DNA of 64,000 nucleotides from Myxosarcina sp. GI1 (lineage in GTDB: Bacteria > Cyanobacteriota > Cyanobacteriia > Cyanobacteriales > Xenococcaceae), in the NCBI RefSeq assembly GCF_000756305.1, contig NZ_JRFE01000001.1:1-64000 (forward strand), read 5' to 3'. The position numbers were made by a program, and so were the translations under genes. The notes under the pieces were generated by a model. The model ran no database searches. It was not told the origin of the DNA and saw only the letters and a list, made by a program, of their open reading frames with translations. Shown piece by piece: positions 1-64,000 of this stretch. The first letter of the stretch is position 1; every line of letters begins with the position of its first letter.

Positions 1-34
1 AGTCGGGGAACCCGCCCAACGCAGTGGCTCACCA
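1..34. repeat. Cyanobacterial palindromic-type repeat
   Basis: The window opens in a GC-rich segment (minus-strand reading contains GGGCGGGTTCCCCGACT). It resembles short dispersed repeats common in cyanobacterial genomes. It joins abruptly to the IS4 transposase reading frame just after the residues LSYLWTG, where the family normally continues, so the repeat seems to have interrupted that gene. Family assignment is from memory; the copy number was not counted. Confidence 0.5.
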
Positions 35-270
35 GTCCACAAGTAACTCAAACCTAGCAACCGTTTAAGTAGAAGAAAACTTTCTTCGATTCGCCAGCGA
101 CGTGAGTAGAGAGCGCCAACCACAAAGGGAGGTAAAATCTTGGGGTCAAGTACCGAAGTAAGATATCGATACCAGCTACGACCATGACGAATCTCAACTA
201 AACGCAAATCCAGAATGGGATTACCTTTAAGTTTCCGAAACAATGCCTTTGCGAACTGGAGTTCGCCGCC
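1..270 (-). pseudogene. IS4-family transposase, C-terminal fragment
   Basis: On the minus strand an open frame of 90 codons runs from just outside the outer intron to the window edge. It reads through GELQFAKALFRKLKG and SWYRYLTSVLDP to LYSRRWRIEESFLLLKRLLG. The residues Y, R, E and K in that last stretch fit the spacing Y-(2)-R-(3)-E-(6)-K, the YREK signature of IS4-family DDE transposases, and the E would be the last catalytic acid. The N-terminal part is absent: beyond the intron (5086-5160) the flank is repeat DNA. The downstream end is replaced by the repeat at 1-34. It is therefore a fragment with no expected activity. It may continue outside the window, which cannot be judged here. Confidence 0.75.
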
Positions 271-271
271 G

Positions 272-347
272 ATTAGAGTCGGGGTAGTTGTTTCCAACTT
301 ACCCCTCTCCTCCGAAACCGTACTTGTGCTTTTCAACACATACGGCT
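272..347 (-). other. Domains V and VI of the outer group II intron
   Basis: Minus strand: AGCCGTAT... pairs with ...GTACGGTTT to form the catalytic domain V, with the AGC triad at 347-345. Domain VI follows as a stem with a GAAA loop (TAAGTTGGAAACAACTA core) and a lower stem GAG/CTC that leaves A279 unpaired. The intron ends AAT at 272. Both hairpins look intact, so the outer ribozyme could still be functional once the inner intron is removed. Confidence 0.8.
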
Positions 348-382
348 ACTCAAACGTATCCACTTTGTCAATAACTGACCCC

Positions 383-1530
383 TCAACTGCTGAGTATAAC
401 TGGAATATCATCTACCCATAGGTAGTTTACTTTCGACCATAATTTATGTAACTCCGTTAAGAAGTTAGATAGTCGTTTTTTCCTTATTTCAATCATATCC
501 AGTGCTGTTTTTTCATCGTGACAGTGTGCGTGTAGTAATTGGAGATTGTCATATACGTTTTTACCGCCGAGGGCAATAGCCGTAATATGGTCTTCCTCCA
601 AAACATCTCCCTCACGAAAATATAATCCGCACCAGCTACATTTGCCTTTTTGCTTCTTGAGCTTAATAGCCTTGGAAACGGGCATTTCGGGATGTCTACC
701 CATTCTGGTACTCCAATAAATCAGGTTGCCGTCGTAGGGGCTTTTATCGCCTTTAACTTTTACGTAGTTGGTTGAACTGCTATCGAACGAACTATGCAAA
801 AGTAACCGAAGAGGGTTCGCGTCCCCTTCCCTGGTTGCGAATATCCAATTTCTTTTACCGATTTTTGTGTAATATTTTTTGTAAGCCTTTTTAAGACTTC
901 TGCATCGGTATCTGCCCCAAGCTCTTAATTTGAGGTATACAAGATGATCTTGTTTAGTTAAGATGTTTCTTGTTTGGGCATCAGAAAACTTGTAATAGTT
1001 GCACCATCCCCTGATTACAGGGTTAAGCTCTGAGATTATCCGAGCTTGTGATGAGTTCTTGTGTTTCCTGATGACTTTTATACGACTTTGATGCTTTTTA
1101 CAGGCATCTTTGCTTGGGGTGATGAAGGTATTAAAACCAACTACGTCTTTTTTAGTATTTCTAGGGCTGACGTATTTACCCGCAGGAAATTGTCGAATGT
1201 TATATCCGAGAAAGTCAAACCCTGCTATTCCGTCCTCACTCTTCTCTGAATCCAGAGTGTGAGCTATTCTAGTTTTAGTTGGTTTTAATTCCAAACCTAC
1301 ATCTTTTAACCACTCCGAGATTAATTCTCGACATCTCTGGATTACCTTAAGGTCGTGGTGTAGCACAACGAAATCATCCGCATACCTGACGAATGTTAGT
1401 TGACTTACTTTCTTTTGCCAGCTTATCTGGCTGCTCGGTTTGTCTTTTCTTCTAATATCCAATGTCTTAGCATATTCAATAAGCATATTTTCTATGCCGT
1501 GTAACGCTATATTGGCTAGAAGTGGGCTAA
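383..1530 (-). CDS. ltrA: Outer intron RT/maturase, 3' exon (C-terminal part)
   Basis: This is the second half of the reverse transcriptase gene whose first half lies at 3913-4621. Joining base 3913 to base 1530 restores the frame (709 + 1148 = 1857 nt, 618 aa) and recreates the conserved ...TPQGGV-V-SPLLANI... motif across the junction. The part encoded here carries the catalytic YADD (about residues 286-289 of the joined protein), the maturase (X) domain with NPVIRGWCNYYKF, and a C-terminal HNH endonuclease with CSWC, EEDHITAIALGGKN and HAHCHDE, which provide the zinc and catalytic residues. The frame also stays open into the inner intron up to 1684, but those codons are intron sequence, not protein. 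The product would assist splicing and mobility of the outer intron, provided the inner intron is first spliced out. Confidence 0.85.
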
Positions 1531-1627
1531 ATAGAGTAGGCACAAAGCGCACTTTCCAATCTTGCGATTGATGTGTTTCTTCATACCTCTCTCCAAACCG
1601 TACGTGACAATTTCTCGTCATACGGCT
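1531..1627 (-). other. Domains V and VI of the inner group II intron
   Basis: Domain V has the AGC catalytic triad at 1627-1625 and a closing CGTACGGTT strand near 1603-1596. Domain VI ends in CTCTAT with bulged A1537. The RT gene stops at 1639, only about a dozen bases before domain V, the usual arrangement for an ORF in domain IV. Confidence 0.8.
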
Positions 1628-1638
1628 TTCCATCATTG

Positions 1639-3300
1639 TTACCTCCGACCAAACGAGGGTGTTAAGGCATGACAAGAGCGACATAGTAGCTGAAGATTAT
1701 CTTCAGTGTCTTTACCCTTGCTTTTGCGCGGTATGATGTGGTGCAGGTCTAGTTTTCCTAGTGCGCCACAACATTCGCATTTTGCGCCCCTCTCAGCTTT
1801 AATTTTCTCTTTGAGTTCGCGCCATGTGACGTTCTCGGCATTTCCCATCCAGATTATTTGGGATAAAGGTATTTCTGGCTGTGCTGCTGATAATGTTCCA
1901 AACCCTTCTAAATAAGGGTTTTCTGGTGAACGAGAACGGTATTTCTTTAGGGGTAAATCGCTCATCCTATAAAGAAAAAGGTGATTATCCCCGTTGAGTA
2001 CACCAAAGTTCCATCTCTTCCCGTTCTCACGGAGTTTGAATCTATCTAGTACTTTTCGTTTGGATACTTTATGCCGTTTACTTAACCAGAGAAACAGCCT
2101 TTCGTTAACCCAGAAGTCTAGATCTTTGGCTAATTTCTTGGTGTTAGTATGGCGATAGTAATTAATCCATCCTCTGAGTACTGCGTTTAAAGCTGAGATT
2201 TTGAGCAATGGTGAATCTTGAAACCACTTGCGTCGCGTCATCTCTTTAATCTTGAGCTTCAACTTTTTAATGTTTTCCTGGGCTGGAGTGACCAGCATTT
2301 TAGGTCGGTCATTAGATTTTACGTATCTTTGAACGTGAAAACCTAAAAAGTCAAAACCTTGATTTACATGAGTTATGTGCGTTTTTTCTGGTGAAAGTTC
2401 GAGCTTTAGTTCTTTCCAGAGGAAGGCTTGAAACTCTTCTTTTAGCCTGATGGCTTCTGCTTTCCCACCGTTGGTAAGTAGTAGCCAATCATCAGCATAT
2501 CGAATCAGCGCACAGTTTCCCATGTGGTTTATTCGACGACGTTCTTTCTGTTTGCGGTGAAGATTGCCGTATTTGTTCCACCAGTAGAGGTCTAGCTGAT
2601 GTAAGTAGATGTTCGCCAAAATTGGCGAGCAGATTGCACCCTGCGGTGTTCCCGTTTCGGTGCGTTTGAACAAACAACCTTCCATAATTCCCGCTTCAAG
2701 AAATCGTTCTATTAGTTTTAAGAACTTTTCATCAGAGATTCTTTGAGCCAGCAATTTTATCAATATTTGATGGTGAATGCTGTCAAATGCTCCTTTGATA
2801 TCCCCTTCGATAACCCAATAGTATTTGTTGCGTCGGTTGATGTAGCTATCTAATCGGGCGATACAGTCCTGTGTTCTGCGTCCTGGTCGAAAACCGTTGG
2901 AGCAGTTCAAGAAGTCGCTTTCATAAATAGGTTCTAACACCATTTTGACAAGCATTTGTACTACTCGGTCTTTGATTGTAGGAATACCCAATGGGCGAGT
3001 TTTACCGTTAGACTTAGGAATGTATATTCGACGAACGGGCATTGGGCGGAACTGTTTTTGACGCAGTTCGCTTTCAAGCTCTTTCACAAATTTAGACTTT
3101 GCTACCTCTGATTCTAGAGCCTTTTTGCTTATTCCATCGACTCCTGGTGTCTTAGACCCTTTATTTGAGAGAATTGTCTTTAGGACATCGGCAATCCAAT
3201 CTCGACGGCAAATGAGCCGATAGAGATGGTCAAATTGATGTTCCTTCTGGAACTTTGCTTTTATGGCGAGACTACGTTGGGTTTTGATGATATCGGACAT
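1639..3300 (-). CDS. ltrA: Inner intron RT/maturase/HNH endonuclease, intact
   Basis: Multidomain protein (553 aa) that binds its own intron RNA, promotes splicing, and copies it into DNA at new sites. The reverse transcriptase fingers and palm contain TPGVDGISKKALE, RPLGIPTIKDR, NGFRPGRRTQD, EGDIKGAFDSI, a TGTPQGAICSPILANIYLH motif and the catalytic YADD at residues 268-271. The maturase domain has NAVLRGWINYYRHTN. The C-terminal HNH endonuclease has CECC, LDLHHIIPRKSKG and LCRSCH near residues 505-545. No stop or frameshift interrupts it. It is clearly diverged from the outer intron's RT (different flanks of the YADD and different HNH loops), so the two introns are not recent copies of each other. 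Confidence 0.93.
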   Translation of the reverse strand: MSDIIKTQRSLAIKAKFQKEHQFDHLYRLICRRDWIADVLKTILSNKGSKTPGVDGISKKALESEVAKSKFVKELESELRQKQFRPMPVRRIYIPKSNGKTRPLGIPTIKDRVVQMLVKMVLEPIYESDFLNCSNGFRPGRRTQDCIARLDSYINRRNKYYWVIEGDIKGAFDSIHHQILIKLLAQRISDEKFLKLIERFLEAGIMEGCLFKRTETGTPQGAICSPILANIYLHQLDLYWWNKYGNLHRKQKERRRINHMGNCALIRYADDWLLLTNGGKAEAIRLKEEFQAFLWKELKLELSPEKTHITHVNQGFDFLGFHVQRYVKSNDRPKMLVTPAQENIKKLKLKIKEMTRRKWFQDSPLLKISALNAVLRGWINYYRHTNTKKLAKDLDFWVNERLFLWLSKRHKVSKRKVLDRFKLRENGKRWNFGVLNGDNHLFLYRMSDLPLKKYRSRSPENPYLEGFGTLSAAQPEIPLSQIIWMGNAENVTWRELKEKIKAERGAKCECCGALGKLDLHHIIPRKSKGKDTEDNLQLLCRSCHALTPSFGRR

Positions 3301-3912
3301 ACTTCTTAGTCCTCTCTACTTCCTATGTGTATCTCTAACAATGACTGCCATCCTTCGCCATGTACCAGACTATTTTCTGGCTCGGACTACTACGATGGCT
3401 CTGCCACGCAATAACTACTTCAGTTGCAGTTAACCCAGTCTGTGACCAGACCAGCTATTGCGCTTCCTACGTTCATACTTCGGTAAGTGGTTACATTTAA
3501 CCGTGGGCTTCTTCTTTACTCCGTAAGGATACAGACCTAGTATCCCCGACATCAGTTGATAATTTGTACCCTTATAATTAGAGCAATTTGAACCGCGTCG
3601 AAAGTTCTTTTCAGTCAAACGAGTGCAACATTGACTTACCTGATGTCTCACGCCATCTCTGTTGTTTAGCGGCGTGTCCAAGGTGTAGGAGCGTCGGACG
3701 AAGATTCCTTTCGTAGCCATAGTTAAATTCAGGCTCGAAGCCTCATACTGTAACAGAGTGCCAGTATTTTGCCCCTTGTTCCCCAGGCTTCAAACAGGTT
3801 TTTACTCATTGTCCCCTGCCTGCTGGGTCAGCCTTAGTACATTAGGGAATGTACTATCTCTTGGTAGTTTTCACTCTCCTTGAGCATTACCAAAGTACGC
3901 TTCGCAGCGCAC

Positions 3913-4621
3913 CCACGCCACCTTGAGGTGTTCCTTCAGATATAGCAGTAAATACCCCTTTGTCTATGACCCCAGATTTTAACCAAGCTTTAATTTGTTT
4001 CCTGACTTTTCCTCTGTGGTTAAGTCTTTGGAGTAATGTATTGTGGTTGATGCGGTCAAAGCATTTTGCAATGTCGGCATCTAAAACGTACTTGGCTTTA
4101 GATTGAATTGCGTTCTTAATGTGCTTTATCGCATCTTGGCAGGCTCTTCCTGGTCGGAAACCATAGCTTGAGGCTTCAAACTTTGCCTCCCATTCTGGTT
4201 CTAGGGCAGCTTTGACTACCCCTTGTAAGGCGCGGTCGTATATGGTAGGTATTCCTAATGGACGTTTTTCATCCTTCCCTGGTTTTGGTATCCAAACTCT
4301 TCGAGTAGGTTTACTTCTACCTGTAAGTTTGAGTTGTCCTACGAGTTTCATACGAGCTGCTGGGGATAGGGATTTTTCCCCGTCCACTCCTGCTGTCTTT
4401 TTGCCTCGATTTTCTTGTGTTACCCTGCGAACCGCTAGCACTTTGCATGACCAGGAATTCATTAATGTTTTTTGAAGTTTTCGGACTTTTTTGATCTCTC
4501 CACGACGAGAGGCAGCATAAATGCGCGTTTGCAGCTTGTAGACATATTTATCGACTTGTTGCCAATCAATACTGTCCCATCCCACAGTCTTCGACTTTGA
4601 ATCTGTATTAGGCTTGTTCAC
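3913..4621 (-). CDS. ltrA: Outer intron RT/maturase, 5' exon (N-terminal part)
   Basis: First 236 codons plus one base of the outer reverse transcriptase. It starts MNKPNTDSKSKTVGW and continues through KKTAGVDGEKS, RPLGIPTIYDRALQ, SYGFRPGRACQDAI, VLDADIAKCFDRINH and ISEGTPQGGV. The sequence then diverges from the family exactly where the inner intron begins, at base 3912. Read without splicing, eight odd residues and a stop follow, leaving a 244-aa product without the YADD active site. The full enzyme can be made only if the inner intron is removed from the transcript. Confidence 0.87.
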
Positions 4622-5085
4622 TGTTAATTACACCTTTAGCTTTGATACATTTGCGGGTCACGTCTGCTTATCCTGGGCATTACCCCATCCTTTTTCTGGC
4701 TTTACCTGTCGTTTCAGATTAGGCTTTTGCTTCTTGACCCATCTCTTCCATTTACACCATACGGGTCGATCCCTACCAGTTAATTTTGGGGATGTAATTG
4801 GGTTACTTCGTTCCTACAGTCATTGTTTGTGTTCTTTAGGGTTTATCTCTCCGCCCATTGAGCTAGTTGCGCGACACATAAATCCGAAAGTTCTGTGTAC
4901 TTAGGCTCTGTCTGTTGTTTCAGACGCAGGGTGTGGTCTTTTACACCACTAGCTTATTCCCCCTGCTGATGAACTGTAAGTTATCATTTCTAAAGGATTA
5001 AAGTGCGAACTCAAGTCAGGATAACTTACTTTAGAAATGTGCCGTATCCCCCTAGTTATCTAGGTTTCACGACAACGAATCGCAC

Positions 5086-5160
5086 TTCGCAGAACGCCGA
5101 GACGCTCCAGCGGTTGAAAGGCGTTTGAGCGCATAGCTCTGTAGCGTCGCTAGGCGCGAC
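5086..5160. repeat. Dispersed GC-rich repeat at outer intron 5' flank
   Basis: The DNA contains inverted motifs (TAGCGTCGCTA; GCGCATAGCTC...GGGCGCATACGC) and separates the outer intron from the IS982 remnant. It replaces the expected N-terminal coding part of both neighbouring transposases. It shares short words with the repeats at 44114 and 63470, such as GCGCATA and AGCGTCGCTA. It is probably a dispersed cyanobacterial repeat that served as the landing site of the outer intron. Confidence 0.5.
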
Positions 5161-5628
5161 TTGGGCGCATACGCCCTGCGCTTTAAATTACATCTCATTG
5201 TCGATGACCAAGGCGAATTACTTTCTTTTAAACTTACTGCTGCCAAAACTGATGACCGTAAGCCTGTTCCTGATTTAATTATGTCCATTTTTAGCAAACT
5301 TATTGGCGACAAAGCCTATATTTCTCAGGCATGGTTTGAGCAGCTTTATGATAGGGGTTTGAAACTGATTACTCGTTATCGCAAGAATATGAATAATCGC
5401 TTAGTTTCCCTCATCGACAGGATTCTGCTTCGTAAACGAGCCATCATTGAATCTGTTAACGACCAGCTAAAAAATATTTGCCAGGTTCAACATACACGAC
5501 ATCAAAGTATTCATAATTTCATGGTCAATCTACTTGGTGGGTTGATTGCCTATACCTATCATCCAATCAAACTTTCTCTCGATTTAGAGAACAAAGGCTT
5601 ACCTGCTTTGCCTCCTGCTTTATTTTAG
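5161..5628 (+). pseudogene. IS982-family transposase remnant (C-terminal half)
   Basis: About 155 codons of a DDE transposase remain. FKLHLIVDDQGELLSFKLT, GDKAYIS and RAIIESVNDQLKNICQ match the IS982 family, with the second catalytic Asp in GDKAY and the Glu in IIESVN. The first part of the gene, including the first catalytic Asp, is missing and replaced by repeat DNA, so the nominal start at 5161 is not native. The natural C-terminus seems preserved, ending about 25 bp before the stop of the convergent IS110 transposase. It cannot encode an active enzyme. Confidence 0.85.
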
Positions 5629-5653
5629 GTTCATCGAACTCTTAGAAAACAAA

Positions 5654-7039
5654 TTAAGCAGATGAAGCTTTAACAACAAGCTCAAAGCCAAGTTGGTCAG
5701 CTTTTCGTTGCAGATTCTTGAGTACTCTTTGTTGATATTGTTGTTCGTAGATATCAATTCCTGGGTCGTGGTACTCTCCACCTTTAGTCCAAAGATAATA
5801 AAAAATACGAGCCAATTTATGAGCAGTAGCAGTAATGGCTTTGGGAGTACCCAATCGACTGCGGAGACGACGAAAAAAAGCTCCCAGAGCAGTTTGACTT
5901 CGACGTAAAGCATGAGCAGCCATCCGAAAAGAGTTGGCAGCACGATTAACTACAAGACGAGTTTGTGAGCTTTTGACTTTCCCACCACTAACTCGACTAC
6001 CAGGACACAAACCCAACCAAGAGGTAAAATGCTTAACCGTAGGAAAGCGGCTAGGGTCCAAACCTACTTCGGAAAGAATAGTTTGAACGGTTAATACTCC
6101 TAAACCATCAATGCGGGTAAAATCAACGCCACTAATACGGTAAAGATGAGTAGCCAAATCAAAAGCTGGAGTATTACTCGAATACTTTTTTGTGAGTGGT
6201 GACTTTTTTAATGGTTCAATTGCTTCCAGTTCGATTTGTGAATCCAGATTAGTTAAATAGGCTTCAATTTCTTGGTCGCATTGAGCTATTTGTTGTTGGT
6301 ACATTTCGTACAACTGCAATTCTTGTTGCAAGACAAACAGATGTTCGGCTCGATAGTCTCCTATTAGTGCTGCTGCTATTTCTTCGCTAGTGCGACGAAT
6401 CCGTCCATCTTTGAAAGATGCTAAGGTCTGAGGATTTCTCTCTCCTGCTACCATAGCGCGAATAATTTTCAGTCCTGTTTTGCCAGTGATGTCACTGATA
6501 ACTCGATGTAGTTGAAGATTCATCTGAGTCAAAGCTTGTTGCATTCGTTGAACGTGAGTACCCGCACTGCGAATTAAATTATCTTGATGACGAATATAAC
6601 TTCGCAGGACGCAAATTTCATCTCTGGGGCGAAATGAACCTGCTAATAAACTATAACTGTGTAGTTGTTGTAACCATTGACAATCTAGGACATCACTTTT
6701 TCTTCCTGGCACAGTTTTGACATGATGGCTATTGACCAATAAAACTTCCAAGCCTCTAGTCTCTAAAATTTGAAATACTGGTATCCAGTATACTCCAGTA
6801 GATTCCATCACTACTGTCTCGACTTGACATTGCTTGAGCCAATCGGCTAGGGCATACAAGTTTAGTGTGTAACATTTAAATTCTCGAACAGGTTGTTCGT
6901 CTCTATCTGCTGGTACGCTAACCCAATGGCTGTCTGCGCCAATGTCTATCCCTGCTGCATTCAGATTTATTGGATTTAAAGAATCGAGTGACTTTTTTTT
7001 GCTGGCTTTTGAGCTAGATTTCCTCTTGTATTTTCCCAC
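5654..7039 (-). CDS. IS110-family transposase (DEDD type)
   Basis: Complete 461-aa recombinase of the IS110 family. The N-terminal RuvC-like domain shows the DEDD tetrad: D32 in GIDIGADSHW, E79 in VVMESTG, and D116 and D119 in GRKSDVLDCQW. The C-terminal Transposase_20 domain has GLGVLTVQTILSEVG, a helix-hairpin-helix-like stretch, and the serine-bearing SRVSGGKVKSSQTR near residue 345, the region that carries the catalytic serine in this family. IS110 elements move without terminal inverted repeats, guided by a bridge RNA made from their own non-coding end. The lysine-rich N-terminus is unusual but may only be the family's basic tail. The element seems to have inserted next to or into the right end of the IS982 copy. 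It has no stops or frameshifts and is probably recent. Confidence 0.92.
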   Translation of the reverse strand: MGKYKRKSSSKASKKKSLDSLNPINLNAAGIDIGADSHWVSVPADRDEQPVREFKCYTLNLYALADWLKQCQVETVVMESTGVYWIPVFQILETRGLEVLLVNSHHVKTVPGRKSDVLDCQWLQQLHSYSLLAGSFRPRDEICVLRSYIRHQDNLIRSAGTHVQRMQQALTQMNLQLHRVISDITGKTGLKIIRAMVAGERNPQTLASFKDGRIRRTSEEIAAALIGDYRAEHLFVLQQELQLYEMYQQQIAQCDQEIEAYLTNLDSQIELEAIEPLKKSPLTKKYSSNTPAFDLATHLYRISGVDFTRIDGLGVLTVQTILSEVGLDPSRFPTVKHFTSWLGLCPGSRVSGGKVKSSQTRLVVNRAANSFRMAAHALRRSQTALGAFFRRLRSRLGTPKAITATAHKLARIFYYLWTKGGEYHDPGIDIYEQQYQQRVLKNLQRKADQLGFELVVKASSA

Positions 7040-7330
7040 TATTCTTCTCCTGCTGCTTCACTCTTTCCAATGAAAAAATGTTCTAGCCTAGGTTCAGTTT
7101 TACTTTCAATTCTCTTAGACGGGATAGAAGCTATTACACTTCTTCACCAATGACTTAAACTTCTCCCCAGAACCACGCTCACGTACGGGTCGCATTCACA
7201 CCATTGTTCGGTCGGTTTTAACTGCTAGAACACTTCCGATTTTAGGTTAGACTTTCTCTACTTAGCTGAAATTTTCTGTTTCTTTCAGACTTAACGAATA
7301 CCTATTTCGTTGAACGCTCACGTTGAAGAA
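7040..7330 (-). ncRNA. IS110 non-coding leader, candidate bridge RNA
   Basis: The 290 bp upstream of the IS110 transposase have no credible reading frame. On the transposase strand they hold inverted words such as CGACCCGTACGTGAGCGTGG, and AACCTAGGCTAGAAC. In IS110 elements the left non-coding end is transcribed as a bridge RNA with two loops that pair with target and donor DNA. Position and length fit this; the fold and loops were not computed. Confidence 0.4.
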
Positions 7331-7490
7331 CCAATATTAATCAAACAAATACTGATTGCTATAGCACAAACTCTTATTTGAATTATTAAACTTTTTAAAT
7401 ATTTATTTTACTACTTGCGATCGATAGTATTATTTTCTTAAAAGCAGAAATTGTTTGGTTTATTCTAATAGCTTCCAAGCTTCAGAAACC

Positions 7491-7790
7491 ATGTCTAATT
7501 TTCAAAATAATTATCATTCGTCATGCCTGGAACACAAGCATATTGACGAACAAGCACTAAAAAATCGGTCGATAAATAAAAGTCATCAAAGTTTGACTTA
7601 TATAAACGATAGTAACTTTATTGCTAGCAACATTTCTAAACAGAAAGAAACTAAGACAGTTAACAAGTTTGTTTGGGTTTTTGTCTTGCTAATGAGCTTA
7701 ATTGTTTATAGTTTGGGTTTGACTTCACTAAGTAAAAATATCCACACTATTACTCAACACATCTTAACAGAATGGAATTTACCTTACTAA
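7491..7790 (+). CDS. Small membrane protein, unknown function
   Basis: A 99-aa product if started at the ATG MSNFQNNYH; an in-frame TTG at 7455 would add 12 residues. The first 60 residues are polar and Asn/Ser/Lys-rich. They are followed by one strong transmembrane helix (VWVFVLLMSLIVYSLGLTSL) and a short tail ending TEWNLPY. I do not recognise a family. It lies just after the IS110 insertion and 35 bp before another small single-helix protein, so the two may be co-transcribed. Its AT-rich upstream region (7330-7450) may hold the promoter. Confidence 0.55.
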   Translation: MSNFQNNYHSSCLEHKHIDEQALKNRSINKSHQSLTYINDSNFIASNISKQKETKTVNKFVWVFVLLMSLIVYSLGLTSLSKNIHTITQHILTEWNLPY

Positions 7791-7825
7791 AATTTTGAAC
7801 AGTCGATATTTATAGGAGGAATGTA

Positions 7826-8086
7826 ATGAATTTATCCGATCGCGATGCCTCAAACAATTTTTCTAAAATTATGTTGCTTATGGAAGAAGAATCTTCCCAG
7901 AATCAAAAAAACAAGTCTTTACGTACTCCCACTCGCGAACGGGAAGCCATATTAGCTTTAGGAGTTATGGCTATGTTGATAGTCTTAAACTTTTTTCTAT
8001 TGCATCGTTCTGTAAGAATCGAGCAAATTCAAACGGAGATCGAACCAGAGGAAGAATTATCTTTAATAGATAACACTTCCAATTAA
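7826..8086 (+). CDS. Small single-span membrane protein
   Basis: An 86-aa protein with a strong ribosome binding site, AGGAGG, ending a few bases before the ATG. It has an acidic and polar N-terminus, a TPTREREAILALG segment, one predicted transmembrane helix (ILALGVMAMLIVLNFFLL) and an acidic tail (EIEPEEELSLID). No family was recognised. It sits directly downstream of another small membrane protein and is followed convergently by ppk1, about 110 bp away. Confidence 0.65.
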   Translation: MNLSDRDASNNFSKIMLLMEEESSQNQKNKSLRTPTREREAILALGVMAMLIVLNFFLLHRSVRIEQIQTEIEPEEELSLIDNTSN

Positions 8087-8197
8087 TAAACGGTTTATTT
8101 TCATGAATCTGCAATTCGCTTGCAGATAGTACGAGCTACTGTTGACAATCTAGAGTAGTGAAATGCTTGGCTACCTAAATTTTTTACTATAAACTAG

Positions 8198-10330
8198 CTA
8201 ATCTAGTTCTGCCAACTGCGCCGCCATTTCCATCAGTAATTCGTGAGTGCTGTGTGCTTCCTCTCCGTCTGCTGGTTTTCTTTGAATATAAGTTCCGTCC
8301 GATCGCAACTCCCATGCTTGACGATTATCCGATAGCATAATCCCCAAAATTTCTTGCAAATCTTTAAAAATTTCGAGAGATTCAATGGGAGTTACTGCTT
8401 CTACTCTGCGGCTCAAATTGCGCGTCATCCAATCGGCACTGCCAATATACATTTCTTCCGAACCGTCGTTTTGAAAGTAATAAATCCGCGAATGTTCTAA
8501 AAATCGACCTATTACACTAACAACATTGATATTATCGCTGATGCCTTTTAGTTGTGGTCGCAAACAGCAGATTCCCCTGACAATCAGATCTATTTTTACT
8601 CCAGCCTGAGACGCTTCGTAAAGAGTTTCAATTATCTGGGTGTCAACTAAAGCATTCATTTTGGCAACAATTCTGCCCGACTTACCATTATGGCAATGCT
8701 CGATTTCACGACGAATCATGTCAATCATGCGATCGCGCAAACTAACTGGTGCGACCAACAGTTTGCGATAGGATTTTTGTTGGGAATAGCCTGTTAAAAA
8801 GTTAAATAAATCGGTTAAATCTGCTCCCAAGTCGCGATCGCAGGTTAGAAGACCCAAATCCGTATAAATTTTGGCTGTTTTAGGATTGTAGTTACCAGTG
8901 CCTATGTGCATATAGCGGTTAATTTTGTCTTCTTCTTGACGAACTACCAAAGTAATTTTGGTATGAGTTTTTAGTCCTGGCAGACCATAGACTACATGAA
9001 CCCCAGAATTTTCTAATTTTCTCGCCCAGATAATATTATTTTCTTCATCAAAACGAGCTTTAAGCTCTACTAAAGCCACTACCTGTTTGCCATTTTCAGC
9101 TGCCGAAATTAAAGCTTTGATAATTGGTGAATCTCCAGAAGTACGATAGAGAGTCATTTTGATTGCCAAAACATCGGGATCTTGAGCCGCCTGGGTAATA
9201 AAACGCAGTACCGTACCACTAAAAGAATGATAGGGATGATGAACTAATAAATCTTGCTTGCGAATTAAATCGAACAAACTAGCGTTTTCGTCTTCAAGCC
9301 AGTTAATTCTAGGTGGCAAAGCTGAAGACCAGGGTTTATCTTTTAATTCTGGTAGGGGTAGACTCATAAATGACATAAGATCTCCCAGACCGATTAAGCC
9401 ATCTATGTCGTAAACATCGTCTTCTTGCAAAATCAACTCGCGCATAATTGTCGCTCTAATATTTTCGGGGATAAAAGCTTGAATTTCTAGCCGAACCGAA
9501 GATCCCCCAATTCGACGCTTCTGTAATTCTTGTTCGATTGCCAACAACAAATCATCTGCCTCATCTTCTTCTAAAGCCAAATCGGTGTTGCGCGTGACCC
9601 GAAATACCGATGATTCGAGAATATTCATTCCTGGAAATAAATATTTCAAATTGTGAGTGATAATTTGTTCCAAAGGAACTCCAGACCAAACTCCCACTTT
9701 TCCTCGATATCGCTGACGCAATTCCTTTGGTAAAGCAACGAAGCGAGGTAGTGATTTGGGAACTTTAAGTCGTGCGAACAATTCCCGATCTGTAGAGGGA
9801 TCTTTAAGTACTATGGCTAAGTTGAGGCTGAGATTGGAAATATAAGGAAAAGGATGGGAAAGATCTACTGCCAAAGGAGTTAGTACGGGAAAAATATGTT
9901 CTTCAAAAAAACTATTCAGGTAAGCCTTTTGTTCTTGGTTGAGATCGACATAATCAATTAGATTAATGCCGTATTTAGTTAATTCTTTTTTTAGTACCTT
10001 TTCAAAATGCTGATGCTGTTCCTCAATCATCGGTCGCAGCAGTTCGGCGATCGCTTGTAGCTGTTCTTCAGCAGAACGACCATCGGCAGATAATTTAGTA
10101 ACTCCTGCTTCAACCTGTTGTTTTAGACCTGCTACCCTAACCATAAAAAATTCATCTAAATTAGAGCTAACAATCGACATAAACTTGAGGCGTTCTAAAA
10201 GTGGTGTTCTGTGGTCTGTTGCTTCTGCCAATACACGTCGATTGAATTCCAGCCAGCTTAATTCTCGATTGAAATAGTATTTGAAATTTCTGAGGTCGAT
10301 TTTTTTATCGCTCTTTTTGGTAGTAGTCAT
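8198..10330 (-). CDS. ppk1: Polyphosphate kinase 1
   Basis: Makes inorganic polyphosphate from the terminal phosphate of ATP, reversibly. The 710-aa length is typical. The N-terminal domain opens with FNRELSWLEFNRRVLAEA, and residues near 45-60 (LKFMSIVSSNLDEFFMVRV) are a PPK1 hallmark. The catalytic core contains the phospho-accepting histidine in GLKTHTKITLV, the second histidine in LEHSRIYYFQND, and YMHIGTGNYNPKTA. The C-terminal ARNLSRRVE-type segment (WMTRNLSRRVEAVTPI) is conserved. The gene is alone on its strand, with recR divergent about 170 bp away. No frameshift or missing residue was seen. Confidence 0.97.
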   Translation of the reverse strand: MTTTKKSDKKIDLRNFKYYFNRELSWLEFNRRVLAEATDHRTPLLERLKFMSIVSSNLDEFFMVRVAGLKQQVEAGVTKLSADGRSAEEQLQAIAELLRPMIEEQHQHFEKVLKKELTKYGINLIDYVDLNQEQKAYLNSFFEEHIFPVLTPLAVDLSHPFPYISNLSLNLAIVLKDPSTDRELFARLKVPKSLPRFVALPKELRQRYRGKVGVWSGVPLEQIITHNLKYLFPGMNILESSVFRVTRNTDLALEEDEADDLLLAIEQELQKRRIGGSSVRLEIQAFIPENIRATIMRELILQEDDVYDIDGLIGLGDLMSFMSLPLPELKDKPWSSALPPRINWLEDENASLFDLIRKQDLLVHHPYHSFSGTVLRFITQAAQDPDVLAIKMTLYRTSGDSPIIKALISAAENGKQVVALVELKARFDEENNIIWARKLENSGVHVVYGLPGLKTHTKITLVVRQEEDKINRYMHIGTGNYNPKTAKIYTDLGLLTCDRDLGADLTDLFNFLTGYSQQKSYRKLLVAPVSLRDRMIDMIRREIEHCHNGKSGRIVAKMNALVDTQIIETLYEASQAGVKIDLIVRGICCLRPQLKGISDNINVVSVIGRFLEHSRIYYFQNDGSEEMYIGSADWMTRNLSRRVEAVTPIESLEIFKDLQEILGIMLSDNRQAWELRSDGTYIQRKPADGEEAHSTHELLMEMAAQLAELD

Positions 10331-10496
10331 AATAGTTGCTTAACAGTCTCGCCCGTCTTAATTTTAAAACTTGGAGTCCCAAAATTTATCTATAATATTT
10401 TATGATTCACGAGAAAAAATTCCCCAGCGAAGTGTCGATCGCTCTTGGAGAAATGCCAATTTAACAGGCAGTTAGAACTTAGTTTAGGAGAGAGTC

Positions 10497-11090
10497 ATAT
10501 ATACACCCCCTTTGGCTCGTTTGATCGAGCAATTACAGCTGTTACCAGGAGTTGGTCCCAAAACTGCTCAAAGATTGGCTCTGCATTTAATTAAACGTCC
10601 AGACAAAGAAGTTAAAGCTTTAGCACAAGCTTTAATTGAAGCCAAACAGCAAGTAGGCTTGTGTAAAGTCTGTTTTCATCTTTCGGCAGAACCAGTTTGC
10701 TCTATTTGTAGCAATCCCAATCGCGATCGCACTACGGTTTGCGTTGTTGCCGACTCTCGCGACACTATTGCTTTAGAAAAAACCAGAGAATATCGCGGTT
10801 TGTATCATGTTTTAGGAGGGGTAATTTCTCCTATGGACGGTATTGGACCCGAACAACTCAATATTGAAGCTCTCGTAAGGAGAATTACCAACAAAGATAT
10901 TAAAGAAGTTATTTTAGCCATTAGCCCTAGCGTAGAAGGTGAAACGACTACCCTTTATCTCAATGGCTTGATTAAGCCTTTTACCAAAGTAACCAGAATT
11001 GCTTTTGGCTTGCCAATGGGTGGAGATCTCGAATATGCTGACGAGGTTACGTTAGCCAGGGCATTAGAAGGCAGAAGAGAGTTAGATTAA
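10497..11090 (+). CDS. recR: Recombination mediator RecR, probable AUA start
   Basis: RecR helps load RecA in gap repair with RecF and RecO. It shows the helix-hairpin-helix [17 protein letters not shown], a four-cysteine zinc finger ([16 protein letters not shown]), and a Toprim domain ([29 protein letters not shown]). The conserved N-terminus of the family is M(V)[12 protein letters not shown]; here the in-frame codons are ATA TAT ACA CCC CCT TTG GCT CGT. ATA at 10497 sits six bases after a good AGGAG, while the first conventional start, TTG at 10512, is 21 bases away and would drop five conserved residues. A TAG at 10485 blocks any upstream start. I therefore place the start at ATA (197 aa). 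Confidence 0.93.
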
Positions 11091-11091
11091 T

Positions 11092-11871
11092 TTACTGCTT
11101 GAATTGTTTGCCGACAGCATTTACCAACAAATCTCTGGGAATGAATCTCGGTATATTGACGATTATCTGATTGCCGATGCCGCCAGTAACGATTGTAGAC
11201 TGTCCTTTTTCTAAGGCTGCGAGAGTTTCTCTGACTACCGCTTCGGGAGAGTCCATATTATCATCGTTCATGCCTGCCATCGAGTCGGGAAAATCGGCGC
11301 GATCGTAAAATTGAGATTCTGTAGGACCGGGGCAGACTGCTAAAATTCTCACGCCGCTATCTTTGTTTTCTGCCCAAATTGCTTCGGTAAAGTTGAGGAT
11401 AAAGGCTTTAGTAGCTGCATAGATCGACATATAGGGTATGGGTTGAAAGGCAGCAATAGAAGAAACATTAACGATCGCACCATCGCCACGTTGTTTCATT
11501 ACGGGTAAAAATAAACCCGTTAGTTCGACGACAGTACTAACGTTTAGCTGAATCATCGCCAGTTGCTTCTCTAAAGGGCGATCGCAAAATGCACCATAGT
11601 CGCCAAAACCTGCGTTGTTGATTAATAGATCGATGTTCAATCCGCTAGCAGTTACTTTATCAAATAGTGTCTTACCTGCTGAGGGTTCGCTAAGATCTAA
11701 AGCAATAACTTCAGTTGCGATCGCATATTTATCTTTTAATTCAGTAGCTAGCTGCTGTAGCTTATTTTGGGTTCTGGCAACCAGGACTAAATCCATTTTT
11801 TTGCTGGCCAATTCTCTGGCGAAGGCTTTTCCTATACCAAAAGAAGCACCTGTAACTAAAGCGGTTTTCAT
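11092..11871 (-). CDS. Short-chain dehydrogenase/reductase (SDR)
   Basis: A 259-aa classical SDR. The NAD(P)-binding motif TGASFGIG is at residues 7-14, NNAG near residue 87, the catalytic Ser in VNVSSIAA and the YAATK (Tyr-xxx-Lys) dyad about residues 150-154, followed by CPGPTESQFYD. VARTQNK after beta-strand 2 suggests NADP preference (inference). The C-terminal IPRFIPRDLLVNAVGKQF could be a membrane-associating helix. The stop is immediately adjacent to that of recR (convergent). The substrate cannot be read from sequence; homologues are often annotated as acyl- or keto-reductases. Confidence 0.88.
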   Translation of the reverse strand: MKTALVTGASFGIGKAFARELASKKMDLVLVARTQNKLQQLATELKDKYAIATEVIALDLSEPSAGKTLFDKVTASGLNIDLLINNAGFGDYGAFCDRPLEKQLAMIQLNVSTVVELTGLFLPVMKQRGDGAIVNVSSIAAFQPIPYMSIYAATKAFILNFTEAIWAENKDSGVRILAVCPGPTESQFYDRADFPDSMAGMNDDNMDSPEAVVRETLAALEKGQSTIVTGGIGNQIIVNIPRFIPRDLLVNAVGKQFKQ

Positions 11872-12280
11872 CGATCTTCTTCAGACTCCTAATTTTGTTA
11901 AGAATTGTAACGCAGTTAGATTGACAATTAGTAGTCTTAAAGATGTAACTATTTATCAATGAGCAATGAAAGTATTTGTATCTGCGTTAGGATACTTAAT
12001 TTTTACCTGCATTCGCGAAGCACGAATCACCGTTGCTAATTATTTTTTGTATTCTTTGTTCGACAAGAAGCGATTGCCAGAAATTGATAGTGTTAGTGAA
12101 TTAAGGAACGAGATTTATTGCCCGCAATCACTACTTTGGCAATCACTTCGAGTACCCATTGTTTGACTTGCTTCAGATTGGTGCAGAAAAACTTGCAGAG
12201 AAAAATTCCTGCTAAAAATACAGTAGCGATCGCCGGGTTTATGTGTTAGAAAACGGAAGTTTGTAGATGATGGCATACAA
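11872..12280. other. Intergenic region ahead of the acyl-transfer cassette
   Basis: About 400 bp with no convincing gene. A 66-codon open frame on the plus strand (11966-12166) has no recognisable family and no good ribosome site. The region should contain divergent promoters for the SDR gene (minus) and the fatty acyl-AMP ligase (plus); no clear -35/-10 pair was picked out. Confidence 0.5.
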
Positions 12281-14008
12281 ATGGAAGAGAGTCGGGTAAT
12301 CGATCGGAGCAACACTTTTGTTGACTTACTGCGCCAGAGAGGAACCAACAATTATCACAAAACAGCTTTTATCTACCTGAAAGATGGCGAAACTGAAACC
12401 GATCGCCTGACCTATGGCAAACTAGATTTACATGCTAGAGCGATCGCTACTTATTTACAGTCTATTTGTAGTCAAGGCGATCGCGCTTTATTAATTTATC
12501 CTTCAGGTCTGGATTTTATCAGTGCTTTTTTCGGTTGTCTCTATGGAGGCATAGTTGCCGTACCTGCTTATCCTCCCAAACCCAATCGTCCTTGGTCGCG
12601 AGTAAGATCGATTGTTGAGGATGCCGCAGCTAAGATAGTTTTAACTACAAGGACTATTTTAGAGCAGCAAGGAAAAAAGTTACGAGATTTCCCCGATCTA
12701 GCTGCTTTGACTTGGATAGCAACAGATGAAATCGAATCAAACTTGGCTACAGAATGGCAAAAACCAAATTTGAACAGCAATAGTTTGGCATTTTTGCAAT
12801 ATACCTCTGGTTCTACAGGCAATCCTAAAGGAGTCATGGTTAGTCATGGTAATTTGCTTCACAATCAACAAATGATTCGAGCAGCTTTCGGACATACAGA
12901 AAAGACAGTATTTGTCGGTTGGTTGCCTTTATTTCACGATATGGGATTGATTGGCAATGTATTACAACCTGTTTATTTGGGAATTCACTGTATTCTCATA
13001 TCGCCGCTTAATTTTTTGTATCGTCCCTTCGCTTGGTTACAAGCGATTTCTCATTACCGAGCAACTACCAGTGGTGCGCCTAATTTTGCTTATGATTTGT
13101 GCGTAAAAAGAACTACTCCCGAACAAAGAGCTAGTTTAGATTTGAGTAGTTGGGCGGTAGCTTTTAATGGTGCCGAACCCGTTCGTCAAGAAACGCTAGA
13201 AAATTTTACTAAGGCTTTTGCTTCTTGTGGTTTTACCCAAAAAGCATTTTATCCTTGCTATGGATTAGCAGAAGCAACTTTATTAGTTACTGGAGGCGAT
13301 CGCGCTATTTATCCTAGTATTTGTAAGGTAAATCCAACTGCATTAGCTAGAGATCGAATCTTAGTAGAAAAGGAAAATAATCAATACTCAAAATCTCTGA
13401 TTAGTTGCGGTCGTACTTGGCTAGGAACAGAACTACTAATTGTCAATCCAGAATCTCTGAAACTTTGTGCTGATGGACGAGTAGGAGAAATTTGGGTTCG
13501 AGGTAAAAGTGTAGCTGTAGGTTACTGGAACAAGCCAGAAGCAACTCAGCAAGTCTTTCAAGCATCTATATCGGAAAAAAGCGAAAATCGGTTTCTCCGC
13601 ACTGGAGATGTAGGATTTGTTAAAGACGGAGAGCTATTTGTTACTGGTCGTTATAAAGACGTAATTATTATCAAGGGTCGTAACTATTACCCAGAAGATA
13701 TCGAACTAACAGTACAACATAGTCATCCTGGCTTGCGTCTCAATGGTGGTGCGGCTTTTACTATAGATAACAATATAGAACAACGCTTGACAGTCGTTCA
13801 AGAAATCGAGCGTAGCTACATCAAAAAATTAAATAGGGATAGTCTGGTCGGAGATATTCGCCAAGCAGTAATGGCAAATCATGAATTACAGGCTCACGAA
13901 ATTATATTAGTAAAACCTGGAACAGTTCCCAAAACCTCAAGCGGTAAAATTTGCCGTTATGCCTGTCGAGAAAAATTTATAGATGGTCAATTAAACACTC
14001 TAAATTGA
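12281..14008 (+). CDS. Fatty acyl-AMP ligase (FAAL)
   Basis: Activates a fatty acid as acyl-AMP and passes it to the phosphopantetheine of a carrier protein instead of to CoA. The 575-aa length is typical for a stand-alone FAAL. Motifs include LQYTSGSTGNPKGVMVSHGNL (A3, P-loop), GWLPLFHDMGLIG (A4, FAAL-type), SGAPNFAYDLC, FNGAEPVR, CYGLAEATLLVTGG (A5), and LRTGDVGFVKDGELFVTGR then YKDVIIIKGRNYYPEDIE (A7/A8). It ends with KTSSGKICRYACREKF, including the catalytic lysine. HDMG, GAPNFAYDLC and NYYPEDIE separate FAAL from acyl-CoA ligases. An acyl carrier protein gene follows 145 bp downstream, then MBOAT and SGNH genes, pointing to acyl transfer onto a surface polymer rather than polyketide synthesis. 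Confidence 0.92.
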   Translation: MEESRVIDRSNTFVDLLRQRGTNNYHKTAFIYLKDGETETDRLTYGKLDLHARAIATYLQSICSQGDRALLIYPSGLDFISAFFGCLYGGIVAVPAYPPKPNRPWSRVRSIVEDAAAKIVLTTRTILEQQGKKLRDFPDLAALTWIATDEIESNLATEWQKPNLNSNSLAFLQYTSGSTGNPKGVMVSHGNLLHNQQMIRAAFGHTEKTVFVGWLPLFHDMGLIGNVLQPVYLGIHCILISPLNFLYRPFAWLQAISHYRATTSGAPNFAYDLCVKRTTPEQRASLDLSSWAVAFNGAEPVRQETLENFTKAFASCGFTQKAFYPCYGLAEATLLVTGGDRAIYPSICKVNPTALARDRILVEKENNQYSKSLISCGRTWLGTELLIVNPESLKLCADGRVGEIWVRGKSVAVGYWNKPEATQQVFQASISEKSENRFLRTGDVGFVKDGELFVTGRYKDVIIIKGRNYYPEDIELTVQHSHPGLRLNGGAAFTIDNNIEQRLTVVQEIERSYIKKLNRDSLVGDIRQAVMANHELQAHEIILVKPGTVPKTSSGKICRYACREKFIDGQLNTLN

Positions 14009-14152
14009 TTTATTCTTTTTGTAACGTCAAAAAAAATAAATAATTAACTAAAAATCGAGTATTGAGTAATGTAAAGTTTATGTTAAGCAAAGATAATTTT
14101 AAAAATTAGATGGGTAAATTTGTTTAAGTGCAAACAAAATACTTAGGTAATT

Positions 14153-14392
14153 ATGTCACTAACAGAAATACAGAGTTGGCTAACTAGTTATCTAGCAGAT
14201 TTCCTCAATACAAAATCCGAGGAAATAGATATTTACATTCCTTTCGATCGCTATGGACTTGACTCTTCAGCTACTGTATCGATGATTGCTGAATTAGAAA
14301 ATAGTTTTCAATGCAACTTAGATCCAGCTATTGTTTACTATTATCCTACTATTGAGTCTTTAACACAGTATTTGTCAAAAACTTTGATTTAG
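14153..14392 (+). CDS. Acyl carrier protein
   Basis: A 79-aa four-helix carrier protein. The phosphopantetheine attachment motif is YGLDSSATVSMI, with the modified serine at residue 38. The remainder (LENSFQCNLDPAIVYYYPTIESLTQYL) matches ACP helices III and IV. It is unlike the highly acidic housekeeping ACP of fatty-acid synthesis and closer to stand-alone carriers paired with FAAL or DltA-like enzymes. Its place between the FAAL and MBOAT genes makes it the likely shuttle for the activated acyl group. A phosphopantetheinyl transferase must be supplied from elsewhere. Confidence 0.9.
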   Translation: MSLTEIQSWLTSYLADFLNTKSEEIDIYIPFDRYGLDSSATVSMIAELENSFQCNLDPAIVYYYPTIESLTQYLSKTLI

Positions 14393-14451
14393 TAAAAAGT
14401 CAAAGACAATCATACTTATTGATTATTCAGAAAATATTACTGTGTTCAATT

Positions 14452-16062
14452 ATGCTATTTAACTCTCATGAGTTTATTTTGCTTTTTTTACCAATTTCGT
14501 TACTAGGTTTTTTTTTGATTAGTAGCACTGGTCATTACCAAATTGTAACTATTTGGCTAGTTGCAGTCTCTATGTTTTTTTATGCTTGGTGGAATCCTGT
14601 TTATTTAAAACTACTAATTTTTTCTATATTATTTAATTACTATTTGGGAATTATTTTAAGTCAAAGTCAGATAAATAACTTCAAAAGCAAGTTAATTTTA
14701 TCTGGAGGCATCAGTTTTAATTTAGCTTTACTAGGATATTTTAAATATGCTATTTTTTTAATTACAGTAGTTAACAGTATAATTAATACTAACTTTACAT
14801 TGCAGCAAATTATTTTGCCTTTAGCTATTTCTTTTTTTACTTTTCAACAAATAGCTTATTTAATAGATGCTTATCGAGGTAAAACAAAAGAATATAGCTT
14901 TTTAAACTATTGTTTATTTGTCAGCTTCTTTCCTCAATTAATTGCTGGTCCTATTGTACATCATCAAGAAATTATTCCTCAATTTGAAGATCGTTCTATT
15001 TATAAATTTGAACCAGAAAATTTAGCGATAGGACTAGCTATGTTTTCTATAGGACTATTCAAAAAGGTAATAATCGCTGATGGAGTTGCTATTTATGTAA
15101 ATCAAGTATTCGATCTAGTAGCTTACAATACATCTATTACTTTTACGGAAGCTTGGGTTGGTGCTTTTGCTTTCTACCTGCAAATTTACTTTGACTTTTC
15201 TGCTTACTCTGATATGGCGTTAGGAACAGCCAGAACGTTTGGGATTAAGTTACCTCTAAATTTTAATTCTCCTTATCAAGCTACTAATATGAGCGAAGCA
15301 ATTAGTCGCTGGCACATAACTCTCAATCGTTTTTTGCGAGATTATCTTTCTATTCCTATTTCTCGTTTACTACAAAAACTTTTTAAATCCAAGAATAATC
15401 AAGGACAACAAATATTACTTTACATCAATATTATTATTACCATGCTATTGTCTGGCTTATGGCATGGTGCGGGATGGACTTTTATTTTGTGGGGAGGATA
15501 TCTCGGAGTTTGTATAGTTATTTATTATTTGTGGCGAGATTTATGTAAATTGCTAGGACAAAATTCCAGAAAAATTCCTTGGTGGCATCATGGATTTGGT
15601 TGGTTTATTACTATGTTAGCTTCAGTAGTTTCTTTAGTATTTTTTAGAGCAGAGAGTTTAAATAGTGCCAGAATTATATTGCAAAGCATGTTTAGTTTTA
15701 ACAAAATTTCTTTACCAACTGTTTTTTCTAACGAGTTAGGCTTTTTATCTGATTTTGGTATTACTTTTAATGGTTTAATGCCTCATATCCAAACTAGAAG
15801 TATAGATATTATTAGTTGGATTGGTTTTCTATTACTAATTGTTTGGTTGGCACCTAATACGCAATACTTATTAAAAGATTATCATCCTGCTTTAGACAGT
15901 TATGTATTTCGTATTTCTTTGAACTGGAGAAATAAAGTATGGCACAAGTTAAAACTCAAATGGCAACTCAATCAAAAATGGGCAATAGTAACAGCAATAA
16001 TGATGTTAATTTGTATTTTAAGGATGACTCAAGAACAAGAATTTATTTATTTTCAGTTTTGA
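14452..16062 (+). CDS. MBOAT-family acyltransferase (AlgI/DltB-like)
   Basis: Polytopic membrane O-acyltransferase of about 536 aa with roughly ten hydrophobic helices. MBOAT signatures are SRWHITLNRFLRDYLSIP and the catalytic-histidine motif LSGLWHGAGWTFILWGGYLG; QIYFDFSAYSDMALGTARTFGIKLPLNF is typical of AlgI/DltB/PatA. The family moves an acyl group across or onto the outer face of the membrane. I place the start at the ATG giving MLFNSHEFILLFLP, the classic N-terminus; an upstream ATG at 14419 would add 11 residues. The gene is noticeably more AT-rich than its neighbours. Directly after it comes an SGNH protein, the usual MBOAT partner. Confidence 0.92.
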   Translation: MLFNSHEFILLFLPISLLGFFLISSTGHYQIVTIWLVAVSMFFYAWWNPVYLKLLIFSILFNYYLGIILSQSQINNFKSKLILSGGISFNLALLGYFKYAIFLITVVNSIINTNFTLQQIILPLAISFFTFQQIAYLIDAYRGKTKEYSFLNYCLFVSFFPQLIAGPIVHHQEIIPQFEDRSIYKFEPENLAIGLAMFSIGLFKKVIIADGVAIYVNQVFDLVAYNTSITFTEAWVGAFAFYLQIYFDFSAYSDMALGTARTFGIKLPLNFNSPYQATNMSEAISRWHITLNRFLRDYLSIPISRLLQKLFKSKNNQGQQILLYINIIITMLLSGLWHGAGWTFILWGGYLGVCIVIYYLWRDLCKLLGQNSRKIPWWHHGFGWFITMLASVVSLVFFRAESLNSARIILQSMFSFNKISLPTVFSNELGFLSDFGITFNGLMPHIQTRSIDIISWIGFLLLIVWLAPNTQYLLKDYHPALDSYVFRISLNWRNKVWHKLKLKWQLNQKWAIVTAIMMLICILRMTQEQEFIYFQF

Positions 16063-16107
16063 ATTTTTTCGATCTTGCAAAAATTTAGTTAATATTAATT
16101 TCAAAAT

Positions 16108-17307
16108 ATGAATTCTGTTAGGTTTTATCTGAAAGTCTATTTTGGGATACTTATTTCTGGATTATTAACAGTTGCTAGTTTTAATTTAATTGTCGATCCC
16201 TACAATATTTATCGTTTAGTTGAAGTTCCTGGTTTAGATCGAAAAGATCCTTCAATAGTTAAGTCAGCAATGCGACGCATTAAATCTATTGATATTACTG
16301 AAAGAAACTACGACACTCTTATTTTAGGAAGCTCTAGAGTAATACAGGGAATCGATCCTGAAAGCCCTATTTTTAGTGATTTTTCTGCTTATAATGCTGG
16401 ATTACCTCGCGCCTATATTTATGAAATTTATCATATTTTTAAATATGCACAAAAAAATTTAGATCTAAAAGCAGTTGTTTTAGGTTTAGATTTTGAAGTT
16501 TTTTTACTAAATGCCGATCGAGGTATAAAAGATTTTGAGCTATCTAAGTTTACTGGAAACAATATCTATTTAGCTAATTGGAAAAATTTATTTACCTGGC
16601 AAAATATTGAGTTTTCTTGGAAAACAATAAAGTCTCAAAAACATGATTATAGTTTTGTTTATACAGATAAAGGATTTAGAAAAAATAATTATTTCATTGG
16701 TAATTATCATGATAATTTTGAAAAACACACTCAACATGTATTTGCTTTAGTTGGTGGTGAAAAAGAAAACCTTTTGCCACAAAAAAGCAATATTAAATAT
16801 AATTTAAAACTTATAGAAAAAATTGTCAAAGATTGCCAAAAGAATAATATCAAGCTGTATTTATTTATTTCTCCTACCCATGCTCATCAACTAGAAGTAT
16901 ATCGAATACTAAATCTTTTTTCTTTATATGAAAACTGGAAAAAACAATTAACAACTATGACAAACAAATTATCAAAAAATAATAGCAAGAATAATTATAT
17001 GCTATGGGGTTTTAGCGGATATAATCGCATTAATACTGAAAAAATACAAGATAGAAATATGCACTGGTACTGGGATTCTTCTCACTACAAAAAAAAAGTT
17101 GGCGAAATGATTTTAGCTCGGTTACTCGGTCAGGATGCAAGTCAGGATGTTTCTGAAGATTTTGGTAAAATAATTAATATTCATAATGTTGAATCGCATA
17201 CACGTAATATTCGCCAAGAACAAAAACAGTATCAACAAGGTTTTCCTGGTGAAGTAGAAAAAGTCGAACAAATAGCTAGAGAAATGAAAATAAGATTAGA
17301 GCGTTAG
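16108..17307 (+). CDS. Membrane-anchored SGNH/DltD-like protein
   Basis: A 399-aa protein with one N-terminal transmembrane helix (FGILISGLLTVASFNLIVD) and an extracytoplasmic domain. Two features fit an SGNH hydrolase fold: YDTLILGSSR, with the block I serine near residue 75, and a C-terminal YWDSSHYKKKVGEMI, with the Asp-x-x-His dyad. AYNAGLPRAYIYEIY resembles block II. Such proteins (DltD, AlgJ/AlgX type) partner MBOAT enzymes and place acyl groups on the polymer. The C-terminal tail after residue 345 is charged and probably disordered. The gene is AT- and Asn/Lys-rich like the MBOAT gene, 45 bp upstream. The family match is by motif only; the fold was not computed. Confidence 0.75.
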   Translation: MNSVRFYLKVYFGILISGLLTVASFNLIVDPYNIYRLVEVPGLDRKDPSIVKSAMRRIKSIDITERNYDTLILGSSRVIQGIDPESPIFSDFSAYNAGLPRAYIYEIYHIFKYAQKNLDLKAVVLGLDFEVFLLNADRGIKDFELSKFTGNNIYLANWKNLFTWQNIEFSWKTIKSQKHDYSFVYTDKGFRKNNYFIGNYHDNFEKHTQHVFALVGGEKENLLPQKSNIKYNLKLIEKIVKDCQKNNIKLYLFISPTHAHQLEVYRILNLFSLYENWKKQLTTMTNKLSKNNSKNNYMLWGFSGYNRINTEKIQDRNMHWYWDSSHYKKKVGEMILARLLGQDASQDVSEDFGKIINIHNVESHTRNIRQEQKQYQQGFPGEVEKVEQIAREMKIRLER

Positions 17308-17346
17308 CTAGAAAATAGGTGTTTAATTTATATGATAACGAAATTT

Positions 17347-17679
17347 TTATGTTTGGCTGTTTCCAGCCAGTTTTTCATTTATTCGCGCGATCGCTTCCGA
17401 CCAATTAGGTATGTGTTCTGTATGCCAAGTATGAGTTTGATTGAAGCCCAATCTATCGGAAACTTGTAAAGCTTTAAAATGTGCTTGAGAATTGCGGAAA
17501 GCTTTCATATCTTCCATACTTTCCCAAACTGTCAGAGTTCTAAAATCCCTGACTCGAATTTTAATTGCAATTAAACCATTAGAATTTTGGGCTTGATATA
17601 TAGACTTTAAAGATAAAATTGCAAACCTTAAAAAAGCAGGTATTTCTTTGAGAGTGTATTTAGTAGTTGAGGCAATCAT
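17347..17679 (-). CDS. Dimeric alpha/beta-barrel protein (monooxygenase-like)
   Basis: A 110-aa protein with YTLKEIPAFLRFAILSL, VRDFRTLTVWESMEDMKAFRNSQAHFKAL and HTWHTEHIPNWSEAI. The TVWESMEDMKAFRNSQAH type of stretch is common in small ferredoxin-like barrels of the antibiotic-biosynthesis-monooxygenase or DUF3291 kind. Catalytic function cannot be assigned. It lies between the acyl cassette (convergent) and the glycosyltransferase operon (same strand, about 40 bp away) and may be unrelated to both. Confidence 0.6.
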   Translation of the reverse strand: MIASTTKYTLKEIPAFLRFAILSLKSIYQAQNSNGLIAIKIRVRDFRTLTVWESMEDMKAFRNSQAHFKALQVSDRLGFNQTHTWHTEHIPNWSEAIARINEKLAGNSQT

Positions 17680-17721
17680 TTGTAGAATTTTAATAAACGA
17701 ATTAAAACAAATATTGAAATA

Positions 17722-18555
17722 TTACGTAACTTTAGCTCTAGGATCGAACTGCTTCAACCAGTTGTAAACTAAAGTTCTCAGAGGAGGAGGCAATAGAACC
17801 ACGACTAACTGTTTGGTAATGGCTAAATAAGCAAAAGGAGCAGCCTTTACCTGCCAACAACCGCGCCAACCGATACGAACGTGAGTAAGAGCTACGCGCC
17901 AGTTATTGCGGGTGAAAGTGTTATCGGAAAAGCGATAGTAAATCAGCGGTTGGGGTAGATTGGCAAATCTGAGTCCCGATCTAACGCAGCGAAACCACAG
18001 TTCGTAATCTTGACGTTTAGATAGTTTTTGACGATAGGAGCCTACTCGTAAGATTGCCTCGCGTCGCAGCATTACCGTCCCGTGAATAAAGGGATTAGTC
18101 CAGACCAAACGGCATATATCCTGGTGATTGGTAGGAACCTTACGCTGACCTAAAATTCTGCCGCGATCGCTCATATCTAGAGCGTAGCCCCCTAAAATAT
18201 CGACTTCAGGTTGTTCTTTTACATACGCCAGTTGCCACTCCAAACGCTGTGGTACTGCCACATCGTCGGCATCCATTCGCGCCACCCAAGGGGTTGTGGC
18301 TGCTGCTATTCCACGAGCTAAATTGTATCCCAAACCTCGATTGCGCTGATTGGTAACAACTTCGATGCGAGAATCTTTTTGGGCAAAATCTCTTAATACT
18401 TTAGCCGTACCGTCAGTAGAAGCATCATCGACAATAATAAATTTAAAGTTGGTCAAGGTCTGCTGCAAAATGCTGTCTATAGCGGTTGGCAGGTGAGGCA
18501 TACCGTTATAAACGCTCATCAAGACTGTAACTAAAGGTTCTGAAGAATTAGTCAT
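17722..18555 (-). CDS. Glycosyltransferase family 2
   Basis: A 277-aa GT-A glycosyltransferase, the last gene of a four-gene operon. The N-terminus VTVLMSVYNGMPHLPTAIDS is followed by IIVDDASTDGTAKVL and the nucleotide-sugar/metal motif ARMDADDVAVPQRLEWQ (DxD); acceptor-side KRQDYELWFRCVRSG carries the probable catalytic Asp/Glu. No transmembrane helices are obvious, though a short hydrophobic stretch (FAYLAITKQLVVVLLPPPL) near the C-terminus may touch the membrane. It overlaps the upstream gene by 8 bp, implying translational coupling. Donor and acceptor sugars cannot be predicted. Confidence 0.92.
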   Translation of the reverse strand: MTNSSEPLVTVLMSVYNGMPHLPTAIDSILQQTLTNFKFIIVDDASTDGTAKVLRDFAQKDSRIEVVTNQRNRGLGYNLARGIAAATTPWVARMDADDVAVPQRLEWQLAYVKEQPEVDILGGYALDMSDRGRILGQRKVPTNHQDICRLVWTNPFIHGTVMLRREAILRVGSYRQKLSKRQDYELWFRCVRSGLRFANLPQPLIYYRFSDNTFTRNNWRVALTHVRIGWRGCWQVKAAPFAYLAITKQLVVVLLPPPLRTLVYNWLKQFDPRAKVT

Positions 18556-19837
18556 TAACTATTGCCGCAATATCGATAAAGTAACTGTAACGTTTACCTT
18601 CATAAGTCGCATCAATCGAAATTATATTTCCGTCGGAACTCCAGCGAGGATGAAGATCGCAGCGTTGCCCCGCACTGTATTTTAACGGTGCAAAAAAACG
18701 CCCTAGTTCGAGAGTTTTTTGGGTTTGGCAATCGCATAACAGTAGATGCTGCTGACGAGAACGGTCTGGATAGGTATCGGTAACGATCCAGCGTCGGTTG
18801 GGAGAAAAAGAAGGGTGTCCGTCGCCATAGATGTCTAAAACTTCTTTACCAGTTATTTGCCATTTACCATTAGTGACATCAATTAAATAGTAGCGATCGC
18901 CTGCCGCTTTGGTTCTCGCCCAAGCCAGTAGATATGCTTCGTCATACCAACTGTAGTGAGAAATCATCCCCTCATCGAGTAAGAGTTGCAGATTGCTACC
19001 GTCACTATCGGAAACATAAAGTCGCGATAATTTACCCCGCTCGCTCAACCAACGGTGCATAAACACGAATTTACTGCCTTGAGGAGAATACATAATGTGA
19101 TTTACTTTATGTTCGGCGGCAGTCATTTCAGGACGAGATTGATATGCAATTAAATCTTGCAAACTAATAATTAATTTACCTTTCCCAGTTTCTAAATCGA
19201 CGTGCCAAATTCCATCTTCTGTTAAAGGCAAATCGTCACTAAAGTTACTAGCATCGACCTCATAGCCATATTCGGGACGCAGACGAGCCAAGCGTTTGTA
19301 GTTAAGAGTCAGAGCTTCTTTCCCGTTGGGATGCAGCGTTTGAATGGGAAAAGGAATCATGTCTTCAGTTTTTGTCGCTAAGGAAATAATTCTGGCTGCT
19401 AGTTTTCCCTCTACCAAATCGTTAAAAATTATTTGTTTATCGTCGCAATTAGATAGCCATTGAACCATAGTTCCCTGTTGCGAACTCCAAGTCTTAGAAG
19501 TTGCCACTACTTCAACCGTTTGTTTGTAGCGGTCGTAGATAATAATTTCTACTTGGCGATCGCTTTGCAGTCGATGACAGATAAACTTGGACATATCTGA
19601 CGACCAGGGAGATTTGTCATAATAGCCAAAAAATAGTTCTCCTTTAGTCTCCTCGACATTACACCACTGCCAGGGAGTCGAGATTTTTACTCGTGGGTGG
19701 AGTGCTAAAGAAAAATTGCGATCGCCATAATACCAATAGTTCAAGCGTTGATAGGTACTTTTAGCAACTTGTTTTATCTGGGGAAAGCGATCGAGAGTCT
19801 TAGCTATGGTTCGCTCTAGGGGATTAAATGATTTCAT
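18548..19837 (-). CDS. TolB-like beta-propeller protein of polysaccharide operon
   Basis: A 429-aa protein without glycosyltransferase motifs. It has repeated propeller-like blade ends: GYYDKSPWSSDMSKFICH, IMYSPQGSKFVFMHRW, GHPSFSPNRRWIVTDTYPD and HPRWSSDGNIISIDATYEG. These SPxGxxxxF/W patterns are typical of WD40/TolB-type blades. There is no signal peptide. It overlaps the downstream GT2 gene and is 1 bp from the upstream GT2 gene, so it is probably made in step with them. It may bind sugar chains or act as a scaffold, or be an inactive lyase-type propeller; function unknown. Confidence 0.65.
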   Translation of the reverse strand: MKSFNPLERTIAKTLDRFPQIKQVAKSTYQRLNYWYYGDRNFSLALHPRVKISTPWQWCNVEETKGELFFGYYDKSPWSSDMSKFICHRLQSDRQVEIIIYDRYKQTVEVVATSKTWSSQQGTMVQWLSNCDDKQIIFNDLVEGKLAARIISLATKTEDMIPFPIQTLHPNGKEALTLNYKRLARLRPEYGYEVDASNFSDDLPLTEDGIWHVDLETGKGKLIISLQDLIAYQSRPEMTAAEHKVNHIMYSPQGSKFVFMHRWLSERGKLSRLYVSDSDGSNLQLLLDEGMISHYSWYDEAYLLAWARTKAAGDRYYLIDVTNGKWQITGKEVLDIYGDGHPSFSPNRRWIVTDTYPDRSRQQHLLLCDCQTQKTLELGRFFAPLKYSAGQRCDLHPRWSSDGNIISIDATYEGKRYSYFIDIAAIVND

Positions 19838-19838
19838 T

Positions 19839-20750
19839 CTAATTGGAGTAATTTTTTCTCAGGCGTAGATAGAGAGTATAGGGTAAAAGCCGAGCTAATG
19901 CCGCTACAGAAGGATACTGAAGTAAACTACGCAACACATATCTATATCTGCGTGGCGAACCTGATAGTAAGTATTTGTCGGCAATCAAAGTATAGTGAGA
20001 GGCAATTGCTTGTCTTGCTTGCTTGGATGGTAGAGACTTAAGATCCTGCTGGTATTTTTGCAAAATCTTTTCAACTGCCGCTTCGTAAATTTCTGGTTTG
20101 CTACTAGTTTGTTTTCTGGGTTGGCTGTGTACCGTCCACAGAACAGTAGCTTGAGGATCGAAAGCAATTTTTGTTACCTTAGACAATCTGATCCAAAGTT
20201 CGTAATCTTCCCGCACCGCGATTTCAGGATCGAATCCTCCTGCCTCTAGAAATAAATCTTTCCGCACCGCCACGCTTGAGGTTACGCCGACGTGATTTTT
20301 TTGCAGCATCTGCGAATATATTTGACCTGCTAGCTTGGGAGTTATTTGAAACAGATTATTACCAGCTTCATCGACCACAGAACGAGCCGCATAAACCAAT
20401 CCTACTTCTGGATGCTCGGTAAGAATATTTAGCTGATTGGCAATCTTTTCTGGCAGCCAAAGATCGTCATCGTCTAAAAACATGAGAACATTACCCGAAG
20501 CCAGCTTAGCACCTTGGTTACGAGTTGCACCAGGACCCGAACTTTGCGAATTTCTGTGATAGATAAGGGGTACTGGCGATCGCTCTTTTAATTGTTCGAT
20601 AATCTCTGGATAAGAAGCCACAGAAGCATCATCGACAATAATAATTTCTGCTGGCAAAGTAGTTTGCGAACAGATACTTTGAACCGCTCTATCTAACATC
20701 TGCGGTCTATCTTTAGTGGGAACGATAACAGAAACTTGGAGGGAATTCAT
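19839..20750 (-). CDS. Glycosyltransferase family 2
   Basis: A 303-aa GT-A enzyme. VSVIVPTKDRPQMLDRAV opens the fold, IIIVDDASVASYPEI follows, and ASGNVLMFLDDDDLWLPEKI carries the DDD metal/nucleotide-sugar site; VREDYELWIRLSKV is the likely catalytic-base region. The C-terminal tail, RYVLRSLLQYPSVAALARLL, is basic/amphipathic and may associate with the membrane. It is separated by 3 bp and 1 bp from its neighbours, inside the operon 22247 to 17722. Specificity unknown. Confidence 0.92.
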   Translation of the reverse strand: MNSLQVSVIVPTKDRPQMLDRAVQSICSQTTLPAEIIIVDDASVASYPEIIEQLKERSPVPLIYHRNSQSSGPGATRNQGAKLASGNVLMFLDDDDLWLPEKIANQLNILTEHPEVGLVYAARSVVDEAGNNLFQITPKLAGQIYSQMLQKNHVGVTSSVAVRKDLFLEAGGFDPEIAVREDYELWIRLSKVTKIAFDPQATVLWTVHSQPRKQTSSKPEIYEAAVEKILQKYQQDLKSLPSKQARQAIASHYTLIADKYLLSGSPRRYRYVLRSLLQYPSVAALARLLPYTLYLRLRKNYSN

Positions 20751-20753
20751 AGG

Positions 20754-22247
20754 TTAAAAATATTTTCTTTTTAGACTTACCAAACCCAAAGACTTAGCGA
20801 TTTTTCTCAATTTAGAATAAATAATCTTTTTCCCAAGCAGTGCGCGAACCTGAAGATTTGAGCTTCGAGCGATCGCTCGCTGTAATTCTTGTTGGATCGC
20901 TTCATTATTTTCTGCCGATATACCTTCTCGGCGATGAATGGTCAAAATTTTATTGGTGGTTACAACTGGTTCTGTAGTAATTTTTTTTGCCATCAGAATA
21001 TTATCAGCAATAATCTGATAATTTACATCAAACCAGGAATTTTGATTCCTCAGACCGATAAATCCTTGATGATAAAAAGGATATTTGACTATGTTTAGCT
21101 CTCGATCGCGTTCTGGCGAATGAGGCAATCTCAGCTTGCAGACTCGTTCTTCGGGGTGAAAGATCGACACCGCACCCGCTAAATTAGCTTTTGTAAAATC
21201 TATTTCTGAATCTGGCAATCGCCACAAAATATCGTCGGCATTAATATGCCAAGTATGAGAACCCAATGCTGCTTTAGTACCTTTGTTCATTGCGTCGTAG
21301 ATACCGCGATCGCTCTCGCTCACCCAATAATCGATTTGCCCTTCATACTGCTCGATAATGTCTAAAGTTTTGTCTGTAGAACCGCCATCAATAATGATGT
21401 ATTCCAGGTTTTCATTAGATTGGTTAATAATAGATTGAATAGTTTGTTCTAAGTATTTTTCGCCATTAAACACTACCGTAATTATCGAAATCAGCGGACG
21501 TTCGGGAGTAGCTTGTTTGTACATACCTTTGGTACGCATACCGCCTTCTTTCTTTCTATCTGGTTGAAGGGGAAGTAATAATTTATTAGTAAGATAGTTT
21601 TGCTTTTCGGCTACAAGGGATTGTTCCAGGCGATCGATAGTTAGGTAGTTCTCAGCTTTGGGTTTATCTGAAGGTAATGTCAGTTTGTTAGACAAATTGG
21701 CAATAAAGTCCGAGTTTGTTGCCTCCAAAGCATCTAATTGTAAATAGATGTGAGTTACAGTTTGCCAGTATTCCCCAATTAAAAATTCTTTTCTTACGCG
21801 ATCGATTTTATTAGCAGTATTTAATCCTGTAGCAGCATCGCAGAGGTAAATAATTAATTTATGTCGGCTGTTTGATTCGGCAAAAGGTTTGCGAAACATT
21901 AAAATCTCTTCTGTCCAACCAAAATCGATTAAATGCTGGCTAAATATCTCTCGTCCCCAGGCATAACGTAAATCCACATCATAAATTTGCTGCTGCCGAG
22001 TAGAACAAACTAAAGATGATAAACCCTGCCACCCTACAAGATTACTGGTAGTATGTGACGAGATTGCCGCGATCGCTTCAAATTCAACTCCCAATTCTAA
22101 CTGGTTGAAAAAAGTAAGATAACTAGAATTAGTAGATGAGCGATCGATAGTTTCTAAGTTCATGTTAAAAGAATTAAGCAAACTCCGATAAAAAGCGATA
22201 AAAAGCGAATTGTCGTAAGGCACAATCCTCGATATCATGACATACAC
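20754..22247 (-). CDS. Two-domain protein with C-terminal GT2 glycosyltransferase
   Basis: First gene of the operon (497 aa). The C-terminal half is a GT2 domain: PLISIITVVFNGEKYLEQTIQSI, YIIIDGGSTDKTLDIIE, SESDRGIYDAMNKGTKAA, then HINADDIL as the DxD-like motif. This resembles WcaA-type enzymes of colanic-acid clusters. The first 240 residues are separate and not recognised; FGWTEEILMFRKPF and HKLIIYLCDAATGLN are notable. Several Met codons (residues 1, 4 and 29) could be the start; the outermost is reported, but residue 29 (22163) is plausible. The promoter region lies in 22248-22568, shared with the divergent sulfotransferase. Confidence 0.85.
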   Translation of the reverse strand: MYVMISRIVPYDNSLFIAFYRSLLNSFNMNLETIDRSSTNSSYLTFFNQLELGVEFEAIAAISSHTTSNLVGWQGLSSLVCSTRQQQIYDVDLRYAWGREIFSQHLIDFGWTEEILMFRKPFAESNSRHKLIIYLCDAATGLNTANKIDRVRKEFLIGEYWQTVTHIYLQLDALEATNSDFIANLSNKLTLPSDKPKAENYLTIDRLEQSLVAEKQNYLTNKLLLPLQPDRKKEGGMRTKGMYKQATPERPLISIITVVFNGEKYLEQTIQSIINQSNENLEYIIIDGGSTDKTLDIIEQYEGQIDYWVSESDRGIYDAMNKGTKAALGSHTWHINADDILWRLPDSEIDFTKANLAGAVSIFHPEERVCKLRLPHSPERDRELNIVKYPFYHQGFIGLRNQNSWFDVNYQIIADNILMAKKITTEPVVTTNKILTIHRREGISAENNEAIQQELQRAIARSSNLQVRALLGKKIIYSKLRKIAKSLGLVSLKRKYF

Positions 22248-22568
22248 GTAGTTAAAATTGAGAAAATTACCTATTACCTATTGGTGACAAGTTACGAGAC
22301 TACTACCCATTACCCAATCGTGACAAGTTAAGGATATGTGTTGTTTGTCAATCGGTTTTTAGCTCTAAGCTTTAAGCCATAAGCCATAAGCTTTTAAGCT
22401 CGATTTACTTTTTCTAATGCGATCGCTTAAAAGTCAATTCTTATTTGTATATAGCGTTGTTAAACTAACTAAACTCTACATGTAGTACTTGACTTAATTA
22501 TGTTTTGCTTGACTTTTCACCATTGCCCATTACCTATTAAACTGATGCTTTATTGGATGTAACCCTCA
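22248..22568. repeat. Divergent intergenic region with short tandem repeats
   Basis: Between the glycosyltransferase operon and the sulfotransferase. TGACAAGTTA occurs twice (near 22285 and 22321), TTACCTATTACCTATT is a short tandem, and TAAGCCATAAGCCATAAGC near 22373 is a heptamer repeat. Such heptad repeats (STRR type) are common between cyanobacterial genes. Promoters for both operons must be here, but none is clear by eye. Confidence 0.55.
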
Positions 22569-23474
22569 ATGAAACCCAATTTTGTCATTATCGGCGCACA
22601 AAAATCGGCATCTACATTCTTACATCATTGTCTTCGGGAGCATCCAGATATTTGGCTACCAGAGGGAGAAACACCAGCTTTTGAATCACCCAATTTCGAA
22701 GCAGGTGAGGCAAAGCAATTATATAAAAAAATTGGCGATCGCCAGGAAGCTATTATCGGAATCAAGCGTCCGAGTTATCTATGCAGATCGGAAGTACCTC
22801 AAAGGCTTTACGACGAACTAAATACACCTAAAATTTTGCTAATTTTACGCCACCCATTAGATCGGACTCGCTCTGCTTATTTTCATTATGTTAGCGGTGG
22901 TTTTGCACCACTAAAAGACTTAGATGCGGGAATGAGTGAGTTGCTGGAAGGTAAAATGCAGCAAACTTGGAAAAGAAGCGGTGAAATACTAGATTTTTCC
23001 TTGTATGCTCATGGGTTACGGCGTTATCTAGATATCTTTCCTCGCTCTTCGCTGTTTATAACCACGCACGATCGCGTCAAGTCACAACCATTAGAGACAA
23101 TACAAGAAATTTTGGCATTTTTAGGCGTTAATCAAGAATTTGTGCCTGAAAACTTAAATAGCCGTCCTCAAGCTGTTAACTATTCTCTCAAGCGTTTGCG
23201 TTTGCGTATTCTTAAAAATTATTTTTTATACGACTATAATCAAGATCGGACTCGTCTATATGCCAAGCCATCCGTTTCACCAGTGGGCAAGCTCGTCTGT
23301 AAGACTATTGATATTATAGATAATCGCATTTTGAGTAAATTTTGGCATAGCAAGTCAATGCCTCAATTTTCTCATTCCGTCGAACAAAAGCTGTGGGAGC
23401 TTTTCCTTCCCGACATCCAAGAAACCGAGCGGCTGACATCATTAGATCTATCTGTCTGGTATGATAAGCCCTAA
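22569..23474 (+). CDS. Sulfotransferase domain protein
   Basis: Transfers sulfate from PAPS to an acceptor, likely a surface glycan given its context. The 5'-phosphosulfate-binding loop is FVIIGAQKSASTFLHHCL at residues 4-21, and the 3'-phosphate-binding helix is ILLILRHPLDRTRSAYFHYV. The rest (LFITTHDRVKSQPLETIQEILAFLGV) matches the heparan-sulfotransferase-like bacterial families. At 301 aa it is full length. It is transcribed away from the glycosyltransferase operon and shares its upstream region. Acceptor unknown. Confidence 0.9.
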   Translation: MKPNFVIIGAQKSASTFLHHCLREHPDIWLPEGETPAFESPNFEAGEAKQLYKKIGDRQEAIIGIKRPSYLCRSEVPQRLYDELNTPKILLILRHPLDRTRSAYFHYVSGGFAPLKDLDAGMSELLEGKMQQTWKRSGEILDFSLYAHGLRRYLDIFPRSSLFITTHDRVKSQPLETIQEILAFLGVNQEFVPENLNSRPQAVNYSLKRLRLRILKNYFLYDYNQDRTRLYAKPSVSPVGKLVCKTIDIIDNRILSKFWHSKSMPQFSHSVEQKLWELFLPDIQETERLTSLDLSVWYDKP

Positions 23475-23677
23475 TCTACTCTACGAATTATTGCGGTTTA
23501 TTTTTTCTTACCTGGGCAAAGACAAGAAAATTAAAATTATCAAAAAACATAGTTATTTCATTAAAAAACGGAGTTATTTCATTGTTACTTTATTTATTAA
23601 AGCTTTTTCAGCTTTACAACCTAATTTAGTCTATTTAAAATATATCTAAAGATAGATATTATTGATTGTTTGTCGTT

Positions 23678-23998
23678 ATGTTATTTACCTATTTATCAAT
23701 TTCAGGCGGTTATTTTCTCGTTCTGTTATTAGCTATTGTGGCGGATAAAGAAGCTTCTATAAATGATTTAATCCACTTCAAAGCAGCATTTACAGCAGCG
23801 TTATTTTGGCCTATTGTCATGCCAGTTTCACTACTCGAATTAAAAGCTAAAGCGGCTCATCGAGCAAAGCAAGAGGCTTTTGACGCGCTACCCAAACCAA
23901 TGACGATGAGTGATGGCAGGATTAGATATATCAAACAAGTTAAAACTGTCGCAGAACTAGAGGAAAGCGAACCCCTTACTAGCTATTGTCGCTTTTAG
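23678..23998 (+). CDS. Small membrane protein, unknown
   Basis: About 106 aa from the ATG MLFTYLSISGG; an in-frame TTG 12 bp upstream is also possible. Two hydrophobic segments (GGYFLVLLLAIVA; AALFWPIVMPVSLLE) are followed by a soluble tail rich in Ala/Lys/Glu with GRIRYIKQVKTVAELEESEP. I believe similar proteins occur only in cyanobacteria but cannot name the family. It stands alone between the sulfotransferase and the CBS protein. Confidence 0.65.
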   Translation: MLFTYLSISGGYFLVLLLAIVADKEASINDLIHFKAAFTAALFWPIVMPVSLLELKAKAAHRAKQEAFDALPKPMTMSDGRIRYIKQVKTVAELEESEPLTSYCRF

Positions 23999-24115
23999 GG
24001 ATTTTGAGTATGGTAACTGCTAATTTTAATAACGGTTTGTGTTTAAGTTCGGATCGATCGCGCTACATTAATTAAACTGACAACAAGATCGAACAAGTCC
24101 TTTTAAAGCTAAAGC

Positions 24116-24580
24116 ATGAATAAATCTGTCGCTGATGTAATGACATCCGACCCTACCGTAGTAAAACCTCAAACACCGCTGCAAGATGCAATTAAAATTT
24201 TGGCGGAAAAAAAGATTAGCGGTTTGCCAGTAGTGGATGATACGGGAAAACTAGTGGGAATAATTTCAGAATCCGATTTGATGTGGCAGGAAACGGGTGT
24301 AGAAACGCCACCATATATCATGTTTCTCGATAGCGTAATTTATCTCCAAAATCCCGCACGTCACAACAAAGAAATTCATAAAGCACTAGGGCAAACTGTG
24401 GGTGATGTAATGAACGATAAACCTGTAACCATTTCACCAGAGCAATCGGTACGTGCCGCAGCACGCATTATGCACGAAAAAAAGGTGCGTCGTCTGCCAG
24501 TGGTAAACAAAGAAACTCAAAAAATTGTAGGCATGATTACTCAAAGTGATGTAATCAGAATGATGTCTTTAGAAGAATAA
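24116..24580 (+). CDS. Tandem CBS-domain protein
   Basis: A 154-aa protein built of two CBS motifs. CBS1 (VADVMTSDPTVVKPQTPLQ ... ISGLPVVDDTGKLVGIISESDL) spans about residues 4-60; CBS2 (VGDVMNDKPVTISPEQSV ... VRRLPVVNKETQKIVGMITQSDV) spans about 92-150. A 30-residue insert lies between them. CBS pairs bind adenosine nucleotides and act as energy sensors. The protein has no catalytic domain, so it probably regulates a partner. It ends 61 bp before an NblB-type HEAT protein in the same direction; co-transcription is possible. Confidence 0.9.
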   Translation: MNKSVADVMTSDPTVVKPQTPLQDAIKILAEKKISGLPVVDDTGKLVGIISESDLMWQETGVETPPYIMFLDSVIYLQNPARHNKEIHKALGQTVGDVMNDKPVTISPEQSVRAAARIMHEKKVRRLPVVNKETQKIVGMITQSDVIRMMSLEE

Positions 24581-24641
24581 ATTGTTTTAGCAAAGTAGTT
24601 TGACATAAATTTAATCAGCAATCGGATAGAGATTTTAAAAC

Positions 24642-25301
24642 ATGAGTGTTACTCCAGAATCAATCCAAGAATTATTAAATTCAGAAAATTTCGGCGAGCG
24701 GATTCGAGGTTTGAACCAATTACGACAAATAGAGCCTGATGTGGCATTTGAAATGATTCAGCCGATGATAACAGATAAGAATACCCGCGTACGTTACGCC
24801 GCAGTTAGTCAGTTAGATACTTTAGGTAAAAATAATTTAGACACTTCTTTAGAACTATTGCGCGATCGCCTGCATAACGATCCCGAACCAGATGTACAGG
24901 CGGCAGCAGCAGATGCTATTGGCGGTTTGAAGTTGGTTGAAGCGTTTGAAGATCTAGCAAACATGTACCATCAAACTTCAGAGTGGCTGATTCAATTCAG
25001 TATTATTGCTGCTTTAGGTGAGTTGGGAGACGAACGCGGCTTCGAGCTATTGGAAGAAGCTCTAAACTCTAATAACAACTTGTTGCAAACGGCAGCAATT
25101 GGTTCTTTAGGAGAATTGGGCGATACTCGCGCCGTTGCGTTGTTAATTCCTTTTGCCGACAATGAAGATTGGCAAATACGCTATCGTTTGGTTCAGGCTT
25201 TAGGTAGATTGGGCGGCGAAGAAGCTCATGTTACTATTGCCAAGCTGAGTAAAGATGAAGTAGAGCAAGTTGCTGCTGAAGCTAAAAACAATCTCAATTG
25301 A
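24642..25301 (+). CDS. nblB: HEAT-repeat protein, NblB-type
   Basis: A 219-aa all-helical protein of consecutive HEAT repeats with the pattern VRYAAVSQLDTLG, VQAAAADAIGGL, QFSIIAALGELGD, LQTAAIGSLGELGD and IRYRLVQALGRLGG. Length and opening (MSVTPESIQELLNSENFGERIRGLNQLR) agree with NblB, which is needed for phycobilisome breakdown in nutrient starvation and is related to the CpcE/PecE phycobilin lyases. Other HEAT-repeat lyase relatives have the same architecture, so the symbol is probable rather than certain. Upstream lies a CBS-domain gene. Confidence 0.68.
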   Translation: MSVTPESIQELLNSENFGERIRGLNQLRQIEPDVAFEMIQPMITDKNTRVRYAAVSQLDTLGKNNLDTSLELLRDRLHNDPEPDVQAAAADAIGGLKLVEAFEDLANMYHQTSEWLIQFSIIAALGELGDERGFELLEEALNSNNNLLQTAAIGSLGELGDTRAVALLIPFADNEDWQIRYRLVQALGRLGGEEAHVTIAKLSKDEVEQVAAEAKNNLN

Positions 25302-25330
25302 CAATGAACAGCGTTTAGCGATCCGTTGAT

Positions 25331-25390
25331 AATTGCTCATTGCTCATTGTTCATTGAAAAGTTGTTCATTGAAAAGTTGCTCATTGCTAA
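25331..25390. repeat. Heptamer-type short tandem repeats (STRR-like)
   Basis: ATTGCTCATTGCTCATTGTT is followed by variants TCATTGAAAAGTTG repeated twice and a last GCTCATTGC. Units differ by one base, as in short tandemly repeated repetitive (STRR) elements of cyanobacteria. Non-coding, between nblB and a TPR gene. Confidence 0.65.
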
Positions 25391-25516
25391 TTAAACCAAA
25401 AATTTAGGTGGCAACAATACACGCGCCAAGCCATAATTTACATAATTTGGCATCTAGTAAAATTCAGAGCGATTTGTTAATTGTGATGTCAGAGAAAAAG
25501 ATTGTAGCTAGTCATC

Positions 25517-26644
25517 GTGATAAAATCGATTCTTTTAAAATCTTGTTTATCGTTGTCGATCGCAATTTGTGGGCTTCCCCTCTCTGAAGCAGTCGCCAGC
25601 GAGAGATTTTTGCTAACGGACAACACAGAGCCATTAATTATCGCTCAAGCTGACCCAGCAGAACTAAACCAGCTATTGATTGACGGGAAAAAATATGTCG
25701 AAGGCAAAGATTACGATCGCGCTCTGGCTATTTACGAACGCGCTGCATCTTTAGATGCCAGCAATCCGCAAATTTTTTCTGGAATTGGTTACTTACAGGC
25801 TCAGAAAGGCAATTATCAGTTGGCGGTCGCCGCTTATGAAAAAGCGATCGCCCTCGATCGCAATAATCCTCAGCTTTACTACGCCCTGGGCTACAGTTTG
25901 GGTAATGCGGGCAAAAATCTTCAAGCTGCTGCCGCTTATGAAAAAGCGATCGCCCTGGCTCCCACAAATGTACAAAACTATATTGGTTTGGGAGTAGTGC
26001 AGTTACGAGAGCAAAAATACGACCGGGCTCTCGATACTTATTACCGCATTCTTGCCCTCGAACCCAATTACTCTAAAGCTTATCAAGTAATTGCGACAAT
26101 TTTGCTCGATCGGGAACGCTACGATGAAGCAGCAGCCATGTTAAAAGAGGCGATCGCCAAACAACCTCAGTTAGGCGAATTGCGATTGATGTTAGCTACG
26201 GCTTTATTAAAACAGGGAAATATGGCGGCAGGCTTACAGGCTCTACTCGATGCCAAACGTCTCGAACCCCAAAACTCGGCTCTCTACTTTAAAACAGGAG
26301 AAGTTTTGCTACGGATAGGAGATTTGGATGCAGCTTTGGCTGAGTACAAGCAGGCTTTGGCGCTTGAGCCAAACTCACCTGTAGCGCAAGAAAAACTTGG
26401 CAATATTTATCTAGCTCAACAAGACTATTTACAGGCAGTTGTTGCCTATCGACATTTAACCGAAATGACTCCTAATAATCCTGCTGGCTATTATGGTCTG
26501 GGTTTGGCACTAAAAGCCAGAAGTCGCAACCGTGAAGCGATCGTCGCTTTGAATCGAGCTTTGCAGCTATACAAAGAAACTAATAATACTGCAAAAGCTG
26601 AAAAGGTTGCTTCGCTGATTGAAGAATTAAAACCAAGTAATTAA
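25517..26644 (+). CDS. Secreted TPR-repeat protein
   Basis: A 375-aa protein with an N-terminal signal peptide (LKSCLSLSIAICGLPLSEAVA) and about nine tetratricopeptide repeats from residue 50 on, such as YDRALAIYERAASLDASNP, YQLAVAAYEKAIALDRNNP, LDAALAEYKQALALEPNS and REAIVALNRALQLY. TPR arrays are protein-interaction scaffolds; the likely site is the periplasm or thylakoid lumen. It begins with a GTG at 25517 (no ATG fits well) in a region of short heptad repeats. The partner is unknown. Confidence 0.88.
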   Translation: MIKSILLKSCLSLSIAICGLPLSEAVASERFLLTDNTEPLIIAQADPAELNQLLIDGKKYVEGKDYDRALAIYERAASLDASNPQIFSGIGYLQAQKGNYQLAVAAYEKAIALDRNNPQLYYALGYSLGNAGKNLQAAAAYEKAIALAPTNVQNYIGLGVVQLREQKYDRALDTYYRILALEPNYSKAYQVIATILLDRERYDEAAAMLKEAIAKQPQLGELRLMLATALLKQGNMAAGLQALLDAKRLEPQNSALYFKTGEVLLRIGDLDAALAEYKQALALEPNSPVAQEKLGNIYLAQQDYLQAVVAYRHLTEMTPNNPAGYYGLGLALKARSRNREAIVALNRALQLYKETNNTAKAEKVASLIEELKPSN

Positions 26645-26688
26645 AAATTTAATTTGTTCGGTATTAAACATCAACTTAAAGTGCTGGT

Positions 26689-27153
26689 TTGGCAATTGTG
26701 ACAATTTCTGTTCGATACAACTTGATAGGAAAAGGCTGGTCAGAGTGCATTATTAAAATTGGCGATCGACAAGCACGTTTAACCGCTTCGTATTTATCTG
26801 ATGCTCTAGCTGATTTACTCGATGCAGTTACACTTATAGTAAAAGGTACTAATGAAGCAACAACATCATTTACAGAGGAATCTGGGGAATATAGATGGCG
26901 TTTCAAGCGAGTGACGCGAGATAGGCTCGAAGTTCTTATTCTTTGGTTTAATGAGACTTGGAGCGATCGCCCCGATGAAGAAGGTGAGGTAATTTTAGAA
27001 GCAGAGTGTAGACTAAAAACATTCGCAGGAGCAGTTCTTTCAGCATCACAACGAGTTTTAACAATAAATGGACTCGATGGTTATAAAGAGAAGTGGGTCA
27101 ACTATGAGTTTCCTGGCAAACTACAAACTAAACTGCAGAAGGCTCTACGTTGA
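26689..27153 (+). CDS. Hypothetical protein
   Basis: A 154-aa predominantly beta protein: AIVTISVRYNLIGKGWSECIIKIGDRQARL, FTEESGEYRWRFKRVTRDRLEVLILWFNETW, EGEVILEAECRLKTFAGAVL. It begins at TTG (26689), or possibly at GTG three codons on. No transmembrane or signal segment. I do not recognise the family; the small WxF-rich beta layout resembles immunity-like or unknown conserved proteins, but that is only an impression. It sits alone between a TPR gene and a secreted helical protein. Confidence 0.55.
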   Translation: MAIVTISVRYNLIGKGWSECIIKIGDRQARLTASYLSDALADLLDAVTLIVKGTNEATTSFTEESGEYRWRFKRVTRDRLEVLILWFNETWSDRPDEEGEVILEAECRLKTFAGAVLSASQRVLTINGLDGYKEKWVNYEFPGKLQTKLQKALR

Positions 27154-27371
27154 GAAGAAAGATACAACACTGTGGATTAAAGTGGTTATTTGAGAAATAT
27201 TGACAAAGATACAAAGGTTCGCTCATTGTGGCAAAGCGATCGCACTCATTTATTTTTCTTTAGTTTGAAAACTGCTATATGTCTCATTACAAAGTTTTTA
27301 CTGAAAGTATTTTTTTATTGCTATCATGATTCAGATGAATTTTTACTAGCAGCAATCATCGAAGGGAAATT

Positions 27372-27722
27372 ATGTTGAAGTTTTGTCAGTTGCTACTGCG
27401 GAGAATGTTTAAATTAGTCTTATCGATCGCCATAATTTCGAGCATTTCTATAGTTGCCTTCAACTCAACAGCGATCGCAGATACAAATTACGAAAATTCT
27501 GTACGCCAAGCTGAAACTGCGGCAGATAGGGTAGTCGAACAAGATGACGTAAAAAATCGCTTTGGTAAGTCTGAAAATGGCGATGAGTTGCTCGATAATG
27601 CTCGCAACAAAGCTAGCAAAAAGCTTAACTCTCTGGCAGATAAAGCTAAAAATTCTGAATCTGATGAATCTTTACCCCATAGCGAACGTCTGTTTATGCG
27701 TAATCTCGAAGGAAATAACTAG
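27372..27722 (+). CDS. Small secreted helical protein, unknown
   Basis: A 116-aa protein with a signal peptide (LVLSIAIISSISIVAFNSTAIA, cleavage after about residue 36) and a mature part rich in Ala/Lys/Glu/Asp, probably helical: QAETAADRVVEQDDVKNRFG, LLDNARNKASKKLNSLADKAK. Possible starts are residue 1 or the internal Met at 12. It ends 5 bp before the next gene, an ABC-type peptide-binding lipoprotein, so it may be co-transcribed with it. Family not recognised. Confidence 0.6.
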   Translation: MLKFCQLLLRRMFKLVLSIAIISSISIVAFNSTAIADTNYENSVRQAETAADRVVEQDDVKNRFGKSENGDELLDNARNKASKKLNSLADKAKNSESDESLPHSERLFMRNLEGNN

Positions 27723-27727
27723 CGGCA

Positions 27728-29368
27728 ATGTTTATGGCGATCGCCAATTTACGTAAAACCTTTCGCTATTTAGCTTTATTTGTACTGTGTTTTGCTCTAG
27801 CTGTAGGCTGTAGCGGAGATCGAACCGCAACTCAGACACCCGACAACAATCGTATTTCCATTGGAACGACTCTCAAGGCACGTACTTTAGACCCTGCCGA
27901 TAGTTATGAATTGGCAGGACTAAATATTATTTACAATGTAGCAGAAAGTCTCTATACCTACGAATTAGGGACGACAGAAATCAAACCTCTATTGGCAACG
28001 GCAATACCAGAAGTAAGCGAAGATGGTTTGCTCTACACCATACCACTACGCCAGGGTGTTACATTTCACGACGGGACGGCTTTTAATGGCGAAGCGATGG
28101 CATTTTCTCTCAACCGTTTTATTACTAACGGCGGTCAACCTGCGTTTTTACTGGGAGATGTTGTAGAAAACATCGAGGTTACGGGAGAGTACGAACTGCA
28201 AATTTCTTTAAAACAGCCTTTTGCCGCTTTTCCTGCTTTGCTGGCATTTCCTGGTGCTTGTGCGGTGTCGCCTCAAGCATACAAAATAGGTGCGGGAGAA
28301 TTTAGTCCCAATATCTTAGTCGGTACGGGTAAATACAGGCTAACGCAGTTTGGTAGCGATGGCATTAGTTTGGATGTTTTCCCAAACTATTGGGGTGAAA
28401 AGCCAGCCAATGAAGGCGTAGATCTCCAAATATATGCAGGCAATTCGGCAAATCTATTTAATAGCTTTCGTACGGGTGCTGTTGATGTAGCATATCAATC
28501 ACTAGATCCCAATCAGATTAATAATTTAATAGATGGTGTAGCAGAAGACAAATGGCAGGCGATCGCAGGTTCGGGAACGGTAGTTAACTATTTAGTTTTA
28601 AATCTGCAACAACAGCCTCTAGATCGCTTAGAAGTCCGTCAGGCGATCGCTTCTGCGATCGATCGCGCTTTAATCGATCGCCGCGTCTTACAGGAACAGG
28701 CAGAACCAATTTACAGTTTGCTGCCTACAGCTTTTGATTCCTATCAGCCAACTTTTGAAACGCTTTATGGCGATGCTGATGTCAATAAAGCCAAAAGTTT
28801 TTTACAAGCTTCTGGTTACTCGGCAGCTAATCCTGCAATTGTCGAAATTTGGTATCCCTCTGGTTCGATTACGCGGGGAATTGTTGCCGAAACAATAAAA
28901 GCTTATGTCGATTTAGAATTAGGCGGTGTAATTCAGTTTATTCCTAGTAGTGTCGAATCTGCATCCTTCTTTAGCAATCTCAGCCAGGGAATCTATCCTT
29001 CGGCTTTGGTAGACTGGTATCCCGACTTTCTCGATCCAGATAATTATCTGCAACCCTTTTTAAGCTGTAGCAAAGGTTCCACTAAAAAAGGTTGCCAGGA
29101 AGGTGCGGCACAAAGTAGAGGCTCATTTTACTACAGCGATCGCGCCAATCAGTTAATCGAAGCCGAAAGAAGCGAACAAAACTCAGAACAACGTCAGGCT
29201 ATATTTGTCAAACTGCAACAGCTTCTTGCCGAGGATGTCCCCTATGTTCCTCTATGGCAGACCGAAGACTATGCTTTTGCTCAAAGTAATATTAATGGCG
29301 TTACGATTAATCCCAGTCAAAACTTTCCTTTTTGGACTATTAGTCATAACCAACCAAATCGAGAATAG
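27728..29368 (+). CDS. ABC transporter substrate-binding lipoprotein (family 5)
   Basis: Periplasmic extracytoplasmic solute receptor of the DppA/OppA/NikA family (546 aa). It has a lipoprotein signal with lipobox AVGC near residue 30. Family features include TLDPADSYELAGLNIIYNVAESLY, FHDGTAFNGEAMAFSLNRF, GTGKYRLTQF, and VRQAIASAIDRALIDRRVL. The family binds peptides, nickel chelates or opines. No permease or ATPase gene adjoins it, so it is probably an orphan receptor that works with components encoded elsewhere. It starts 5 bp after a small secreted protein. Substrate unknown. Confidence 0.9.
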   Translation: MFMAIANLRKTFRYLALFVLCFALAVGCSGDRTATQTPDNNRISIGTTLKARTLDPADSYELAGLNIIYNVAESLYTYELGTTEIKPLLATAIPEVSEDGLLYTIPLRQGVTFHDGTAFNGEAMAFSLNRFITNGGQPAFLLGDVVENIEVTGEYELQISLKQPFAAFPALLAFPGACAVSPQAYKIGAGEFSPNILVGTGKYRLTQFGSDGISLDVFPNYWGEKPANEGVDLQIYAGNSANLFNSFRTGAVDVAYQSLDPNQINNLIDGVAEDKWQAIAGSGTVVNYLVLNLQQQPLDRLEVRQAIASAIDRALIDRRVLQEQAEPIYSLLPTAFDSYQPTFETLYGDADVNKAKSFLQASGYSAANPAIVEIWYPSGSITRGIVAETIKAYVDLELGGVIQFIPSSVESASFFSNLSQGIYPSALVDWYPDFLDPDNYLQPFLSCSKGSTKKGCQEGAAQSRGSFYYSDRANQLIEAERSEQNSEQRQAIFVKLQQLLAEDVPYVPLWQTEDYAFAQSNINGVTINPSQNFPFWTISHNQPNRE

Positions 29369-29603
29369 TTATACAGCGAAGCGATGCTTCCTTGCCTTGA
29401 AGGGCGAAGTAGTACTCTAATTCCTTTGAATCCTGACTCCTGTTTTCTGTTTCCTAATTCAAGCTTATGCATAACATTTTTTTTGTATTTCATCTGACGG
29501 GGTGACAACGATATCAAAAGTCTGTAGCTTTGGATAAATGATAGTAAGTCCCAGCCGTTTGTTCTGCCAGTTCTTTAGCAAAACTCATAAAGACCAAGCA
29601 GCT
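29369..29603. other. Intergenic region with repeat DNA and chlD remnant
   Basis: About 235 bp without a gene. 29371-29420 contains GCGAAGCGATGCTTCCTTGC, a small inverted motif of the dispersed-repeat kind. 29521-29590 holds a chlD-derived remnant reported separately. No hairpin-plus-T-run terminator was seen for the upstream receptor gene. Confidence 0.55.
29513..29598 (-). pseudogene. chlD C-terminal remnant (about 25 codons)
   Basis: On the minus strand, FMSFAKELAEQTAGTYYHL then SKATDF can be read in one frame. It matches the C-terminus of the intact ChlD in this window ([22 protein letters not shown], encoded near 32515-32590) with only a few substitutions. It lies 3 kb from the real chlD, on the same strand, with no start and no other ChlD sequence around it. 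It is a relic of a duplicated or relocated chlD 3' end. Confidence 0.75.
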
Positions 29604-30515
29604 CTAGGTTTTTAATTTGATTTTTTTTTGTAGCTTACTTGTTAGAACGCGCTTACTTAATACTACGCAAATAATTACTCCTAACGCAAAACCAAGTGTG
29701 GTAAAAGTTAGAGATTCATCAAGCAAAATTGCCGATGCCAGAATTGTCAGAAACGGTTGAATAAGTTGAATTTGACTAACACGAGCGATACCACCTATAG
29801 ACAAACCTCGATACCAGGCAATAAAGCCCAAAAACATACTAAAAACGCTGACGTAAAGAAAACCCAGCCAGACATTTAAAGAAATAGAATCAAGCGAAGT
29901 AGGTGAATGTTCGATAACAATTGGTAGCAGGACTGGTAGAGAGAGTACTAACGACCAGCATATAACTTGCCAAGAACCAAAAGAGCGAGCTAAAATTCCT
30001 CCTTCAGCATACCCGATACCACCCGCTACTACTGCTCCAAACAAAGCCAGATCGACAAAAGTAATCGATCTTGCTCCAGATATGAGAGCAAAGCAAATTA
30101 CTAGTCCACTTCCTAAAAGTGCAAATATCCAAAAGGTCATAGATACTTTTTCCTTGCCACGCCAAACTCCCCAAAAAGCAGTAGCCAGCGGCAAAAGTCC
30201 GATAATAACTGCTCCGTAGGAAGCAGGAGCATTTCGCATAGCGATCGCCGATAGTACGGGAAACCCAATTACAACTCCAGCGATCGTCATAATAAATCTA
30301 GGCAAAAACCGCCAGGGTGGTAGCTTTTGGCGAGTTACAATTAACAAAATTAGTGACAGGATTGCGGCTACAACCGCTCTACCCAAACCGACAAAAACTG
30401 GATCTAATTCTAAAACAGCAATACGGGTAGCTGGCAAAGTAAGACTAAAAATTAATATTCCTAAAAAACCGTAGCCAAAGCCAGCAAATTCGTGTCGCGA
30501 TCGCGAATATAACAT
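29604..30515 (-). CDS. EamA/DMT-family transporter
   Basis: A 303-aa inner-membrane protein with about ten hydrophobic helices in two EamA repeats, with family motifs GLGRAVVAAILSLILL, RNAPASYGAVIIGLLPLATAFWG and ARVSQIQLIQPFLTILASAIL. DMT members export amino acids or metabolites or take up vitamins. It is divergent from a MocR-type regulator 400 bp away, a frequent arrangement in which the regulator controls the transporter. Direction of transport and substrate are unknown. Confidence 0.88.
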   Translation of the reverse strand: MLYSRSRHEFAGFGYGFLGILIFSLTLPATRIAVLELDPVFVGLGRAVVAAILSLILLIVTRQKLPPWRFLPRFIMTIAGVVIGFPVLSAIAMRNAPASYGAVIIGLLPLATAFWGVWRGKEKVSMTFWIFALLGSGLVICFALISGARSITFVDLALFGAVVAGGIGYAEGGILARSFGSWQVICWSLVLSLPVLLPIVIEHSPTSLDSISLNVWLGFLYVSVFSMFLGFIAWYRGLSIGGIARVSQIQLIQPFLTILASAILLDESLTFTTLGFALGVIICVVLSKRVLTSKLQKKIKLKT

Positions 30516-30915
30516 TTGTTTTTAGCAATTACATATAAATACAGATTTAGTCATCAATTTGATTATTTGTTTTTTTGTGTCGATCGCAATTCAAATAAAT
30601 GCTGGCACGATATGCTGCATAAAAATTACTAAATTGCCAAAAAATTCGTAAGATTTTTAGAATTTTATTTTCTGAATTTGGGTAACAAAAATTTGAGTCG
30701 TCTACAAAAGTTTTCATTTTTATGTTGCTTGAATTAAAACAATTGAAAACAGTATTACCCAAAAAATAAATAATAAGAAGGTACAAATTTTTTAAAACTA
30801 GCTAGTACACTTTCCGTATATCCAAACTGTTCTATTAAAAATCACTCGAAACCGTACCAGTAAAAATAAGAAGCGATCGCCTAAGATAAATTTAGGCATT
30901 ATGCAAAACTAGAAA

Positions 30916-32397
30916 GTGAAAATTCCGATCGATCGCCAAGCAACAAAACCAATTTATTTACAAATTCGCGATCGCTTCAGTAGTTTAATTAGATCGGGAG
31001 CATTAAAAACAGGCGGTCGTCTTCCTTCTATTAGAGTGTTAGCTAAAAATATTCAGGTTAATAAACTAACTGTAATTGAAGCTTATAATCTTTTAGAAGC
31101 AGATGGATTGATTCATGCCCGTCCTGGTTCGGGTTATTTTGTTAATTCAGAATCTCTAATTTCTCCTCAAGCAAAATCTAACTTTGCTCCCACTCAAAAA
31201 GTAATTATTCCTCAGCAAAAAAGCGTTTCTCTTACCTCCGAAAAAGGATTGTATAGCTTTTTTAATATCTATCAGCTTTCTGTACGAGCAAAAAATCAGC
31301 CTAAAGTAATTGATTTTAGTAGTGGTTTTCAAATTTCTTCAGGTTTAAAAGATTTACAGCGTCATGCCAGACGAGCTATGAAGCAGGTGTCGGAAACTTT
31401 ATTTGGCTACGATTTGCCTCAAGGACAACTTGTTTTACGACAGCAAATTGCTAACATGCTAATTCAATTGGGATTAGAAGTTTCTGCCGATAATTTAATT
31501 GTTACTAATGGCTCGAAACAAGGACTGTCATTGGTAATGAATTATTACCTGCGATCGGGAGATTGGGTAGTTACCGAAAGTCCAACCTACTATGGCACTT
31601 TAGAAATTATTGAAAATATTGGCGCGAAAATTATTGGTATTCCCATGCAGCGATCGGGAATGAATCTAGAACTTTTAGAAAAGTATTTGCAAAGTCATCG
31701 TCCCAAACTAATTTACACTGTCTCTACTTTGCAAAATCCTACAGGTATCACCACTACACTTCAGCATCGCCAGCAATTGTTAGCCCTAGCGGAACGATAC
31801 GAATGTTTGATTTTAGAAGATAATTCTTATGAGGGACTGAACTTTGAACCCGTTCCCCCACCAATTAAAGCTCTCGATCGCAATAATTTGGTTATTTATA
31901 CTGGCACCTTTTCTAAAACTTTGATGCCTGGTTTGAGAGTCGGCTATCTATTAGCGACGGGAAAATACTATCAACCGCTTTTAGAACAAAAACTCTTTCA
32001 CGATTTGCACGTCTCTACAGTTTCTCAGGCAATTGTCAGTGAGTATTTAGCTTCGGGACATTTCCGCCGTCATCTCAATCATTTGAAAGCCAGTAATTTG
32101 TGTAGCCGTAACGCTATGCTGCAAGCACTAGAACGTAATTTTCCTCAAGAAGCTACCTGGACTATACCCAATGGTGGTTTATTTCTTTGGGTGCAGCTAC
32201 CGCCAGAAATTCCACTAATTGCTATTACCAGAAAAGCCTGGATAGAAAATATCTTAGTATGCCCTGGTATACCATTTTTCCCAGGACAGAAAGGATACAA
32301 TGCTTTGCGCTTAAACTTTTCTCACCCTCCTGAAGCAATAGATAGAGGAATTACAATCTTAGGTAAATTGCTTAAAAAAAACTTGGCTAACAATTGA
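30916..32397 (+). CDS. MocR-family GntR/aminotransferase-like regulator
   Basis: A 493-aa transcription factor: an N-terminal GntR winged helix (PIYLQIRDRFSSLIRSGALKTGGRLPSIRVLA, then LTVIEAYNLLEADGLIHARPGSGYF) fused to a class I aminotransferase-like domain. The PLP-binding lysine is in YTGTFSKTLMPGLRVGYL; VTNGSKQGLSLVMNYYL and STLQNPTGITTTL support the fold. Start is GTG at 30916. Such regulators sense PLP, an amine or an amino acid and usually act on a nearby transporter or PLP-pathway gene. The divergent EamA transporter is the obvious candidate target. The catalytic lysine is retained, so ligand binding is plausible. Confidence 0.92.
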   Translation: MKIPIDRQATKPIYLQIRDRFSSLIRSGALKTGGRLPSIRVLAKNIQVNKLTVIEAYNLLEADGLIHARPGSGYFVNSESLISPQAKSNFAPTQKVIIPQQKSVSLTSEKGLYSFFNIYQLSVRAKNQPKVIDFSSGFQISSGLKDLQRHARRAMKQVSETLFGYDLPQGQLVLRQQIANMLIQLGLEVSADNLIVTNGSKQGLSLVMNYYLRSGDWVVTESPTYYGTLEIIENIGAKIIGIPMQRSGMNLELLEKYLQSHRPKLIYTVSTLQNPTGITTTLQHRQQLLALAERYECLILEDNSYEGLNFEPVPPPIKALDRNNLVIYTGTFSKTLMPGLRVGYLLATGKYYQPLLEQKLFHDLHVSTVSQAIVSEYLASGHFRRHLNHLKASNLCSRNAMLQALERNFPQEATWTIPNGGLFLWVQLPPEIPLIAITRKAWIENILVCPGIPFFPGQKGYNALRLNFSHPPEAIDRGITILGKLLKKNLANN

Positions 32398-32465
32398 AGT
32401 AAATATCCATGTTCCCAGAATTTTGTTTAATTAAAAGCATTAAGTTTAGATCGAGATAATGAGAT

Positions 32466-34484
32466 CTAAAGATTAGAAATGGCACCTCTTGCCATATCTG
32501 CGATCGCTCTGTCTGTAGCTTTGGGTAAATGATAGTAAGTGCCACCCGCTTGTTTGGCAAGTTCTTTGGCAAAGCCCGTAGACACAAAACGGCTTTCGGT
32601 ATCAATTACTAATAGTTTCATGCCCAAACCGCGAATTTTACCCGCGATATCGAGTAATTCTTCCTTAATTTTAGGTTTTTCGCCATCTTCTTGCGGTTCT
32701 CCTAAAGAACGAGATAGAGGAATATTCCCCCTACCGTCGGTAATTGCTACAATTACTACCTGTCCGATATCTCCTGACATTTGAGCGTTGATGCCTACAT
32801 TTACCGCCTGAGTCAAACCATGAGATAGAGGAGAACCGCCACCACAGGGCAGACTTTCTAAGCGTCCCCGCGCCATAGTAATCGATCGCGTGGGTGGTAA
32901 GAGTACTTCTGCGCGTTCACCTCGAAAAGGAATTAAAGAAATTTGGTCGCGATTTTCATAAGCTTCGGTTAAAAGGCGCATTACCGCACCTTTAGCCGAC
33001 TGCATCCTATTTAACGCCATCGAACCCGAAGCATCGACGACAAACACGATTAAAGAACCTGCTTTTCTCGCCAGACGTTTGGAACGCAGATCGCTCTGTT
33101 CGACAATGACGTTGCGCCCTGGGTTGCGCTGTCGCCTCGCTTTTTGATAGGGTGCAGCACTACGTAAAGTGGCATCTACGGCAATTCTTTTGACTTTGCC
33201 TTTGGGTATCATCGGCTTGATGTAACGTCCGCGATCTTCTGAAAAAATCAAGCTTCGCGCCCCAGATTTACCCTGACGCTGCATAGTTTGGGCAAAAGTC
33301 AACACGCTGGGATCGAGAACTACGCCTTCAATGTCAAAGACAAATTCTTCGGGAATAGTAGGTGGTTCTTGTTCTTTGTCTTCTTCCTCTTCTTCTGGTT
33401 CGTCTTCGTCTGAGTCTTCAGGCTCATTGTCGTTGTCGGGTTGTTCTTGAGGTGGTGGTGGTGGGGGTGGCGCATCATCTGGTGGTGTTTCGATAGTGGT
33501 AGCGCGAGGTACGATGACTAACTCTACTGCTTTACGCAAGTCTTCAGCTAATACGCTATCTCTTCCTTCTAATGCCGCACAGGCTTTGGCTACTCTCAGC
33601 GCAAATAATTCTGCCCGATGTCCCTGTACCGTTCCCCTAACTGCTTCATTGACTAAATATAAGATTTGGTCGTGGGTAATTTTGACTTCTTTTAGCCACT
33701 CACGCGCTAACACAATATCGGTTTTGAGACTGTCGATATCCTCTTCATACTGATTGAAAAATTGTTGGGGAGAATTGGCGTAGTTAATGACTTGGTTTAC
33801 TGCCGCTACTCTTTGATCTAAGGATAAAGCTCCGTCTGCCGATAGGGCGAGCGCAATTCTGTCTAGTAAGTGTTCTCGCAATACGCCTTCTTCAGGGTTG
33901 TAAGTAGCAATTAAAATTGGTTTGCAGGGATGCTGAAAACTAATTCCCTCCCGTTCGATAACGTTACGTCCTTCGGTTAGTACCGTTAGTAACTGATTGG
34001 CAATTTGTTCGTCTAGAAGGTTAATTTCGTCAATATACAAAACCCCTCGGTGTGCCTGTGCCAAAAGTCCAGGCTGAAAAACTGGTTCGCCCTGTTTTAC
34101 TGACTCTTCGACATCTACCGAACCTAACAGACGATCTTCAGTTACTCCCAGAGGTATTTGCACAAAAGGCGCGGGAACAATCTGGGTGGAAATATCTTCA
34201 GTATCGAACTGAGAATATGTGGCTATAGTTTCATCATCCCATTCGGCTGGCTTAGTCGGATCGCAATTATAGACTGACCCTTTAATTATTTCTATGGGGG
34301 GTAGAAGCTGGTAAATTGCTCTTGCCATTACCGATTTAGCCGTTCCCCGACGACCGGCGATCGCTACTCCCCCTAATTCTGGATCGACTGCGGCGAGTAA
34401 TAAAGCAAGCTTGATTGCCTCTTGTCCGACAATAGCAGTAAGGGGAAAATTAAATTGTTTGGAGACGGTAGTAACGGCAGACAT
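32466..34484 (-). CDS. chlD: Magnesium chelatase subunit D
   Basis: Part of the ChlH/ChlI/ChlD complex that inserts Mg2+ into protoporphyrin IX, the first committed step of chlorophyll synthesis. The 672-aa product has an N-terminal AAA+ domain ([21 protein letters not shown] with a degenerate P-loop, [13 protein letters not shown]), a proline-rich stretch near residues 340-350 followed by a strongly acidic linker ([15 protein letters not shown]), and a C-terminal von Willebrand factor A domain with the MIDAS motif [15 protein letters not shown]. Length and order are normal for cyanobacterial ChlD. It is monocistronic. A 75-bp relic of its 3' end lies at about 29520. Confidence 0.97.
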
Positions 34485-34613
34485 TAAAAGAATGAGTGCG
34501 AGAGTATTAAAGGTCTGTAGACTTTTACTTTAATCTATTTGAGGGTCTGAGTTCAAAACAAAAACTAAACTTAAGCAAAAAAGAGCGATCGCGCCAAGAG
34601 GCACTAGATTGAT

Positions 34614-36125
34614 TTAGGGATTACGCGTATACCGATGCTTTACTCCTACAGGAAAATACTCAGGATCGCCAGTAGCAGTTAATGTTACTCTTGGAGTTTG
34701 GTATTCTGGCGGAACGTAATTAGCAAATTCGCTATTGAGACGTAAGAGTTGGGTAAGAATTGAAGCTGCGATCGCCTGAATTCTTAATTTATTACCTGTT
34801 TCGCCTGGAGCCAATTCTACAACCACAGATAAAAATCGATTTTTATCCGTGTCTTCTTTTACCTGCATGACAAACTTGCCCGTTACCCAATCTCGAATTT
34901 CTGGCTGTTCTAATCCTACAGTCACATTTTCTGGGTAAATATTTGCCCCAAAGTAGGAAACCGTAAAATTGGAGCGTCCGAAAACATAGACAAAAGGTAA
35001 GTGACGCGCACCTCTATTATTGTTGGCTTGTAATGCTACTAAGGGGTCAAAATCATAGCGGGCCAAAAACTCCAGCATGGCATCATAAGCAATTATTCCA
35101 CCACTATCCAAGATGTTATAGCGTACTAAAGGAATACCGTTATCTCCAGAAAAAAGTAATGCCCCATCTTTGTCTTCAAAAAAACGAGAGAGCGGATCGT
35201 ACTGTACGAGAGTAGGTAAACGCGATTCCCCAAACAAAGTCCGCGCCGCTTCTGGGTTAGCTGCTAAAAAACGTCGAATGCACACGCTTAAAGGCGTTTC
35301 ATTACCTAATACCCCTGCATCTGCCGTGCCATAAAGTGAGGCAGAATCGTAGTAAGGATTCTGAGAACCAATTCTTTGTCCTACTAAATCGCGCCATTCT
35401 TCACTAAATACCTCTCCTGCCATCACCAGTTTTATTTGATACTGTTGCCACTCAATCCCACGATTAATGCCAGTATCGATTACATCTTTAAGAAATGGTG
35501 GATATCCTAGCAGTACAACCCGATCGAAGTTATTTCCGATTTCTCCTACTACCCGTAAAATTTCTGCTTTATTATTGCCTGGAGTAATTACAGTGACAGG
35601 ATAACCTTTGCTAGCGAGATAGCGACAGCAACTAGCCGTATACATTCCACCTACCCAGGTTCCAAGAGTAAAACAAATTACTGCCAATGTCCGTCCGCGA
35701 TCGGCAGCAAAACTATCGTAAAATATTTGCTCGAAGCGCGTGGCAATCTGCAACTCATCGGTAAAGAAACGGGGCCAAAATGTCGGTTTTCCCGTCGAAC
35801 CAGAGGAAACAGCGATCGCATCACAGTCTTCTATCTTTCCCTGACGGCACAAATCTGGTAATGAATGACGTTGAAGATAATTCTCTTTAGTAATTAATGG
35901 TAGGGTTTGAAAATCTTCAATGGTTTGGATAGAGTCTGGGTCGATCGCTCGTTCTGCTAAAAAACTTTGGTATGCAGGTACGCTCTTTGCTACATCGTGA
36001 AATAGTGACAAAACTACCGATTCGATTTTAGTGTGACGGCGTTGCCTTACGAGTTCGTCTAAAGAGGTATTCAAAAAATTGGTATAGGCACTAATCGATC
36101 GTTGTTTTTTTGATTCGCTATTCAT
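34614..36125 (-). CDS. PaaK-like adenylate-forming enzyme
   Basis: A 503-aa protein of the phenylacetate-CoA ligase-like branch of the ANL superfamily. The ATP loop is AVSSGSTGKPTFWPRF, and KLVMAGEVFSEEWRDLV, ASLYGTADAGVLGNET, DGIPLVRYNILDSG-like (GIPLVRYNILDSGG) and FVYVFGRSNFTVSYFGANIYPENV follow in the expected order. The N-terminus is a helical region (TSLDELVRQRRHTKIESVVLS). The substrate is not readable: aryl acids, fatty acids or polymer-linked acids are all possible. It lacks a carrier gene next to it. It sits between chlD and a nuclease-like gene, probably as its own unit. Confidence 0.85.
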   Translation of the reverse strand: MNSESKKQRSISAYTNFLNTSLDELVRQRRHTKIESVVLSLFHDVAKSVPAYQSFLAERAIDPDSIQTIEDFQTLPLITKENYLQRHSLPDLCRQGKIEDCDAIAVSSGSTGKPTFWPRFFTDELQIATRFEQIFYDSFAADRGRTLAVICFTLGTWVGGMYTASCCRYLASKGYPVTVITPGNNKAEILRVVGEIGNNFDRVVLLGYPPFLKDVIDTGINRGIEWQQYQIKLVMAGEVFSEEWRDLVGQRIGSQNPYYDSASLYGTADAGVLGNETPLSVCIRRFLAANPEAARTLFGESRLPTLVQYDPLSRFFEDKDGALLFSGDNGIPLVRYNILDSGGIIAYDAMLEFLARYDFDPLVALQANNNRGARHLPFVYVFGRSNFTVSYFGANIYPENVTVGLEQPEIRDWVTGKFVMQVKEDTDKNRFLSVVVELAPGETGNKLRIQAIAASILTQLLRLNSEFANYVPPEYQTPRVTLTATGDPEYFPVGVKHRYTRNP

Positions 36126-36252
36126 GATGGTTGTCGATCGCTAGTAAGTATCGGTTTAAATACAGTCTATAATTTAGCTGTTATAAAGTCGCTATTTATT
36201 CTGACAGGGATCGAACTTTTAAAGTACTTGCCGATATATCTTGAGATTGAGT

Positions 36253-37002
36253 ATGACCGAATCTCGTTTAATTCGCCTTTCCCAAGCACACCTAAACCTT
36301 TTAGAAATTTGTCCGCCCAAGTTTCAACAAGTTTATTTAGAACAGTTAAGTTTGCTTCCTAATACTCAAACCCAAGCCAGCCTCGACTGGGGTAAACGCT
36401 TTCACCTACTGATGCAGCAGCAAGAATTAGGTCTACCCATTTCGGCTTTATTAGATCCCACTATGGAAAATGCGATCGCCTCTGCCTCAGAACTATTAGG
36501 CAATGCAGGTTCTAGCTGGCGCGAAGCCGAACACTGTCGTACTTTAGGTTGGGACAATTTTTTGTTGACGGTAATTTATGACTTGTTAATCGCCGAAGAC
36601 GAAAAAGCTATTATCTTGGATTGGAAGACTTACCGACAGCCTACCGATCCTAAAAGACTGGCAAATAACTGGCAGACTCGCCTTTATCTCTACGTGTTGG
36701 CAGAAACTACCAGCTATTTACCAGAGCAAATTTCAATGATCTATTGTTTTGTTAACGGCACTCCTCAAAGCCAAACCTTTACTTACGATCGCACCCTTCA
36801 CCAGCAAACCAGACAGGATTTGACCTTTCTACTCGGCAATTTGCAGAATAATCTTCAGCATCACCAAAAAGACACGGTTTTTCCCCATCGCACGGACTGT
36901 CAAAGCAGTTGTCCCTACTACCAAAAACTGGTAGCAAGCGATCGCAACTCCAGGCAAGACGAACTAACAAATATTGCGGCGATCGAGGAAATATCAATTT
37001 AA
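36253..37002 (+). CDS. PD-(D/E)XK nuclease superfamily protein
   Basis: About 249 aa. The catalytic core appears as DLLIAEDEKAIILDWKTYRQP, with the D-x-K element in ILDWKT, followed by TRLYLYVLAE (the Q/R-YxxYxxE-like helix of this superfamily). Cysteines at LLEICPPKF and near the end (DCQSSCPYY) could bind an Fe-S cluster, as in AddB/Cas4-type nucleases, but only three are clear. The start is placed at the ATG MTESRLIRL; a TTG 12 bp upstream is also in frame. There are no cas genes nearby, so it is more probably a DNA-repair exonuclease-like protein. The gene ends 108 bp before the atp operon. Confidence 0.8.
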   Translation: MTESRLIRLSQAHLNLLEICPPKFQQVYLEQLSLLPNTQTQASLDWGKRFHLLMQQQELGLPISALLDPTMENAIASASELLGNAGSSWREAEHCRTLGWDNFLLTVIYDLLIAEDEKAIILDWKTYRQPTDPKRLANNWQTRLYLYVLAETTSYLPEQISMIYCFVNGTPQSQTFTYDRTLHQQTRQDLTFLLGNLQNNLQHHQKDTVFPHRTDCQSSCPYYQKLVASDRNSRQDELTNIAAIEEISI

Positions 37003-37089
37003 CAGATGACAAGTTTAGGTGATAATCTAAAAGATGGCAAAATTTTACACATAAATAAGATCTTTCCTGCCAGATATACAAATAGCTAA

Positions 37090-38565
<1,476 letters not shown>

Positions 38566-38597
38566 ATGATTCTCAGCTAACAATAAGTAAGTAGTTA

Positions 38598-38618
38598 AGG
38601 CGTTCCCTAGGAACGTCT
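38598..38618 (+). promoter_or_regulatory. Stem-loop in the atp beta-epsilon spacer
   Basis: AGGCGTTCC-CTA-GGAACGTCT forms a nine-pair hairpin with one G-U pair, 33 bp after the beta stop. The downstream bases (ATACTTCTTTATT) are too mixed for a strong terminator. It may slow readthrough, protect the beta message, or be a processing site that adjusts the beta:epsilon ratio. Confidence 0.5.
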
Positions 38619-38729
38619 ATACTTCTTTATTCGCTTGCAGGTAGTTATAAAAATAAAATTCTACCCGAATAATTAGCTTCATTATTAACTAATTGCTGAT
38701 TCCTCGTTAAATACATATAACTAATAAAC

Positions 38730-39143
38730 ATGGCATTAAATTTAAAAGTCATAACCCCAGATAAAACTGTTTGGGACGATACTGTTGAAGAAATTGTTTT
38801 GCCTAGTACGACTGGACAGCTAGGCATTCTATCGGGTCACGCTCCCTTGTTAACCGCTTTAGATATTGGTGTGATGCGAATTCGTGCTACCAAAGAATGG
38901 AGCAATATAGCTCTATCTGGCGGTTTTGCTGAGGTGGATAACGATGAAATCAAAGTTCTCGTTAACGGCGCAGAGATGGGGGACAACATCGATAAAGAAA
39001 CCGCTCGTAGCGAGTACGAAGAAGCTGAGGCTAAAGCGCAAGAGTTGGATAACAGTGATGATCGCGCTGCCAAACTACAGGCTACTAAAGCTCTAAAAAA
39101 AGCTAGAGCGCGTTTCCAGGCAGCAGGCGGAATGTCTCAGTAA
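38730..39143 (+). CDS. atpC: ATP synthase F1 subunit epsilon
   Basis: Central stalk subunit (137 aa; atpE in chloroplast naming). The N-terminal beta-sandwich is recognisable as [42 protein letters not shown], and the C-terminal helical hairpin ([32 protein letters not shown]) is the regulatory arm that inhibits ATP hydrolysis. The ATG at 38730 follows the beta gene by 165 bp. A good rho-independent terminator lies 28 bp after the stop. Confidence 0.97.
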
Positions 39144-39170
39144 TTTTGTCACGATAAAATAATAAATAAA

Positions 39171-39203
39171 TAGGGCAGAATATTTGCATCTGCCCTATCT
39201 TTT
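39171..39203 (+). terminator. Rho-independent terminator of the atp operon
   Basis: TAGGGCAGA and TCTGCCCTA form a perfect nine-pair stem with a nine-base loop, directly followed by TCTTTT. It lies 28 bp after the epsilon stop. Confidence 0.85.
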
Positions 39204-39335
39204 GAAAGCTTGCTACATATATCGATTAAGCTAAATCGAATAGTTGGCTCTTAAAGTTTGAGATTCCTCTACTTTGAAAGTAGCTCAAATCTCCAATTAT
39301 TAATTGTTCCAATCGTTGCTTGCTGAAAACAGAGC

Positions 39336-39638
39336 TTAGTTGGTTCCAGTAAATACAACATCGGGAAACTTAGTCTGTGCTTGTGACATGGGAGTAGTTT
39401 TACCCCGTTCTTGCCAAAAGTTAATCACCTCTGTAGCTTTATTGAGGATTTGAATTCTTTCGGCTTCTTCTATCCAGTGCTTTGCTTCTAATTCATCTTT
39501 TAGCTGTTGCCAAGCATCATTTCGCGGCCAAAAAAAGTAAGCAGTTAGAGGGCTGGTTCCTTTCCCTACTACTTGATCGACTGCTACGGCAACATCTTTA
39601 TCTAACCAAAGAACTTTTAATGTAAATCTTGACTCCAA
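39336..39638 (-). CDS. Probable 30S ribosomal protein PSRP-3 (Ycf65)
   Basis: A 100-aa product carrying the strongly conserved block [23 protein letters not shown], followed by [22 protein letters not shown], which defines the PSRP-3/Ycf65 family. This plastid and cyanobacterial protein is a small component of the 30S ribosomal subunit (PSRP-3). The C-terminus ([26 protein letters not shown]) also fits. It is convergent with the atp operon and divergent from a HAD phosphatase gene. A few aa of N-terminus may be longer in other species. Confidence 0.9.
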
Positions 39639-39701
39639 TTACGCCTCCAATTTTGAGTATAAATCTATTTATTCACTATATTCCATCTTTTATCTTACCT
39701 T

Positions 39702-40502
39702 ATGAAACCAGACAAATTAACCGCAATTGTAATCTTTGATATTGATGGAGTGATTAGAGATGTCGGAAACTCCTATCGTAGAGCGATCGCCGATACTGTC
39801 GAACATTTTACCAGTAATGCCTGGCGACCGACTTTAGACGACATAGACTTATTAAAATCAGAAGGAATTTGGAACAACGACTGGAAAGTATCGCAAGAAT
39901 TAACCTATCGTTATTTTGAAAGCATAGGTAAACTAAGAAGCGAAATCGCGCTCGATTATCCTGAAATTGTAAATTTTTTTCAGGGACGCTATCGTGGCAA
40001 AAATGCCGAGTGTTTTGATGGCTATATTACTCAAGAACCTTTATTGATTTCGGTCGATTACCTACAGAAATTGAGCGATCGCGCTATTGGTTGGGGTTTT
40101 TTTAGCGGTGCTACCAGAGGGTCAGCAGAATACGTTCTCAAGAAGCGATTGGGTTTAGAAGAGACTGTTTTAGTCGCTATGGAAGATGCACCGAGTAAAC
40201 CCGATCCAACGGGATTATTTGCGGCGATCGCCCAAATTAATTTTAATTCTAGCTGTCCCGTATTTTATCTTGGCGATACGGTGGCAGATATGTACACTGT
40301 AGTCCGCGCCAGACAAATTAGAGCGCAACGTGATTGGATTGGTATCGGTATTCTACCGCCTCACGTACAATCGTCATCGAGTAAAAAAACGGCTTATACA
40401 GAAACTTTAGTAGAAGCAGGTGCGACGGCGGTGTTTGACAATGTAGAAGAATTTAACGTTAAAGCGATGGAGCAAACCCTCTCTCATTTAAAGAAAAATT
40501 GA
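39702..40502 (+). CDS. HAD-superfamily hydrolase (TIGR01548-like)
   Basis: A 266-aa phosphatase-type HAD protein: motif I VIFDIDGVIRDVGNSY, motif II FFSGATRGSAEYVL (Ser), motif III/IV AMEDAPSKPDPTGLF and FYLGDTVADMYTVV. The opening IFDIDGVIRDV and overall size fit the cyanobacterial and haloarchaeal TIGR01548 group, whose substrate is not settled. The start codon ATG at 39702 is followed by KPDKLTAIV. Gene order, divergent from PSRP-3, suggests only that it is a housekeeping phosphatase. Confidence 0.85.
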   Translation: MKPDKLTAIVIFDIDGVIRDVGNSYRRAIADTVEHFTSNAWRPTLDDIDLLKSEGIWNNDWKVSQELTYRYFESIGKLRSEIALDYPEIVNFFQGRYRGKNAECFDGYITQEPLLISVDYLQKLSDRAIGWGFFSGATRGSAEYVLKKRLGLEETVLVAMEDAPSKPDPTGLFAAIAQINFNSSCPVFYLGDTVADMYTVVRARQIRAQRDWIGIGILPPHVQSSSSKKTAYTETLVEAGATAVFDNVEEFNVKAMEQTLSHLKKN

Positions 40503-40880
40503 GTAGTTAAGTTCAATGTTCGCGCTAATTAGTGAAGTAAAATTTTATACTGACAAAGATACAAATTTAAGTACAAAAAATTCGATCTGAGTGTAAATTC
40601 AAACAGAATAATTAATAACAGAAAACAATTCAACCAAGTATTTTGCTAAAAAACTAAGGATTCTTCCCCATAATTTAGTTAATTTGTAAAGTTTAGCTAT
40701 ATTAGTTTATAAGTTTTGATGAAAAATATCTAGTTATCTCAAGAAGCATAGATAATAAATTTAATACTAGATGTTCATTATTTACCTCATTACCAAGCGT
40801 GTTAGCAATAACACGCTTTTTTTTGCGGTTATATGAGATATTTAACTGAGATGATGGCTAAATGTGTGTTTGCGTAATTA
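40503..40880 (+). ncRNA. Possible small RNA ending in a strong terminator
   Basis: Nearly 380 bp of AT-rich DNA with no gene. A perfect hairpin near 40795-40822, AGCGTGTTA-GCAA-TAACACGCT followed by eight T residues, is the best rho-independent terminator in the window but lies about 290 bp after the HAD gene stop. A TTGTAA/TATATT-like pair near 40691-40713 could initiate a transcript of about 90-110 nt ending there. Either this is an unlinked sRNA or the terminator closes a long 3' UTR. Confidence 0.35.
40795..40822 (+). terminator. Rho-independent terminator, strong
   Basis: Nine-base stem AGCGTGTTA / TAACACGCT with a GCAA tetraloop, then TTTTTTTT. It serves the plus strand. Upstream gene or sRNA not settled. 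Confidence 0.85.
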
Positions 40881-40882
40881 CT

Positions 40883-41263
40883 AAGAGACTGTTTGTAAAT
40901 AAAAGATTAAGCAAGTTTTTCATTCCGAGCTAGACGTTTGGACATCAAATGAACCATTGCAATCTAAATTAGGGCAATGCTCGCCATTGACAACCTTCCT
41001 CAAGTAAATAGAAGATGGCACTGACAACTTCCCTAAGATTTGTGTCTCTCTTACGTCCGCGTAACTTACTCTCTGGCAACAATGATTCAATAATTGCCCA
41101 TTCGCGTAGCGAAGCCATGCCGTAGGCTTATCGCTGATGTCCGAAGGATAAGCTTTTCTCACTGTCTCTACTTGCTTGCTTCAATTCATCTCTTTTCTTC
41201 TATAACTCAATCTTCCGCCAACTGCTTTTCTTTATTTTATTTTCTTTTTACAAATAGTCTCTT
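40883..41263 (-). mobile_element. IS5-family MITE-like derivative with transposase fragment
   Basis: Terminal inverted repeats TAAGAGACTGTTTGTAAA (left) and TTTACAAATAGTCTCTTA-like (right, 41249-41263) bound about 380 bp. Inside, on the minus strand, an IS5-family transposase N-terminus is readable: RKAYPSDISD, then [19 protein letters not shown] and [21 protein letters not shown], ending in a stop. The stretch between SDISD and WAII is interrupted by a short GC-rich palindrome-type insertion (GCCTACGGCATGGCTTCGC). The element has lost its central catalytic part, so it is non-autonomous. Confidence 0.75.
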
Positions 41264-41361
41264 AATTAGTTAATAATCTAAAAAAGCGCGAAAATCCCAA
41301 ACGAAAATTTAATGCGTCAATTTTTATTAGCAGTTGCCTTGATTCATTCGGCATTCGTGCT

Positions 41362-41395
41362 AAGTAAGAGTTATTGGCAAAAATAACTCTTACTT
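41362..41395. terminator. Perfect 14-bp hairpin
   Basis: AAGTAAGAGTTATT and AATAACTCTTACTT form a perfect stem around GGCAAA. There is no long T run on either strand, so it may be a bidirectional terminator-like barrier at the end of the minus-strand gene at 41405, or an RNA-stability element. Confidence 0.55.
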
Positions 41396-41404
41396 ATTTG
41401 AAGT

Positions 41405-41719
41405 TTAAATAACTCCAGGACCTTTTCCGCCTGGCTCATTAACTTCTTCAAGCTCTTCAGCACGTTCGGCTTCTTTTTGAGCTTCTTTTTCTCTTAAATC
41501 TCCTGGTTCGTTTACATACATTTCAGGTTCGACTGCATAATTATTTGCTAAACCTTCACGATCTACAGTTGCTCCAGCTGTAGTATCTATCTCGTCTTCT
41601 GCAGGTTTATCAGGCATTTCTTTGAAGTCAGAGCCTTCTCTTTTTTCTCTGGCTGCTGTTTCAGCGGGTTCTATACCGCGGTCGTAATTGTCATCTGGTT
41701 TTTTGCTTATGTCGCTCAT
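41405..41719 (-). CDS. Acidic disordered protein, unknown
   Basis: A 104-aa protein with almost no hydrophobic content. It is rich in Glu/Asp/Lys/Pro: KKPDDNYDRGIEPAETAARE, YVNEPGDLREKEAQKEAERAE, VNEPGGKGPGVI. It is expected to be natively unfolded. Similar short disordered proteins are common in cyanobacteria and sometimes stress-related, but I cannot name a family. It lies alone between the MITE and a cysteine-containing hypothetical gene, and ends at a 14-bp hairpin. Confidence 0.6.
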   Translation of the reverse strand: MSDISKKPDDNYDRGIEPAETAAREKREGSDFKEMPDKPAEDEIDTTAGATVDREGLANNYAVEPEMYVNEPGDLREKEAQKEAERAEELEEVNEPGGKGPGVI

Positions 41720-42044
41720 AATGGTCTAATCCTAAACAGAATTATTTATAAAAATTAAGTATTTAAGTTAAGTCATAATAATAGTAAATAAGTGCTATTG
41801 TTATGATTATCTTAACTATTTTTACTTATGCCTATTATCTTAATTAGTTGGTAATATTTTCTATTCCTAAAGATATATTTTAGACAAAAAGTTAGCAACT
41901 CCTATAATTATGAGCAGCTTTTAAACACAATACATTTTTTGACAAAAAACTAAGGATAATAGCTATTGTAATAAGCATTTCACAAGTTATAAGAACAAAG
42001 GGACTAATCTAAAATAAACGAAAAAATTGCTCTTACAAAAAACT

Positions 42045-42395
42045 ATGAAACTAATATTTGTCTACAATGCCGATAGCGGCTCGATCGACACGCTTATAGA
42101 TATAGGACATAAAGCAATTAGTCCTCAGACATATCAATGCAATCTCTGTAGTCTGACTTTTGGGTTGGTTAGCGAGCATAAACAATGGAAGAAATTCAGA
42201 GAAGAATCAGATACAGAGATGGAGTTTTTGCACAGAGACGAATTTGAATCAAAATACGATCGTAAGTTCGACTATCCAGTAATTCTCAAACAAAACGAGC
42301 CTGAAGACGATCTCAAAGTCACGATTTCACAGGCAGAATTAAGTAAAATTCAAACACTAGATGAGTTGATTTTAAAAGTAGACCAATTGAAATAG
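42045..42395 (+). CDS. Conserved hypothetical protein with CxxC motif
   Basis: About 116 aa from the ATG MKLIFVYNADSG; a start 18 bp upstream would add MLLQKT. IFVYNADSGSIDTLIDIGHKAISP, YQCNLCSLTFGLVSEHKQW and FHYDRKFDYPVILKQN-like text (KFDYPVILKQ) make a compact alpha/beta protein with CNLC, a possible metal or redox site. It resembles a widespread small protein sometimes annotated as a hypothetical or GTPase-like family; I do not know its role. No obvious operon. Confidence 0.6.
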   Translation: MKLIFVYNADSGSIDTLIDIGHKAISPQTYQCNLCSLTFGLVSEHKQWKKFREESDTEMEFLHRDEFESKYDRKFDYPVILKQNEPEDDLKVTISQAELSKIQTLDELILKVDQLK

Positions 42396-42464
42396 TTTTT
42401 TGTGGCTGTTTTGACGCTACAAACCAGTTGTTAGTTACTTCATACACATATTAGAGAAAAAGCT

Positions 42465-42497
42465 CAAAAAAACAGCACCAGATTAAAAATCTGATGC
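42465..42497 (-). terminator. Rho-independent terminator of chlP
   Basis: On the minus strand, GCATCAGATT-TTT-AATCTGGTGC (one mispair) is followed by TGTTTTTTTGAG. It lies about 35 bp after the chlP stop. Confidence 0.8.
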
Positions 42498-42531
42498 CGA
42501 GTCAACTAGAGAGATAATCGTAGTCTAATGA

Positions 42532-43755
42532 CTAGGGTGCCAGAGCATTGCCTCTTAGCAAACTACCGATAGTTTTAGCGGTAATTTTGAGTTGAGTAAA
42601 AGGATTGGCAGGAACTACAGTTTTATAAAGATAGCTATCAAAAGTCATTTTTTGTACATCGATGTCAGCGCACATTTCTACAAAGGCTTCGCGGCTAGCA
42701 TCGGAACGATAGAAAACTCTTTGCAAGATATCTAAGACTTTATAAGTCGCGCCGTATTTTTTGTTCCAGCGTTTGAGGTAGATTTTGAGATCGTCTTCGG
42801 TAGGAACTTTTTGACCGTTATGGGAAGTTTCTACAATTACTTCGGCACACATCCGCGCTGATTTGGCTGCAAAATAAATACCTTCTCCAGAAGATTTGGT
42901 AACGGTACCCATAGCATCGCCTACCAGAACAACTCTACCGCGCAGAGGACGGGGACGGGGATGTTCGGGAATAGGGTGCGCCTCGACTTTAATAATTTCT
43001 CCACCTTCTAATCTCTTAGCAGCACGAGCGCGAATACCAGCCTGAAGATTTTTGATAATAGCTTTATTAATTTTCATCGTTCCCGTACCTACGGCTACAT
43101 GGTCGTATTTAGGGAACACCCAGGCGTAAAAGTCGGGAGAGACATCATTACCAACATACATTTCAGCTAAATCTTCATAGTATGCCATCTTATCTTCAGG
43201 TAAACGGATGCGCTCTTGAAAAGCGATCGCATAATTATAGTCGCCAGCGTCAATGGCTTTAGCAATACGCGAATTAGCACCATCAGCACCGATGACTAAG
43301 TCTACCTTAAGAGTTCTCATTTCTCCTTTAGCTTCGCCTTTGGAATGATCGGCGTAGTGGAGAGTGTATGGGTCTTTATCGCTATCGGGTATATCTAATT
43401 GATAGACAGTACCGTTAATTAATTTAGCACCTAATTTAGCGGCGCGATCGCGCAAGAAGCCATCTAAAACTTCTCGACGACACATACCGATATATTCTTC
43501 GTCTTTGAGAGTAGAGCCAATATCAACTTCGATATTAGAAGGCGAAATCATTTTCATCTTTCTAACTCGGCGATCGATAATTTCGGGTGGCAGATCGAAT
43601 TCATCGACCATGCAGAGCGGAATTGCTCCCCCGCAAGGTTTAGCGTTATCTAGTTTGCGCTCGAATAAATAAGTTTCAATACCAGCTTTAGCTAAGATTT
43701 CGGCGGCAGAAGAACCAGCCGGTCCCGAACCCACTACAGCAACCTTTAGTCCCAA
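42532..43755 (-). CDS. chlP: Geranylgeranyl reductase
   Basis: Reduces geranylgeranyl to phytyl, as free diphosphate and as the chlorophyll tail, also feeding tocopherol and phylloquinone. The 407-aa length is normal. The FAD-binding Rossmann start is VAVVGSGPAGSSAAEILAKAG (GxGxxG), and KPCGGAIPLCMVDEFDLP, GADGANSRIAKAIDAG and PRPLRGRVVLVGDAMGTVTKSSGEG are hallmarks of ChlP. The start ATG is preceded by a short leader. The gene is monocistronic and ends in a clear terminator. Confidence 0.97.
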   Translation of the reverse strand: MGLKVAVVGSGPAGSSAAEILAKAGIETYLFERKLDNAKPCGGAIPLCMVDEFDLPPEIIDRRVRKMKMISPSNIEVDIGSTLKDEEYIGMCRREVLDGFLRDRAAKLGAKLINGTVYQLDIPDSDKDPYTLHYADHSKGEAKGEMRTLKVDLVIGADGANSRIAKAIDAGDYNYAIAFQERIRLPEDKMAYYEDLAEMYVGNDVSPDFYAWVFPKYDHVAVGTGTMKINKAIIKNLQAGIRARAAKRLEGGEIIKVEAHPIPEHPRPRPLRGRVVLVGDAMGTVTKSSGEGIYFAAKSARMCAEVIVETSHNGQKVPTEDDLKIYLKRWNKKYGATYKVLDILQRVFYRSDASREAFVEMCADIDVQKMTFDSYLYKTVVPANPFTQLKITAKTIGSLLRGNALAP

Positions 43756-44113
43756 GGTTTTTCTCCTATAATCTTAATTTCGCTACGGATCGCATAGTAT
43801 CATGGACTCTGGCGATATTTTCAGATAACCACCTCAAACAATAAAAGTTGCAATACTGCTTAACAAGTTGGTAACAGAAGTTAACTATTTTTGGCTAAAT
43901 TTTCGATTTTAAAGCCAGAAACAACCAAAAATTGTTTACAAAAAAAGAGGGCGCTCGCTAAGAACGTCCCCAAGTTTAAAATTTGTCTACTCTATTATCT
44001 ACAGGCAATTGTAGAAACAATTTAACGTTTCGATGTATACGAGGTTGTTTGAGTTCGGGTTGGTATCAAAATTGAATCGTTACAAAAAAATGAGTATTTA
44101 CTCTCCCTTGCTT
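43756..44113. other. Intergenic region upstream of chlP
   Basis: About 360 bp. The part nearest chlP should hold its promoter; a clear box pair was not identified. A run of seven A residues and GGGCGCTCGCTAAGAACGTCCC near 43950 forms at best an imperfect hairpin. A 69-codon open frame on the plus strand runs into the 110-bp repeat and is not believable. Confidence 0.45.
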
Positions 44114-44223
44114 CCTGTCTTGGTCAGCATTCCCTTGCGTCTTGCGCCGAACAGCGCATACGCGCAAACGCCGGGCGGCTCTGAGGCGGTAGCCTCTGTG
44201 GGTCTGACCGCTGCTCCTCTGCC
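44114..44223. repeat. 110-bp direct repeat, copy A
   Basis: Begins CCTGTCTTGGTCAGCATTCC and ends CCTCTGCC, in the same orientation as copy B at 49422-49531. Two base differences were seen (G/A near the middle, T/A near the end). It contains inverted words such as GCCGGGCGGC and AGGCGGTAGCCT. Confidence 0.9.
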
Positions 44224-44232
44224 TGAAGCCTA

Positions 44233-45381
44233 TCAATGGTGATGGTTATGATGGTGAGAATGAGCGGCTTGCGCTTGACCTAAGTTAGGATTCACCGCAA
44301 CTCCAGTTTCAGACAACAAAGCTTCTATTTGTGGGTTTGCCCATTGCGCTGCCATGTCTAAAAATTCGGGGCGATCGTTAACACAAGGCATCCGAATAAA
44401 AGTTACTTGAGAATTACGATGCTGTAGATGGTGAATGATATGGTCTACATCGAGTAGAGTTTCGTGGTTTTCGGTAGCAAAACCAATCGGCATCATAATA
44501 ATAGAGGTAGCACCCAAGTCAATCAAGTTTTGTGCCGCTAGCTTGACGTTAGGCTGTGTCCACTCAATTAAAGGCGTATCGTGATTGAGCCAACCGACGG
44601 AAATTAAAGGATACTTGGCAATTAATTCTTCTCTTACTAACTCGTATAAAGCCTGACTTTCATCGATGCCAGAGGTAAAACCTTTGGCTTTGTGGGGACA
44701 GCCATGATTCATTAACACAATACCAATTTGAGAAGCTAAATGTCCCTGTGCTAGTTCGGCTTCGATCTTCTCTTCTACCATCTGTGCCAGTAGCTTGATG
44801 TAGTCAGAGCGATTGTAAAAAGAAGGAATATAGCGACTGTTTTTTAGCCAGTGTTCTTCTCCTTCAGCCTGCTGCGCTAAAGCTTTGTTTACCTGTTCGA
44901 CAGCGATGCCGCTGGTAAAAATTGAATCGACAACCAACAAAGGATAAATTAAGATTTTGTCAAATCCTTCAGCTTTAATCTCGGCTAAAACCTGTTCTGG
45001 TAAATAAGGAGCGCAAAAGTTAAACGCTTTGAATACTTTTACTCTATCTCCCCAGGTTTCTTTTAGTTTAGATTCGATTCCCTCTCTTTGCTGCTCGAAA
45101 ATTTTATTATGAGGAGAAATAAAATTACCGTGCTGGTGACTCCATTCGTGTAAATCGAAAATCGCTAAAAGTTTGGCGATCGCTGGATAAATCCAAGTGG
45201 GTACGGGAGCGAATTTAGCTGTGAGTAGATTTAAAGCTTGTTCGTTGTAGTTGGCAAAGTCTTTGTAGCTCTCTACTTCACCATAACCCATTAGCAAAAC
45301 CGCAACTCTATCTTTATTATTAGAAACTGCTTCGTTATGGTTGTGACTTTCTGAAATAGATTGGTGTGAAATTGTAACCAC
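44233..45381 (-). CDS. hemH: Ferrochelatase-family protein with His-rich ends
   Basis: A 382-aa class II chelatase. It retains a ferrochelatase-type core: VLLMGYGEVESY, LMNHGCPHKAKGFTSGIDES and the metal-site signature MPIGFATENHETLLDVDH, corresponding to the EH.ETL.E.D motif of HemH. The usual cyanobacterial HemH C-terminus with a hydrophobic CAB-type helix is absent; instead the last residues are AHSHHHNHHH, and the N-terminus has SHNHNEA. This histidine wealth suggests metal (Fe, Ni, Co) binding or delivery. It may be true ferrochelatase or a paralogous chelatase; the symbol is provisional. Copy A of the 110-bp repeat starts 10 bp beyond its stop. Confidence 0.75.
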   Translation of the reverse strand: MVTISHQSISESHNHNEAVSNNKDRVAVLLMGYGEVESYKDFANYNEQALNLLTAKFAPVPTWIYPAIAKLLAIFDLHEWSHQHGNFISPHNKIFEQQREGIESKLKETWGDRVKVFKAFNFCAPYLPEQVLAEIKAEGFDKILIYPLLVVDSIFTSGIAVEQVNKALAQQAEGEEHWLKNSRYIPSFYNRSDYIKLLAQMVEEKIEAELAQGHLASQIGIVLMNHGCPHKAKGFTSGIDESQALYELVREELIAKYPLISVGWLNHDTPLIEWTQPNVKLAAQNLIDLGATSIIMMPIGFATENHETLLDVDHIIHHLQHRNSQVTFIRMPCVNDRPEFLDMAAQWANPQIEALLSETGVAVNPNLGQAQAAHSHHHNHHH

Positions 45382-45919
45382 TTGTTACTCCATTTAAATC
45401 GAGGATTTGAAAATACGTCTGAGCCTTCAAGCGTGCTGGCTTTACGTAAGATATTTAGTTTGAAACCGAACTAATACATATTATTAGCTGAATTTGAGGG
45501 GATAATCTAGTAATCTCACCTCTACATTAATTAAAATAGCATCTTTATCCAGGGGAGGAGGATAAATAAAAAAGCTTAAAACTCTAATTTCTATCGTTGG
45601 TATGACACTAAACTACGTCTACTTTGAAATCTACAGTTTTTAACTTTCTGGTTTTTAGGTAAAAAGTAAAAGGGGAAAGGAAACAAGAATTATTTGAAAA
45701 CTTCAGTTTTTCTATCTAGAGGCGGTACAAAGAAAGTTTTTCAGGTAATTTGCTAGGGAAAAATCGTTTGTATACCTAAGCGATCGTAGCTAGCAAAACT
45801 TCCTAAAAAATTGAGAGCGTAAATTATTTTTGAGAACCACTAATTGGCAAAAACTTTAATAAAATATTAATAAGTTATTAAAAACTAACGCAAACGAAAG
45901 TAAGTATTGGATATTATTG
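45382..45919. other. Divergent intergenic region
   Basis: About 540 bp between the chelatase and a DNA-binding-like protein. GGGGAGGAGGATAAATAAA near 45551 is purine-rich but not linked to a start. No riboswitch, known motif or terminator was recognised. AT-rich stretches before 45917 could carry the promoter for the downstream gene. Confidence 0.45.
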
Positions 45920-46762
45920 ATGGCAATTAAGGCTCTACAAACTATGCAACCACCACAAATCCCCTCAACTCCAGTTGTAGCTCAACAAGCTTTAGAGGAG
46001 CTTGTTGATTACTATTGCCAACTAGCCGACTATCATCGCTCATCAATAGACTATCATCAACAGTTGGTCGAAAAACACTCCTCTGAAGTTCAATTGGTTG
46101 AAAAACAGTTAGCAAGCATTAAAGCTTTGCTCGATCCTTTAACCGAAGGCGAAACTACAAATCAACAGGCAAACGAGCCAACGAAAGAAGAACCTACAGA
46201 ATCTGCTTCGGCAAATTCGCAACCCAAATCTGTAGAGCCTGAAGTAACTGCAAGTACTTCTCAGACTGACGAAGTTGCTAGCAACGGTAAAACGCACCCC
46301 GACTCTGAAGCTACTATTGATGAATTGCCCACAAAAATCGCTGATGATTCGCCATCAGCTGTTGAGGGGGAAACTGCCAGTTCTAATAACGGCAGCGAAT
46401 CAAAGCAAGATAGCAAAAAGCAAGCTAAATCTAAAAGTTCTGGTTCTAAAGCCACTAATAACGGTAAAAAAACTCGAAGCAAAGCCAAAAAAACCAAGTC
46501 TTATTCATCCCGTCTACCCGATTCACCACTGCTAGAACCTTATGAAACTATTGCCGATGCTGTAGCTGGTTGTCTGCAAGAATTTTATCCCAAGGTAATG
46601 AGTGCTGATGATATCTTAAAGCACTATTATCCTAAAGGATTGTCTGGAGAAACTAAAAAAAGAGCCTATGGGGCTATTAGTAATACTTTGAGTAAAGGGG
46701 CGGGTAATAAAGGCTGGATTAGAGAGAGTATTGGTAAGTATCGTTGGCGAGAGGGAATATAA
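45920..46762 (+). CDS. Cyanobacterial protein with disordered centre and C-terminal helical domain
   Basis: About 280 aa from ATG. An N-terminal helical part (VVAQQALEELVDYYCQLADYHRSSIDYHQQL) may form a coiled coil. Residues 75-200 are low complexity, first acidic (KEEPTESASANS), then Lys/Ser-rich (KKQAKSKSSGSKATNNG). The C-terminal 75 residues (YETIADAVAGCLQEFYPKVMS ... GNKGWIRESIGKYRWREG) look like a winged-helix-like DNA-binding or protein-binding module. Probably nucleoid- or RNA-associated (inference). Family not named. The region has an upstream TTG in frame, but the ATG fits better. Confidence 0.6.
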   Translation: MAIKALQTMQPPQIPSTPVVAQQALEELVDYYCQLADYHRSSIDYHQQLVEKHSSEVQLVEKQLASIKALLDPLTEGETTNQQANEPTKEEPTESASANSQPKSVEPEVTASTSQTDEVASNGKTHPDSEATIDELPTKIADDSPSAVEGETASSNNGSESKQDSKKQAKSKSSGSKATNNGKKTRSKAKKTKSYSSRLPDSPLLEPYETIADAVAGCLQEFYPKVMSADDILKHYYPKGLSGETKKRAYGAISNTLSKGAGNKGWIRESIGKYRWREGI

Positions 46763-46784
46763 AACGGTAAATCGTTATTTTGTC

Positions 46785-46895
46785 TCAGGCGAGTTCGGTT
46801 TTTGCTTCTCGCCATACCGTGCCGCGATGCTCGTATTCTAGCTCTCTTTCTACTTTATAGGCAATTTTAGGACTTACACCAATTCTCGAAAGTAG
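46785..46895 (-). pseudogene. Gene remnant, about 36 codons
   Basis: On the minus strand one frame reads LLSRIGVSPKIAYKVEREL then EYEHRGTVWREAKTELA and ends in TGA. The text looks protein-like (charged, helical), but the frame is closed upstream by TAG and no start exists. It may be the 3' end of a decayed gene. Family unknown. Confidence 0.35.
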
Positions 46896-47235
46896 CTAGA
46901 GAGATAAAGCATCTAAAATATATTCTCAACCAGTCAAATAATGAATAATATCTTCAGATAAAGAATTGAGAATATTAGCTACTTCATATTTAACCTTATT
47001 AAGGCTATTAAAAATTTAGTATCTCCACAGATTCGGCGATCGCAACTTTTGGTACTCCAGACATGAGCTTTTTTTTGTTATTTTACACCTGAACTAAGTT
47101 GCCAGTTTTTAAGAACTGGTATTACTTTGCAAATTGATAGCGATGTTTTAGAGTAGTTCAAATCTCGAAAAAAAACGATCGAACTCAGATTAATAAATTA
47201 TTGCGAGCGTATATGGAAGCTCATCATTTACAAAG
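46896..47235. other. AT-rich intergenic region
   Basis: About 340 bp with no gene. Includes one HIP1-like GGCGATCGC and the palindrome-poor AT stretches TTTTTTTGTTATTTT. Nothing else was recognised. Confidence 0.4.
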
Positions 47236-49305
47236 TTAAATTTGAGCGATAAAATTACGAAACTTACTGCCAGTATCGTTACCCCATTCCCAATTAGCGA
47301 CTATGCCTACTCGTTGAATGGCGAGGGGATTTAAATCTGAATAAATATCGGTTAGAGCACGATACAGAACTGTTTGGTTGTTGACGCGAACGCTGTAATT
47401 ATTACCATCAAAAACAACTCTCAGGGTATAGGCGCGACCAAAACCAATAGTAGTCCCGATATTCGACCAAACGGCATCGTAAACTTCTTCAAAACCGTCG
47501 ATCCGAAAAAAACAAGAAATTGATTCACCTTCGTAAAAGTCATCCAGCCAGGTGTTGATGATGATGTAGTTGTCTTTGTCCTGCCAAAAAATTAAGCCAC
47601 CGCGTCCTTTATCGCCTTTACCTCTTTCGGTACCTGGAGGAATAATTTCTACTGCTACATCGGCAAAATCAGGAACATCCCAAGCCACTGTATAGGCGGT
47701 TCTTTCTGGGTTGGGATGTTCGATCTCGGCAACAACTCTAGCGGTATTATCGCCATCGAGAGCGATCGCACCACGACCGATTTCTTTACGCCAGATTTTA
47801 TTGCCTGCTGTAGTAATAGTTCCTGCTAAATCTCCCTTGCCACTAAAATCATCTTTAATTATTATTTCATTGCCTTCTCGCCACCAGGGAAAACCAAGAT
47901 CGATTGCCTCTGGTAAAGGGATAGAACGAGGATGAGCTTCTAAATAGCGAAAATAAACTTGGCTTTCTAAATCGGTTTTAATGCCCAATTTATTAGCGGT
48001 TTGTAGACGAGTATCTTCAAAAGTGCGATCGCCTAGTTTATTACCGTCGAGATAAATACTAAAGCGATCGCCAGTATCGAGAATTTGTAGTGAATAAGTG
48101 CGATTTGCTTGACAATCGAGATCGAAACTGCTTACCTGAGTTATCTTACCGTTTTCTATTAGCTGAAGCTGATAGCAATTGCGATCGCCAGAAAAACACC
48201 AGTAGTTATTAATATCCTTAAACCGCCAAACTATACTAAAACCGCTAGCGCGATTATCGCTTGTTTCTACCAACAGGTGAATCAAACCCGATGGCTGTGA
48301 CGGAGAGAGCAATGCCAAATTATTGTTACCTGTAGCGATCGCGCCTTGTTGGGTAAGTTCAAAACTACCATCAACTATTTGCCAGTTACCTCCAACTTCA
48401 GCAGGAGACAAACCAAGTTTACCTCTGCCAATAAGTTTATCTGCTGCCTGTGCCGTACCGTACCAGTTGCCTAATTCGGGTATTTGTCTTACTTTGATTC
48501 CATATATTCTGGTATTCGAGCGAAAGCCAATTTGTCCTAAAACGCTTTGCTGGATACCTGCATATAAATTCGCTTCGTAGTTAAACGGATCGATCGCGAC
48601 TAAACGTAGATTGGGATAGGGAGGCAAACCAAAGACGTGGGGAACCGAAGCCGCATAGTAAGCCGCGCCCTGTTCGCGCAAAATTACCACATAATAAACG
48701 GGAACGTTTTGTAAACCGCGAAATACCGATAGCAAATTATTGCCTACTCGTACCATTAATTCGCCATTTTCTGCCCCCGTAGCCCGAACGATAAAACCAT
48801 TACCTGTAACTAGGGGATTGTTTGGCACTTCCTCGGCAAACCAGCCAACGGCCAAATTATCATCAATTTTAGGCAGGGGAAAAAATTTAGTTACCTCTGC
48901 CGCCATACGAATCCAACCTAAAATACGCCTGACAGTACCTTGTTTGTGTCTGCTGTTAAACCAGCTTACAAAGCGTCGTAAAACAGACTCGGTTTCGCTG
49001 CCCCTAATCCAGCGATCGAGCCTTTTATAAAACCATTCAATAGTTTCTGCCTGAGAAGTATTATGACCGTTAAGTAGTAAAACGGCACAAGCCAGCCCAT
49101 TAGCGCGAGGATAGGCACCGTAGGCAATACCTTGTCTGCCCCAACCAGGCTTAACTAAAGGTTGAAAACGCAATGCGCCGTTGTCGATGGCAATAATCTT
49201 TTCCACGTCCACACCCCGACGCAAATTACCGTCTTCGCTTTTAGTACCAATAGTTTTACCAGCAGGGCGATCGTCGGCATAAGAATCGGTTAGCAAATCG
49301 TTCAT
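47236..49305 (-). CDS. Large protein with two beta-jellyroll (LamG-like) domains
   Basis: About 689 aa from ATG MNDLLTDSYADDRPAG; longer starts would read into repeat DNA. The first 320 residues are of unknown fold, with GNGFIVRATGAENGELMVRVG and NVPVYYVVILREQGAAYYAAS. Two later regions, residues about 330-460 and 480-680, have the concanavalin-like pattern GFSIVWRFKDINNYWCF ... YSLQILDTGDRFSIYLDGNKLGD and RGGLIFWQDKDNYIIINTWLDD ... YTLRVVFDGNNYSVRVNNQTVL. These are lectin/LamG-type glycan-binding folds. No signal peptide is apparent. Likely a carbohydrate-binding or structural surface-associated protein; function unknown. Confidence 0.6.
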   Translation of the reverse strand: MNDLLTDSYADDRPAGKTIGTKSEDGNLRRGVDVEKIIAIDNGALRFQPLVKPGWGRQGIAYGAYPRANGLACAVLLLNGHNTSQAETIEWFYKRLDRWIRGSETESVLRRFVSWFNSRHKQGTVRRILGWIRMAAEVTKFFPLPKIDDNLAVGWFAEEVPNNPLVTGNGFIVRATGAENGELMVRVGNNLLSVFRGLQNVPVYYVVILREQGAAYYAASVPHVFGLPPYPNLRLVAIDPFNYEANLYAGIQQSVLGQIGFRSNTRIYGIKVRQIPELGNWYGTAQAADKLIGRGKLGLSPAEVGGNWQIVDGSFELTQQGAIATGNNNLALLSPSQPSGLIHLLVETSDNRASGFSIVWRFKDINNYWCFSGDRNCYQLQLIENGKITQVSSFDLDCQANRTYSLQILDTGDRFSIYLDGNKLGDRTFEDTRLQTANKLGIKTDLESQVYFRYLEAHPRSIPLPEAIDLGFPWWREGNEIIIKDDFSGKGDLAGTITTAGNKIWRKEIGRGAIALDGDNTARVVAEIEHPNPERTAYTVAWDVPDFADVAVEIIPPGTERGKGDKGRGGLIFWQDKDNYIIINTWLDDFYEGESISCFFRIDGFEEVYDAVWSNIGTTIGFGRAYTLRVVFDGNNYSVRVNNQTVLYRALTDIYSDLNPLAIQRVGIVANWEWGNDTGSKFRNFIAQI

Positions 49306-49571
49306 TAAAACTATTATTTTGTCTATCAATTTATAGAAGAATAGCCAGGCAGGGAGCATCGCTTCACTACGGAGCAAGAGAGAGAGTTAAGATTAGACCT
49401 GATTCCCCCTGCACTCCTCACCCTGTCTTGGTCAGCATTCCCTTGCGTCTTACGCCGAACAGCGCATACGCGCAAACGCCGGGCGGCTCTGAGGCGGTAG
49501 CCTCTGTGGGTCTGACCGCTGCACCTCTGCCCAGAAAAACGCATCAATTAGATGTTGATAGATCGCGATCG
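49306..49571. other. Intergenic region with 110-bp repeat copy B
   Basis: Between the large jellyroll gene and the FkbM gene. It contains the repeat copy B at 49422-49531. Minor repeat-like sequence (CTCCTCACCCTGTCTTGGTC) precedes it. No genes. Confidence 0.6.
49422..49531. repeat. 110-bp direct repeat, copy B
   Basis: Same orientation and nearly the same sequence as 44114-44223 with two differences. The copies are 5.2 kb apart and enclose the chelatase, disordered-protein and jellyroll genes. Confidence 0.9.
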
Positions 49572-50402
49572 CTATTGAGGAGTAGCGATCGCATGTCCTA
49601 CGTGCCAGTCGATGGTCTGGTAGGAGTCTGCCAGCGGCTCGATTTTATAGCCCATAGATTTTATCAAAGCTTCAATTTCTTGATTTTTTTGTCGGAACGC
49701 TTCGACTTTACCGTCATCTACTTCATACACAATTATCGGTTTGTGGTTTTGAATCGTCTGAGTCATGCCTTTGAGTGCGTCTACCTCGGCACCTTCTACG
49801 TCTAGCTTGATAACCGTTGGCGGTGCAATTTTACCCTGACTTACCAGATCGTCAATTGCTATTAAATCTACTTCCATCGAACCCGCCAAATCTGGAGGTG
49901 CATCGGCTGTAGACAGAGCGTGTCCGCCAGAATATTGAGCCAGCAATAGTTTACCCGTACCGCTAGTATGAGAAACTGCTTTTTCGATTACTTCTACCTG
50001 AGAAAAGTCATTCATCTGGGCGTTGTGTCGTACTTGCGCCGCATTTTTAGTTCCAGGCTCAAAAGCATATACCTTACCCGATTTGCCTACCAGTTTAGCG
50101 GCAACAATGGTAAAAAAGCCGACATTGGCACCAATATCGTAAAAAACATCTCCAGGCTTGAGGCGATTGGCAAAAGCTTTCTGAATTGGCAGTTCGTAAG
50201 TCCCCAGAACAAATTCAGTGCTGGATTCTCCAGAGTTAAACTTAAGTCCTCTAGCAACACCTTCATTAATAGTCAAATCGCGATTTCTCAACGCCGATCG
50301 AGCGATGCGAGAAGCTGGTGACTCTGTTGTAGACCGAGCTATAGAGGCAAGCATTCCAATTGGTATAAGTTTTGCCGTACTAACCGCTAGTTGTTTGAGC
50401 AT
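49572..50402 (-). CDS. FkbM-family methyltransferase
   Basis: A 276-aa SAM-dependent methyltransferase. The FkbM family motif begins at GDVFYDIGANVGFFTIVAAKLVG (SAM motif I), followed by GKVYAFEPGTKNAAQVRHN, VEVIEKAVS and VIKLDVEGAEVDALKGM. The family methylates sugar hydroxyls in polysaccharides, glycolipids and natural products. It is the most distal gene of a three-gene minus-strand block with a PIG-L deacetylase and a GT4 enzyme, consistent with glycan modification. Confidence 0.9.
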   Translation of the reverse strand: MLKQLAVSTAKLIPIGMLASIARSTTESPASRIARSALRNRDLTINEGVARGLKFNSGESSTEFVLGTYELPIQKAFANRLKPGDVFYDIGANVGFFTIVAAKLVGKSGKVYAFEPGTKNAAQVRHNAQMNDFSQVEVIEKAVSHTSGTGKLLLAQYSGGHALSTADAPPDLAGSMEVDLIAIDDLVSQGKIAPPTVIKLDVEGAEVDALKGMTQTIQNHKPIIVYEVDDGKVEAFRQKNQEIEALIKSMGYKIEPLADSYQTIDWHVGHAIATPQ

Positions 50403-50430
50403 TTAATCTAATTTTTTTTTTGAATAAAAC

Positions 50431-51252
50431 TTAATATACAAAACTACGAAAGATTTCGTATGGTTGAAAAAAACAGTCCAGCCACTCACCATCAGATACG
50501 TCTGATAGTATGCCCCAATTAGGATCGTCTACCAAGCGCTCTACCTGAGTGCGGTGCTGCATCAAAGCATCGCGTTTGCGTTTTTTTACTCGGTCAATTT
50601 TGACATAGCAGTCAAATTCTCTAAATATCTGCCATCCCAGCCAAGCTTTGAGCGCGATTTTAGATAACGAAATTTTTTCCTGGCGACCGCCTGTAATTCT
50701 AGTCCAGGGCCAGTGATGCCAATACCAAACTGGATACTCATATACAGTTACTTTTTCCTCATACTCTTTTAAAGCAGCGGTGACTATTTGATTTGTCCCG
50801 AAGTGATCGGGATGAGTTTCCCGAAAATAGGGAATATAAACTGCGGTTGGTCTTTCCTGCTGTAAAATTTCTCTAACTTTAGAGATCGCTCTTTCCCGTT
50901 GCTGAGTAAGTTCTCCATCTTTAAAGCCGAGAAAAAACACGTCTTCAGTTTGCAGTCCTAAAACTTTAGCTGCTGCCAAAGCCTCTTGCTGGCGTAAAGA
51001 CACCAATTTAGATTCTGGCATTAAATGAGAATGAGAACCGCTACCGTCAGTCATAAAAGCAATTTTAACCGTTCCGCCTGCTTGCTTTGTTTGTAAAATA
51101 GTGCCGCCGCAACCTAAAGTTTCATCGTCTTGATGGGGCGAAAAGACTATAGCCGAACTTGTCAAACGCTCCTGGGTTAACTCCATCATTACTTTCGGCA
51201 GACGCGAACGATAATAGTTTCGCAATCGAATTTGAAGAGATGGTTGGTTCAT
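50431..51252 (-). CDS. PIG-L family deacetylase
   Basis: A 273-aa zinc-dependent N-acetylglucosaminyl deacetylase-type protein. Zinc motifs are SPHQDDETLGCGGTIL at the N-terminus and RETHPDHFGTNQI; AFMTDGSGSHSHL also fits. Members deacetylate GlcNAc-linked precursors or related amide compounds. It follows the GT4 gene by 17 bp and precedes the FkbM gene by 28 bp, so the three are an operon. Substrate probably a sugar in an envelope glycan. Confidence 0.9.
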   Translation of the reverse strand: MNQPSLQIRLRNYYRSRLPKVMMELTQERLTSSAIVFSPHQDDETLGCGGTILQTKQAGGTVKIAFMTDGSGSHSHLMPESKLVSLRQQEALAAAKVLGLQTEDVFFLGFKDGELTQQRERAISKVREILQQERPTAVYIPYFRETHPDHFGTNQIVTAALKEYEEKVTVYEYPVWYWHHWPWTRITGGRQEKISLSKIALKAWLGWQIFREFDCYVKIDRVKKRKRDALMQHRTQVERLVDDPNWGILSDVSDGEWLDCFFQPYEIFRSFVY

Positions 51253-51269
51253 GTTGTCGGTGCATTTTT

Positions 51270-52568
51270 TTAAACTGTATTGCTAAAAAATTGAGAATCT
51301 TCAGAGACAATTTCTGTTTCTAGTCTTTGGTAATAAGCCAGGAGACTAGCCGCAATTTGCTGCCAGCTAAATTTAGCTAATACTCTTTGGCGACCTGCCT
51401 TACCCAGGGATTTTCTCAAAGATTGGTTTTCTAGCAACTCCATTATGGCATCGGTTAAATTTTTGGCATCTGCCGCTACTAACAAGCCAGTTTTTCTATG
51501 CTCGACAGTTTCTACCATGCCACCAATTTTATTGGCAATTACAGGTGTTTCTGTTGACATGGCTTCGATTAAACTCATGCCCAAAGCTTCGCTAAGAGAA
51601 GGATTAATTAAAATATCGGCATCCCAATAGTAAGGTAATAGTTCTTCTTGGCTCATGCCGCCAAGAAATTCTACTTGCGATCGCCAGCGATCGGGTATTC
51701 TATTCTTTAATTGTTCGAGGTAACTACCAGTATAAAAAGGTTCTAAGGCTGTTACCCGAGGATCGTTGCTAAAATCCAACAACAGTTCTCTAGCAACTAC
51801 AATTTCAGGTCCTACTAGTTTTAATTTTGTCTGGGGATATTTTTTGACTACCTGTAAAAAAGCATCAATCAGTAAATGCAAGCCTTTTTCGGGAGAAATT
51901 CTGCCAACAAACAGCAATGTTTGCGAACTACTATTACTATCTTTTGCTACTCTATGGTTGGGTGATGGCACAAAATAATTACTGTATACACCGTTGTATA
52001 CAGTTTGACATTTCCCTCTATATTCGGGAAAGCGATCGCGTATTAAATTTACAATATGATTGCTACAGCCCAGAATCAGATCGGCTTTGTCAATGCGTTT
52101 GGCAACTGTAGCGCGATCTAAATCGCTCAACCATTCACAATGCAGGTGTAATACTATTTTTGTTTGGGGATTAAACGCCCGCACAATCGGTACGAACTGC
52201 GAAAAGTTATGGATGTGAACGATATCAAATTGCCTTTTTCTAATTTCCAAAGCTACTTGCAAAATATAGCCAAGAGCAAACAGCGGTGAAGCAAAATAAG
52301 GTAGATGCGAATTCAGTTTAAGCTTTTTTTCCAGAACTCGAAAAACTTTAAATAGTTTGTCTGGTAAAGAAGATATACCGCAATAATAAATTCCGTTGTG
52401 GCAAGTTAGAAATCGCTCGATATCTTTATTCTTAAGACCGAAAAAAAACACCTCGGCATCGCGTTTTAAACAACGACAAATTTGCTCTGTCCAAATACCT
52501 GTAGAATCACTCCCTTGAGGTGGAATAGCAAGCGTCCAAGGTTGATTGATGAAAGCTATTTTCATCAT
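51270..52568 (-). CDS. Glycosyltransferase family 4
   Basis: A 432-aa GT-B enzyme. N-terminal KIAFINQPWTLAIPPQGSD, then DIVHIHNFSQFVPIVRA, LLFVGRISPEKGLHLLIDAFL (GT4 hallmark) and NPSLSEALGMSLIEAMSTETPVIANKIGGMVE with the conserved ExFGxxxxE-like segment. It is the first gene of the polysaccharide modification operon (52568 to 49572). A divergent flippase gene starts 296 bp away. Donor sugar not predictable. Confidence 0.92.
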   Translation of the reverse strand: MMKIAFINQPWTLAIPPQGSDSTGIWTEQICRCLKRDAEVFFFGLKNKDIERFLTCHNGIYYCGISSLPDKLFKVFRVLEKKLKLNSHLPYFASPLFALGYILQVALEIRKRQFDIVHIHNFSQFVPIVRAFNPQTKIVLHLHCEWLSDLDRATVAKRIDKADLILGCSNHIVNLIRDRFPEYRGKCQTVYNGVYSNYFVPSPNHRVAKDSNSSSQTLLFVGRISPEKGLHLLIDAFLQVVKKYPQTKLKLVGPEIVVARELLLDFSNDPRVTALEPFYTGSYLEQLKNRIPDRWRSQVEFLGGMSQEELLPYYWDADILINPSLSEALGMSLIEAMSTETPVIANKIGGMVETVEHRKTGLLVAADAKNLTDAIMELLENQSLRKSLGKAGRQRVLAKFSWQQIAASLLAYYQRLETEIVSEDSQFFSNTV

Positions 52569-52863
52569 GTATATTTTTTAAACCAATTCATTGAATATAT
52601 AATTCTATATTAATAAAATAATTGGTCGCAGATAGCAATATATCTTTTTATAGATAACTACAGCAACAATAGGCTTTATTAAAGTGCAAATCCAAATTGG
52701 GCAAGGTTTAGTGAAACTATTAGTAATTTGTACCTAACTAAACTAGAGTATATTCAAAAAATACTGTACATTCAACGGTTACGATATACATCAGTTACTA
52801 AAGCTTGTTTTTGTAGTTTAAAAAATTTGAAAATAAATTTAATTTTTTTCTAAATCAAATCTA

Positions 52864-54138
52864 ATGTTCCGAGCGATTAAAAGTGTTATCAATAAGATTG
52901 CTAAAAAAACTCTGGTCAAAAATGCTTTATGGGATCTGCTGGCGAAGATAGTTAGTTTAGCAATTCAAGCGGTTTATTTTGCCTTAATCACTCGGGCTTT
53001 AGGTACGGAAGGGTACGGTCTTTTTATCGGAATTACTTCTATGGCAGCTTTGGTGTTTCCCTTTGCTAATTTTGGCAGTGGCGACATTTTAATTCAGGAG
53101 AGTTCTCGCAACAAAAGATTATTTGCCAACTACTGGGGTAATGGACTAATAATTATTTTCGCTGCTAGTGTAATTTTGATTGCAATCGTATGGGCGATCG
53201 CGCCACTATTGCTGGAAGAAGGTGCCAATAATTTAGCAATACTGGCAATTTTAATCACCGATCTCTTGGGGCTTTCGTTATTTGACTTTAGTGCCAAAGC
53301 TTTTATGTCAATTAACTTAATCAAAAACTCGTCGGTGCTGCAAACGCTCAATGCTTTTAATAAGTTAATAGCTGCTTTAATATTGTATTTTAGCTTCAAG
53401 CAACCAGTTTTATTAAACTGGGCTTATTTATATTTAGCAGCCGCAGTAGTTACATCAGCTATAAGCATTTTCTGGGTTAGTAAAACTATCGACAAACCCA
53501 AACCTCGCCTCAATAAAATAAAGTTCGGAATGCAGCGTGGAGTTCATTTTGCTATTGGCGAGTCTGCAAGCAAAATCAACTCCCATATAGATAAAACTAT
53601 GCTAGCTAGCATGGCAACTTTAGAAGCTACGGGAATTTATGGCGCAGCCTATCGTTTTATTGATATTGCCTGCGTTCCTTTTTACGCAATTTTAGTCGTA
53701 TCCTATCCCAAATTTTTTCAACACGGAGTATCGGGAATTAGAGGTTGTTTGCCCTTGTTAAAGCGTTTATTGCCAGTTATCAGCATTTATGGCGTGGTTA
53801 TTGGCTGTGGTTGTTGGCTGTTGGCACCTTTGGTTCCGATTATTTTAGGTGCGGAATATCAAGAAGCAATCTATACCTTGAAGTGGTTAGCACCAATTCC
53901 CTTAATTAGTGGTTTGCAGTTACTATTAGCCGATACACTTACGGGAGCGGGGTTTCAAACCATACGCAGTAAAATTCAAGTAACTACAGCAGTAGGAAAT
54001 GGCTTATTAAATCTCTGGTTAATTCCTCAGTTTTCTTGGCTGGGGGCTGCCTGGGCAACTCTTGCTTCTGATAGTTTTAGAGTAGTGGGCTTATTACTGG
54101 CAGTAATATTTCTCTATCGTCGAAGTGTTTCCCAATAG
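52864..54138 (+). CDS. Wzx-type flippase (polysaccharide biosynthesis)
   Basis: A 424-aa polytopic membrane protein of the MATE/MOP superfamily, with about twelve helices. LVKNALWDLLAKIVSLAIQAVYFALITRALGTEGYGLF is a classic Wzx N-terminus; PFANFGSGDILIQESSRNK and LNLWLIPQFSWLGAAWATLASDS are also typical. It flips lipid-linked glycan units across the membrane. Divergent from the GT4-PIG-L-FkbM operon, so the shared promoter region (52569-52863) could co-regulate both sides. Another glycosyltransferase cluster lies at 17.7-22.2 kb; which set it serves is unknown. Confidence 0.92.
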   Translation: MFRAIKSVINKIAKKTLVKNALWDLLAKIVSLAIQAVYFALITRALGTEGYGLFIGITSMAALVFPFANFGSGDILIQESSRNKRLFANYWGNGLIIIFAASVILIAIVWAIAPLLLEEGANNLAILAILITDLLGLSLFDFSAKAFMSINLIKNSSVLQTLNAFNKLIAALILYFSFKQPVLLNWAYLYLAAAVVTSAISIFWVSKTIDKPKPRLNKIKFGMQRGVHFAIGESASKINSHIDKTMLASMATLEATGIYGAAYRFIDIACVPFYAILVVSYPKFFQHGVSGIRGCLPLLKRLLPVISIYGVVIGCGCWLLAPLVPIILGAEYQEAIYTLKWLAPIPLISGLQLLLADTLTGAGFQTIRSKIQVTTAVGNGLLNLWLIPQFSWLGAAWATLASDSFRVVGLLLAVIFLYRRSVSQ

Positions 54139-54333
54139 TTACATGAAATCTAAAAAAGAATGCTACACATCGGGTAACGAGGTAACGGGGAGCGATCTTC
54201 TGGTAGATTGAAATCCCTAAGTCCCCAATTTCTTAAAACAATTATTTGTAGCAAACATTCAAGTATTTCATATTACTTTATAGTGTAAGTCCTATACTAG
54301 TGAATCTATGCTAGGTTTTATAATTAATTTTTT

Positions 54334-55638
54334 ATGTGGGACTTAATTGAATCGATTCTGTGGTGGCTGTTTATTGCTTTTCTGGTACTCAGCCTAATTA
54401 TCTTCGTTGGTTTCTATCTGCGTGGTGCATTTCGCGAACCCCTGAGATATCGAGTTAAAAACCCTCCTCATCCAGAAGCTGCGCGTTTTCCTCTTACTTT
54501 AGCCAGTATTTCTAATTCTTTTGTGACTAAAGGAGTAATTACCAATTTTTGGAATGATGTCAGTGCTATTCAACAGGCTCGCTTGGATGCGATCGCTCAA
54601 GCGCAGCATACCATAGATTTTGAAACCTTTTTTATGACTCCTGGAAAACGCGCCGATAATTTTGCTGCGGCGATCGCCGAACGAGCCAGTGCAGGGGTCA
54701 AAGTAAGACTAGTAGTAGATAGTTATGGCACTAAAGACATCTCTGAGAAATACTGGCAACGTTTAAAAAGAAGCGGTATCGAAATATCTTTTTTTAACCC
54801 GTTTAACTGGAAAGCACCTTTGGATTATGCAGGACGTACCCACCGCAAGCTATTACTAATCGACAGCAAGTTTGGCTTGGTAGGAGGTGCGGGAATTTCC
54901 GATATGTGGGACGGTACGGAAAAAAAAGACGATGCTCAACCCTGGTTAGATGTCGAAATGCGTATCGAAGGAGAAATTGTTTCTATACTAGAGGGGGTTT
55001 TTTCTCAACACTGGACTTTTGACGATGGAGTAGCCAATCTTGCCAGAGAGAAATTAGATAACCTAGAGCCAGAACGAGAAAATCACCTGATGTTAGTGAT
55101 ACCAGGTGCCAACCCTAAAATTCGTTTTTCACCAATTAAAGCTTTTAAATATAACAGTATTATTGCGGCTCGTAAGCGTATCTGGCTGGCTAGTCCTTAT
55201 TTTCTTCCCGATGAAAATTCTATCGATCTGTTGATAGCGGCAAAAAAAACTGGCTTAGATGTGCGGATTTTAACTACCAGCGAACGCAGCGATAAAAAAC
55301 CCGTTTATTATGCTTCTTACGAACACTGTGGCAGATTGTTAAAAGGAGGTGTGGAAATCTATGAATTTCAGCCTAGCATGACCCATGCTAAATTGCTGCT
55401 AATTGACGATCTTTGGGCGACTACGGGTAGTGCTAATTTCGACCCTCGTAGCTTTTCTCATAACGATGAATTAGATATTTGTAGCGCACAGCCTGAATTA
55501 GTTAAGGGCATTAAAGCGACCTTTGAAAAAGGTTTTGCTCAAAGCAAGCGTATTACCTATGAAGAATGGCAAAAGCGTTCTTTATTAAAACATCGCGTGT
55601 TGGGAAATATAGTTGATTTTTTCCAGTGGCAACTTTAG
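54334..55638 (+). CDS. Phospholipase D-like protein (cardiolipin synthase type)
   Basis: A 434-aa membrane-anchored protein with an N-terminal transmembrane helix (LWWLFIAFLVLSLIIFVGFYL) and two HKD motifs. The first is THRKLLLIDSKFGLVGGAGI, near residue 170; the second is MTHAKLLLIDDLWATTGSANFDPRS. Together they form one active site of phospholipase D / cardiolipin synthase type. It could make cardiolipin or act on other phospholipids. Its stop overlaps the stop of the convergent aldo/keto reductase by 4 bp. Confidence 0.88.
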   Translation: MWDLIESILWWLFIAFLVLSLIIFVGFYLRGAFREPLRYRVKNPPHPEAARFPLTLASISNSFVTKGVITNFWNDVSAIQQARLDAIAQAQHTIDFETFFMTPGKRADNFAAAIAERASAGVKVRLVVDSYGTKDISEKYWQRLKRSGIEISFFNPFNWKAPLDYAGRTHRKLLLIDSKFGLVGGAGISDMWDGTEKKDDAQPWLDVEMRIEGEIVSILEGVFSQHWTFDDGVANLAREKLDNLEPERENHLMLVIPGANPKIRFSPIKAFKYNSIIAARKRIWLASPYFLPDENSIDLLIAAKKTGLDVRILTTSERSDKKPVYYASYEHCGRLLKGGVEIYEFQPSMTHAKLLLIDDLWATTGSANFDPRSFSHNDELDICSAQPELVKGIKATFEKGFAQSKRITYEEWQKRSLLKHRVLGNIVDFFQWQL

Positions 55639-56822
55639 CTTTGAGAAAGACGCTGTACCTCTTTGCCGCCAAGCAGGCGATCGCTTTCAATTAAGAGATC
55701 GGGGATTTTATCGGCATAGGGACTGTCAGCCAAACACGATTGCAATTTGCGGCGATCGATCCTTTTAGCTTTGGCACCAGGAAACCAGTCACCGCCGTTA
55801 CCCAATAGGTTATAACGCCCTTGACTAAACTCAAGCAGATCGTACGCTAAAGTGAGATTTCGCAGCCAGAGAATTACGGGTATATTTATCTTGCCTGGTG
55901 TTTTTTCATAGTTCGGCAGACCAATTCGCCAATTGCGTACCCAGTCTTCCCCTAACACGGCGATCGCCTCTCGTTCTAAGCGTTCTAAAATAGGCGGTAA
56001 AATTTCAGACGCTCGCTCTAGTAAAGGCAAGACTTTGAGATGTTCGTCAAAATCAGATGGTCTGGCTGCACCGATGCTAAGAGTGTGTACTTGAGGATGA
56101 GACAGGCAAAATAAGTCGTTAAACATCATGGGACTTAGTGGCTGGCAAAGTTCGACCAACTTCTGAGGCGGATTGTATAACTGTCCTCCTTTATCTGAAG
56201 GGGAAATAATAAATACTCCCATATCTTGACGCTGTGCGGCTTCAATTGCCGACCAGTTCCACTGATTGATGTAGTACCAGTGCAGATTGACGTAGTCAAA
56301 TAAACCCGTTTCGATAGTTTTAGTAATTATTTCTGTCGAACCGTGAGTAGAAAAACCGATAAACCTCACTTTACCTTCTTGCTGAAGCTGTTTGGCAACT
56401 TCCCAACAGCCGCCAGGACGAACGCTTTGCTTGAGTTTAATCTCGTTATTGATCCCGTGAATGCCTAGTAGATCTACATAATCTAATTGCAAAAAGTTGA
56501 GAGACTGTTGAAACTGGCGGCGAAATTCTTTAGGGTCTGGTTTGGGAGATATTTTGGTTTGAAAGATAAATTTATCTCTGGGTAGTTGGGGTAAAACTCG
56601 TCCTAACTGCATCTCGGAACTACCATAACCCCTTGCAGTTTCGATATGATTGATGCCAAGTTCGAGGGCGCGATGAATAGTAGCTTCCAAATTGTGTTGA
56701 TTGGCGGCAGGAATTTGCGACTGCGGTAAATCTTGCCACTTATACTGATATCTCATCCCCCCACAGGAAAATACGGGCATTGATAATTCCGTGCGTCCAA
56801 ATCGCCTATATTGCATAACCAA
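55635..56822 (-). CDS. Aldo/keto reductase family protein
   Basis: A 395-aa NADPH-dependent TIM-barrel oxidoreductase. MQYRRFGRTELSMPVFSCGGM starts the barrel; LGINHIETARGYGSSEMQLGRVL carries the catalytic Tyr (GYG) and HIET; QLDYVDLLGIHGI and IIKSGT-type phosphate-binding residues (HTLSIGAARPSDFDEHL) follow. Longer than the usual 310-330 aa by a C-terminal extension with LWLRNLTLAYDLLEFSQGRYNL, seen in the larger bacterial YeaE/Fe-S-containing subfamily, but no CxxC cluster is present. Convergent with the phospholipase-D-type gene. Substrate unknown. Confidence 0.87.
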   Translation of the reverse strand: MVMQYRRFGRTELSMPVFSCGGMRYQYKWQDLPQSQIPAANQHNLEATIHRALELGINHIETARGYGSSEMQLGRVLPQLPRDKFIFQTKISPKPDPKEFRRQFQQSLNFLQLDYVDLLGIHGINNEIKLKQSVRPGGCWEVAKQLQQEGKVRFIGFSTHGSTEIITKTIETGLFDYVNLHWYYINQWNWSAIEAAQRQDMGVFIISPSDKGGQLYNPPQKLVELCQPLSPMMFNDLFCLSHPQVHTLSIGAARPSDFDEHLKVLPLLERASEILPPILERLEREAIAVLGEDWVRNWRIGLPNYEKTPGKINIPVILWLRNLTLAYDLLEFSQGRYNLLGNGGDWFPGAKAKRIDRRKLQSCLADSPYADKIPDLLIESDRLLGGKEVQRLSQS

Positions 56823-56875
56823 GCCAAAATGTTTTTTGTTAATAACCGTCTGTAAATATTATTATTACCAAAATT

Positions 56876-57556
56876 ATGAGAATACTTTTAGTTGATGATG
56901 AAACTGAATTGAGCGATCCTCTTTTTCGAGTTTTGACTAGAGAAGGATATCGTGTAGATGTAGCCGATAATGGACGCTTGGGAACCGAGTTGGCATTGCA
57001 GAACCATTACGATCTTTTAATTTTAGACTGGATGCTGCCGCAAAAGTCTGGTCTGGAAATTTGTCGCGAACTGCGATCGCATTCTCTGTCTACTCCAGTA
57101 TTATTTCTGACTGCCAAAGATACTATTGACGATCGCGTCGATGGCTTGGATGCGGGTGCGGATGATTATATAGTTAAGCCTTTTGAACTGAGAGAATTAC
57201 TCGCCAGAGTAAGGGCTTTACTCCGTAGATCGGCTAATTTAGAAACTGAAAATAGCAGCAATAAACTCAAGCTAGGGGATCTCGAACTCGATTTAGATAA
57301 CCAAATTGCCTATCGTCAGGGAAAAGCGATCGATCTATCTACCAAAGAAATCGAACTTTTAAGATATTTTATGGAACGTCAGGATCGCCTCCTAACCCAT
57401 GAGGAGATCTATAATCATTTGTGGCGTAAAAACGAACAACCTAGCAGTAACGTTTTAGCAGCTTTAATTCGCCTGTTGCGTCGTAAAATCGAGATCGAAG
57501 GTGAAGAGCGTTTGATACATACCGTTTACGGTAAAGGATATCGCTTTGGACGTTAG
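56876..57556 (+). CDS. OmpR-family response regulator (RppA-like)
   Basis: A 226-aa two-component regulator. Receiver: RILLVDDETELSDPLFRVL (acidic pocket), DLLILDWMLPQKSGLEI (phosphorylated Asp), VLFLTAKDTIDDRVDGLDAGADDYIVKPF. Winged-helix DNA-binding domain: DLELDLDNQIAYRQG, LSTKEIELLRYFMERQDRLLTHEEIYNHLW and LLRRKIEIEGEERLIHTVYGKGYRFGR. It resembles RppA/NrsR. A histidine kinase gene does not follow; instead the methionine-salvage gene mtnA starts 10 bp downstream, so it is an orphan regulator in this window. Confidence 0.9.
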   Translation: MRILLVDDETELSDPLFRVLTREGYRVDVADNGRLGTELALQNHYDLLILDWMLPQKSGLEICRELRSHSLSTPVLFLTAKDTIDDRVDGLDAGADDYIVKPFELRELLARVRALLRRSANLETENSSNKLKLGDLELDLDNQIAYRQGKAIDLSTKEIELLRYFMERQDRLLTHEEIYNHLWRKNEQPSSNVLAALIRLLRRKIEIEGEERLIHTVYGKGYRFGR

Positions 57557-57566
57557 GCAATTAACA

Positions 57567-58682
57567 ATGAAAATTAACAACAAACACTACCATACCATTT
57601 GGGTCGATGATGAGAATACCCAACTCATTCAGGTCTTCGATCAGAGGTTCTTTCCCCATGAAATTAAAACTTTTGACATCACCAACACTGATGAGGCGGC
57701 ATTTGCTATTAAGGAAATGGTAGTCAGGGGCGCGCCGTTAATTGGGGTAACAGCAGCCTATGGTATGTATTTAGGCTGTATTGAAGCCAAGGATCGCAGC
57801 GATCGCCAAGGGTATTTAACTCAGGTTGCTAACAAATTAAATGCCACCCGTCCCACAGCAGTAAACCTCTCCTGGGCAATTAAAGAAATCCAGCAGGCAT
57901 TATCTGTCAGCGACGATCCAGACGAAAAAATTGCCATTGCTCTGGCTAAAGCCAATCAAATAAAGCAGGATGATATTGAGGTTTGTTACCGTATCGGTCA
58001 GCATGGGTTAAAGATTATTCAAACCATCGCCGCTCGCAAAAATAGAGATGGAACTAAACCAGTAAATATCCTCACCCATTGTAACGCTGGTTGGTTAGCC
58101 ACTATCGATTGGGGTACTGCCACCGCACCCATTTACCAAGCTCATGAGGCAGGTATTAACGTCCATGTTTGGGTAGATGAAACTCGTCCTAGAAATCAGG
58201 GGGCAAACCTCACGGCGTTTGAACTAAATCAGCAGAATGTACCCCATACCCTAATTAACGATAATACGGGGGGGCATTTGATGCAGCATGGCATGGTAGA
58301 TCTGGTTCTCGTCGGCACAGATCGCACCGCCCGAAATGGCGATGTAGCCAATAAAATTGGTACTTATCTCAAGGCACTGGCTGCCCATGACAACCAGGTT
58401 CCTTTTTACGTTGCCTTACCTTCATCGACGTTAGATTGTTCTATTGAAAATGGCGTGCGGGATATTCCCATTGAAACCAGGGATGAAAAGGAAGTGAAAT
58501 ATATTCAAGGTAGAGTAAACGGGGAAATTAAGTCCGTGTTGCTCTGTCCCGAAACCACGCCAGCAGCAAATTACGGTTTCGATGTCACTCCCGCTAAATA
58601 TGTGACTGGATTAATCACCGAACGGGGAGTTTGTGCTGCTTCTGAAGAGGGTATAAAACAATTGTTTCCAGAAAAATTTTAA
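57567..58682 (+). CDS. mtnA: S-methyl-5-thioribose-1-phosphate isomerase
   Basis: Isomerises methylthioribose-1-phosphate to methylthioribulose-1-phosphate in methylthioadenosine salvage. The 371-aa product is related to eIF2B subunits. Hallmarks are MVVRGAPLIGVTAAYGMYLG, the catalytic cysteine in LTHCNAGWLATIDWGTATAP, DETRPRNQGANLTAFEL and the catalytic Asp in VLVGTDRTARNGDVANKIG. The ATG MKINNKHYHTIW is chosen; a TTG at 57546 would overlap the response-regulator gene. The next gene encodes a class II aldolase, 4 bp on. Confidence 0.95.
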   Translation: MKINNKHYHTIWVDDENTQLIQVFDQRFFPHEIKTFDITNTDEAAFAIKEMVVRGAPLIGVTAAYGMYLGCIEAKDRSDRQGYLTQVANKLNATRPTAVNLSWAIKEIQQALSVSDDPDEKIAIALAKANQIKQDDIEVCYRIGQHGLKIIQTIAARKNRDGTKPVNILTHCNAGWLATIDWGTATAPIYQAHEAGINVHVWVDETRPRNQGANLTAFELNQQNVPHTLINDNTGGHLMQHGMVDLVLVGTDRTARNGDVANKIGTYLKALAAHDNQVPFYVALPSSTLDCSIENGVRDIPIETRDEKEVKYIQGRVNGEIKSVLLCPETTPAANYGFDVTPAKYVTGLITERGVCAASEEGIKQLFPEKF

Positions 58683-58686
58683 CAAG

Positions 58687-59307
58687 ATGAACGATCGCAA
58701 CCTAGACTTTGACGAAGGATATATTAAGTTCGATCTCACTTGGCGCAAGCAGCCATTATCTATTCGGGTGCCAACCGAACTTATGGCATGGCGCGATCGC
58801 TTTTATGAACTAAAGCAGATTGGTTATTATGCCGATCTTGGGATTGGTTATGGGAATATCAGCATTAAAACCACAGCAGGCATTTTAATTTCAGGAACCC
58901 AAACAGGAAATATTTATCCAATCGGGAAAGAGCATTTTACCTTAGTGACAGAGTACGATCTACGGCAAAATAGAGTAAAGTGCCTTGGACCGATTAAAGC
59001 TTCATCAGAATCGATGACTCATAGTGCGGTTTACGACGCAGATTCCGAAATTAAAGCGATCGTTCACGGTCATAATTTGGCTTTGTGGCGGATATTGAAA
59101 GGAAAAGTTCCCACTACAGCAGAGGATGTTCCCTATGGAACTCCTGCTATGGCAGAAGAAATTATTAGGCTATTTACGAAAACAAAGGTGAAGGAAGAGA
59201 AAATTATTATTATGGCAGGACATGAAGAGGGCATTATTACCTTTGGTAAAGATTTAACCGAAGCAGGTAATGTGTTGCTGAACTTCTTGCAATACGTGGC
59301 GGAATAG
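58687..59307 (+). CDS. Class II aldolase/adducin family protein (methylthio-pentose metabolism)
   Basis: A 206-aa zinc enzyme of the AraD/FucA/MtnB superfamily. TELMAWRDRFYELKQIGYYADLGIGYGNISI has the NIS-type phosphate/substrate motif; SSESMTHSAVYDAD and AIVHGHNLALWRILKG provide zinc-binding His and Glu/His residues. Directly behind mtnA, it either dehydrates methylthioribulose-1-phosphate (MtnB) or cleaves it (Ald2-type of the DHAP shunt); sequence by eye does not separate these. No MtnC/D/E genes follow, which leans to an aldolase-type truncated shunt. Confidence 0.82.
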   Translation: MNDRNLDFDEGYIKFDLTWRKQPLSIRVPTELMAWRDRFYELKQIGYYADLGIGYGNISIKTTAGILISGTQTGNIYPIGKEHFTLVTEYDLRQNRVKCLGPIKASSESMTHSAVYDADSEIKAIVHGHNLALWRILKGKVPTTAEDVPYGTPAMAEEIIRLFTKTKVKEEKIIIMAGHEEGIITFGKDLTEAGNVLLNFLQYVAE

Positions 59308-59323
59308 AAGTGCCGAGTGGCAG

Positions 59324-61828
59324 CTATATTTCTGCTGTCGGCGGTTCGGATTCATTTTTATAGCGATCGCTTAACAATTTTGTCGTGGCTGCTGCCGATA
59401 GAGCGGGACTAGTCCAAAAACCCCGCATCCTCTCGTATTTAAAACTGCGTATCAATTCAACCTGTTCTTCAACTTCTAGATCTTCTGCTACGATTTCCCA
59501 ATTAAGTCTTTTACCAAGCTCGACCAAAGTAGAAATAATTGCTAAATCCTGTGGGTTGTCTTTTAGTTCTCGAACTAAGTAAGGGTCGATTTTCAAAATA
59601 TCACAGGACAGTTTTTTTAGCATCTCCAAAGAGTAAAAATCGGTTGCTAGATTGGAAATTGAAATACAAACTCCTAACTTTTTTAACTGCTCTATAGTTT
59701 GTTGCGAATATTGAATATTCGCCATTAGCGCAGCTATAGAAATATTTAACTCTAGTAGCTCGGGTTCTAGTTTTGTCTCGGTAAGAATTCTTTTAATTAC
59801 CGCAGATAAATTTAGCTGCTGAAACTGTATTGGAGAAAGTGCTACTACAGCTTTTATCTCAGGTAGTCCTGACTCTTGCCAAGTTTTATTTTGCCTGCAA
59901 ACGGTTTTTATAATCCATTCGCCTAAAGAAATAATTAATCCTGTTTGTTCGGCTACTTTGATAATGCTGGTTGCAGAAACTTCACTTAATTCTGAGTGTT
60001 CCCAACTAACCGAAACTTTAACCGACTGTATCTCTTTAGTGTCAATGCTAGCCTGGGGTTGATAGCAAAGTTCTAGTTCTTCTCGCTCTACGGCTTTGTA
60101 CAAAAGTTCTTCAAGCTTTAATAATGTTAAAGCTTGAGAATTTACACTAGAGTTGTAAAATCGATATTTATCATTATCTTTTTGAGCTTGATGAAGAGCT
60201 AGATCGGCATTGTTTAGTAAAGCATTTAGTTCGGTTCCATCTTGGGGATAAATAGCAATACCTACATTACTTTTAAGAGTAAAATAATAGTCGCCAATTT
60301 TAAAAGGTTCTTTTAAAGACTGTTGGATTCTGTTGCTGACTTTGGCAGTTTCTTCTACTGTATCTACTGGGGTTAATAGCAAAGCAAACTTGTTCTTGTG
60401 CCAGCGAACTACTGTATCTCCCAAACGAGAATTAGCACGCAATCTTTCTTCTACATTTGCCAACAGAATATCATTGTTTTCTCGCCCCAGGTTGCTCTCA
60501 AATTCTGGCAATAAATCTAGATTGAGAAACATTACTGCCAACAGCTTTTGATATCTTTTGGCATTAGCCACTGCCGAAGTTAGCTGTTGATAAAAAATAT
60601 CTTTGTAACTTAAATTAGTTTCTAAATAATTTGTAGGTACATAATTTTCTACTGCCAGCCGGTCGATAACCAGACAAAACATCTTACTATTACTGCTATC
60701 GATCGCACTAATTTTAATATTAACTTCAAGTTCTGTTCCGTTTTGATGCCGCAACAAACAAGTACCAATCAAACCGATTTTTTCTGCTACGGCTTGTTGT
60801 AAATTTGCTGCTAGCTTTTCTGGCTCAAAGCTTAAATCGTATACGGTCATACCTACTATTTCTTCTACGGTATACCCTAGCAGCATCGAACTCATGGGAT
60901 TGGCTTCAACAATATTTTTGCTTATTTCATCGACAATAATAATTGCTTCGGAAACTTTTCTAGTTACGGTTTGATAAATCGCTTGTTTCGCCAACAGCTT
61001 TTTGTCTAATTTTTTTTGCTGAGTAAGATCGACTAAATAACTTCTAATTAATTTGCTATTTGGAAAGTAACGAGCTATTTGTTGATAGGTTTTGTCTTCT
61101 ATCGCTACTTCTCTAGTCAGAGTACGGTTGTTATTAATATTGCATAAAGAAATCAAATCTTTTAATACGGGATGATTTAATTTTTGCTGCTGAATTGTTG
61201 GCAAGACCTCGTTTGCTATTGAGTTTAAGTATTTAATTTGACCGTATAGATCGATGGCGATGGTGGGCAAGGGACATAATTCGGCAAAACTAATAAATTC
61301 TGGTTCTGAGTCAGTATTGTAAGTTAACTCGTGAGAAGATGAATATACAGTTTCGCGATCGAGAAGAGTTGTACGACCGTTATTTTGTGAAATTACAGTA
61401 GCAGATTGATTTTCAAAAGCCAAACTATCTTCTAGTTTTTCAACGTCAGACAAACTGGCAACAATACGATATCTGGCAGCAGCATCGGCGCTAAATCGAA
61501 TCATGTCTCCGTCTTTTAGTTCGTGAATTAAACTTTTTTTATCGTTGACTAAAACCCCGTTACGGCTTTTATTACCCTGCAAATCGCCATCTAAAAGCCA
61601 ATAAGAATACTGGTTGTTTTTTAAATCGGTTCTTCTGAGCAAAGTTGCATGATGACGAGACATTTTTAGACAGGAAAAAATAATATCGTTGCTAGAATGT
61701 CGCCCGATTGAATAATTAGGTAGCGTTAACTCAATGGTTCTTCTTTCCGTAGAATCTTCAATTACTAAGATATGGTGAACTTTTTCTGTGTTGACTTGTT
61801 GAGTGTTGTAAAGAGATTGTTTATCCAT
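59324..61828 (-). CDS. FHA-PAS protein with degenerate GGDEF and EAL domains
   Basis: An 834-aa signalling protein. An FHA domain (residues about 20-120; TLPNYSIGRHSSNDIIF, MSRHHATLL) reads phospho-threonine partners. One or two PAS domains lie at about 195-250 and 280-390 (EISKNIVEANPMSSMLLGYTVEEIVGMTVYDLS). The GGDEF-like domain, about 415-560, has RWHKNKFALLL in place of RxGGDEF, so no cyclase activity is expected; NADLALHQAQKDNDKYRFY is the normal tail. The EAL-like domain, about 570-815, has SVKVSVSWEHS where ExLxR is expected, SNLATDFYSLEML for DDFGTGYSSL, KIDPYLVRE, and AEDLEV for AEGVET. Its catalytic acids seem lost. It may be a c-di-GMP or protein-interaction sensor. Confidence 0.85.
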   Translation of the reverse strand: MDKQSLYNTQQVNTEKVHHILVIEDSTERRTIELTLPNYSIGRHSSNDIIFSCLKMSRHHATLLRRTDLKNNQYSYWLLDGDLQGNKSRNGVLVNDKKSLIHELKDGDMIRFSADAAARYRIVASLSDVEKLEDSLAFENQSATVISQNNGRTTLLDRETVYSSSHELTYNTDSEPEFISFAELCPLPTIAIDLYGQIKYLNSIANEVLPTIQQQKLNHPVLKDLISLCNINNNRTLTREVAIEDKTYQQIARYFPNSKLIRSYLVDLTQQKKLDKKLLAKQAIYQTVTRKVSEAIIIVDEISKNIVEANPMSSMLLGYTVEEIVGMTVYDLSFEPEKLAANLQQAVAEKIGLIGTCLLRHQNGTELEVNIKISAIDSSNSKMFCLVIDRLAVENYVPTNYLETNLSYKDIFYQQLTSAVANAKRYQKLLAVMFLNLDLLPEFESNLGRENNDILLANVEERLRANSRLGDTVVRWHKNKFALLLTPVDTVEETAKVSNRIQQSLKEPFKIGDYYFTLKSNVGIAIYPQDGTELNALLNNADLALHQAQKDNDKYRFYNSSVNSQALTLLKLEELLYKAVEREELELCYQPQASIDTKEIQSVKVSVSWEHSELSEVSATSIIKVAEQTGLIISLGEWIIKTVCRQNKTWQESGLPEIKAVVALSPIQFQQLNLSAVIKRILTETKLEPELLELNISIAALMANIQYSQQTIEQLKKLGVCISISNLATDFYSLEMLKKLSCDILKIDPYLVRELKDNPQDLAIISTLVELGKRLNWEIVAEDLEVEEQVELIRSFKYERMRGFWTSPALSAAATTKLLSDRYKNESEPPTAEI

Positions 61829-62197
61829 GTTTCTTGAGTAATTGCCAATACTGATGTTCCAGTTATATTAGGAATAGAACTAAAGCCAGCAAAATTTATA
61901 TTTATTGTTGCCGTGTTAACAGCTTTCGAGTATTAAACTGAAAATGTCAATTTTATTGTTCCCCGAAACTCCGACAAAATATCAAAGTCAGTAAAACTTT
62001 TACCGCAATCCTCGATCGCGCGAGGTATGGTTTAAATGTAATAGCGACGATAACCCGATAAAGAACGAGATATCGCCGCTGTTAACTTTTCGATGAACAA
62101 TTTTTGTTTCAACAGCTAAACTCAGCAGTTAAACTTGACTGTTCGCTGTTCACTGTTAATTGCTGAAGGTATCTACTCAATCGAAAATTACCGTCCG
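61829..62197. other. Intergenic region with heptad repeats
   Basis: About 370 bp. CTGTTCGCTGTTCACTGTTAA near 62139 is an imperfect heptamer tandem. Part of the region must hold the promoter for the signalling gene (minus) and the HtrA 3' end. No terminator of quality was seen. Confidence 0.45.
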
Positions 62198-63403
62198 TTA
62201 AGAATTACTTTCTAACTGAGCAGTAACAACTCTTAATTTCAGAGAGCGATCGCCGCGTACGACCTCAAACTTCAAACTAGAATTCAAGCCACTGTTTTCC
62301 ACTAATGTTTGCAGTTCGCTGGCACCAGCAATCGGTTTATCGTCAATCGCTACAATAACATCACCGCGTCGAATGCCTGCTGCTTCGGCAGGAGTGTTAG
62401 GCAGAACTCTAACTACTAATACCCCTTCTACTTCAGGAACAAAGAAAGGCGAGTTAGAATCTTGATTGTTCTGTCTGGCAAGTTCGGGAGTCAAAGTGAC
62501 CATTTGCACGCCAACATAAGGATGGGGAATTTTCTTACCAGCAGCTAGAGTATCTTTTAACGCTTTAACTTTATCTATAGGTATGGCAAAGCCAATTCCA
62601 TTAGCATCAGCGCGAATTGCCGTGTTAATGCCAATAACTTCGCCGCGTTCGTTTAACAAAGGTCCGCCAGAATTACCGGGATTGATTGCCGCATCAGTTT
62701 GCAGAAAATCGATGCGTTTATCGGGGATACCTACCTGTGCTGAAGTGCGAGTCAGGGTACTGATAATACCCAAAGTAACAGTATTATTTAAGCCAACAGG
62801 GTTGCCTACGGCAATCGCCCAGTCACCAACTTTCAGGTTACTAGAATTACCCAAAGGAGCAACGGGTAACTCCGATCCTTGAGGATCGATTTTTACTACC
62901 GCTAAATCGGTTACTTCATCGGTTCCTCGAACAGTCCCTTCAAACTCTCGTCCATCTTTAAGAGTTACTAAAACACGGTCGGCTTTACTAACTACGTGAG
63001 CGTTAGTTAAAATAATGCCGCTCTTATCAGTAATAAATCCCGAACCCTGTCCTCTAAGCTGTCTTTCGGTAGGATACTGTTGCCCGAAGCGATCGCCAAA
63101 AAAATCGCGAAAAAAAGGATCTTCAAAAAATGGCTCGACTTTACGAGTAACAGTTCTTTCGGTATCGATCCTGACTACAGCAGGACCCGAACGTGCTACT
63201 GCGCTACCGACGAAGTTAGTAGAAGTTTCAGGCTCTACCTGTAAAGCAACTCGCTCTGCTCTTTCTTCTAGCTTCGGCTGGGGAGTGAGTAGAGTATCTG
63301 CTTGAGAAGACATTACTCTCAAACCCCCAAAGGTTAAAATGACTCCTAAAAAAAGTGCTGTAAGATGAGTTGCTACTTTACCTAGAAATCTTAGCTGATT
63401 CAT
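62198..63403 (-). CDS. HtrA/DegP family serine protease
   Basis: A 401-aa periplasmic/thylakoid-lumen or envelope protease (HhoA/HhoB/HtrA type). From ATG MNQLRFLGKVATHL, an N-terminal signal or membrane anchor (LTALFLGVILTFGGLRVM) precedes a trypsin-like domain. The catalytic triad is visible as ILTNAHVVS (His), VTDLAVVKID (Asp) and DAAINPGNSGGPLLNERG (Ser). A single PDZ domain follows (VLVVRVLPNTPAEAAGIRRGDVIVAIDDKPI). The RQYPTERQLRGQGSGFI-like linker (QQYPTERQLRGQGSGF) is typical of cyanobacterial members. Cleaves misfolded proteins under light or heat stress. Confidence 0.94.
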   Translation of the reverse strand: MNQLRFLGKVATHLTALFLGVILTFGGLRVMSSQADTLLTPQPKLEERAERVALQVEPETSTNFVGSAVARSGPAVVRIDTERTVTRKVEPFFEDPFFRDFFGDRFGQQYPTERQLRGQGSGFITDKSGIILTNAHVVSKADRVLVTLKDGREFEGTVRGTDEVTDLAVVKIDPQGSELPVAPLGNSSNLKVGDWAIAVGNPVGLNNTVTLGIISTLTRTSAQVGIPDKRIDFLQTDAAINPGNSGGPLLNERGEVIGINTAIRADANGIGFAIPIDKVKALKDTLAAGKKIPHPYVGVQMVTLTPELARQNNQDSNSPFFVPEVEGVLVVRVLPNTPAEAAGIRRGDVIVAIDDKPIAGASELQTLVENSGLNSSLKFEVVRGDRSLKLRVVTAQLESNS

Positions 63404-63697
63404 TGTTGTAAATCGATTGATAAATAATATAGGATACAGGGTTTTCACAAACGCAATGGGAACAAACTCCGCTGTCAAGCGACGAGACCCACAGAGGCTC
63501 AGCCCCTAACGGGGGTAGAAGCAAAGCTTTAAAGCGTCGCTAAGACGTGACAGAATGTCTTGCATACGACTATAGCAATTCTCTCTCTCAGTCAGATAGA
63601 TCGCAATTTCTTACTTTTGTTCGATTACGTATATTAGCGATAAAGTTAAGGTAATTTAACTAAGTAATCGTATAATTACGCAATTTTCATTTTTTGG
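63404..63697. other. Intergenic region with dispersed repeat
   Basis: 63470-63560 is GC-rich: GACGAGACCCACAGAGGCTC and AGCGTCGCTAAGACGTGAC; GCCTCTGTGGGTCT, read in reverse, is shared with the 110-bp repeats. The rest is AT-rich and likely carries the promoters of htrA (minus) and the Hsp70-like gene (plus). Confidence 0.5.
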
Positions 63698-64000
63698 ATG
63701 GGAAGCAATTCAATTTCAACTAGTTTTTATGCCATTGACTTTGGTACTAGCAACACAGCAATTGCTCGCTGGAACGCTGCTACTGAACAAGCAGAAATGG
63801 TTGACCTGGGAGAACTCTCTCAGTCAATTACCAAGTTACCTCCTTTAATTCCCAGCTTAGTATATGTCGAAGATGCCAGCCAGGAACGAGTTGTGGTCGG
63901 ACAAACAGTGCGCGATCGCGGTTTGGATATGGTTAATGAGCCACGTTTTTTTCGCAGTTTCAAACGAGGAATCGGTTCGCCCATTCAAGGTTTTTTGCCC
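63698..64000 (+). CDS. Hsp70/DnaK-like protein, N-terminal part
   Basis: An open frame of 101 codons starts at ATG 63698 and runs off the window. FYAIDFGTSNTAIARWN is the ATP-binding phosphate-1 motif of actin/Hsp70-type ATPases; VVVGQTVRDRGLDMVNEP and FFRSFKRGIG fit the early Hsp70 core. In the Hsp70 superfamily this places it with divergent DnaK-like proteins rather than the main DnaK, which starts GKVIGIDLGTTNS. The cellular role and C-terminal half are unknown. Confidence 0.85.
   Translation, partial: MGSNSISTSFYAIDFGTSNTAIARWNAATEQAEMVDLGELSQSITKLPPLIPSLVYVEDASQERVVVGQTVRDRGLDMVNEPRFFRSFKRGIGSPIQGFLP

Follow-up and report, generated by a model that had tools for sequence, protein, structure and literature searches.

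A candidate carrier-protein-fed MBOAT-SGNH acyltransferase cassette with a fatty acyl-AMP ligase in Myxosarcina sp. GI1

The closest described counterparts of the locus analyzed here are the Dlt system of teichoic acid D-alanylation in Gram-positive bacteria (DltABCDX) and the MBOAT-SGNH O-acetyltransferases of the PatAB-like type, among them AlgIJ. According to the account in PMC12148441, PatA uses acetyl-CoA as its donor, the pathways other than Dlt operate without a carrier protein, and the tyrosine of an FXYXXF motif serves as the acyl shuttle in both PatA and DltX. The residues of DltB helix HC that contact the carrier DltC are given as M302, I306, M309, K312 and R317 (PMC11035591). Fatty acyl-AMP ligases (FAALs) are described as a family that loads the acyl-AMP on an acyl carrier protein (ACP) and rejects CoA (PMC8460268). 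The substrates listed for them in PMC11837247 are fatty acids of C4 to C18, and the same source names JamA and CylA as FAALs of cyanobacterial PKS/NRPS pathways.

Composition of the cassette and its genomic context

The window, i.e., the whole stretch of DNA that was analyzed, comprises 64,000 nucleotides of contig NZ_JRFE01000001.1. The first-pass annotation of this sequence had placed four adjacent open reading frames on the + strand at 12281-17307, and both coordinates and strand were verified. The features are as follows:

12281..14008, + strand: FAAL, 575 aa (PF00501, 234 bits; PF23024, 44.5 bits; also by PDB relatives and tree position)
14153..14392, + strand: stand-alone ACP, 79 aa (PF00550, 48.1 bits; cut-off 20.8)
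14264-14266, + strand: predicted phosphopantetheine Ser38 of the ACP, in GLDSS
14452..16062, + strand: MBOAT O-acyltransferase, 536 aa from ATG (PF03062, 89.5 bits; cut-off 27)
15343..15405, + strand: DltB-helix-HC-like segment of the MBOAT, residues 298-318 (YLSIPISRLLQKLFKSKNNQG), replacing the PLGG[NS]RxG loop
15463..15465, + strand: predicted catalytic His338 of the MBOAT, in GLWHGAGW
16042..16059, + strand: C-terminal acyl-shuttle motif FIYFQF (FXYXXF) of the MBOAT, with Tyr533 as predicted acyl acceptor
16108..17307, + strand: SGNH-like protein, 399 aa, with an apparent N-terminal anchor (by family conservation; DUF1574 in 5 of 11 relatives)
17353..17370, + strand: terminator-like hairpin 3' of the SGNH-like gene (by consensus scan alone)

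The intergenic gaps within the cassette are 144, 59 and 45 bases. The three long genes (FAAL, MBOAT and SGNH-like) have GC3 values of 0.18, 0.21 and 0.27, the lowest among the 39 window ORFs of at least 200 aa (median 0.35), and that of the ACP gene is 0.26; this common low GC3 marks the four genes as one unit. The nearby glycosyltransferases and sulfotransferase had been proposed as the source of an acceptor; however, the glycosyltransferases are encoded on the opposite strand, and these and the sulfotransferase are of ordinary GC3, so that they say little about the acceptor. The neighbouring glycosyltransferases probably lie outside the cassette unit. An Emulcyan-like acylated, sulfated polysaccharide was considered as an acceptor candidate and set aside.

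The activating enzyme is a FAAL and not DltA, as had been proposed, since its best solved relatives are the FAALs 7r7g (9e-197) and 3kxw (5e-151) in full-length alignment, while DltA 3e7w reaches only 2.7e-19. NCBIfam FAAL models rank high for this protein, although the best 25 of 102 models all remain below their curated cut-offs. In the tree it groups with stand-alone FAALs, most of which adjoin PKS/NRPS-sized genes. Placement within DltA or polyketide loading enzymes had been named by the first-pass annotation as counting against its reading; the former is not observed, and the PKS-associated grouping partly corresponds to the latter. The identity to stand-alone FAAL-ACP pairs is about 50-60% for the FAAL (full-length) and 44-61% for the ACP, with the neighbours of these pairs labelled PKS/NRPS by ORF size and carrier-domain matches instead of Pfam; an ORF of at least 900 aa is present in 55 of 80 ACP loci (among the matches listed). 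A Pfam scan of 20 window proteins revealed no PKS/NRPS (46 window ORFs of at least 120 aa were listed), and the largest window ORF listed encodes a GGDEF-EAL protein of 834 aa. The best solved relative of the ACP is Asl1650 (4.5e-10); the ACP of the cassette scores 16.1 bits against the DltC model, below the cut-off of 68, and carries a Ser at the position of DltC Glu40, the partner of DltB K312/R317.

The MBOAT and its SGNH-like partner

The identification of an MBOAT with a WHGAGW motif holds, given the PF03062 match and a His338 that is invariant in a 7-sequence alignment. Its start had been placed at a TTG at 14419 (547 aa), whereas the alignment with relatives begins at the ATG at 14452. 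Two features had passed unnoticed in that annotation. The C-terminus, FIYFQF, fits the FXYXXF motif of DltX and PatA, and F531, Y533 and F536 are invariant in the 7-sequence alignment. In a search for a separate DltX among ORFs of at least 25 aa between 11001 and 18500, only the MBOAT was found to end in FXYXXF, with two short ORFs fitting a looser pattern. In addition, the cytoplasmic PLGG[NS]RxG loop is absent, and a longer segment, which aligns with the DltC-docking helix (HC) of DltB, is present instead. LGG is kept in 49 of 51 aligned MBOAT relatives outside the MBOATb branch considered below, the two further MBOATs encoded in this genome among them, and a carrier gene lies close to each of the two relatives that lack it (L040 and L132).

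In the HMMER alignment, the MBOAT has Ile, Ile, Leu, Lys and Lys at DltB M302, I306, M309, K312 and R317; in the MAFFT alignment, Ile, Leu and Lys are found at 302, 309 and 312, but position 305 is taken by Ser, 306 falls in a gap and 317 corresponds to Gln. The putative residue-level match of the segment to DltB is therefore dependent on the alignment used. The protein scores 157.7 bits against TIGR04091 (DltB), below the cut-off of 375. The best fold match of its AlphaFold model, which is of middling confidence (pLDDT 63, with the C-terminus below 50), is DltB 6bug (Z 19.7, 376 aligned, rmsd 3.9). As DltB is the closest fold match, the cassette MBOAT may work in a DltB-like manner without being DltB.

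Ser, Asn and Asp/His sequence blocks constitute the scheme for SGNH hydrolase-like proteins. The last protein of the cassette matches no Pfam family, but both GSSR and DSSH are present, with Ser76 (in GSSR), Asn96 and Asp323-Ser-Ser-His326. Each of G74, S76, R77, N96, S325 and H326 is conserved in 34-36 of 37 aligned family members (S76, N96 and H326 in 36 of 37); the conservation of Asp323 is below 90% in this 37-member family, and Glu is found in L272/L273. Among its relatives, PF04914 was reached in 1 of 11 (E 0.1) and DUF1574 in 5 of 11 (best 3.1e-7). Thus, of the earlier description as an anchored SGNH/DltD-like protein, the SGNH-type blocks stand, while the likeness to DltD is weak and the protein is not DltD by Pfam. 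The anchor is an N-terminal hydrophobic stretch, judged by eye. A PDB profile search with this protein returned no relevant match, and its predicted model (pLDDT 39.7) was unusable.

Loop state, carrier genes and related operons

At the fetched loci, with the window excluded, a stand-alone ACP gene was present within 4 kb of none of the 32 loop-bearing MBOATs (4 kb was visible on both sides in 21 of the 32), compared with 17 of 25 loop-less ones. A second set, in which several rows repeat the first, has an ACP gene within about 1.5 kb in 0 of 29 loop-bearing MBOATs. Among plasmid records (12 of 136, hand-picked from a spread listing), a carrier was found near 0 of 8 loop-bearing and 2 of 4 loop-less MBOATs, and in this sample a PatA-like protein ending in FIYANF has the loop, while DltB is without it. 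Loops missed by or unreadable to the regular expressions (three PMGG, RLGG, SLGG and L346) were classed by eye.

As L132, L165 and L175 were found via the ACP, and L227-L235 via ACP and MBOAT matches, a neighbouring ACP at these loci cannot count as independent evidence. Loci chosen without the ACP are L241-L246, L238, L287-L291, L040 and the plasmid records, and 6 of the 12 MBOATb loci among them have an adjoining ACP; the six ACP-less ones all belong to one genus, and their genomes carry the dehydrogenase-ACP part elsewhere. At L040, the loop-less state was spotted before its ACP was seen behind an FkbH gene (FkbH, 302 bits); this carrier reaches 32.2 bits at best, below the curated cut-offs, and had escaped the first BLAST pass, and its recovery by the ACP profile is circular because it forms part of that profile. 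No ACP was found near 8 of the 25 loop-less MBOATs (one cut by a contig end) or near the loop-less MBOATs of the Tistrella and Sinorhizobium plasmid records, and at L037 a large ORF with a carrier domain lies 1.2 kb from a loop-bearing MBOAT.

The exact order FAAL-ACP-MBOAT-SGNH was found at the window alone and was absent from all other neighbourhoods examined. Conserved linkage of the four genes, on which the first reading had been staked, thus does not extend to the exact order, but the same roles are linked in a FAAL-acyl dehydrogenase-ACP-MBOATb-SGNHb operon that is complete in 13 cyanobacterial genomes. No description of this operon was found in the open-access papers covered, at the level of search results. 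In all 12 genomes with MBOATb or SGNHb apart from the dehydrogenase part, the dehydrogenase is present elsewhere, with an ACP visible beside it in 10 of the 12. A single clade of the window FAAL and the dehydrogenase-operon FAALs was rejected (p-AU 0.0003), and MBOATb forms a separate 100/100 branch in the MBOAT tree; a single clade of the window MBOAT and MBOATb was not rejected (p-AU 0.107), and the case for independent origin hence depends on the topology and the FAAL tree. Together, the relatives suggest that such acyl-exporting machines were put together more than once.

In four genomes, and in a fifth where the locus is truncated at a contig end, the FAAL operon closes with a loop-bearing MBOATa-SGNHa pair, so FAAL proximity is no proof of carrier use. 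The SGNH probe matched in 66 of 291 genomes of the order, and the neighbourhoods, many of them viewed just 1.5 kb on each side and not past the MBOAT, contain MBOAT-SGNH pairs, in most cases with neither FAAL nor ACP. With the ACP probe, an MBOAT beside FAAL/ACP was seen in 3 of 80 neighbourhoods (among the matches listed); a fourth apparent case, L147, was discarded because inspection pointed to a false match. One relative carries a P450 and two FAALs.

Proposed mechanism and comparison with known systems

Our preferred reading, to which we assign a probability of about 0.7, is that the cassette is a Dlt-like MBOAT-SGNH transferase fed by a carrier protein, whose cargo is a fatty acid (or a related carboxylic acid) and whose acceptor lies in the envelope. 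The four Dlt-like roles of the first-pass annotation are backed by the shuttle motif, the DltB-like segment and the recurrent dehydrogenase operon. By homology, the FAAL would adenylate the acid and charge the stand-alone ACP with it at the phosphopantetheine, and the resulting acyl-ACP would dock on the MBOAT at its DltB-like cytoplasmic segment; through its tunnel, the MBOAT would pass the acyl group to Tyr533 of its own C-terminal FIYFQF. The acyl-Tyr tail would then deliver it to Ser76 of the SGNH protein, which may transfer it in ester linkage to an acceptor outside the cytoplasm, most probably a glycan of the cell surface. The gene content, the motifs, the loop replacement and the recurrence of carrier genes near MBOATs without the loop are directly observed; the acyl chain and the acceptor we infer by analogy alone.

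Alternatively, the genes could be chance neighbours, with the FAAL-ACP pair a leftover or displaced polyketide/lipopeptide starter and the MBOAT-SGNH pair an ordinary acetyl-CoA-using O-acetyltransferase. The grouping of the FAAL with FAALs mostly beside PKS/NRPS-sized ORFs is in line with this explanation, as is the absence of FAAL or ACP from most of the MBOATa-SGNHa neighbourhoods examined. However, the loop was lost here though kept in nearly all aligned relatives and in the PatA-like control, the unusual GC3 is common to the cassette genes, neither a PKS/NRPS among the scanned window proteins nor a listed ORF above 834 aa was found, and a separate conserved operon has the same roles; we thus consider chance adjacency unlikely. 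Also quite improbable is a carrier-fed machine that acylates a glycolipid or a small exported molecule rather than a polymer, i.e., a natural-product acylation cassette: the FAAL and ACP resemble natural-product pairs, the P450 relative is suggestive and no polymer genes belong to the unit by strand and GC3, but the genome's other MBOAT-SGNH pairs are located within Wzy/glycosyltransferase clusters, and L273, among the two closest MBOAT-SGNH pairs, adjoins KdsA and a glycosyltransferase.

A cargo other than a fatty acid, namely an acid that is short or carries substitutions (hydroxy, branched or other), is compatible with the preferred reading and is a possibility of some substance, albeit the less probable one. 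The FkbH-ACP-MBOAT arrangement suggests other cargoes for such machines, and the MBOAT-SGNH systems treated in PMC12148441 move acetyl or D-alanyl groups; the C4 to C18 range of reviewed FAAL substrates (PMC11837247) argues against it.

On a wider scale, we give roughly even odds to the hypothesis that MBOAT-SGNH envelope transferases repeatedly switched from acyl-CoA to acyl-carrier-protein supply, each with a loading module of a different kind (natural-product-type FAAL-ACP, FAAL-dehydrogenase-ACP, FkbH-ACP or a ligase-ACP didomain) and replacing the PLGG[NS]R loop where DltB docks DltC. If true, repeated conversion could enable bacteria to decorate their surfaces with acyl groups that are fatty, unsaturated, glyceryl or of other kinds, and the loop would aid in predicting from sequence which donor a bacterial MBOAT uses, loop versus helix being a possible test. 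A FAAL-fed MBOAT-SGNH system would extend the role of FAALs beyond polyketide and lipopeptide assembly, and the lipid it put on a surface molecule could alter hydrophobicity, flocculation, grazing or phage access in cyanobacteria.

Compared with PatAB/AlgIJ-type O-acetyltransferases, the cassette has the same fused C-terminal FXYXXF on the MBOAT and a separate SGNH partner, and its closest MBOAT relatives are of the same build; it differs in the carrier gene adjoining the MBOAT and in the loss of the loop kept by those relatives and the PatA-like protein. Its FAAL and ACP resemble in sequence the FAAL-ACP starter pairs of cyanobacterial PKS/NRPS pathways, but MBOAT and SGNH genes lie directly downstream and no PKS/NRPS was found nearby. 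The four roles and their relative order equal those of the dehydrogenase operon, which differs in the extra dehydrogenase, in Pyr_redox_2 and DCC1-domain proteins where tested, and in its separate FAAL clade and MBOATb branch. Unlike in Dlt, the ligase is a FAAL and not DltA, the shuttle motif is fused to the MBOAT in place of a separate DltX, the carrier and SGNH protein fall below the DltC/DltD model cut-offs, and the host is a cyanobacterium; like Dlt, the cassette combines a ligase, a stand-alone carrier, an MBOAT and an SGNH-like protein, with an MBOAT fold closest to DltB, a segment aligning with the DltC-docking helix and an FXYXXF motif.

Composition and limits of the cassette

As claimed by the first-pass annotation, a fatty acyl-AMP ligase (FAAL), an acyl carrier protein (ACP), an MBOAT acyltransferase and an SGNH-like protein are encoded in this order by ORFs on the + strand at 12281-17307.

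Gene 1 of 12281-17307, + strand: FAAL, 575 aa; Pfam and NCBIfam support
Gene 2 of 12281-17307, + strand: stand-alone ACP, 79 aa; Pfam and NCBIfam support
Gene 3, ATG at 14452, + strand: MBOAT, 536 aa; Pfam and NCBIfam support
Gene 4, cassette end 17307, + strand: SGNH-like protein, apparently anchored at its N-terminus, 399 aa

A Pfam search gave no family for gene 4, and Ser76, Asn96 and His326 of its product are each conserved in 36 of 37 aligned relatives. The intergenic gaps are 144, 59 and 45 bases, and a + strand scan based on consensus only detected a terminator-like hairpin with a T run 3' of gene 4, none in the three gaps, and some hairpins within the FAAL gene. Among the 39 window ORFs of at least 200 aa (median GC3 0.35), GC3 is lowest in the genes for SGNH (0.18), MBOAT (0.21) and FAAL (0.27); that of the ACP gene is 0.26, and the eight flanking genes range from 0.32 to 0.42. 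In our reading, this indicates that the cassette forms one group, with the neighboring glycosyltransferases and sulfotransferase outside it. On the - strand at 18548-19837, between family-2 glycosyltransferases, lies a gene for a beta-propeller protein resembling TolB (39 bits in NCBIfam, under the cut-off).

A distinct segment at the putative carrier-docking loop site

Between RDY and GLWHG, the cytoplasmic loop PLGG[NS]RxG (GG loop) or a close variant is present in 49 of 51 aligned MBOATs outside MBOATb (the group found in FAAL-dehydrogenase-ACP operons), including both other MBOATs of the window's genome; the remaining two, at loci L040 and L132, each have a carrier gene nearby. The window MBOAT contains at this site a longer segment, YLSIPISRLLQKLFKSKNNQG, which HMMER aligned with DltB residues 299-318. 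According to the interface described in PMC11035591, this stretch holds helix HC, in which Met302, Val305, Ile306 and Met309 are contacted by DltC Met36 and Val39, while DltC Glu40 pairs with DltB Lys312 and Arg317. HMMER placed Ile, Ile, Leu, Lys and Lys of the window protein at DltB positions 302, 306, 309, 312 and 317, with position 305 in a gap, and the window ACP has Val and Ser at the positions of DltC Val39 and Glu40. Because MAFFT agreed with HMMER at 302, 309 and 312 and differed at 305, 306 and 317, the residue-level match to helix HC is suggestive only. The AlphaFold model of the MBOAT (seven-sequence alignment; pLDDT 63.4, pTM 0.64) best matched DltB 6bug (Z 19.7, 376 residues, rmsd 3.9), other MBOATs giving Z 9-17; its C-terminal tail was too uncertain to place.

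In a first set of MBOAT loci of at least 5 kb, excluding the window, a stand-alone carrier gene lay within 4 kb of none of the 32 loop-keeping MBOATs (4 kb visible on both sides in 21; a carrier domain inside a large ORF 1.2 kb away in one) and was present at 17 of 25 loop-less ones. A second set, collected by similarity to L040 and duplicating several rows of the first, showed a carrier within about 1.5 kb in 0/29 loop-keeping MBOATs. Twelve plasmid records picked out of 136 comprised eight MBOATs that keep the loop, all of them lacking a carrier, and four loop-less ones: a DltB accompanied by DltC, an MBOAT of Sulfitobacter close to a ligase with a weak C-terminal match to a carrier domain (16.7 bits; cut-off 20.8), and MBOATs of Tistrella (L343, 3761-5281) and Sinorhizobium (L346, 3836-5566) with no carrier gene within about 4 kb on each side. 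The last two either break the loop rule or rely on a carrier encoded farther away. The PatA-like protein of the plasmid set retains the loop and ends in FIYANF, the C-terminal motif given for NgPatA in PMC12148441. At L040, the loop loss was noticed first; the carrier gene, which follows one for an FkbH protein (302 bits), came to light afterwards. Taken together, the lineages without the loop comprise the window, L040, L132, MBOATb, DltB and three plasmid-set MBOATs, and apart from Tistrella, Sinorhizobium and some of MBOATb, each has a carrier in view. Because rows share ancestry and some of the loci were found through ACP, the counts do not represent independent events.

The Sulfitobacter pontiacus plasmid NZ_CP049347.1 (1108-4929) bears a Dlt-like set in an alphaproteobacterium: the ligase with the weakly matching C-terminal carrier domain, an SGNH-like gene (by eye) and the short MBOAT without the GG loop. 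The last 53 residues of one ORF there, from an internal ATG, end in GISSDQIIYIDLQEAQ and appear DltX-like by eye.

Related operons and origin of the parts

The four-gene order sought in other genomes was recovered only in altered form: the exact order is absent from all other neighborhoods examined, while FAAL-acyl dehydrogenase-ACP-MBOATb-SGNHb is complete in 13 cyanobacterial genomes of five families (L165, L175, L227-L230, L232, L241-L246; L232 with an additional ORF ahead of MBOAT), as exemplified by L241 (2136-11951) and its 12 counterparts. In two further genomes (L233, L234), the contig end falls within the operon. Of the genomes in which MBOATb or SGNHb is separated from the upstream genes, 12/12 carry the dehydrogenase elsewhere (its sequence incomplete in G299 and G295), and the ACP is visible beside it in 10. 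In L227-L230, an MBOATa-SGNHa pair, homologous to window genes 3 and 4, lies downstream of the operon, and likewise in L231, whose contig ends at MBOATb; these MBOATa proteins keep the GG loop, unlike the window MBOAT. At the few loci tested with Pfam, Pyr_redox_2 occurs downstream in L175, L229 and L241, and a DCC1-like domain in L229 (below the cut-off in L241), with an FkbM methyltransferase instead in L165; the Pyr_redox_2 and DCC1-like neighbors, present at most of the loci tested, hint at redox chemistry.

Two other arrangements are FAAL-ACP-P450-FAAL-MBOAT plus a gene matching the SGNH profile (L132, 7122-14653) and FkbH-ACP-MBOAT-SGNH (L040, 6314-10606), the latter suggesting the same kind of machine with a glyceryl-type or related acyl cargo. 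A recurrent operon at L122, L129, L140 and L146 has several genes of ~250-400 aa, a stand-alone ACP, a 163-185-aa protein and an upstream FAAL, with no PKS-sized ORF listed directly adjoining.

In the tree, the window FAAL clusters with stand-alone FAALs, mostly next to PKS/NRPS-sized ORFs. This partly bears out the kinship with polyketide loading enzymes that the first-pass annotation held would count against its reading. The window FAAL is sister to one L132 FAAL (support 85/95); a single clade of window and operon FAALs was rejected (p-AU 0.0003). The window MBOAT groups with MBOATa (98/95), its joining to MBOATb not being rejected (p-AU 0.107). MBOAT-SGNH pairs thus probably captured FAAL-ACP modules at least twice.

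Acceptor, cargo and comparison with known systems

The other MBOAT-SGNH pairs of the window's genome lie within Wzy/glycosyltransferase clusters, one near a Wzx-type gene; of those on contigs C12 and C26 (L027 and L028), one adjoins a sulfotransferase and one a GH9 protein. L273, among the two closest pairs, adjoins Kdo-8-phosphate synthase and a glycosyltransferase. Given these polysaccharide, Kdo and glycosyltransferase neighbors, a surface glycan is the likeliest acceptor. As for cargo, the fatty acids that FAALs load vary in length, as described in PMC11837247, a FAAL review whose main text does not contain the word 'polysaccharide'. In the open-access literature searched, with subscription papers mostly outside it, no paper mentions FAAL together with MBOAT, and none mentions MBOAT, SGNH, acyl carrier protein and polysaccharide jointly.

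The window MBOAT ends in FIYFQF, which fits FXYXXF; that of L132 ends in YFYGQ, the shuttle motif without the final Phe. As PMC12148441 describes it, the invariant Tyr of this hexapeptide in PatA accepts acetyl for transfer to PatB, while the Dlt system bears the motif on the microprotein DltX. The proposed system follows the logic of Dlt, with a tail like that of PatA and another loading module. A carrier protein is common to Dlt and the window; the fused tail is common to PatA and the window MBOAT. The window system thus joins a Dlt trait, the carrier protein, with a PatA trait, the fused tail.
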